DNA of 33,149 nt, from positions 1 through 33,149 of the forward strand of contig JACMJO010000523.1 in the NCBI GenBank assembly GCA_014380605.1. The letters are read 5' to 3'. Shown piece after piece: positions 1 through 33,149 of the stretch. The first letter of the stretch is position 1. Each line of letters starts with the position of its first letter. The notes under the pieces are model-generated. The model was given only the letters and a program-made list of their open reading frames with translations. It was not told the origin of the DNA and did no database searches. The DNA is from Fimbriimonadaceae bacterium. GTDB taxonomy: Bacteria; Armatimonadota; Fimbriimonadia; Fimbriimonadales; Fimbriimonadaceae. The translations under genes and the position numbers were made by a program.

Positions 1-1885
1 CAGCGAAGGTCATGCATGAACCCTGGGCATATCCTTCGGGGTTCTCCTCTGGCGTGCGCATGAAGCGCTCGGTATAGATGGTGTCGTAGTTCAGCCAGTC
101 GGTCACCGAACTCGAGGCGGCGGCGGCCCGGAAGACGTCGGGATGCCGCACCAGGCACATCAGGCTGGCGTAGCCGCCATAAGAGGTTCCTTGGATGCCG
201 ACGTTGTCGCCATCCACATAGGGCCGCTTAGCGAGTTCTTTGACCCCGGCTGCTTGGTCATCCATCTCAACGACGCCAAGCTTCCCATAGACCGCATCTC
301 GAAACGCCTTGCCCCGCCCACTCTGGCCCCGGCCCTCGATGCTTGCGACAAGGAAACCAAACTCTGTGATCGCGTCGGGAAGGTCGAAATTCTCGACTCC
401 ACCGCCAGACTCGGGCCCGGCGTAGACGCTGACGATCACTGGATACTTTTTGGCGGGATCAAAGTCGCTCGGGAAGTTCAGGGTTCCCCAGCACTTGGTC
501 TTGCCGTCGGCGGCGGTGAAAGTGAACCTCTCCGAACGCTTCAAACCAAGCTCGTTGAACTTAGATAATTCGCTCTTCGCAAGCTCTTCGATCACCTTGC
601 CTTTACCATCGCAGAGGCGGGTAACCGCTGGTTCATTGGTGCGAGTAACAGCGTCCGTAAACCAGTTACCGTCGGTGGACAGGTTGACGATGTGGTGGAA
701 CTTGGGATCGGTTAGTCGAGCGTCGCCCTTTCCATCCAATCCAACCCGGTGCAACTGCATCAGGTACGGATTCTCACCGCTCCGGGCGGTGTACCAAACC
801 GTGTTCTTTTTGAGATCGACCCGGGTCACCGAGCCTAAATCGAACTGGTTCTGGGTCACCGCGTTGTACAGTTTGCCGCTCAAGTCGTACAGATACAGGT
901 TCTTGAAGCCGTTTCGCTCGGAGGTCCAGAGGAACCGCTTCGGCCCCGGCCGATCTTCTTCCAGGTATTGAATTCCAGGATGATTCTCGGTCCAGCTTGC
1001 GGGCCAAGACTCTTTGATGATCACTCGGCATTTGCCAGTTGCCGGATTTGCGGCGCAAAACTCTAGCGTGTTCTGCTTGCGGTTGGTCCGGTTGAAGAAA
1101 AGCTCCGAGTCATCCGGCGACCAGCGCACATCGTAAACGTAGTGGCCGATATCCGGCACGCCGCTATCAAAGCTGGTGTCAACCGTGGTCGTTTTTTTGG
1201 TGTCGAGATCATAAACGAACAGGGTCACGACGGGGTTAGGAGCACCCGCCTTGGGATAGGCCTCGATGTCCATTGTGGACTGCACCTTGGCTTGATCCAT
1301 CGCCAGGAAGTAGTCGGGCACTTTGCTCTCGTCGAACCGATAGAAAGCCAGCTTCTTGCCATCCTTCGAAAACCACAGAGCTTCCCGGACGTTCAGCTCC
1401 TCGCCGTAAACCCAGCTCGCGATCCCGTACTTGGTCCGATCCTTTGCGTTGCCATCGGTGGTGACGGCTATCTCACCTTTTCCGTCAGGCGCGGAGATGT
1501 ACACATTTCGATCTCGGTGGAACGCCTTTAGTTTGTTGTCCTCAGTGAAAATCGTGTCGAACTGCCGGCCACGGGCAGGGTTGCCTCTGCGGCCTCGATT
1601 TCCAGCAGGAGGAGCCGTAGCCGCCGGCAATTCGCCCTCCGCTTTCTTCTTCCCAGCAAGATCATATATGTAGTTCTTGCCTTCGAAGCTGTAGCCCATC
1701 TGCTTACCATCTTCACTCCAGCGCACGTTCTGCAAGGTGCCGGGCTTGTAGGAGCCGTTGATCTGGTTACGGAGGCGAACATAACGGTCGTATCTGGGCA
1801 TGGTTGGAAGTCGATCTTGGCCGAAGCCGATAGCGCATTGGGATAGGATGGCCAGCATTAGGCCAGTCCGAGCGTGGCGGATCAT
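1..1885 (-). CDS. S9 family peptidase, dipeptidyl-peptidase IV-like (C-terminus truncated by window edge)
   Basis: Reverse-strand translation from ATG at 1885 (MIRHARTGLMLAILSQCAIGFGQDRLPTMPRYDRY...) stays open to position 1. It contains DPP-IV beta-propeller-like sequence, then CWGTLNFPSDFDPAKKYPVIVSVYAGPESG and the nucleophile elbow GTSYGGY. The ORF track misses it because it has no stop in the window. Confidence 0.9.
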   Translation of the reverse strand, partial: MIRHARTGLMLAILSQCAIGFGQDRLPTMPRYDRYVRLRNQINGSYKPGTLQNVRWSEDGKQMGYSFEGKNYIYDLAGKKKAEGELPAATAPPAGNRGRRGNPARGRQFDTIFTEDNKLKAFHRDRNVYISAPDGKGEIAVTTDGNAKDRTKYGIASWVYGEELNVREALWFSKDGKKLAFYRFDESKVPDYFLAMDQAKVQSTMDIEAYPKAGAPNPVVTLFVYDLDTKKTTTVDTSFDSGVPDIGHYVYDVRWSPDDSELFFNRTNRKQNTLEFCAANPATGKCRVIIKESWPASWTENHPGIQYLEEDRPGPKRFLWTSERNGFKNLYLYDLSGKLYNAVTQNQFDLGSVTRVDLKKNTVWYTARSGENPYLMQLHRVGLDGKGDARLTDPKFHHIVNLSTDGNWFTDAVTRTNEPAVTRLCDGKGKVIEELAKSELSKFNELGLKRSERFTFTAADGKTKCWGTLNFPSDFDPAKKYPVIVSVYAGPESGGGVENFDLPDAITEFGFLVASIEGRGQSGRGKAFRDAVYGKLGVVEMDDQAAGVKELAKRPYVDGDNVGIQGTSYGGYASLMCLVRHPDVFRAAAASSSVTDWLNYDTIYTERFMRTPEENPEGYAQGSCMTFA

Positions 1886-1897
1886 GTTTTGTACGTT

Positions 1898-2620
1898 CTA
1901 CTCTTTTTGAGAAGTTTCCTGCCTGGATTTGGCATGAAATAACGTTCTTCCAACAACGACCATAACCGGCGCCAAAGAGATCGCCGGAAGGAAATCTGCA
2001 GTTGGCAACTTCTTGATCTCCAACAGGCTAAGGCCGATCGCTATCATCATGATTCCTCCGGTCCCCGAGACTTCCGCCAGGAGGTCTTGATCTTGAGCCA
2101 GAGGCCGAAGCGGCTTGGCCGCCAAAGTGAGCGCTCCCTGAAACACAAGCACAACTGCCGCGCTGAGCAAGACTCCCCAACCCATCGACGCCGCCAAGAA
2201 CATGGCGGCGAACAGGTCCAGCGTCGACTTAAGAGCAAGCAGTTCTATCTTCTTCTCAAGGCCGTCTTGGAGACACCCCAAGATCGTGGTTGGTCCGATG
2301 CAGAACAAGACGGAGGCAGTCACCAGCCCCTCGGCGAATCGGCCTTCCCCGCCAAGCGCTCCCTTGGCCCAATCGGCAAAGCTCTCGATCCCGCCCTGGA
2401 TTCCTATCGCCATGCCCAGCATTCCGCCCAATGAGATCGCCGCCGCTACAATAAGAACGTTTTTGGACTGGAGAAACAACTTCACGCCAAGCCCGATGGT
2501 CACCAAGCCCAGCCCGGAGAGGACCAGCTCTTTGTAACTGTCCGGAATCTGATTACCCGCCAAAGCGCCGATGGTTGAGCCAACCGCGACGGTCGCTGTA
2601 TTGAGCAGGGTTCCTCTCAT
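1898..2620 (-). CDS. DUF554 family membrane protein
   Basis: The listed ORF 1898..2779 is over-extended. The natural start MRGTLLNTATVAVGSTIGALAGNQIP at 2620 overlaps the upstream stop (ATGA). Gly-rich multi-TM sequence typical of DUF554. Confidence 0.85.
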   Translation of the reverse strand: MRGTLLNTATVAVGSTIGALAGNQIPDSYKELVLSGLGLVTIGLGVKLFLQSKNVLIVAAAISLGGMLGMAIGIQGGIESFADWAKGALGGEGRFAEGLVTASVLFCIGPTTILGCLQDGLEKKIELLALKSTLDLFAAMFLAASMGWGVLLSAAVVLVFQGALTLAAKPLRPLAQDQDLLAEVSGTGGIMMIAIGLSLLEIKKLPTADFLPAISLAPVMVVVGRTLFHAKSRQETSQKE

Positions 2621-3333
2621 GACTTTGCCTCGTTCATGCTCTTGGCGACATGGATGATGATGAGGCTCCAGGCGGCTTCCACGAACAGGAACAGCACGAA
2701 CTGGAGTTTCTGGGGCATCGCGTAGATTCCCGATAAAGCCGGAATCCAGAACGCCCAGCCTACGATTAAGGCGGGCCAAATCTTTCGGAAGAGGGGCTCC
2801 TTCTTAAGTTCCTGGCGAACCGCTTGGACGCTGAATCCGTGGTGACCCCATAAAACCATCAAGACGAAATAGGGCATGAAGACTAATGGCGCCGCGAGGG
2901 ATTGGTCGGCAATGACCTTCAAGGCGACGGTCTTGAAATCGTTCTCGTTCCCGAAGAGCATGCCTAGAAGCCGATACAGGGTGTCGACGATTAGGCCGTT
3001 GAACCCAAACACCAAGAACATGAAGACGAGTTCGCCGCGCTTGAGTCGGTGCTGATCTTTGGTTGCTACCTTGAACAGTTCGGGGAGGATCACGCCCGCA
3101 AAAGCCGTCGCGATGAAGGCAAACGGCAACCCGCCCTGCTCCTTGAGTTTCGCCAAGGTCTCCGCAAAGCTGGCAACGGCGGGTAGGTTGTAGTAAGCGA
3201 CCACAAGTCCCACCACACAAGCCTGGATCAGCAAGAAGGGACGAATTTGGTCTTTAAGAGCCCTTATGCCAGGAGCCCATCCTCGTTCCCTCGCCAGAAC
3301 CTTCTCCAATCGCTTAGCCGATCTTAGCGGCAA
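2617..3333 (-). CDS. Mpv17/PMP22-like integral membrane protein
   Basis: C-terminal pattern K-x3-DQ-x4-AP ... KIWPALIVGWAFWIP ... EAAWSLIII matches the Mpv17/PMP22 hallmarks (K..DQ....P, WP....(N/W)F..(V/I)P, W(N/S)). The start may be slightly downstream because it overlaps serC by 20 nt. Confidence 0.7.
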   Translation of the reverse strand: MPLRSAKRLEKVLARERGWAPGIRALKDQIRPFLLIQACVVGLVVAYYNLPAVASFAETLAKLKEQGGLPFAFIATAFAGVILPELFKVATKDQHRLKRGELVFMFLVFGFNGLIVDTLYRLLGMLFGNENDFKTVALKVIADQSLAAPLVFMPYFVLMVLWGHHGFSVQAVRQELKKEPLFRKIWPALIVGWAFWIPALSGIYAMPQKLQFVLFLFVEAAWSLIIIHVAKSMNEAKS

Positions 3334-4408
3334 AGTCCTTCATTGCCGTTGCCAAAGCCTCGCAGCCCTCGACTGGGAATGAGTTGTAGGCGGTGGCCCG
3401 AATGCCGCCCACCGATCGGTGGCCCTTCAACCCATCCAGCCCCGCCGCTTCCGTTTCCTTCACAAACTGGTTGGTGAGATCTTCGTTTGGCAGGGTGAAT
3501 GTGATGTTCATGACGGATCTGCTCTCGGGCTGGCTATGGCCTTTGTAGAACCCACCGGAGTTATCGACGGCATCGTAGATCAGTTTCGCTTTCGCCGCGT
3601 TTCTTTGTTGAGATGCCGCGAGGCCGCCATCCGAAATCAGTTTCTTGTAAACCAAGCCGCAGATGTAGATGGTCCAGCACGGCGGAGTGTTGTAGAGCGA
3701 TCCATTCTCGACCTGCACCTTGTAATCGAACATTGGCGGTAGTCCGAACTTCCCTTCCTCAAGGAAATCGTCGCGAATGATAACTACGGTCGCTCCGGCA
3801 GGTCCCATGTTCTTCTGCGCTCCGGCATAGATAAGCGCGTACTTGGAGACATCCACGGGCCGGGACATGATGTCCGAAGACATATCGCAAACGACCGGAG
3901 CGGCAAGGGTGGGATCGCTGTGGAATTGGACTCCCTGAATCGTCTCGTTGGTCGTGAAGTGGACGAACGCCGCGTCGCTGGTGTACATCAGCGAGGCGAG
4001 GTCGGGCACGTAGTTGTAGTTCTCCGCCTTGGCATCGAAGACGAGGTTGGTGGCTCCATACACCTTTGCCGACTCGATCGCCTTCTTCCCCCAGGCACCG
4101 GTGACCACGTAGTCGGCGGGTTTACCGGCTGGCAGGAAAGACATCGGAATCATCGCGAACTGGGTACTTGCTCCGCCTTGCAGGAAGAGAACCTTGTAGT
4201 TGTCCGGAACTCCCATCAGGGTGCGCAGGTCGGCCTCGGCTTCCTGGATGATGGTCTCGAACGCCTTCGAGCGATGGCTCATCTCCATCACGCTCATCCC
4301 GGCGTCCTTGTAGTTCATCAGCCCTTCTTTTGCCTGCTCCAAGACCTCGATCGGAAGAACGCCCGGTCCGGCGGAAAAGTTGAAGATGCGATTGTAAGGC
4401 TGACCCAT
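3314..4408 (-). CDS. serC: phosphoserine aminotransferase
   Basis: MGQPYNRIFNFSAGPGVLPIEVLEQAKEGLMNY...; FLQGGASTQFAMIPMSFL; YAGAQKNMGPAG PLP-lysine motif; full length 364 aa. Confidence 0.97.
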   Translation of the reverse strand: MGQPYNRIFNFSAGPGVLPIEVLEQAKEGLMNYKDAGMSVMEMSHRSKAFETIIQEAEADLRTLMGVPDNYKVLFLQGGASTQFAMIPMSFLPAGKPADYVVTGAWGKKAIESAKVYGATNLVFDAKAENYNYVPDLASLMYTSDAAFVHFTTNETIQGVQFHSDPTLAAPVVCDMSSDIMSRPVDVSKYALIYAGAQKNMGPAGATVVIIRDDFLEEGKFGLPPMFDYKVQVENGSLYNTPPCWTIYICGLVYKKLISDGGLAASQQRNAAKAKLIYDAVDNSGGFYKGHSQPESRSVMNITFTLPNEDLTNQFVKETEAAGLDGLKGHRSVGGIRATAYNSFPVEGCEALATAMKDFAAKIG

Positions 4409-4497
4409 GGCATCGGAGTTTATCTAAGTCGCAAAGATTTTGGGATTTCCTCAGTGCTACGGTTCAATGGAAACTTCAATTCCGTCTTTAACTGCAC

Positions 4498-5049
4498 ATG
4501 TCCGAAATACCTCCCGTCCCCGAACCCGGCCCCACGCCACCACCCGAAGGTTATGTCGCCTATCCACGCGGCCCCCAGGCGACAACCTATGGCTCCGCGG
4601 ACCAACTTCAGGCACTTGTAGAGGGTTACTATGGACTCAACTACGTCTTTATCCTCAACGTCGTTCTGGCGATGGGCGGACGACTCGTGGGTCTGTCAGT
4701 GGACTCTCCTCAAGGGGCCCTGGCCATGCTCGCCGGGTATTTCATCGTTCTCTTTGTCGTAGTAGGCGCCTGTAGCTTTCCGTATAACCGAAAAATCGCT
4801 TTCGGTAAGGGCTGGGGCGACGGGAACGCCATCCTGGCTTCCCTTCTGACGGCGCTGTTCTCTTGGCTTTGCTGCGGAATTTTCGGCTATATCGTGATGC
4901 AACAGATTGCGATGTCGGAAATGAAGAAATATGGGTTGAAAGCCGGGCTGGGGCTCAGGAAGAAAGACGCGATGGCGCTTGTTGAGCAGCTGCGAGCACA
5001 GGAAAGCACGACCCGCACGGGCCAGCAATCCGGCAACCCAACCTTCTAA
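4498..5049 (+). CDS. hypothetical membrane protein with proline-rich N-terminus
   Basis: 183 aa ORF, several hydrophobic segments, Pro-rich N-terminus, immediately upstream of tgt. Confidence 0.65.
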   Translation: MSEIPPVPEPGPTPPPEGYVAYPRGPQATTYGSADQLQALVEGYYGLNYVFILNVVLAMGGRLVGLSVDSPQGALAMLAGYFIVLFVVVGACSFPYNRKIAFGKGWGDGNAILASLLTALFSWLCCGIFGYIVMQQIAMSEMKKYGLKAGLGLRKKDAMALVEQLRAQESTTRTGQQSGNPTF

Positions 5050-5058
5050 AATCCGGGC

Positions 5059-6219
5059 GTGTCCATCCGCTATGAGCTTCTCGCCGTTTGTCCTCACACG
5101 GGCGCACGGCGAGGGCGGCTTCATACTCCGCATGGAATCGTCGAAACTCCAACCTTCATGCCGGTCGGCACCCAGGGTACGGTCAAGACGGTCGGGAGCG
5201 AGGATTTGGAGGCGCTTGGCTATAGCCTGATCCTTTCCAATACCTACCACCTGTCTCTGCGACCCGGGGCTGATCTGATCGAACAGTTTGGCGGCTTGCA
5301 CAAGTTCATGAGTTGGAAGGGGCCGATCCTTACCGATTCGGGCGGCTACCAGGTGATGAGCCTGGCGCACATGCGCAAGATCACCGAGGAAGGGGTTTCT
5401 TTCAAATCTCATTTGGATGGGTCAGAGCATTTTTTGACTCCTGAGCGGTCGATCCAGATTCAGGGCCAGCTGAGCGTGGATATCAGCATGGCGCTGGACG
5501 TCTGTCCGCCTTACCCCTGTACTCGTGACGAGGCGGCCGAGGCGATGCGGTTGACGCATCTTTGGGCGCCGAGGAATTTGGCAGCGAGGCGTTTCTTTGA
5601 TGGAGGTGAGGGGCACGTTTCACCTCCATCACTTCCATCAACTGACTCACCTCCATCATCTCAGGCAGTCTTCGGGATCGTCCAGGGCGGGGTGCATGAA
5701 GACCTTCGGCGGGAATCCGCGGAATACATCACGAGTCATTCATTCGATGGCTTCGCCGTCGGTGGCGTGAGCGTCGGCGAACCCACGGAGATGCAGTATC
5801 CGGTGGTGAAGTTCGCCGCACCTTTGCTCCCGACCGACAAACCTCGCTACCTCATGGGCGTCGGCCATCCCCAGGACATCTTGCATGCCGTGGGCTGCGG
5901 GATCGATATGTTCGATTGCGTGCTTCCCACCCGAATGGCTAGGCACCATGCCCTTTACACCCTCAAGGGCCGAGTCAATGCGAGCGGCAAGAAGTGGGCG
6001 GAGCATGATGGACCGTTTGATGAGGGCAGCGTGTTTCCGGCAACTGAGAGATATTCCGCCGCCTACATCCGGCATCTGTTTAAGGCGGGGGAGGCACTCG
6101 CGGGCCGGTTAGCCACCTTGCACAACTTGGCTTTCTATGCCCGTCTCATGCAGGAGATTCGGGATGCGATCGAGTTTGGTTCTTGGCCCAGCTTGATGGA
6201 GCGCTACAAGCTGGCGTGA
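5059..6219 (+). CDS. tgt: queuine/archaeosine tRNA-ribosyltransferase (bacterial Tgt)
   Basis: GTG start. Motifs VGTQGTVKTV, ILSNTYHLSLRPG, DSGGYQVMSL, FGIVQGGVHEDLR, VGGVSVGEP, YLMGVGHPQDIL and GIDMFDCVLPTRMARH. Confidence 0.97.
   Translation: MSIRYELLAVCPHTGARRGRLHTPHGIVETPTFMPVGTQGTVKTVGSEDLEALGYSLILSNTYHLSLRPGADLIEQFGGLHKFMSWKGPILTDSGGYQVMSLAHMRKITEEGVSFKSHLDGSEHFLTPERSIQIQGQLSVDISMALDVCPPYPCTRDEAAEAMRLTHLWAPRNLAARRFFDGGEGHVSPPSLPSTDSPPSSQAVFGIVQGGVHEDLRRESAEYITSHSFDGFAVGGVSVGEPTEMQYPVVKFAAPLLPTDKPRYLMGVGHPQDILHAVGCGIDMFDCVLPTRMARHHALYTLKGRVNASGKKWAEHDGPFDEGSVFPATERYSAAYIRHLFKAGEALAGRLATLHNLAFYARLMQEIRDAIEFGSWPSLMERYKLA
5598..5658 (+). repeat. palindromic, 9-bp-period repeat inserted in frame in tgt
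   Basis: TGATGGAGGTGAG (5598-5610) is a perfect inverted repeat of CTCACCTCCATCA (5646-5658) and, over 12 bp, of TCACCTCCATCA (5620-5631). The right part reads TCACCTCCA/TCACTTCCA/TCAACTGAC/TCACCTCCA/TCATCTC. It encodes DGGEGHVSPPSLPSTDSPPSS. Confidence 0.8.
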
Positions 6220-6222
6220 TCG

Positions 6223-6252
6223 ACAGGTCATACAAGTCCAATAGGACCTGTT
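6223..6252 (+). repeat. intergenic 9-bp-period repeat, copy A
   Basis: ACAGGTCAT ACAAGTCCA ATAGGACCT GTT; terminal inverted repeat ACAGGTC/GACCTGT with 15-nt spacer. Aligns in the same orientation with copies at 23221 and 25638. Confidence 0.6.
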
Positions 6253-6385
6253 GCAATTCCAGCTCGATAGGGCGGTAACCTTAAGTCTGCCCTTCGCGGC
6301 AGTTATGATAGACCTCAGCTAAGCCTCCATCACGTTCTGATAACCGCGCGACATTCGCGCTCGCTTAGCAATTCCGAGGTTCTCC

Positions 6386-7852
6386 ATGTTACAAGCCCAA
6401 GGGCTTTCTTATACTGCCGACCCGCGTGTCGGCCCTTTGTTCGAAAACCTGTCTCTGTCGATCCTTCCGGGTGAAAAAGTGGCCTTGATGGGGCCAAATG
6501 GAGCCGGTAAGTCGACATTGCTTCGCATCCTGACCGGCGAGATCGAGGCCGAATCCGGGGTCATCTCCACCACCAAGAAAACGTCCATCGCCTTCCTGCC
6601 CCAAGACTTTGCTCCTCACTCTGAGGGGACCCTGGAGGATTGGTTGGGGGATTCACCAGGAGTTCAGCGGTGGATCGGGCGGTTTCACTTGGCGGAAAAG
6701 TTAGAACAGCCGTTCGATACCCTCAGTTTTGGCGAGCGGATGCGAGCTTCCCTTGCCAAGTTGCTGGCGGACGATCCCGACTTCCTTTTGCTTGATGAAC
6801 CCACCAACCATTTGGACTTGGAGGCAAGGCTGTGGCTGGAGGAGTTCTTGATTCGTTGCCGTCAAGGGGTGCTGTTTGTTTGCCACGACCGGGCGATGGT
6901 GAATGCGGTGGTTTCGCGGGTGTTGGAACTGAACCGGGGCCGATTGACTGAGTTTGCGGGAGGCTACGACTCGATGATCGAGCGGAAGCGTCTGGACTTT
7001 GAGCGTGAGAAGGCGACCTATGAGCGGGAAAAGCACGAGGCTCGGCGCCTGAAGAATGCGGCGGAGCAGACGCTTCAGGTTTCGGAAAAGGTCGCAGGAA
7101 AGCCGACGAAGAGAACGTTCGATTCGAAAGCAAGCCCATTCTATCTAGCCCGAGCCAAGGCGGTGGCGAAGCGCGCCAAGGCAATTCGGACTCGGGTTTC
7201 TCACATCGAGGATCGGGCGATTGATAAACCGTTTGAAGCCAAGCAGGTGGCGCTGGAGTTCGCGGCTCGGCCCCTGCGATCAAGTTATCCGTTGACCGTT
7301 CGGGGTCTGGCGAAGGCTTATGATCGTGATCTATTTGAGAATCTGAACTTTCAGATTGAACGAGGATCAAGGGTGGCGCTGGTTGGTCCGAATGGGTGCG
7401 GAAAGACGACGGTGATGAAGATGCTGTTGGGAGAGGAGTCGCCAGATGCCGGAAACATCGATATGTCAAGCGACGCGGTACTTGGCTACTTGTCGCAGAG
7501 CCGATTCACGCTCGATCCCTCAAAGGATGTCTTGGAAGGGCTTGACCTCCAGAATCCTCGTGAAGAGCAGGTTGCCCGGAACCTGCTTGGCCGCTTGATG
7601 CTTCGCGGCGACTCCGTGCTGAAACCTATAGGGGTGTTATCGGTCGGCGAGCGAACCAAAGTGGAGTTAGTCAAGCTTTTGATGACACCAGCAAACGTGC
7701 TCCTGCTGGATGAGCCGACCAACCATTTGGACATCGATTCCCTGGAGGCTTTAGAGGAAGCCTTGCTCGAATTCCCGGGAAGCATCCTATTCACGTCGCA
7801 TGATCGGGCTTTTGTCGAGCGGATGGCGGATGAGGTGGTTGAATTGGGGTGA
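6386..7852 (+). CDS. ABC-F family ATP-binding cassette protein
   Basis: Two ABC domains (GPNGAGKST ... LSFGERMRASLAKLL ... LLLDEPTNHLDLEA; GPNGCGKTT ... LSVGERTKVELVKLL ... LLLDEPTNHLDIDS), no TM segments. Confidence 0.95.
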   Translation: MLQAQGLSYTADPRVGPLFENLSLSILPGEKVALMGPNGAGKSTLLRILTGEIEAESGVISTTKKTSIAFLPQDFAPHSEGTLEDWLGDSPGVQRWIGRFHLAEKLEQPFDTLSFGERMRASLAKLLADDPDFLLLDEPTNHLDLEARLWLEEFLIRCRQGVLFVCHDRAMVNAVVSRVLELNRGRLTEFAGGYDSMIERKRLDFEREKATYEREKHEARRLKNAAEQTLQVSEKVAGKPTKRTFDSKASPFYLARAKAVAKRAKAIRTRVSHIEDRAIDKPFEAKQVALEFAARPLRSSYPLTVRGLAKAYDRDLFENLNFQIERGSRVALVGPNGCGKTTVMKMLLGEESPDAGNIDMSSDAVLGYLSQSRFTLDPSKDVLEGLDLQNPREEQVARNLLGRLMLRGDSVLKPIGVLSVGERTKVELVKLLMTPANVLLLDEPTNHLDIDSLEALEEALLEFPGSILFTSHDRAFVERMADEVVELG

Positions 7853-7945
7853 CCGTAGGTTGGAACACTCACCTTTTTGATGCCTGTATCGACTCGTGGC
7901 TTGCGACGGTTGGGTTTGTGAGATAAATTGGCGGATGAGGAATCC

Positions 7946-8683
7946 ATGGAAACAACTACGCGTCGACTTTCGCCATCTCAAGTTGAGCACTACAACACAC
8001 AGGGCTATGTTATCTATGACCAGCCTGTCCTGCCTGAGCCCACATTCAGGCGGCTGCTAAATATCTTCGAGGAAGACCTCGAGCAGTACGGATATGACGG
8101 TTTGGACGTGATCCACTTTCGAGACAGTCGGCTTCTGGACATTGTGCTGGGCAAAGAGGTTCTAGACCTGGTTGAGCCGGTGGTTGGGCCAAACATCGGC
8201 CTCTGGAGCACCCACTTCATCGCCAAACAACCCAAAGTGGGCAAGGCGACGCCTTGGCATGAGGACTCCTCTTATTGGAATGGACGGGTCTCGACGATGG
8301 CGGGCATCTGCACGATCTGGCTAGCACTGGACCGCGCGACCAAGGAGAACGGCTGCATGGCAGTGATTCCTGGCACCCACGATAATGGGTTTTCCAGCTA
8401 TGTCCCGGTGGACGAGAGCCAGAACATCTTTAGCTCCGAGATCGATCCTTCGGAGATCGACGAGTCGAAAGCGGTCTATATGGAGTTGGAGCCCAACCGA
8501 TGCAGCCTTCATGAGGGACGGATCATCCACGGGGCCAAGCCGAACACCTCGGACTTGCGCCGCTCGGGCTACACGATTCGGTTCTTTCCAACCACTTCCA
8601 AGGTGTATCCGGAGAAGAATCCGGGGCATAAGATCTGGTTGGCTCGGGGTGAGGACATTGCTGGCAATCAGTACGAGAATTGA
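7946..8683 (+). CDS. phytanoyl-CoA dioxygenase (PhyH) family protein
   Basis: METTTRRLSPSQVEHYNTQGYVI...; HxD in TPWHEDSSYW and distal His in HEGRIIHGAKPN...RSGYTIRFF. The ORF track start is a TTG at 7928; ATG at 7946 is preferred. Confidence 0.88.
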   Translation: METTTRRLSPSQVEHYNTQGYVIYDQPVLPEPTFRRLLNIFEEDLEQYGYDGLDVIHFRDSRLLDIVLGKEVLDLVEPVVGPNIGLWSTHFIAKQPKVGKATPWHEDSSYWNGRVSTMAGICTIWLALDRATKENGCMAVIPGTHDNGFSSYVPVDESQNIFSSEIDPSEIDESKAVYMELEPNRCSLHEGRIIHGAKPNTSDLRRSGYTIRFFPTTSKVYPEKNPGHKIWLARGEDIAGNQYEN

Positions 8684-8734
8684 GCTTCAGTTGGACTTAA
8701 GCGGCAGTAGCCGAGATCGGCTTATATTGAAGCC

Positions 8735-8956
8735 ATGCTTAAGTCCGTTTCTAACTCAAAACTGTTCTTCGTTGCCCTTGGCGTCACCTTCGCCCTAGCG
8801 GGAGTGCGCGTCTACGCCGGTCCCGCGCAGACTGATCTTCAATCTACCAACAACCACCTCGCGAACATCGCAAGATCCTTAGACCGAATTCAACGGGATG
8901 GAATCAAGATCGAGCAGTCCTACAACAACACGTTCAAGGTGAAGCTAGAAAAGTAG
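8735..8956 (+). CDS. small predicted secreted or membrane-anchored hypothetical protein
   Basis: 73 aa with an N-terminal hydrophobic segment (KLFFVALGVTFALAGVRVYAGPA), isolated short gene. Confidence 0.5.
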   Translation: MLKSVSNSKLFFVALGVTFALAGVRVYAGPAQTDLQSTNNHLANIARSLDRIQRDGIKIEQSYNNTFKVKLEK

Positions 8957-8999
8957 CGGTTCTGATCAGTCCCTTGCCGATGGGTTGCATAATCAACCC

Positions 9000-9497
9000 A
9001 TGTCGGAACGGCTTTGGGCTCCCTGGAGAATGACCTACATTGAGCAACCTCTGACCGGCACCGGAGAGATCAATATTTTCGTCGATCTCCCGGCTCAAGA
9101 CGATGATCGGGAAAATCTCATCTTGCATCGAGGCAAGACGGCGTTCGTCATGCTCAACGCCTTCCCTTATACGAATGGCCATCTGCTGATCGCGCCCTAT
9201 CGTCAAACACCTGACTTGGACGACCTGAACGACGACGAACTGCTGGAGATCAACCAGCTCTTGGCGGCAGGCGTTCGGTGGGTTCGTCAAGCCTATCGGC
9301 CCGATGGCTTCAATGTCGGCATCAACATGGGGCGAGCGGCGGGCGCGGGCATTCCGAACCATATCCATTGGCACATCGTTCCGCGCTGGAATGGAGATAC
9401 CAACTTCATGACCACCGTGGGAGAGGTTCGAGTACTTCCCCAAACCCTTGCGGACAGCTACGACCGCCTAAAGCAAATCGCCGATGCAGACGTTTGA
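9000..9497 (+). CDS. HIT family (histidine triad) protein
   Basis: MSERLWAPWRMTYIEQ; FVMLNAFPYTNGHLLIAPYRQ; HIHWHIVPRWNGDTNFM (HxHxH triad). ATG at 9000. Confidence 0.95.
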   Translation: MSERLWAPWRMTYIEQPLTGTGEINIFVDLPAQDDDRENLILHRGKTAFVMLNAFPYTNGHLLIAPYRQTPDLDDLNDDELLEINQLLAAGVRWVRQAYRPDGFNVGINMGRAAGAGIPNHIHWHIVPRWNGDTNFMTTVGEVRVLPQTLADSYDRLKQIADADV

Positions 9498-10089
9498 GGA
9501 ATTGCGCCTGGCCTCGCTGAGCTGTGTTGCCTGTCCCTTAGCGGAAAGGCGTACCAACGTTGTCTTTGGCGAAGGCAATCCTCAATCGCCGCTGGTCTTG
9601 GTTGGAGAGGGACCGGGGGAGCAAGAGGATAATACGGGACGGCCGTTTGTTGGCCGTGCGGGGCAACTGCTGGATAAAGCGCTTGCCGACAATGGCCTGG
9701 ACAGGGAAAAGGTTTACATCACCAACACTGTCAAGTGCCGAGCGGCAGATTGGTCCACGGGCAAGCCTCAGAATCGCCCCCCGACGCCAGAAGAGACCGA
9801 GGCGTGTCGGCGGTGGCTCATTCCACAACTTGGGTCCATCGCGCCCAAGGTGATCCTGTGCATCGGCGCTCCTAGCGCAAAGAACTTGATCAAGAGGAAT
9901 TTTCAGATCACCAAGGAACGTGGACTTTACTTCCCCTGCGAGTTCGCCAAGACCGCCATCGCCACCCTCCACCCGTCCTACATCCTGCGCCAGCAGAATG
10001 TAAATCGGGACGACGGAGGGTATTCGCTATTGGTAGCGGATATTGCGAAGGCATGGGCGGCGGCGGTTAGGTTGGCTGAGAGACTGTAG
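9484..10089 (+). CDS. family 4 uracil-DNA glycosylase (Fe-S type)
   Basis: CVACPLAERRTNVVFGEG; VGEGPGEQEDNTGRPFVGRAGQLLD; YITNTVKCR; HPSYILR; spaced Cys residues. Overlaps the HIT gene end by 14 nt. Confidence 0.93.
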   Translation: MQTFEELRLASLSCVACPLAERRTNVVFGEGNPQSPLVLVGEGPGEQEDNTGRPFVGRAGQLLDKALADNGLDREKVYITNTVKCRAADWSTGKPQNRPPTPEETEACRRWLIPQLGSIAPKVILCIGAPSAKNLIKRNFQITKERGLYFPCEFAKTAIATLHPSYILRQQNVNRDDGGYSLLVADIAKAWAAAVRLAERL

Positions 10090-10203
10090 CTGGGGAATGA
10101 AATGCCTGCCGATGCCACCACTAGGCATTCTGCTCTAGCCATCACCCGGCTTTGCAATCCAGTCGTCCAAGAGTTCCCCGCACCAGCGGCTCGGAATAAA
10201 CCC

Positions 10204-10287
10204 ATGAGTATGACCACCATTCTTATCATCGTCTTGATCATCGTCCTTCTCGGCGGCGGCGGTTTCTATATGCGGGGACGCCGGTAG
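10204..10287 (+). CDS. 27-aa predicted membrane peptide, copy 1
   Basis: MSMTTILIIVLIIVLLGGGGFYMRGRR*; a near-identical second ORF follows immediately. Confidence 0.7.
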   Translation: MSMTTILIIVLIIVLLGGGGFYMRGRR

Positions 10288-10289
10288 CT

Positions 10290-10373
10290 ATGGATCTCAC
10301 TACCATTCTCATCATCGTCGTGATTATCCTCCTCCTCGGCGGAGGCGGCTTTTACTGGCGCGGAAGGCGTTAA
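10290..10373 (+). CDS. 27-aa predicted membrane peptide, copy 2
   Basis: MDLTTILIIVVIILLLGGGGFYWRGRR*; ATG two nt after the copy 1 stop; too short to appear in the ORF track. Confidence 0.7.
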   Translation: MDLTTILIIVVIILLLGGGGFYWRGRR

Positions 10374-10478
10374 TCGACTTCGACGGTTGCTCTGGCTGAT
10401 TGGAATCTAGCAACCTTGCGAGTACTCCTCGGATTCCTCACATGATAAGTTACTCTCGTACATTTATCGGGTGAGGTT

Positions 10479-11273
10479 ATGTTGGGAAAGACTTTTAGAG
10501 GAGTTTGCGTTGTCGGATTGATGATTGGAGCGATCCATTCGCTTTATGCCCAGACTGTTGTCTCAAGTAACTACGCCCAAAACTTTGACGGTCTGGCCTC
10601 ATCAGGGTTGACAAACACTTGGACACAAGATGCCTCTATTTCCGAATGGTGGGCCTACCGATTTCCAGCTTCGCCAGGGAATGCCTGGTTCGATGTCACA
10701 AACTACATTGCCAATGACGGCAACCTCGCCAATGGTTCTCTCTACAGCTTTGGCCAGACAGGCAGTTCCGAGCGTGCGCTTGGGTCTATCGGATCGGGAA
10801 ACACGGCAAGCGGCGACTTTCGCTACGGCACCGGCTTCACGAACGGCTTCGCCTCCGCGATTACGTCACTTTCCATCTCGTATCGGGGCGAGACTTGGAG
10901 GGTAGGTACAGCCACAAACTCAAACAACGTCGACTTCCAATACAGCCTAACTGCGACCGGAGTCAACGATAATGAGGCCTCTTGGATCGACTTCGACGGC
11001 TTGGACTTCGCACAGACCATTTCTGCCGTTCCTGGCCCACAAAATGGCAATGCGAATTTTGTCTTGAAATCAGACACGATCAACGCCCTTTCAATCTCTG
11101 TTGGATCGACAATCTGGATTCGGTGGACCGATATCGATCATGACGGAGCCGATCATGGTTTAGCCATCGACGATCTCAATGCGTCCTTTACCACCCAGCC
11201 TGTTCCAGAGCCGGCTTCGATGGTCGCGCTTGGACTGGGAGCATTGGCCCTAATGAGAAGGAAGCGACGGTAG
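10479..11273 (+). CDS. PEP-CTERM sorting-domain protein
   Basis: N-terminal signal peptide and C-terminal VPEPASMVALGLGALALMRRKRR. Confidence 0.9.
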   Translation: MLGKTFRGVCVVGLMIGAIHSLYAQTVVSSNYAQNFDGLASSGLTNTWTQDASISEWWAYRFPASPGNAWFDVTNYIANDGNLANGSLYSFGQTGSSERALGSIGSGNTASGDFRYGTGFTNGFASAITSLSISYRGETWRVGTATNSNNVDFQYSLTATGVNDNEASWIDFDGLDFAQTISAVPGPQNGNANFVLKSDTINALSISVGSTIWIRWTDIDHDGADHGLAIDDLNASFTTQPVPEPASMVALGLGALALMRRKRR

Positions 11274-11276
11274 CGG

Positions 11277-12515
11277 CTACCTTCGAGATGTTTCCAGAGT
11301 GAGATCTGGAGACGCGTAAATTGAATCCGTGTTGCCCATGTCGTCCTGGAAGTTCCTTCCAACGCTATAGAGCCTGAATTCCATGCCCGTGGATCGATAC
11401 TTGAACGTTGCGCCGGAGTAGGGATCTGTCAACAGTTCAGGCGAGAACGCGTCTAGCGTGCGCGGTGCGACACGGGCGATTTTAATCTGGCGATGGATTT
11501 CACTCGTGAGAATAAGAAGTCTGGTTCGCGCCAGAGTGGCATCGAACCTAGCCAAGATCGGGGGCAAGGTCGAGAAGAGCTGTGCGGAAAAGCGCCGCCA
11601 GGGACGAGGATCGCTCAACGGCATTTCCTTATCCGGCTTTCGCTTAACCGCGGGCAACGCCGCTTGCGACCTGGCCCAATTGGCAAACTGGTCTGCCTCC
11701 TTCGCAAAGCCGTCAAAGTAAGCTGGGCGTTGCTCTCGATCCTCCTTTTTGACTCCTTTCAGGTAGATAATCGCGTCCCGAACCGGATTTCCCAAAGCCT
11801 TATCGATCGCGTCAAAGTCGTTCGCACGATACTGATCTTGAACCCATTGAACGCTTTGCCGATAATTCTGATTCTCGTTCTGGGCGATGGTTTCGAACTT
11901 CGGCATGACCGCAAGGGCGTCCTTAAGGCTTGCGGTCAGCTTCGCCAGTTGCCCAACGCTCAAATCCGGCAATCGTGGCGCGATAGCTCGCCGTGCTTCA
12001 TCAACGAACTGAAGCCCCATATCGGCATCGGCCGCTCCGCCATTGGCGAGGTCAAACCCAAACTTGGTCGCCAGTCCGACTAGGTTGATGGCGGTGTCCA
12101 GATCGTCCTTGGCAAGCGCCGCTTCGATCTGCCAGATAAGCGAAATTCGAATCAGCCTCCAGCCAACATGGTTCGAGTTCGATGCAAAGGGAGGCTGGGA
12201 CACGAATTTGAAGTCGCATGACGATTGGGCGGCGCGGCGAATCCTTCTCAATGCAGGCGCAAGTCTGGAAGTCAGCTCACGCTTGTGCTTGCCTTGAAAG
12301 GAAACATACTTGACATAGTCGCCTGCCGTTTCCTCAGCTTCTCGGGCGGCAATAACGTAACCGTCGAACGCATTACCGGAGGATGGAGATGGAGCAAACG
12401 CGTTAGCCCTTGGCGCCCATTCAGGGAAAGGAGGTTGCGACGGGGCAGAACATCCGGCAAGCGCAATCGCACAACCGGCGAGAGGCAACCATCCATGGCT
12501 TCCGCAACGCGGCAT
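11277..12515 (-). CDS. hypothetical lipoprotein
   Basis: 412 aa, N-terminal MPRCGSHGWLPLAGCAIALAGCSAP with a lipobox-like LAGC. Confidence 0.7.
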   Translation of the reverse strand: MPRCGSHGWLPLAGCAIALAGCSAPSQPPFPEWAPRANAFAPSPSSGNAFDGYVIAAREAEETAGDYVKYVSFQGKHKRELTSRLAPALRRIRRAAQSSCDFKFVSQPPFASNSNHVGWRLIRISLIWQIEAALAKDDLDTAINLVGLATKFGFDLANGGAADADMGLQFVDEARRAIAPRLPDLSVGQLAKLTASLKDALAVMPKFETIAQNENQNYRQSVQWVQDQYRANDFDAIDKALGNPVRDAIIYLKGVKKEDREQRPAYFDGFAKEADQFANWARSQAALPAVKRKPDKEMPLSDPRPWRRFSAQLFSTLPPILARFDATLARTRLLILTSEIHRQIKIARVAPRTLDAFSPELLTDPYSGATFKYRSTGMEFRLYSVGRNFQDDMGNTDSIYASPDLTLETSRR

Positions 12516-12547
12516 TTCGCATTCAATGTACCGTAAACTTCAGCGCA

Positions 12548-13480
12548 ATGAAAGGCGTCATTCTTGCCGCGGGAAAGGGAACCCGCTTGTACCCAATTAC
12601 CCGGCACATTGCCAAACCCTTGCTCCCAATCGCCAATCGGCCGACCCTGCACTATGCGTTTGACCGGCTTCGGGAGGTGGGGATCGAGGATATCTGTCTG
12701 GTGGTCGGTGAGAATGAAGCGCAAATGATGGACGCCCTCGGGGATGGGTCGAGCTTAGGAATCCGACTGACCTATGTCCGTCAAGCCGAACCGAAAGGGT
12801 TGGCCCATGCGGTGTCCTTTGCCAAAGAGTTCGTTGGTTCGGACTCGTTTTGCCTCTACCTTGGCGACGCCATGTACTCAGACTCGCTTGCGCCCTTTGC
12901 GAGGCGATATGAGGAGTCTGGCTGTGCCAATTTGAACCTGGTGAAGTGGGTCCCTGATCCTAGCCGATTCGGGGTTGCAAACTTGGATGGGGAGCGGATT
13001 GTGAAACTGGTTGAGAAGCCATCTGTACCGGAATCGAACTATGCGATGGCGGGGCTTTACTTCTTTGGACCTCAGATTTGGTCGGTCCTGCCCGGGCTTC
13101 AGCCCAGCGAGCGCGGCGAATTTGAAATCACCGACGCGATCCAGACTCTGATCAACCAAGGACAAACGGTCCTTGCCGGGGTATATGAGGGAGCTTGGTT
13201 TGATACCGGAACCCTCGACTCATTTCTGGAAACGACCGCCCATCTGATTGGCGAGGATCAACTCGTGGCGGAAGATGCCCATGTTTTGGGCGGAGTTGGG
13301 CATTCGGTCGTTATCGGCGCCGGAGCGCACGTCAGTTGCGGGGTCATTGAGAATTCAGTTGTGCTTCCAGGCTCACATATTCGAGTCGGCGGGCACATCC
13401 GTCGATGCATCTTAGCCGGTCGTGTAGAGGCCGACGGCGACTTGGAAGACCAGATCCGGTGGGGCGATTCGAGCCAGTAA
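12548..13480 (+). CDS. sugar nucleotidyltransferase (glucose-1-phosphate thymidylyltransferase-like)
   Basis: MKGVILAAGKGTRLYPITRHIAKPLLPIANRP; YLGDAMYSD; WFDTGTLDSFLE; C-terminal hexapeptide-like repeats. The ORF track N-terminus (12410) is over-extended. Confidence 0.92.
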   Translation: MKGVILAAGKGTRLYPITRHIAKPLLPIANRPTLHYAFDRLREVGIEDICLVVGENEAQMMDALGDGSSLGIRLTYVRQAEPKGLAHAVSFAKEFVGSDSFCLYLGDAMYSDSLAPFARRYEESGCANLNLVKWVPDPSRFGVANLDGERIVKLVEKPSVPESNYAMAGLYFFGPQIWSVLPGLQPSERGEFEITDAIQTLINQGQTVLAGVYEGAWFDTGTLDSFLETTAHLIGEDQLVAEDAHVLGGVGHSVVIGAGAHVSCGVIENSVVLPGSHIRVGGHIRRCILAGRVEADGDLEDQIRWGDSSQ

Positions 13481-13483
13481 GCT

Positions 13484-14158
13484 TTAGCTCTTAGGCTCGA
13501 TCACCAGCGGATCGCCGTGCTTCTCTAGGATCTTGTCTGCCTGGATCACGACCCAGCCCCGCTCATTGATCCCGATGCCGAATTTCTGGCTCGTCTTTTC
13601 AAGGGCATAGCGGAGGCGAGGCTCCCGTTTGCGCTGGGTGAAATGGGTATCAACCACCCACTTGGTCAGGCCCATTCCGGGTCCGGTCCTTGAGGTTCCC
13701 TCTGCTTCCCCAGGGCCTTCGATCATCGGATCTGAACACGCCATGGCGCCGGCGCTGGTCCCGTAGTAGTTCATGCCTGCCTTGACCAAGGGTTTTATAG
13801 TGTCGTCAAGCCATTTCTTCCCAAATCGCTCGATAAAACGGCCCTGAACTCCTCCCCCAACCCAAACACCCTTGGCTTTCTTAAGTCGCTCCTCAAGATC
13901 TTTTCGTTGCTCGGGCGTGACCTCGTTGGATTGGAAGGTCCAAACGTTTTTGGCTCCGTTCTCACGCAAGAACTCTTCCGATCCTTTCGACTTCGTAGTA
14001 TCTACCGTAGCCTGTGGCAAGACGATAATGCTTGCATCTGGGCCGCCACACTCGGCGACAAAGCGCTTCGGTATTTCAACCGGCGTAGAGCCGCCTCCGG
14101 CTAAGAAAAGCTTCCCGGGCGTTGCGGAGACGATACACGCAATTGCGACTAACAGCAT
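13484..14158 (-). CDS. cyanophycinase-like (peptidase S51 family) protein, probably exported
   Basis: [40 protein letters not shown]; nucleophile [23 protein letters not shown]. Hydrophobic N-terminus [12 protein letters not shown] suggests a signal sequence. Confidence 0.85.
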
Positions 14159-14254
14159 ATAAATATTGTCCTTTTCTTCCCGGAACTTAAAATCGGCTCC
14201 GGTACGTGTTACATTAAACACTATCTTAACCAGATTGTCATTTGGAGGCCTTTT

Positions 14255-15142
14255 GTGAATCGAAAAGCATTTACTCTTATTGAACTACTAGTGGTAATTG
14301 CAATAATTGCAATTTTAGCCGCAATTCTATTCCCCGTTTTTGCCCAGGCGAAAGAGGCGGCGAAGAAAGCTTCGTCGATCAGCAACGTCAAGCAAAACGC
14401 GACGGCTACGATCATGTACGCCGGAGATTACGACGATGTCTTACCGTTCGCGTTAACTCCGAACAGCGCAAACAATCCTTCAACTGGGAACCCATGGCGG
14501 CGAACTGGTGGAATGGCAACTCCAGCGGGCTGGGTTAGCAACGCCCGCTATATCCCCGCTGAGGACGCCCAAGGGTTTGCCAGCTCAGTCGATCCTTACC
14601 GAAAGAACTATGATCTGCTGACCCTTACAGGTGCGACGGTTATTCGAGAGCCCAGCTACCTGATCACGGCTGCCGAGTATGACGCGGGCAAGGGTCGCCT
14701 CAAGACTCCGGGCCTGACCATGAACGGCCTGTTGCATGCCTATAACATGGGCCAAATCGAGCAGGTATCGAAGGTGCCATTGTATTGGTACGGAGTAGGC
14801 AAGCAGAACATTGAAGGCGTTGCCGTCCCGATGCCCCGATTGAGATGCAGCGGAACGGGTCCCTGCGTCTTTAATCCTGGCGGCTACCCACAGGCTGGCC
14901 TCACGTCTGGCAATGGCGACGAGTGGAACGTTTGGAGCCCCCTGGCAGTTCACAGCGGCGTAATGGTCTATGCCCACACAGACACCTCTGCGAAAGCTAG
15001 ACGGGTTGGCGTGGGCGGCGGCAACGGTACTACCGATCCGTTTACGGCGTACACGGCGGACGGTCGCCCGAGCGTTGCCGCAAGGTGCGTTCTGCCCGGC
15101 ACAACCGCTGCTTATCTCTGCTATTTCCGACCGGACCTTTAG
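14255..15142 (+). CDS. prepilin-type N-terminal cleavage/methylation domain protein
   Basis: [50 protein letters not shown]-like GGAGG upstream. Confidence 0.92.
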
Positions 15143-15149
15143 GCTAAGA

Positions 15150-15326
15150 ATGAAGAAACTGCATTGTTTGTTTATCGGGATGACTTTCATCGTTATGATC
15201 GGCTGTAGCGGATCGGCTCCGCAAGAGAAGCCGACAGGGCAGATCGACAACAAGGCGAACGATTTGGCTTCCGCTAAGCCGACCACGGCAAACGACAAGT
15301 TCAATCGTTTCAACGCACCGAACTAG
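15150..15326 (+). CDS. small lipoprotein
   Basis: MKKLHCLFIGMTFIVMIGCSGSAPQEKPTG... with lipobox-like MIGC; in frame with the listed 14970..15326 ORF. Confidence 0.7.
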   Translation: MKKLHCLFIGMTFIVMIGCSGSAPQEKPTGQIDNKANDLASAKPTTANDKFNRFNAPN

Positions 15327-15338
15327 TTCGGCAATGAG

Positions 15339-15370
15339 CCGGGACGTTTCATAAACGTCCCGGTTTCTCT
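15339..15370 (+). terminator. rho-independent-type terminator
   Basis: Perfect 11-bp stem CCGGGACGTTT-CAT-AAACGTCCCGG followed by TTTCTCTTT. Confidence 0.85.
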
Positions 15371-15408
15371 TTGGATAGACCGTAGGCCACCGGTAAACTC
15401 TCGGCTTC

Positions 15409-17355
15409 ATGCCCAAGAAGACCACCGTCTGTACCGCGATTCCATATGTGAATTCGGTCCCCCATATTGGAAACATCCTCACCGACCTCTGCGGCGACGT
15501 TACCGCGAGGTACTTCAGGATGCGGGGCGACGATGTTTTCTTCCAGGTGGGAACGGACGAGAACGGGCTAAAAATCAAGGAAGCGGCGGAGAAGGAAGGG
15601 AGAGACCCCCACGAGTTCGTAGCCGAGATCACTGGCCGTTTCAAGTCCATCTTCGTTGCCACCCGGATCAGCTACGACGACTTTATTCGAACCACCGATC
15701 CACGTCATATCAAGGCTTCTCAGGCGCTATTCAGCAAGCTGGAAGAGAATGGGCATGTCTTCCTTGGCGTGTACGAAGGCTGGTACGACGTCTCGACTGA
15801 GACCTTCTTTCGCGAGGAGGATTTGGTGGACGGGAAGAGCCCGGATGGGAACGAGGTTCGGTGGGTTAGCGAAGAGAACTACTTCTTTCGCCTGAGCTCA
15901 TTTGGCGACCAACTCCTAGCCCACATCGAGGCCAATCCAAACTTCATCGTTCCGTCGAACCGAAAGAACGAGGTTATCAGCTTCATCAAACAGGGCCTGC
16001 GAGACATCAGCATCACCCGCAAAAACCCGGGCTGGGGCATCCAAGTGCCGGGTCGCGAGGATTTGGTGATCTACGTTTGGTTCGATGCTTTGATCAACTA
16101 CATCGCCTCGGCTGGATGGCCCGATGCGGGTTGGGAAAAGAAGTGGCCCGCAAAGGTCCAATGGGTCGGCAAAGATATCCTTGTCCGATTTCACGCCACT
16201 CTGTGGCCGGCGATGCTTCTCGGGATTGGTCTTCCGCTTTTCGAAACCGTGGCCGCCCATGGCTGGGTGCTTTTAGGAGGAGAGAAGATTTCCAAGTCGA
16301 AGGGTCAAGTGGTCAGACCGCTTGAACTGGCAGAAGAGTTCTCGGCAAAGGCGGGAATTAGCCAGGACCTCGCTGTCGACGTTTTGCGGCATTATCTGAC
16401 GGCCACTATGTCGATGGAAGGCGATTCGTCGTTTACCTATGAGGACTTCGATCAGCGGTACAACAGCGATCTTGCGAACGACCTGGGCAACGCCTTGAAT
16501 CGAACCTTGAGCATGGCTCACAAGTTCGTCGGCGGAGTCGTTCCCGATGCCGATGTAGAGGCTGAAGCCGTCGTAGCCATTCAAAGGGCGAAAGACAGTT
16601 TCGTCGCGGCGATGGTTGAATATCAGATTCCAAAAGCCAACGAAGCGGCAATGGGCCTCGTTCGATTCTTGAACAAGTACATCGACACGCGTGCGCCCTG
16701 GGCGTTAGCCAAGAACAGCGATCCGGCACTGAGCTCAGTTTTGCGTTCGATGCTGCTGACGATCCGCGCCGCTGAGGGGTTGATGAGAACCTTCATTCCC
16801 ATCGGGGCGGATGCCGTTTCCGCTCAGCTCAATGTCTCGCCAACAACCCATTGGGATCAGATTGGGAGTGTGGATTCTCTACCCGTCGGCACGCAACTAA
16901 ATCAGCCTCAACCCATCTTTCCGCGACTGGATTTGAACAAGAAAATGGAAAACCAAGAAACTCCGGCCCCGGCGCCAAAGCCCATCGAACCCAAGCCACA
17001 ACCTGTTGCAGCCAAAGAGGTGGTCACAAGCCAGATCACGATCGAGGATTTCATGAAGGTGGATCTGCGGGTAGCCCGAGTCATTGAAGCCGAGCCTGCG
17101 GAGGGAAGCGATAAGCTTCTGAAGCTTCAGCTAGACGTTTTGGGAGAAAAGCGACAGGTCGTCGCAGGGATCAAGGCGAACTACGACCCGATCGATCTCA
17201 TCGGGCGACAAGTGGTTATGGTTTTCAACCTGAAACCGGCAAAGCTCAGGGGAATCGAAAGCCAAGGAATGTTGCTCGCCGCTGTAGATGGTGCAGGCGG
17301 AGCGATCCTTCTTCAGCCAGAAAAGGAGACTCCAGAAGGCGCAAAGGTCCGGTAG
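15409..17355 (+). CDS. metG: methionyl-tRNA synthetase with C-terminal tRNA-binding domain
   Basis: TAIPYVNSVPHIGNI (HIGH-type), GTDENGLKI, EKISKSKGQVV (KMSKS-type); C-terminal EDFMKVDLRVARVIEAEPAEGSDKLLKLQLDVL Trbp111-like domain. Confidence 0.97.
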   Translation: MPKKTTVCTAIPYVNSVPHIGNILTDLCGDVTARYFRMRGDDVFFQVGTDENGLKIKEAAEKEGRDPHEFVAEITGRFKSIFVATRISYDDFIRTTDPRHIKASQALFSKLEENGHVFLGVYEGWYDVSTETFFREEDLVDGKSPDGNEVRWVSEENYFFRLSSFGDQLLAHIEANPNFIVPSNRKNEVISFIKQGLRDISITRKNPGWGIQVPGREDLVIYVWFDALINYIASAGWPDAGWEKKWPAKVQWVGKDILVRFHATLWPAMLLGIGLPLFETVAAHGWVLLGGEKISKSKGQVVRPLELAEEFSAKAGISQDLAVDVLRHYLTATMSMEGDSSFTYEDFDQRYNSDLANDLGNALNRTLSMAHKFVGGVVPDADVEAEAVVAIQRAKDSFVAAMVEYQIPKANEAAMGLVRFLNKYIDTRAPWALAKNSDPALSSVLRSMLLTIRAAEGLMRTFIPIGADAVSAQLNVSPTTHWDQIGSVDSLPVGTQLNQPQPIFPRLDLNKKMENQETPAPAPKPIEPKPQPVAAKEVVTSQITIEDFMKVDLRVARVIEAEPAEGSDKLLKLQLDVLGEKRQVVAGIKANYDPIDLIGRQVVMVFNLKPAKLRGIESQGMLLAAVDGAGGAILLQPEKETPEGAKVR

Positions 17356-17399
17356 GATTAACGCGGGATTGCAAGCTTCTGCCATTCCTTTGGCCCGTT

Positions 17400-18524
17400 A
17401 TGCACCACCTTTCGTTATTGACCGCCCTTTTCGAATCGGTGCTCGTCTTTGACGAAACCGGCGCGGTGCTCCAACGGTCTGGCTTGCCAGTGGACATCTC
17501 GAATGTGCTGCTCGATGAGCGCATGCAATCCCTGCGTTCTCGACTAGAGGATTGCGTTGCAGGTACGTCATTCGAAGCCCATTTCTCGATCAACAATCGA
17601 GAAAGAACGAGGTGGCGTGGAGTTCCTTATGCTACCGATGATGGAGTCCGAGCGGCCGCCTTAGGCATCGAAGGGAGCTTTGGCAAGGTCTCGCGGACAA
17701 GGCTGGCTGGGTCTGAATTCGACTTTGTTTTGGCCAATATGCGCCAGGGATTCTTAAGGAGAAGCGCCAAGGGGGCCATTGCGTATGTCAACAAGTATCT
17801 GGCGAATCAGTTCGAACTTACGCCTGAGGAGGTCATGGGGCGCCACATCGGAGAGTTCATGCCAGGGGCAAAGAACCAAGAGGGTCAATATGAGGCCGAG
17901 TTTGTCACCCAATCTGGGGTTCGCCGGCGGGCAATCGTCTCGACTGCACCGCTGGTTGGAGCGCGGGGCCGCGTGTCGGGTTACATTGATGTGGTCACCG
18001 ATATTACGGCCGATCACGCCTTCCGTACAAAGCTAGTCGCCGAAGTCCAGAAAATGTCGCACCTTGCCTATACGGATTCGTTGACTGGGCAAGCCAATCG
18101 AACCGAGTTTCAATCTGAACTTGAGCGGCTGACAAGCTTGGATCCTCCCGAACCATTTGGGCTGGTGATGGTCGATCTGGATCAATTCAAGGAGGTGAAC
18201 GACCAGTTTGGGCATTCAGCGGGGGATGAGGTTCTCGTTGAGTTTGCCAGCCGACTCCGGCTGGCGGTTCGCGATTCGGATTTAGTTGCCCGACTCGGGG
18301 GCGACGAGTTCGCGATTTTATTGTCGGGCGCACCGAAGGAGATTGCGGCAGAGTTCGTTTCGCGACTAATCGATCGCCTCAGCTTTAAGATGACGCTGGG
18401 CGACGAGATAGTACAGGTTGGAGCTTCGGTTGGCTGGGCGCACAGCGACGATGGGGCGGCGAAGATATTCCAAAGCGCCGATCGAAGAATGTATCGCGAT
18501 AAGAGGAAACGAAAGGGCGCCTAA
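17400..18524 (+). CDS. PAS-GGDEF diguanylate cyclase
   Basis: PAS-like region then DSLTGQANRTEF ... VDLDQFKEVNDQFGHSAGDEVL ... RDSDLVARLGGDEFAILL: intact GGDEF and RxxD I-site five residues upstream. Confidence 0.93.
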   Translation: MHHLSLLTALFESVLVFDETGAVLQRSGLPVDISNVLLDERMQSLRSRLEDCVAGTSFEAHFSINNRERTRWRGVPYATDDGVRAAALGIEGSFGKVSRTRLAGSEFDFVLANMRQGFLRRSAKGAIAYVNKYLANQFELTPEEVMGRHIGEFMPGAKNQEGQYEAEFVTQSGVRRRAIVSTAPLVGARGRVSGYIDVVTDITADHAFRTKLVAEVQKMSHLAYTDSLTGQANRTEFQSELERLTSLDPPEPFGLVMVDLDQFKEVNDQFGHSAGDEVLVEFASRLRLAVRDSDLVARLGGDEFAILLSGAPKEIAAEFVSRLIDRLSFKMTLGDEIVQVGASVGWAHSDDGAAKIFQSADRRMYRDKRKRKGA

Positions 18525-18541
18525 TCGCGACTAGTAATTGT

Positions 18542-19036
18542 ATGGCGACGCAAGAGCTGAGACTGTTGGCGACGACGATCCTCGATGATCTCATGCTTAG
18601 GTTTCCCTTGCGGCAACGACCGGAGATTCTATGGAAGTCTCTGCGCGTCACGGCCGGTCTCGCCTACTACCGAACAAACCAGATCGGCTTGAGTAAGAAT
18701 CTGCTCGTCGATTCGGAGCGGCTTCAAACGACCTTGATCCATGAGTACGCGCATTTGCTAGCCGTGGAGCGCTCTGGGTCCAGGGCTGCCAATCATGGCG
18801 CGGCCTGGAAGCAGGCCATGCTTGACCTAGGGCATCCTCCCATTCGGACACACAGATATGAAGTTGAACGCAATTCAGCGCGGCAGGAAGTCGTGTATCT
18901 GTGCCAACGATGCGGAGCCAAGATCGTTCGAGCAAGGCGGTTGCCGAGGCGAAGAAAATACTTGCACGCAACGTGCGGCGGCGGGCTAAGGCTCTTCTCT
19001 GTGAAAAGGACAACGAATCAAGAAATTGAACCGTAG
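18542..19036 (+). CDS. SprT-like zinc metalloprotease-domain protein
   Basis: LIHEYAHLLA...NHGAAWKQAM plus C-terminal Cys ribbon YLCQRCGAKI...ATCGGGL. Confidence 0.85.
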   Translation: MATQELRLLATTILDDLMLRFPLRQRPEILWKSLRVTAGLAYYRTNQIGLSKNLLVDSERLQTTLIHEYAHLLAVERSGSRAANHGAAWKQAMLDLGHPPIRTHRYEVERNSARQEVVYLCQRCGAKIVRARRLPRRRKYLHATCGGGLRLFSVKRTTNQEIEP

Positions 19037-19059
19037 ATAGGGTACGGCCAAACCCGTGA

Positions 19060-20628
19060 TTGAGAAAAGATTTGTGGATTGCGAACGCTGACCGGTGCCG
19101 AGAAATGGACCGACGGTCCTCCGAGGAACTTGGCATACCCATACGGATGCTCATGGAGCGAGCGGGCTTGGCGGTTTTCAACGAGATCAGGGAGCTTTTG
19201 CCCGAGGGCGCGAGGATCACTTTCCTTTGCGGCAAAGGAAACAACGGGGGAGATGGATTCGTCGCCGCCAGGCTATCGCACCTGAACGGCTTCCACGTTG
19301 ACTGCCTAGTTGCATTCGATGAGGCCGAACTTGGGCAAGAACCCCGCGATCAAATGGTTGCGGCCAAAGAAGTTGGCGTACCGATCTTCTTCGCCAACGA
19401 TAAAGGGTATCGCCGCCGCATCGAGTGCCTCGGTTGCCGCGATCTTGCCGTGGATGCGCTTTTGGGAACAGGCGCGAAGGGTGAAGTTCGGGGGCCGGTT
19501 GTTCAGGCCATCCAAGCGATCAATCGGAGTGGGACGCCGGTGCTGTCGATCGACGTGCCGAGCGGAATTGATTGCGATACGGGCGAGGAACTCGGGGAAA
19601 GCGTTTGGGCTGCGAAGACGGTTACACTCGGGTTGCCGAAGCCTTTTTTGTTTCAGGGAACGGGTCTAGAGCATTGCGGCGTTTGGAGCGTCGCCGACCT
19701 TGGATTTCCGGCGAGCCTTCTTCGGGAGCCCACCGACGCTCGATTGGTCGATTGTGAGTGGGTTGCCAGCATGGTGCCCGAGCGGCTGAAGTCTAGCCAC
19801 AAGGGCGATAACGGTCATGTTTTAATCGTGGCGGGCAGTCAAAAGATGCCAGGAGCGGCGGTGATGGCGGCCAGATCGGCGATTCGCAGTGGGGCGGGTT
19901 TGGTTACCGTTGCGAGTATTCCCGCTGTCTGCCAAATCGTAGCGTCTCACGTACCCGAGTGCATCTTTTTGCCGTTGCCCGAACTGCGCGGAGAAGTCGA
20001 CAGGGGTGCGGCTGATGTTATCGAGGAGAGTGTCGAGCGCTACGATGCCGCTTTATTCGGGCCGGGCCTAACTCACAGCGACCAGTTGTTGGGATTCTTG
20101 GGGGAGGTTTGGGCGAACTGGAAGTTGCCCAGTCTCATAGATGCGGATGCTCTTAATGCAGTCGCATTGGGGGTTCCGCTTCCAAGTTCAGAATGCGTCC
20201 TGACTCCTCACCCGGGCGAGATGAGTAGGCTGTTGGAGGCCAGCGTTGCGGAAATCCAGGCTGATCGGTTTGCGACGGTACGGCAGGCGATCGAGAAGTT
20301 CGGCCGGTGCATTCTCCTGAAGGGTCCGCATACAATCGTGGGCGAGCAAGGAAATCCCATGGCGGTGAATTCATCCGGCAATCCGGGCCTGGCTTCGGGC
20401 GGAATGGGGGATGTGCTTGGCGGCCTGATCTCCACGCTCCTCGCTCAGTCGGTTCCCGCCTACTACGCGGCGAGTTCTGGAATGTACTGGCACGGGCTAG
20501 CCGGGGACTTCTGCGCAAAGGAAATTGGTCCGGTTGGATACTCCGCAATCGACGTTGCGAACGCTTTGCCCAAAGCACGGGCTAAAATCGTCGCAAGTTG
20601 CAATTACGAAAGCTGTTGTTCATCCTGA
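19060..20628 (+). CDS. bifunctional NAD(P)H-hydrate epimerase / ADP-dependent NAD(P)H-hydrate dehydratase
   Basis: N-domain CGKGNNGGDGFVAARL, DALLGTGAKGEVRGP, SIDVPSGIDCDTG; C-domain KGDNGHVLIVAGSQKMPGAAVMAARSAIRSGAG, LTPHPGEMSRL, NSSGNPGLASGGMGDVLGGLI. Confidence 0.95.
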   Translation: MRKDLWIANADRCREMDRRSSEELGIPIRMLMERAGLAVFNEIRELLPEGARITFLCGKGNNGGDGFVAARLSHLNGFHVDCLVAFDEAELGQEPRDQMVAAKEVGVPIFFANDKGYRRRIECLGCRDLAVDALLGTGAKGEVRGPVVQAIQAINRSGTPVLSIDVPSGIDCDTGEELGESVWAAKTVTLGLPKPFLFQGTGLEHCGVWSVADLGFPASLLREPTDARLVDCEWVASMVPERLKSSHKGDNGHVLIVAGSQKMPGAAVMAARSAIRSGAGLVTVASIPAVCQIVASHVPECIFLPLPELRGEVDRGAADVIEESVERYDAALFGPGLTHSDQLLGFLGEVWANWKLPSLIDADALNAVALGVPLPSSECVLTPHPGEMSRLLEASVAEIQADRFATVRQAIEKFGRCILLKGPHTIVGEQGNPMAVNSSGNPGLASGGMGDVLGGLISTLLAQSVPAYYAASSGMYWHGLAGDFCAKEIGPVGYSAIDVANALPKARAKIVASCNYESCCSS

Positions 20629-21842
20629 CGCTTCTGCCCGGAGTGAGCTTGGCTCAAGGGCGGATCAAACTCGACTTCGGCGAGGCTGGAGATCGCGAAG
20701 TGTGGGTCTCGGACCAGAGTTTGTTGCCCGCATCGACGCTTAAAGCGCCCGAAGCTACCCTCGATCTGCCCTTGCCGGTCGCGGAGAACAACAACCTTTA
20801 CGTTTGGGATCGCAAGACGGGCAATGTGGCGATGAAGTCGGTTGGGTCGCTTAAGGGAACCTGGAAACTCACCGCTGCCGACTATGTCCTGGCCGGAAAG
20901 GTGGTCGTCAGAGTCGAACACGAGGGCGATCCGGTGGCAGTTGCGTTTGTGAAGCTCAAGGATGCGGCGGGTGAGAAGGAGTCCCAGATCGATGCCAGTA
21001 AGAAAGGCGAGGCGATCTTCTTCGGGATCAAGCCCGGGAAGGTGGACGTCACCGTTCGCTACAACTCCAACGGCGTGGATGCGGAACCCGCCCAGCAAAG
21101 CTTCATCCTCAATTCAAAACGCGCCGAGCCTGACCCGACCTTCATCGTTTCCTTGGCCCAGGATGTCGAAACGGTGGGCAGTAAGGAACCCGACGAGGGC
21201 ACGGTTAAGACGACGGGCGGAGAGGGTTCTAAGCCTGAGGACTCAAAGCCTGCGGACAAGCCCGCGCCAAAAGGAAGCGTTTTCGGAAGCATCATCGTCT
21301 ACCTGTTGGCACTTGGAGCGGCTGGCGCAGCCATCTACTTTGGCCTTCGGTACATGAAAGACAACCAGGACAAGGTCAAGGCGCAATTGCAGAAGGTCGG
21401 CGTTCAGGTTCCGGACCCCCAAGATCCCGCCCAGCAAGATCCTGGTCCCGCCCCGATTCCAATTGCTCCCGCACCCCCGCAGAAGATCATGCTGGATGAC
21501 GCCGACCCCAACCTCCCTCCAGCACCCAGCACCCCGAACTCTGTACCCCCCGTCTCGGTATCTCAGCCGAGTCTCGTGATGGAGAACGGCGATGTGTTTC
21601 CGATTCCCGATGGCGAGACGAGCGTTGGCAGGGAGGCGGGCAATGGGCTCGCCCTCGTGACTGAAAGCACAGTTTCGCGAAAGCACGCGACGATCCAGAA
21701 GAACGGGGTCGAGATAACGGTGCGAGATGAGGGCAGTTCGAACGGAACATTCGTAAACGGCGTCAAGGTTTCGACGGACGTGATCCTTCGGCCGGGCGAT
21801 CAAGTCCATTTCGGCCAGGTGATATTCCGGTACGAGGCATAA
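20598..21842 (+). CDS. FHA-domain membrane protein
   Basis: TTG start overlapping the upstream gene. Signal sequence, TM segment (SIIVYLLALGAAGAAIYFGL), C-terminal FHA domain GETSVGREAGNGLALVTESTVSRKHATI...DEGSSNGTFVNG. Confidence 0.88.
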   Translation: MQLRKLLFILTLLPGVSLAQGRIKLDFGEAGDREVWVSDQSLLPASTLKAPEATLDLPLPVAENNNLYVWDRKTGNVAMKSVGSLKGTWKLTAADYVLAGKVVVRVEHEGDPVAVAFVKLKDAAGEKESQIDASKKGEAIFFGIKPGKVDVTVRYNSNGVDAEPAQQSFILNSKRAEPDPTFIVSLAQDVETVGSKEPDEGTVKTTGGEGSKPEDSKPADKPAPKGSVFGSIIVYLLALGAAGAAIYFGLRYMKDNQDKVKAQLQKVGVQVPDPQDPAQQDPGPAPIPIAPAPPQKIMLDDADPNLPPAPSTPNSVPPVSVSQPSLVMENGDVFPIPDGETSVGREAGNGLALVTESTVSRKHATIQKNGVEITVRDEGSSNGTFVNGVKVSTDVILRPGDQVHFGQVIFRYEA

Positions 21843-21845
21843 CCT

Positions 21846-23213
21846 ATGGGCACCATCCTGCTGAAGGTCTTTGTTGGCGCAGTAGCAGGATTGGTGTGCT
21901 GGGCGATTTTTGAGCCTATGGCTCCATCGCCCAATACACGCGATTGGGCGACGTGGGAACAGTTGTTCACGCTGTCAATTGGAGCGATCGTTGGATTGGC
22001 TATTGGCGGCGTCAACGGACTTCTCCAGGGTGGCAAGATCCACACGATTCGCGGTTCAGTTTTGGGCTTGATTTTTGGTGCGATCGGCTCTTCGCTTGGG
22101 TATGGCTTAGGCGGCTCTCTTGCTCAATTGTCTCATTTGCCACCCCAAACAATGCCCTGGCGGATGGTTGCGCTTACGCCGCTTGGCGCTTTTTTGGGGC
22201 TTGCGATAGGGGCCAGCACTCTAAGTTGGCGCAGAGCGATTCAAGGGTTCATCGGGGGAGCGATTGGCGGTGCAATCGGTAGTGGTTTGTTCGATATCAT
22301 CGGGACCATGCTCGCTAGCTTTCAGTTGGCAGCCAAGGGAATTCAAGCCGGAGTTACTGGAGAGGTGGGCGGGCCCTCTCGAGCGATTTACGCCATCGTG
22401 ATGGGTGCCGCGATTGCCCTATTTATCGGGCTAGTGGAGCGCTTAGCCCGTTCCGCTTGGGTTCGCCTCACGCTTGGCCGCAATGAAGGAAAAGAGTGGG
22501 TTCTTGATTCCGGGCAGAACTTCATCGGGCGGGGTGAGAGCTGCCAGATTCCGTTGTTTGGGGATGCAAACGTCATGCCCAACCACGCATGCATCGTGCG
22601 GCAAGGTCCCGGGCAGTTCCTGATTGCCGATGGAGGCTCGCCAATCGGCACTTACCTTAATGGCCAGCGGGTCCAGCAGGCACCGCTATTCCATGGCGCG
22701 GTAATCACGGTTGGCTCTTTTAACCTTGAGTTTCTCTTGAAGAATCAACGCGCCCCAGTTCGAGGACCAGAGGCTTATCCAGGGCAAGCCTACCAACTTG
22801 GCGGCCAAGGCTATGGCGGACAGCCGGTTCCGCCTCAACCCGGGGTGGCGGCAACGCCTCAGTATCCGACGGCCCAGCCTCAGTACCCGGCTTCACAACC
22901 GACGACTCAAATGGCCCCGGCGCCGGCTCCAACCGTCATCACCTTGACCGCGTTAGACGGTCCGCTCAGTGGTCAGAGATTCCCGATTTCAAGTCCGATG
23001 GAGCTTGGACGCGAACAGTCTGCCATTCCTATGAGCTTCGATTCCCAGGTGTCGAGGCGGCATGCCCAGCTGATTCCTGACTCGATGGGCTTGACGGTGA
23101 CGGACCTTAACAGCACCAACGGAACGTTTGTGAACGGACAACGCGTCCAGTCTCAGACGGTACGAAGCGGCGATCTGGTTAAGATCGGCGCAACTACTTT
23201 CCGCGTCGATTAG
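21846..23213 (+). CDS. multi-TM protein with two FHA domains
   Basis: Gly-rich TM N-half, divergent FHA (NFIGRGESCQIPLFGDANVMPNHACIV...GTYLNGQRV), Q/P/A linker, canonical C-terminal FHA (MELGREQSAIPMSFDSQVSRRHAQL...LNSTNGTFVNGQRV). Confidence 0.9.
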   Translation: MGTILLKVFVGAVAGLVCWAIFEPMAPSPNTRDWATWEQLFTLSIGAIVGLAIGGVNGLLQGGKIHTIRGSVLGLIFGAIGSSLGYGLGGSLAQLSHLPPQTMPWRMVALTPLGAFLGLAIGASTLSWRRAIQGFIGGAIGGAIGSGLFDIIGTMLASFQLAAKGIQAGVTGEVGGPSRAIYAIVMGAAIALFIGLVERLARSAWVRLTLGRNEGKEWVLDSGQNFIGRGESCQIPLFGDANVMPNHACIVRQGPGQFLIADGGSPIGTYLNGQRVQQAPLFHGAVITVGSFNLEFLLKNQRAPVRGPEAYPGQAYQLGGQGYGGQPVPPQPGVAATPQYPTAQPQYPASQPTTQMAPAPAPTVITLTALDGPLSGQRFPISSPMELGREQSAIPMSFDSQVSRRHAQLIPDSMGLTVTDLNSTNGTFVNGQRVQSQTVRSGDLVKIGATTFRVD

Positions 23214-23220
23214 TTCTAGA

Positions 23221-23257
23221 ATAGGCCATACCAATCCTATAAGACTTATTGGCCCGG
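23221..23257 (+). repeat. intergenic 9-bp-period repeat, copy B
   Basis: ATAGGCCAT ACCAATCCT ATAAGACTT ATTGGCCCG; aligns unit-for-unit with copies A and C. Confidence 0.55.
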
Positions 23258-23270
23258 CAGTCAACGATCC

Positions 23271-24641
23271 ATGGATAACAAAACTCAGCAAATCGACCCA
23301 AACCGCACCGTGCTTTCGGGCGCGCCGATGGCGAATGATCCCATGCGGACGCAAGCGATGGGCGCATTCGACCCCTTGAAGACCACGGCGATGGCAGCAA
23401 TGCCGGGTGGAAAGGCGTTGGTTGCCGAAGTGATCGCCGGTCGAGACGCCTCGATGGCTAATGGTCCAGCCCGCGAGCAGTTCTTGGTAGATTTCATCGC
23501 TGGTGGAGCCCCAGGAGGTGGATTGGGTGCTCGAACTCCCTTGAACCTCTGCCTGGTTATCGACCGCTCGGGTTCGATGGAGGGTCCGCCGCTGGATTAC
23601 GTGAAGCAGGCTTGTTCCTATGTGGTCGATCTGCTTAGCCCCAACGACATCTTGAGCATCGTCACGTTCGAAGAGACCGTCGATGTCCTCATGCCTCCGC
23701 AGCGCGTTACGGATAAGCCACGAATTAAGGAGGGCATTCAGCGGCTTATGGCGGGCAACACCACTAATCTTTACGACGGGTTGCTACTGGCGATGCAGCA
23801 GGTTTCGACGATTACAGATCCTGGACGAGCGACGCGGCTTGTTGTTCTGACCGACGGCGACCCTACGGCAGGAATCAAGGACTTCTCGGCGCTTGTAGCG
23901 CATGCGGGCGATATCAAGTCGCGAGGCATTACCTGCACGTTCCTCGGCTTTGGCCCCGATTACAACGAAGAACTTCTCGCAAGCATGGCGAAGAAGGCGG
24001 GCGGAAACTACTACTACATTCCGCGCCCGGATCTCATTCCAGAGGTGTTCCGAACCGAGTTGGAGAAGCTGATGACGGTCACGGCTCGTAACCTGAAGCT
24101 GGACGTTAAATTGAGTCGGTGGGTATCCATGCGCGGTCCTCAGGCGGCCTCGTCGGGCGAGATTCACATCGAACTGGCGGACTTGGAGCGTGGGTCGACT
24201 TTGCAACAGGTGATCGATCTAGAGTTCCAGAATCACCCGCTTGGTTGGTATCGGGTGGCGGCGGGTCGGCTTACCTACGACGATACATCCACGGGTAAGA
24301 CCGAGACGATCGACCTGGACTTTGTGGTGGAGTTCACTTCGGATTCTGCCAAATACTCGCTTCCCCAAAACCCAAGGGTTGCCCAGGCGGCCCAGATTGC
24401 CCAGGCGTCACGCGTGGTCGAGAAGACAATCATGGGTCTGAAGACGGGCCAACTCACCGCGATGGGGGCCATTGCCGACCTCCAGAAGACTCAGGCCCTG
24501 CTTCTAAGCGATGGACGGATAATAGAGGCACAAGAGGTCACGATGGCACTGAGGGCCCTTCAGAGCGGCGATACGGGCGGGGCCGAGAAGACCTTGATGG
24601 GAACGATGGTCCAGTTGGATCAGGGCAAGAAGCAGAGCTAA
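23271..24641 (+). CDS. VWA-domain protein with Thr-rich N-terminal tail
   Basis: MIDAS VIDRSGSMEGPPLDYVKQ ... LTDGDPTAGIKD; N-terminal DPNRTVL/DPMRTQAM/DPLKTTAM repeats. Confidence 0.92.
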   Translation: MDNKTQQIDPNRTVLSGAPMANDPMRTQAMGAFDPLKTTAMAAMPGGKALVAEVIAGRDASMANGPAREQFLVDFIAGGAPGGGLGARTPLNLCLVIDRSGSMEGPPLDYVKQACSYVVDLLSPNDILSIVTFEETVDVLMPPQRVTDKPRIKEGIQRLMAGNTTNLYDGLLLAMQQVSTITDPGRATRLVVLTDGDPTAGIKDFSALVAHAGDIKSRGITCTFLGFGPDYNEELLASMAKKAGGNYYYIPRPDLIPEVFRTELEKLMTVTARNLKLDVKLSRWVSMRGPQAASSGEIHIELADLERGSTLQQVIDLEFQNHPLGWYRVAAGRLTYDDTSTGKTETIDLDFVVEFTSDSAKYSLPQNPRVAQAAQIAQASRVVEKTIMGLKTGQLTAMGAIADLQKTQALLLSDGRIIEAQEVTMALRALQSGDTGGAEKTLMGTMVQLDQGKKQS

Positions 24642-25627
24642 CCTATGTGGATCGAGGGCAATCCTTCGACGACTCGCCCAATCCTTACTGCACCAGGAAT
24701 CTCTTGCGTGGAGAACAGAGCCAATCCGCCGCTGGTTTGAGGGTCTAAAGCTAGGTGAGTTAGCCAATCTGGGATGGTCTGATCGATGTGCAGCGCATCT
24801 CCAAGGAAATCGCGGTTCTTCTTCGCTCCGCCAGTGGTATGACCTTCGGTAACCATTCTCTCAACCCCAGGAAGAATCGGGAGTGATGCAATCTCTACTT
24901 GGATCGCAATTTTGGAAGCACGGGCGACATTGAAGAGATGTCCGCAGAGGCTAAATCCGGTGATGTCGGTGGCACAGCGGACGTTGGCGGCTTGACCCGC
25001 TTCGCAGGCATCCTTATTGAGCTTTGACATCGACGTGATTGCGGCGTCTAGCTCCTTGTGTAGGCAGGCATCGAATTTGGCGGCGGTCGTGACGATGCCG
25101 GTCCCCAGGGGTTTGGTGAGCCAAATTCCATCGCCTGGCTTGGCTTCGGTATTGGCAAACATTCGATTCGGGTCGACCAGTCCAGTCACCGCCATTCCGA
25201 ACTTGGGCTCTTTGTCTTCAACCGAGTGTCCGCCCATCACCACGGCTCCAGCCTCAGTCGTCTTATCGTAGGCTCCTTTGAGAATGGCCGCCCAGAACTC
25301 GGGAGGAGCTAACTCTGGCGAGAAACACGCGATGTTCAGGACCGAAATCGGCCGTCCGCCCATCGCGTAGACATCACTCAGGGCGTTGGCGGCGGCGATT
25401 TGGCCGTAGGCATACGGGTCGTCGACGATCGGTGTGAAGAAGTCGACGGTTTGAACTAGCGCCTGATCATCGGACAGCCGAAAGATTCCCGCGTCGTCCG
25501 AAGTTTCGAAGCCAACAAGCAGGTTTGGGTTCACAGAACGAGGTAATTGGCGGAGAACCTCCGCCAGTTGGCCAGGGCCCAACTTGCTCGCTCAACCAGC
25601 GCAGGAAACCAAATGCGTGAGTCTCAC
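24638..25627 (-). CDS. selD: selenide, water dikinase with predicted selenocysteine (in-frame UGA 25592-25594)
   Basis: Body: VNPNLLVGFETSDDAGIF, VDFFTPIVDDPYAYGQIAAANALSDVYAMGG, LTKPLGTGIVTTAAK, LDPQTSGGLAL. Extending past the listed TTG start gives GTG-RLTHLVSCAG-UGA-ASKLGPGQLAEVL, which aligns with E. coli SelD [17 protein letters not shown] (UGA over Cys17). Confidence 0.88.
25548..25584 (-). promoter_or_regulatory. candidate bacterial SECIS region (two adjacent hairpins just 3' of the UGA)
   Basis: mRNA sense: AGUUGG-GCCCUGG-CCAACU then UGGCGGAG-GUU-CUCCGCCA. The second has a 7-8 bp perfect stem with apical GGUUC beginning 33 nt after the UGA. Confidence 0.6.
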
Positions 25628-25637
25628 GGCTCAAAGT

Positions 25638-25673
25638 ATAGGTCTTATAGGACACATAGGACCTATTGGGTTC
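25638..25673 (+). repeat. intergenic 9-bp-period repeat, copy C
   Basis: ATAGGTCTT ATAGGACAC ATAGGACCT ATTGGGTTC; terminal inverted repeat ATAGGTC/GACCTAT with 15-nt spacer. Confidence 0.65.
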
Positions 25674-25708
25674 GCCATCCGCGAGAAAAACCTGTAAAGT
25701 ATTTTCCC

Positions 25709-26674
25709 GTGAGCGTCGCCTCGATTCAAAACCTGGTTGTCCAATATGGATCGTTCGTCGCCCTCAACAATTTGACCGTCGAGGTGCCGGAAGGCTGTAC
25801 CGGACTGCTCGGTCCGAACGGAGCAGGAAAGACCACTCTCCTCAAAACGATTCTCGGATTTGTAAGTCCCGCCTCTGGATCGGCAACGGTCCTCGGATTC
25901 GACATTCGCACCCAGGGTCGAGAGATTCGACAGCGCATCGGCCTGATGCCAGAGCAGGACTGCCACATTCCGGGAATGAGCGCCGTCCAGTTCGTGGCCT
26001 ACGCAGGCGAATTGGCGGGAATGCCGAAGGAACAGGCCATGCGCCGAGCCCACGAGGTTTTGGAGTATTGCGGGCTAGGCGAGGCGCGTTACCGTAACGT
26101 CGAAACCTACTCCACAGGCATGAAGCAACGCATCAAGCTTGCTCAGGCGATCGTGCACGGTCCCAAGCTTCTCCTTTTGGACGAGCCTACTAACGGTCTG
26201 GACCCACGCGGCCGCGAGGAGATGTTGGACTTGGTGAGGTCGGTCTCGCACGGCAAAGGGCTGAACGTGGTGATCAGTTCGCATCTGCTTCCAGACATCG
26301 AGCGGGTGGCAGATCAAGTGATCGTGGTCATGAAGGGACAGCTCAGGATTCAAGGAATGATCAAGGAGCTCAAGAAGATCGTTGGAGCCCCGATGGATGT
26401 GGAACTGGTGGAGCACAGCGAAGCTTTCGAGAATGCAATTCGGGCCAAGGGAGCAACTTTGGAAGAATTGACTCACTCTCGGTATCGAGTGACTACCTCC
26501 ATGACCCCGATTGAAACCGGCCGGCTAATCTTAGCCGCCGCGCGCGAAGCGGACTCCCCAGAAGCCAAAGTACAGGTTCGCGGACTTGTCGAAGCGGAGC
26601 GATCCTTGGAGGATGCTTTCCTTGAGAGCATCGGAGCTCCTTCCCACCACCAAGCCGGAGGATTCCAACTGTGA
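25709..26674 (+). CDS. ABC transporter ATP-binding protein
   Basis: GTG start MSVASIQNLVVQYGSF; LLGPNGAGKTTLLKTILGF; YSTGMKQRIKLAQAI; LLLDEPTNGLDPRG. The ORF track N-terminus (25547) is antisense to selD and discarded. Confidence 0.93.
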   Translation: MSVASIQNLVVQYGSFVALNNLTVEVPEGCTGLLGPNGAGKTTLLKTILGFVSPASGSATVLGFDIRTQGREIRQRIGLMPEQDCHIPGMSAVQFVAYAGELAGMPKEQAMRRAHEVLEYCGLGEARYRNVETYSTGMKQRIKLAQAIVHGPKLLLLDEPTNGLDPRGREEMLDLVRSVSHGKGLNVVISSHLLPDIERVADQVIVVMKGQLRIQGMIKELKKIVGAPMDVELVEHSEAFENAIRAKGATLEELTHSRYRVTTSMTPIETGRLILAAAREADSPEAKVQVRGLVEAERSLEDAFLESIGAPSHHQAGGFQL

Positions 26675-26723
26675 TTGCCGTGAATGCTGGAATGCTCGAT
26701 TGCTTGACTGCTCGATTGGCTGA
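26674..26723 (+). repeat. degenerate 8-bp tandem repeat in ABC operon
   Basis: From 26682: GAATGCTG/GAATGCTC/GATTGCTT/GACTGCTC/GATTGGCT/GA, preceded by ATTGCCGT; consensus GATTGCTC. Confidence 0.75.
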
Positions 26724-26756
26724 AAATCCAACGCTTGCATTCGGAGGCAAATAGCC

Positions 26757-27734
26757 ATGGCTTTTTCACCCATTGCCGACCTGAGCTATCGCAACTACGA
26801 TGGTGAGCTGACCGACACGCGATTTCGCTGGTGGGTCATTGCAAAGGCGACGATCATGATGGCGATGAAGAAGAAGGCCATGTGGATCTATGCCCTGCTT
26901 TCCGGTGGCTACTACTTCGGAATGATCTTCACCCTTTTTGTGATCGATCAAATGTCGGTGAACACGCCGCCGGGTACGCCGAATCCCTTAAAGACGTTCT
27001 TAGGGCGGCTGGTTTGGAAGGATCAATTTCTCGTTGGCTTCTCGTATGGGCAGATATGGATGCTGGCCATTGGCCTCATCCTCGGCGCGGGGGCGATTGC
27101 GAACGATAATCGCGCCAACGCCCTGCTTGTCTATCTCAGCAAGCCTTGCGACAAGAAGGACTATCTCTTTGGCAAGTGGTTTGGCGTTTTTCTGCCCCTG
27201 CTCGTCGTCTCCGCCGTTCCACCTCTTTTCTTTTACTTCTACGGAGCCATGAGCTATCGGGAAAACGGCTTCCTTTCTTCCGATCCTCTGCTGATCTTCC
27301 GAGTCATTGTGATGCTTATTGTCGGGGCGGCATTCAACTCTTCCCTGATCATTGGATTCAGTTCGATGTTCAACCAGGGAAGGATGGCGGGCGCCGTGTA
27401 CGCAGGCTTTTACTTCATCTCGAACTTTTTTACCCAGCTGATGACGCTGGCGTGGCTCGGGGTTTCGGGAGGTCGCAGAGGGCATTCAGACGCGCCCGAG
27501 GGAGTGGTGGATTTGGTCGGCAAACTCTACTACGGAAGCGTGGATGGGTTAAACATTGGAATGGCCAAAGGTGTTCTGGGCACCGATGGGTCGCCCCCCT
27601 TTGGAATCCCATCGCCGTTCAAGATGGTTCCGGCGCCGTCCCTGTTCTTCAGCCTGGGCCTGATCGTCATCTTCAGTTGCCTGATGATGTTCATCGCTTG
27701 GCGACGAATCCGACCCGTGGAGATCGTCGGATGA
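26757..27734 (+). CDS. ABC-2 type permease
   Basis: 325 aa multi-TM protein between two ABC ATPase genes; stop overlaps next start (ATGA). Confidence 0.85.
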   Translation: MAFSPIADLSYRNYDGELTDTRFRWWVIAKATIMMAMKKKAMWIYALLSGGYYFGMIFTLFVIDQMSVNTPPGTPNPLKTFLGRLVWKDQFLVGFSYGQIWMLAIGLILGAGAIANDNRANALLVYLSKPCDKKDYLFGKWFGVFLPLLVVSAVPPLFFYFYGAMSYRENGFLSSDPLLIFRVIVMLIVGAAFNSSLIIGFSSMFNQGRMAGAVYAGFYFISNFFTQLMTLAWLGVSGGRRGHSDAPEGVVDLVGKLYYGSVDGLNIGMAKGVLGTDGSPPFGIPSPFKMVPAPSLFFSLGLIVIFSCLMMFIAWRRIRPVEIVG

Positions 27735-28642
27735 TCGAACTCACGAACGCCTCCAAGTGGTACGGACAGGTCATTGGACTAAACGACGTCACCTGCACGA
27801 TCGGTCCAGGCGTGACCGCTCTGCTCGGAATGAATGGAGCGGGCAAGAGCACGCTTATGAAGCTGGTTACGGGCCAAGTTAGGCCGACAACCGGCCAGGT
27901 GGTAGTCAATGGCGAAGACCCGTTCGCCAACCCGAACGTTTTTCGCAGGCTGGGTTATTGCCCGGAGATCGACAACTTCTACGAGTGGCAGACCGGAAGA
28001 CAGTTCGTCTACGGGATGGCGAGGTACAGCGGTTTTGCTCACGCCGATGCCACTGCCCGAACCCAGCGCGTTTTAGAAGAAGTCGGGATGGCAGAAAGGT
28101 GCGACAAGAGGATCGCGGGCTTTTCAAAGGGAATGCGTCAGAGAATCAAACTCGCCCAAGCGATGCTAAACGATCCCGATGCGATCCTGCTGGACGAGCC
28201 CCTTAACGGCCTGGACCCAGTTGGTCGTCGGGAATTGATGGATCTCTTGAAGGTTCTGGCCGATCAGGGCAAATCCATCCTCGTGAGCAGTCACATTTTG
28301 TTCGAAGTCGAGCAGATGACGAGATCGATTCTGCTTTTGCACCGAGGGCGACTGATGGCGTCGGGCGATCTGCGCGTTATTCGTGAACTGATCGACAAGT
28401 ATCCGCACCGGGTACGAATCGAAACTCCAGAGCCAAGGGAAGTTGCCAAGCGGTTGGTGGCCCTGCCTTATGTGCTCAGCGTGGAGTTCGAACGCGACGG
28501 GCTGGAACTACAGACTCGGGAACCGAGCAAATTTTACGACGAAATTCCTGGGTTGGTCTTAGACGAAAACATCCCAGTGACGTCGTTCAGTAGTCCCGAC
28601 AACAACCTGGAATCGATTTTCCGATATTTGGTGAACGGATGA
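27731..28642 (+). CDS. ABC transporter ATP-binding protein
   Basis: MIELTNASKWYGQVIGLNDVTCTIGPG; LLGMNGAGKSTLMKLVTGQ; FSKGMRQRIKLAQAM; LLDEPLNGLDPVGR. True start 27731; the listed N-terminus overlaps the permease out of frame. Confidence 0.93.
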   Translation: MIELTNASKWYGQVIGLNDVTCTIGPGVTALLGMNGAGKSTLMKLVTGQVRPTTGQVVVNGEDPFANPNVFRRLGYCPEIDNFYEWQTGRQFVYGMARYSGFAHADATARTQRVLEEVGMAERCDKRIAGFSKGMRQRIKLAQAMLNDPDAILLDEPLNGLDPVGRRELMDLLKVLADQGKSILVSSHILFEVEQMTRSILLLHRGRLMASGDLRVIRELIDKYPHRVRIETPEPREVAKRLVALPYVLSVEFERDGLELQTREPSKFYDEIPGLVLDENIPVTSFSSPDNNLESIFRYLVNG

Positions 28643-29412
28643 CCGAAGTTTTTGTATTTCAAGCGGCGCTGAGGGACTTCCTTCGCATTAAGCGAATCAT
28701 CGTCTGGATACTGGTCGCGTTCGCTCTGTTCGGAATCTCGAAGGTTTTTCTCTACGTGAATCAGGCGAACGACTTAGCCGAAGCATATTCCATGCTTTCG
28801 TCCTTGCTTGTCTTTCGAGTGCTTCCCCTTGCCTCGGCAATCTTCAGCTCGGCGGTGATTGGGCAGGAGGTCGAACAAAAAACCATCGTTTACTTGCTGA
28901 CCCGGCCAGTTGAGAGATGGAAGCTTGTTCTGTTCCGGACGCTGGCAAGCGCAGTTGCGGTTTCGCTGGTTTCGGTCGTGACTCTGGCCCTTGTGTCAGC
29001 GGCGGTTTACGGTAGCCCGTTTTCGAACCCGATGTTCTTCCGTGACCTCGTTGCGATTCTCGTCGGGTCTCTGGCTTACGGGACGCTGTTTGTGTTCGTC
29101 ACCCTTCTGATGAGCAAAGCGGCCATGGTCGTGTGCTTGTTGTTCGCTTTTGCTTGGGAGACAGCCGTTCCCAATATGCCGGGAAGCATGTCTTCCCTTT
29201 CGGTGAGCACCTACCTCAGCGCGATCGCTCAGAGGCCATCGGCCCTTGGCGGAGGCGGGTTCTTAGGGAACATGGCGAATGCGCTCGGAGTGAATGCCGT
29301 GAGCGCCCAGACTGGTTGGATGATTCTGGCTCTGATGATCGCCTTCTTCGGTGGCCTTGGGATGTGGTGGTTTAGCACGTTCGAGTTCCTGCCCCGGGAA
29401 GATGCCGAATAA
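28639..29412 (+). CDS. ABC-2 type permease
   Basis: 257 aa multi-TM protein with SAVIGQEVEQKTIVYLLTRPVERWKLVLFR, start overlapping upstream stop (ATGA). Confidence 0.85.
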   Translation: MTEVFVFQAALRDFLRIKRIIVWILVAFALFGISKVFLYVNQANDLAEAYSMLSSLLVFRVLPLASAIFSSAVIGQEVEQKTIVYLLTRPVERWKLVLFRTLASAVAVSLVSVVTLALVSAAVYGSPFSNPMFFRDLVAILVGSLAYGTLFVFVTLLMSKAAMVVCLLFAFAWETAVPNMPGSMSSLSVSTYLSAIAQRPSALGGGGFLGNMANALGVNAVSAQTGWMILALMIAFFGGLGMWWFSTFEFLPREDAE

Positions 29413-29459
29413 TCGGTTGCATCGAAACGCACGCGGTTGGTGGTCAAGTAAAGTAAAGA

Positions 29460-30071
29460 GTGCGCACCCTTCTTCCCCTTGCCCTAATCGGCCTCTCTGC
29501 GACTGCTTTTGCCGACCGTTTGATCACTATCCCAACAGGAACCAAGATCAAGCTCAATACGATCAAGGCGGAAGGGATTTGGGAGCAATCTCGTGCGCGA
29601 TCTAGCCGCTACTATCTGGGAGCGGGCCTAACCGATGCCATCGACGCACAGTTCACCGGAGAGAGGTTCGAGGGAGAGCGATTTCGCAGTTCGTTCGACA
29701 TCTCTTATAACTACATTCCCCCAATTATTGGAGTTGGGCCCGGAGTCAGTTTTGGCGTTCAGGATGTGTTGAACGTGACCAACGACGGCCGCCGCTACTT
29801 CATTGCCATCACGACGAGGCAAGGGTTCGCGGATTCCGTCAGCGGGTCTATTCCGGCCGAGTTCACGCTTGGAGCCTACTTTGGCTCAGTGACGGCTCCG
29901 TTCATCGGGGTCATGCTTCCGTTTACAGACTATGTGCGAGTGCTCGCTGAGTACAACGGACGTCGAATCAATGCGGGCGTCGAGATTCGCCCTACGAACG
30001 ACATCGCCCTGCGAGCGATCTTTGAGCGGAAAGATCTGCTGATAGGCGCTCAGGTAACGATCAAGTTTTAG
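29460..30071 (+). CDS. hypothetical exported protein, possible outer-membrane beta-barrel
   Basis: GTG start, signal peptide MRTLLPLALIGLSATAFA, alternating amphipathic strands and terminal Phe (...AQVTIKF). Confidence 0.6.
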   Translation: MRTLLPLALIGLSATAFADRLITIPTGTKIKLNTIKAEGIWEQSRARSSRYYLGAGLTDAIDAQFTGERFEGERFRSSFDISYNYIPPIIGVGPGVSFGVQDVLNVTNDGRRYFIAITTRQGFADSVSGSIPAEFTLGAYFGSVTAPFIGVMLPFTDYVRVLAEYNGRRINAGVEIRPTNDIALRAIFERKDLLIGAQVTIKF

Positions 30072-30750
30072 CGGGTTCTTGGACCTTAGAGTCTTCGGCG
30101 GGAAGCACGGGGAATCCGTGTTCATTGCAAAGCTTCCTAATTCTTTCTGAGATCACCCGGCAGAATTCATCTCGAGCTTCCTTGTCGTTGAAGCCCTGCG
30201 CGACCTCGGCAAAAGTGAAGGGTTTACCGAAGGCAATGGTGATCAGGTGTCTTCTGCGCTTGGCTTTTCCACGGGGCATCACGACTTTTGAGCCGACGAT
30301 GCCTACTGGAACAACGGGAGCACCAGTTCGCTTGGCAAGCATGGCGACACCCTTGTTGACCGGTAGCATTCTCACTCCATCGCCTCGAGTGCCTTCGGGG
30401 TGGATCAGGAGGGCTTCACCTTGGTTCAGCATGTCGATGGATTTCCGAATGGCCTCCATGTCGCCCTCCCCCCGGTGCACAGGGTAAGCACCAAGGCTCG
30501 CGATCAGCTTGCCGAAGATGCCCTTGAACAGCTCCTCCTTTGCCATGAATCGCAGTCGACGCTGAGGCATCGCACAGCTCGTTGCAGGAGGGTCTAAGTG
30601 GCTCACGTGAATCGGGGCGATGATCACTGGACCGGTCGACGGGATATTTTCTCTGCCGATCGATTTCAGGCCGCCGGTGACAAGGCCGAAAAAGAACGTG
30701 CGCACGAGCCAGTTGACGAAGCGATACCACCGGTCGTTATGCTTCGCCAT
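30061..30750 (-). CDS. 1-acyl-sn-glycerol-3-phosphate acyltransferase (PlsC-like)
   Basis: PVIIAPIHVSHLDPPATSCAMP (HxxxxD-type), FMAKEELFKG, LIHPEGTRGDG, GAPVVPVGIVG. Confidence 0.92.
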   Translation of the reverse strand: MAKHNDRWYRFVNWLVRTFFFGLVTGGLKSIGRENIPSTGPVIIAPIHVSHLDPPATSCAMPQRRLRFMAKEELFKGIFGKLIASLGAYPVHRGEGDMEAIRKSIDMLNQGEALLIHPEGTRGDGVRMLPVNKGVAMLAKRTGAPVVPVGIVGSKVVMPRGKAKRRRHLITIAFGKPFTFAEVAQGFNDKEARDEFCRVISERIRKLCNEHGFPVLPAEDSKVQEPAKT

Positions 30751-30791
30751 GGGTATGAGATTACTCTCATTCCTGCTATAACTTCCCCCAG

Positions 30792-32054
30792 ATGATCAAC
30801 GACGCGCCTCGCCAAGCTTGGTACAAGGGCTTGACCCGTTACCAATGGACGATCCTGTTCGTCGCGTGGCTTGGGTGGGTGTTCGACATCTTCGACTCCG
30901 CGATCTTCAACCTAACCAAGGGCGAAATGATCAAGGAGATGATGGGGGCCGAGGCTTACAAAGCACATGGAACGGTTGTTGAAGGCAACATCCAGGGCTT
31001 TTTCTTTGCCGGGTGGGCCCTTGGAGGGTTGCTCTTCGGCATCCTTGCGGATCGGTGGGGCCGTACGCGGACACTAACCCTCACCATTCTCATTTATAGC
31101 GTGTTTACTGGCCTGACCGTTTTCTGCCAGGAGCCTTGGCACGTCGGCGTTGCCCGGTTCATCACCGCTCTAGGGATTGGTGGCGAGTGGGCGGCGGGCG
31201 CGGCTTTGGTAGCTGAGGTCATGCCCGAGCGAACTCGCGTTGCGGCGGCGGCTCTTCTTCAAAGCGCGGCGGCGATCGGTCCGGCTCTTACTTCCGTGGC
31301 TCTTATCTCACTCAGCCACAAGGGATGGCAAGCCATGTACCTCCTCGGAATCGTCCCCGCCCTTATCTGCGTGGGGATACGCTTTTTCGTTAAGGAGCCA
31401 GAAGCGACCAGTAGCCCGCAAGCGCGGTCCAAGACTCCATTGGCAGACATCTGGTCCGATCCGAAGTGGCGTAGGAACGTGCTGATCGCCATGGTCATCG
31501 GGGCGGTCGTTGTGACGGGAGCGGGAACAGTCTCGTTCTGGGGTCCCAACCTCATGGATGCCGCCAACCAAGGGCTACCTACAGCGCTCGCCAAAGAAAG
31601 GAAGGGCTATGCGACTTTGATATCGCACATCGGAACATTGGCGGGGGTTCTTCTGGTGCCATGGCTTTGCCAGCGATTTGGTCGGAAAAGGACGATTGGT
31701 GCGTTTTTCCTTCTGGCGCCGCTGGCCGCATTGTTGGTCGTCAATGTAGGTTCCAGTTACCAAACCCTTCTTTGGACATTGCCCATTTACAGCTTCTTCG
31801 CGATCGGAATATCCGCCGCACTGGTTCTGTATTTTCCTGAGCTATTCCCCACAAGGATGCGCGCAACGGGTGCGGGGATGGCCTATAACGTCGGGCGGGT
31901 GTTTTCGATCGTTATTCCAATGGTCTCGGGCGCCCTAATCGCCCAGTTTGGATCCATTGGGACGGGCTTCTTGATCGCCGCCGGGTTCTATGCTGTTGGT
32001 CTTGTCGCCGTGTACTTTGCCCCGGAGACCAAGGGGCAGAGCTTGCCGGCTTGA
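30792..32054 (+). CDS. MFS transporter
   Basis: 420 aa, multi-TM, FGILADRWGRTRTL, GIGGEWAAGAALVAE, LFPTRMRATGAGMAYNVGR, FAPETKGQSLP. Confidence 0.93.
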   Translation: MINDAPRQAWYKGLTRYQWTILFVAWLGWVFDIFDSAIFNLTKGEMIKEMMGAEAYKAHGTVVEGNIQGFFFAGWALGGLLFGILADRWGRTRTLTLTILIYSVFTGLTVFCQEPWHVGVARFITALGIGGEWAAGAALVAEVMPERTRVAAAALLQSAAAIGPALTSVALISLSHKGWQAMYLLGIVPALICVGIRFFVKEPEATSSPQARSKTPLADIWSDPKWRRNVLIAMVIGAVVVTGAGTVSFWGPNLMDAANQGLPTALAKERKGYATLISHIGTLAGVLLVPWLCQRFGRKRTIGAFFLLAPLAALLVVNVGSSYQTLLWTLPIYSFFAIGISAALVLYFPELFPTRMRATGAGMAYNVGRVFSIVIPMVSGALIAQFGSIGTGFLIAAGFYAVGLVAVYFAPETKGQSLPA

Positions 32055-32077
32055 GCTCCTTTTGGTGAGAGACCGCA

Positions 32078-33149
32078 CTAACTTTTAGTGATCGGCACGA
32101 TACCCTTAAAGTGGTCGACAGGCTGCAATGTTCGAACGGATAACTTGAACTTCCAGTCTGCCTTCCCGGTCTTAGATCCGGAGGGCACAAATGGCAGTGA
32201 GGAGGTTCCCAACTGGCTCCCCATGGTGTGCGGAAACTTCAGCACTCCGATGCCGAATTGGCCCAAATCTGGCTCGATTCCGAGAAGCTGAAAGCTCGCG
32301 GTGTCGATTTTTAGTCCCTCGTGGCCCTGCCGCTCTTGGCGTAAATGCCGTATCGACATCTTCAACTCCACCTCCTTGACGCTGCCCGTTGCTTGGCGAT
32401 ACCGTTTCAACCGTTGAGCGGGTATCTCAACCATAATGCCGCTTGAGGAGGTCACTGCGATCGGCTTAGCAACGTTCAAAACCGGGCTTCCAAACTCCTC
32501 CTCGATCGAAATGCCTTTCACATGGATGTACTCAGTATCTTCGTTGACCTTGAACAGCGTCTCTTCAAGCTCCACTTCTCGCGACCCGCTTTCAACCATG
32601 CTAGATTGCACGGTATTGCCCTGTGGTGTGTAGTTACGTGGACCTGCATCCGATAAGTAAAGGAGAAAGGTCGAACGGAGTAAGCTGATTGCTGAAACAA
32701 GCCCAGGTTTAGGGTTCACCACTTCGACCTCGATGGCGTTTTGGATCTGAGTTACCTTCCATCGTGGACCCTTCATCCGCTGTTCGGATGCTTGGATAGC
32801 CAAAGCTGGTCGCGTGAACTTTTCGAGTCTTATGGCGGGAAGGTCTCGCTTCACTTTGCCAACTTGGCGAATCATCAAATCCAGGAAAGGAACTTTAGGA
32901 TCGAAGCCCTTCTGGACGGCGAAAAAACCCATCGATCCTCGAATCCGCCCTGATCGGACCGGTTGTTCATATCCATCGGGCGAACGAACGGAAGCCCACA
33001 AGTCGGAGCCGTTAGGATTGAAAGGCTTTCCGTTGGCCGAGAAATCGACAACCACCCATTCGCTGTCCGTGATCCAGCAAGGCCACGGTTTGCCAAACTC
33101 CTGTCCAACCATGCCACCCAGCTTATTACAGGGAAACTCCTTTCGCAAA
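32078..33149 (-). CDS. hypothetical protein (5' end probably beyond window)
   Basis: Long open frame reaching the window edge; no family recognised. Confidence 0.6.
   Translation of the reverse strand, partial: LRKEFPCNKLGGMVGQEFGKPWPCWITDSEWVVVDFSANGKPFNPNGSDLWASVRSPDGYEQPVRSGRIRGSMGFFAVQKGFDPKVPFLDLMIRQVGKVKRDLPAIRLEKFTRPALAIQASEQRMKGPRWKVTQIQNAIEVEVVNPKPGLVSAISLLRSTFLLYLSDAGPRNYTPQGNTVQSSMVESGSREVELEETLFKVNEDTEYIHVKGISIEEEFGSPVLNVAKPIAVTSSSGIMVEIPAQRLKRYRQATGSVKEVELKMSIRHLRQERQGHEGLKIDTASFQLLGIEPDLGQFGIGVLKFPHTMGSQLGTSSLPFVPSGSKTGKADWKFKLSVRTLQPVDHFKGIVPITKS

Follow-up and report, generated by a model that had tools for sequence, protein, structure and literature searches.

Tandem 27-residue membrane peptides in a Fimbriimonadaceae genome belong to a small-protein family in at least seven phyla, with sigma-EcfG promoter motifs before most alphaproteobacterial members

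Introduction

Small membrane proteins associated with stress in bacteria are very small and hydrophobic, are encoded by stand-alone genes and are often left unannotated. Many single-span proteins of 25-50 aa act as accessory subunits or regulators of membrane complexes, and tandem or repeated copies are common in type I toxin loci. For much of the general stress regulon of Alphaproteobacteria, no function is known. The sigma factor EcfG is exclusive to Alphaproteobacteria (PMC3892343), and its consensus in Sphingomonas melonis is GGAAC-N17..20-GTT (PMC6599016).

Among the described peptides of comparable size, DinQ from Escherichia coli is reported to be a toxic single-transmembrane peptide of the inner membrane with the antisense RNAs agrA and agrB (PMC3567139). 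SEP6 of Sinorhizobium meliloti is under 30 aa, has a predicted transmembrane helix, was found in a membrane-containing fraction and is conserved in Hyphomicrobiales (PMC10117765). The closest described family by sequence is DUF3309 (PF11752), an uncharacterized family of two-helix membrane peptides. Here, we describe a pair of peptide genes in a 33,149-nt stretch of DNA from a Fimbriimonadaceae bacterium (Armatimonadota; hereafter the window), and the family to which they belong.

The tandem ORF pair

Two ORFs of 27 codons plus stop lie on the forward strand of the window, copy 1 at 10204..10287 (MSMTTILIIVLIIVLLGGGGFYMRGRR) and copy 2 at 10290..10373 (MDLTTILIIVVIILLLGGGGFYWRGRR). They are separated by 2 nt and have a period of 86 nt, and an independent repeat search returned the same 86-nt repeat. 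The proteins are identical at 22/27 residues and the DNA at 63/84 positions; the 21/84 bases that differ are distributed over codon positions 1/2/3 as 6/2/13 (third-position excess, p = 0.007). Coordinates, repeat search and protein identity therefore bear out the back-to-back arrangement proposed in a sequence-only reading of this DNA, and the two ORFs are confirmed as genuine genes of a tiny protein family. The same reading proposed purifying selection: between the copies, the NG86 estimates are dN 0.16 and dS 1.0, values that are suggestive for the pair by itself at such a short length and become convincing at the level of the family (see below).

The frame of copy 1 is open farther 5', giving a 61-aa ORF from 10102, and contains an alternative internal start at ATG 10210 (MTTIL...), a start type used by several Armatimonadota homologues. 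As homologues measure 25-31 aa, the short form is favored. Copy 2 starts 2 nt past the stop of copy 1 and has no space for a promoter of its own, so that a bicistronic message is likely; the two copies are probably co-transcribed and perhaps translationally coupled.

These two are the only convincing copies in the genome. Over the core positions of the DNA, copy 2 matches copy 1 at 53/66 and some homologues from other genomes at 55/66. Copy 2 is thus no nearer to copy 1 than to some of its homologues, so that either the duplication is not recent or the histories of the copies are separate. Among the matches listed, the pair in the window is the only intact tandem one; in a metagenome-assembled genome (MAG) of the same family, Fimbriimonadaceae, a second, degenerate copy lies 146 nt on (L005/L010). 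The tandem arrangement is therefore local, accessory and exceptional rather than family-defining.

Distribution and conservation of the family

At least about 110 homologues of 25-31 aa were found in at least seven phyla, with the family consensus M(D/S)xTTILIIVLILLLGGGG[FWY]YxRGR; a degenerate DNA pattern for LLGGGG..xRGR contributed at least about 100 further loci in named genomes. According to the record titles, from which the phylum of some MAGs was read, the taxa are Alphaproteobacteria, Acidobacteriota, Actinomycetota, Chloroflexota, Dormibacterota, Deltaproteobacteria/Myxococcota and Armatimonadota. The claim of small membrane peptides thus stands, with homologues well beyond the window; the wide spread, like the kinship with DUF3309 and the link to general stress described below, lay outside what the sequence-only reading could see.

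The distribution is sporadic. The peptide is present in 14/291 Armatimonadota genomes, that of the window included, and in 5/199 genomes from the order to which Ensifer sp. Root278 belongs, and it was not detected in two congeners of the window's genome, one of them 99% complete. Taken together, this indicates a dispensable, accessory gene. In the 11 genomes tested, the copies are dispersed, with one to three per genome.

Among the matches listed, start assignment left 112 family ORFs, of which 109 begin with ATG and 95 are preceded by a Shine-Dalgarno (SD)-like site. Within genera, dN/dS is 0.027/0.31 for Rhizobium, 0.017/0.35 for Mesorhizobium and 0.076/1.1 for Phyllobacterium (given as dN and dS pairs), and for most genus groups the quotient is about 0.04-0.16. 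In Rhizobium, Phyllobacterium, Mesorhizobium and Bradyrhizobium, conservation peaks inside the ORF and falls beyond its ends. The protein sequence of the family is under purifying selection; homologues exist and dN/dS is low, where the earlier reading had named missing homologues, or a dN/dS near 1 between the copies, as reasons to abandon it.

In a 35-member alignment, I, L and V exchange freely in the helix, and GGGG, R24 and R26 are invariant, an invariance that is partly built in since the collection pattern demanded both GGGG and R-G-R. Members found by protein similarity, together with a GGG variant in S. meliloti, show that the tolerance is slightly wider than the pattern.

The sequences are of low complexity, and hydrophobic plus glycine codons might by composition or chance give look-alike ORFs; a tblastn search of plasmid and phage sequences, with the 27-28 aa peptides as queries and the low-complexity filter on, gave no match. 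The filter probably removes peptides of this length, which would account for that result, and DNA queries did recover plasmid copies of the gene. The strong third-position bias, the length of 25-31 aa, the ATG starts, the SD-like sites and the promoters upstream all speak against an artefact, and chance matches to the pattern in unrelated frames are easily distinguished. Both the dN/dS values of the family and the enrichment of promoters presented below contradict this explanation and leave it scarcely credible.

Family members are usually left unannotated. The genome of the window itself carries no annotation; annotated records of rhizobial plasmids mostly lack a gene under the homologous match, and the literature that we searched for the peptide motifs and for small-protein and stress subjects contained no description of the family. 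In S. meliloti 1021, a 27-aa member is encoded on pSymA at 239819-239902(-), without an annotated gene in a record that is here nearly devoid of annotation; the annotated record of pSmeSM11b likewise has no gene at its peptide copy. The RpoE2-dependent sRNA SmelA018 was considered as the transcript of the pSymA member and rejected, as it maps to 234850-234930, about 5 kb away. SEP6, compared by its description, might be a member of the family.

Promoters upstream of the family members

For the promoter analysis, 200 nt upstream of each ORF were scanned for a strict EcfG motif (GGAAC-N15..17-CGTT) and a loose one (GGAAC-N15..19-GTT), the latter close to the S. melonis consensus. Among the matches listed, the strict motif precedes 44/66 alphaproteobacterial members and 6/444 control ORFs from the same loci, and the loose motif 47/66 and 27/444, respectively. 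Fisher's test gives p = 3e-40 for the strict motif in members versus controls, a value that is overstated because it counts relatives as independent observations; the genus-level count is safer: among the matches listed, half or more of the members carry the strict motif in 11/19 genus-level groups. Most alphaproteobacterial members thus lie behind sigma-EcfG promoter motifs. The pSymA member of S. meliloti carries such a motif, GGAACCAACCTCCCTGCGGAACGTT, starting 77 nt upstream. The motif is absent upstream of the Methylocystis, Afipia, Marivita and Roseovarius members.

The 66 members include one contig labeled Woesearchaeota (L130) that lacks the motif, so that the enrichment would be no weaker without it. 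The peptide on this archaeal MAG contig is of the Rhodobacterales type (compare Roseovarius L075), and the contig is therefore probably misbinned.

Three members from Mesorhizobium that have no promoter close by (L082, L101, L129) are the second gene of a bicistron behind an EcfG promoter. At about 130-170 nt 5' of the peptide gene, these loci contain a 24-aa hydrophobic ORF, MN[SN]IIW[MLV]VGAVVIVxxILSFFGLR, with an SD-like site, placed between the EcfG-type promoter and the peptide gene. The one such ORF that was searched, that of L082, has no Pfam or NCBIfam match.

Outside Alphaproteobacteria, the loose motif occurs in 1/39 members and the strict one in 0/39, among the matches listed. The pair in the window has only degenerate look-alikes and no EcfG promoter within 200 nt upstream, and visual inspection revealed no evident stress promoter ahead of the Armatimonadota members. 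That EcfG is confined to Alphaproteobacteria fits the missing motif in the window and outside the class. As no stress promoter was recognized in the window, the function assigned there rests on homology. The promoter of the pair is presumed to lie within the leader at 10090..10203(+), between the preceding gene and copy 1; around the pair, no sigma-70-like promoter was recognized on either strand and an Rfam search gave no RNA match.

These results bear on the suggestion of the sequence-only reading that the peptides are toxin-like. Type I toxins such as DinQ, Ibs and Ldr depolarize the membrane when over-produced and are held in check by an antisense RNA; the size, the single hydrophobic helix and the basic tail of the peptides match known toxins of this type. 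However, the surroundings of the pair, which lack a sigma-70-like promoter on either strand and an Rfam match, give no positive sign of an antitoxin or antisense RNA, SD-like sites are usual in the family, and the alphaproteobacterial members, like ordinary induced genes, are preceded by a conserved stress promoter of their own. DinQ, though comparable in size and likewise single-transmembrane, differs in sequence and is under SOS control, whereas the promoters of relatives of the peptides point to general-stress control. The toxin-like part of the reading thus found no positive support, and we regard a type I toxin as unlikely.

Further upstream features were seen in single members. Two deltaproteobacterial loci (L077 and L094) have GGCATGCCGAGTGCT in common immediately before the start codon; it may be a control element that they share. 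The 5' leaders of L076 and L106 contain GC-rich inverted repeats (GTGCCACGCGCCGTGGCACG; CCGTGCCATGCATTGGCGCTGGCACGG) shortly 5' of the SD-like site, which are possible leader hairpins.

Relation to DUF3309

PF11752 has a gathering cut-off of 22.3 bits, which copy 1 just exceeds (23.1 bits) and copy 2 just misses (20.7); two relatives score 18.4 and 21.5. The match of copy 1 spans only positions 1-23 of 50 of the model, and the protein ends at residue 27. The peptides share with DUF3309 the N-terminal helix TxLLIxxLxLLLG and the character of a membrane peptide, but they are about half as long, lack the second helix and have GGGG-[FWY]-[FWY]-x-RGR in place of the central loop WPxSRxWGYxPSG. Given the lack of both loop and second helix, we do not count the peptides as DUF3309 members.

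A 53-aa protein of Reyranella (L162) joins the short and the two-helix forms in sequence: it starts with MSTILIIVLLVLLLGGGGYYG, a beginning close to that of the short peptides, and its GGGG-containing N-terminal half is followed by a second helix, with a full-length DUF3309 match of 50.8 bits. In the order of Ensifer, moreover, the loose EcfG motif precedes DUF3309 genes in 16/29 loci, an enrichment like that of the short peptides. Both observations make a common origin of the peptides and DUF3309 likely, as judged from short sequences, and DUF3309 thereby gains a regulatory context.

Matches to NCBIfam models (LPXTG anchor, TatA, CcoS) were weak and are best read as look-alikes with a helix and a basic tail. 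No sequence relation was found between the peptides and small stress proteins of E. coli, lmo0937/DUF5670 or the Pmp3/YqaE type. In one Armatimonadota locus (L015), a gene for a small membrane protein of the lmo0937/DUF5670 family is located about 420 nt 3' of the peptide gene.

Proposed role and genomic context

The family most likely consists of single-span inner-membrane peptides of 25-31 aa, one-helix relatives of DUF3309, and we consider it probable that they are induced by stress. The peptide would be made as the cell enters a state of general stress (heat, salt, oxidation or starvation) and would insert with its N-terminus, which is short and acidic or polar, outside and its Arg-rich tail in the cytoplasm. 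It may then act at the inner membrane face through the conserved GGGG-aromatic-aromatic-x-R-G-R segment, either by stabilizing the membrane under stress or by binding to a membrane protein. In the genome of the window, the two tandem copies would probably yield a single message; stress induction in this Armatimonadota genome is an extrapolation from the relatives.

More tentatively, and with somewhat less confidence than an even chance, we propose that these cross-phylum, annotation-invisible peptides, part of the EcfG regulon in Alphaproteobacteria and working through the conserved GGGG-aromatic-RGR motif at the membrane surface, make up a single superfamily of stress-induced membrane stabilizers together with the two-helix DUF3309 proteins. 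The general stress regulon would gain in the short peptides a conserved, defined product of 27-28 aa, which tiling-array or annotation studies could take for an intergenic region or an sRNA.

The sequence-only reading also suggested a small membrane regulator. The peptides might instead serve as an accessory subunit or regulator of one membrane complex, in the manner of CydX, KdpF or AcrZ, encoded apart from the partner. A conserved GGGG-aromatic-R-G-R segment beside a helix in which I, L and V exchange freely would fit a site for binding on the surface of the membrane. Against this, no neighboring gene was found to recur across genera around the homologues, and the sporadic presence does not suggest a core complex; we hold such a role to be rather unlikely, if less so than a toxin.

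Stress-induced membrane peptides remain our preferred reading, and the neighborhood in the window is in keeping with an accessory gene. Upstream lies a gene for a uracil-DNA glycosylase superfamily protein (9484..10089, +), which does not belong to the system. Two congeners have a convergent gene immediately after the glycosylase gene and no peptide there; from its translation, this convergent gene reads as a dihydroorotate dehydrogenase. Since a different gene follows the glycosylase there, the pair sits in a variable spot. Downstream, a PEP-CTERM-anchored protein is encoded at 10479..11273(+); it is not conserved beside homologues, and its gene occupies the stretch in which the two congeners differ in gene order. 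Plausible family members are also found on four IMG/VR viral contigs (L141, L144, L145 and L146).
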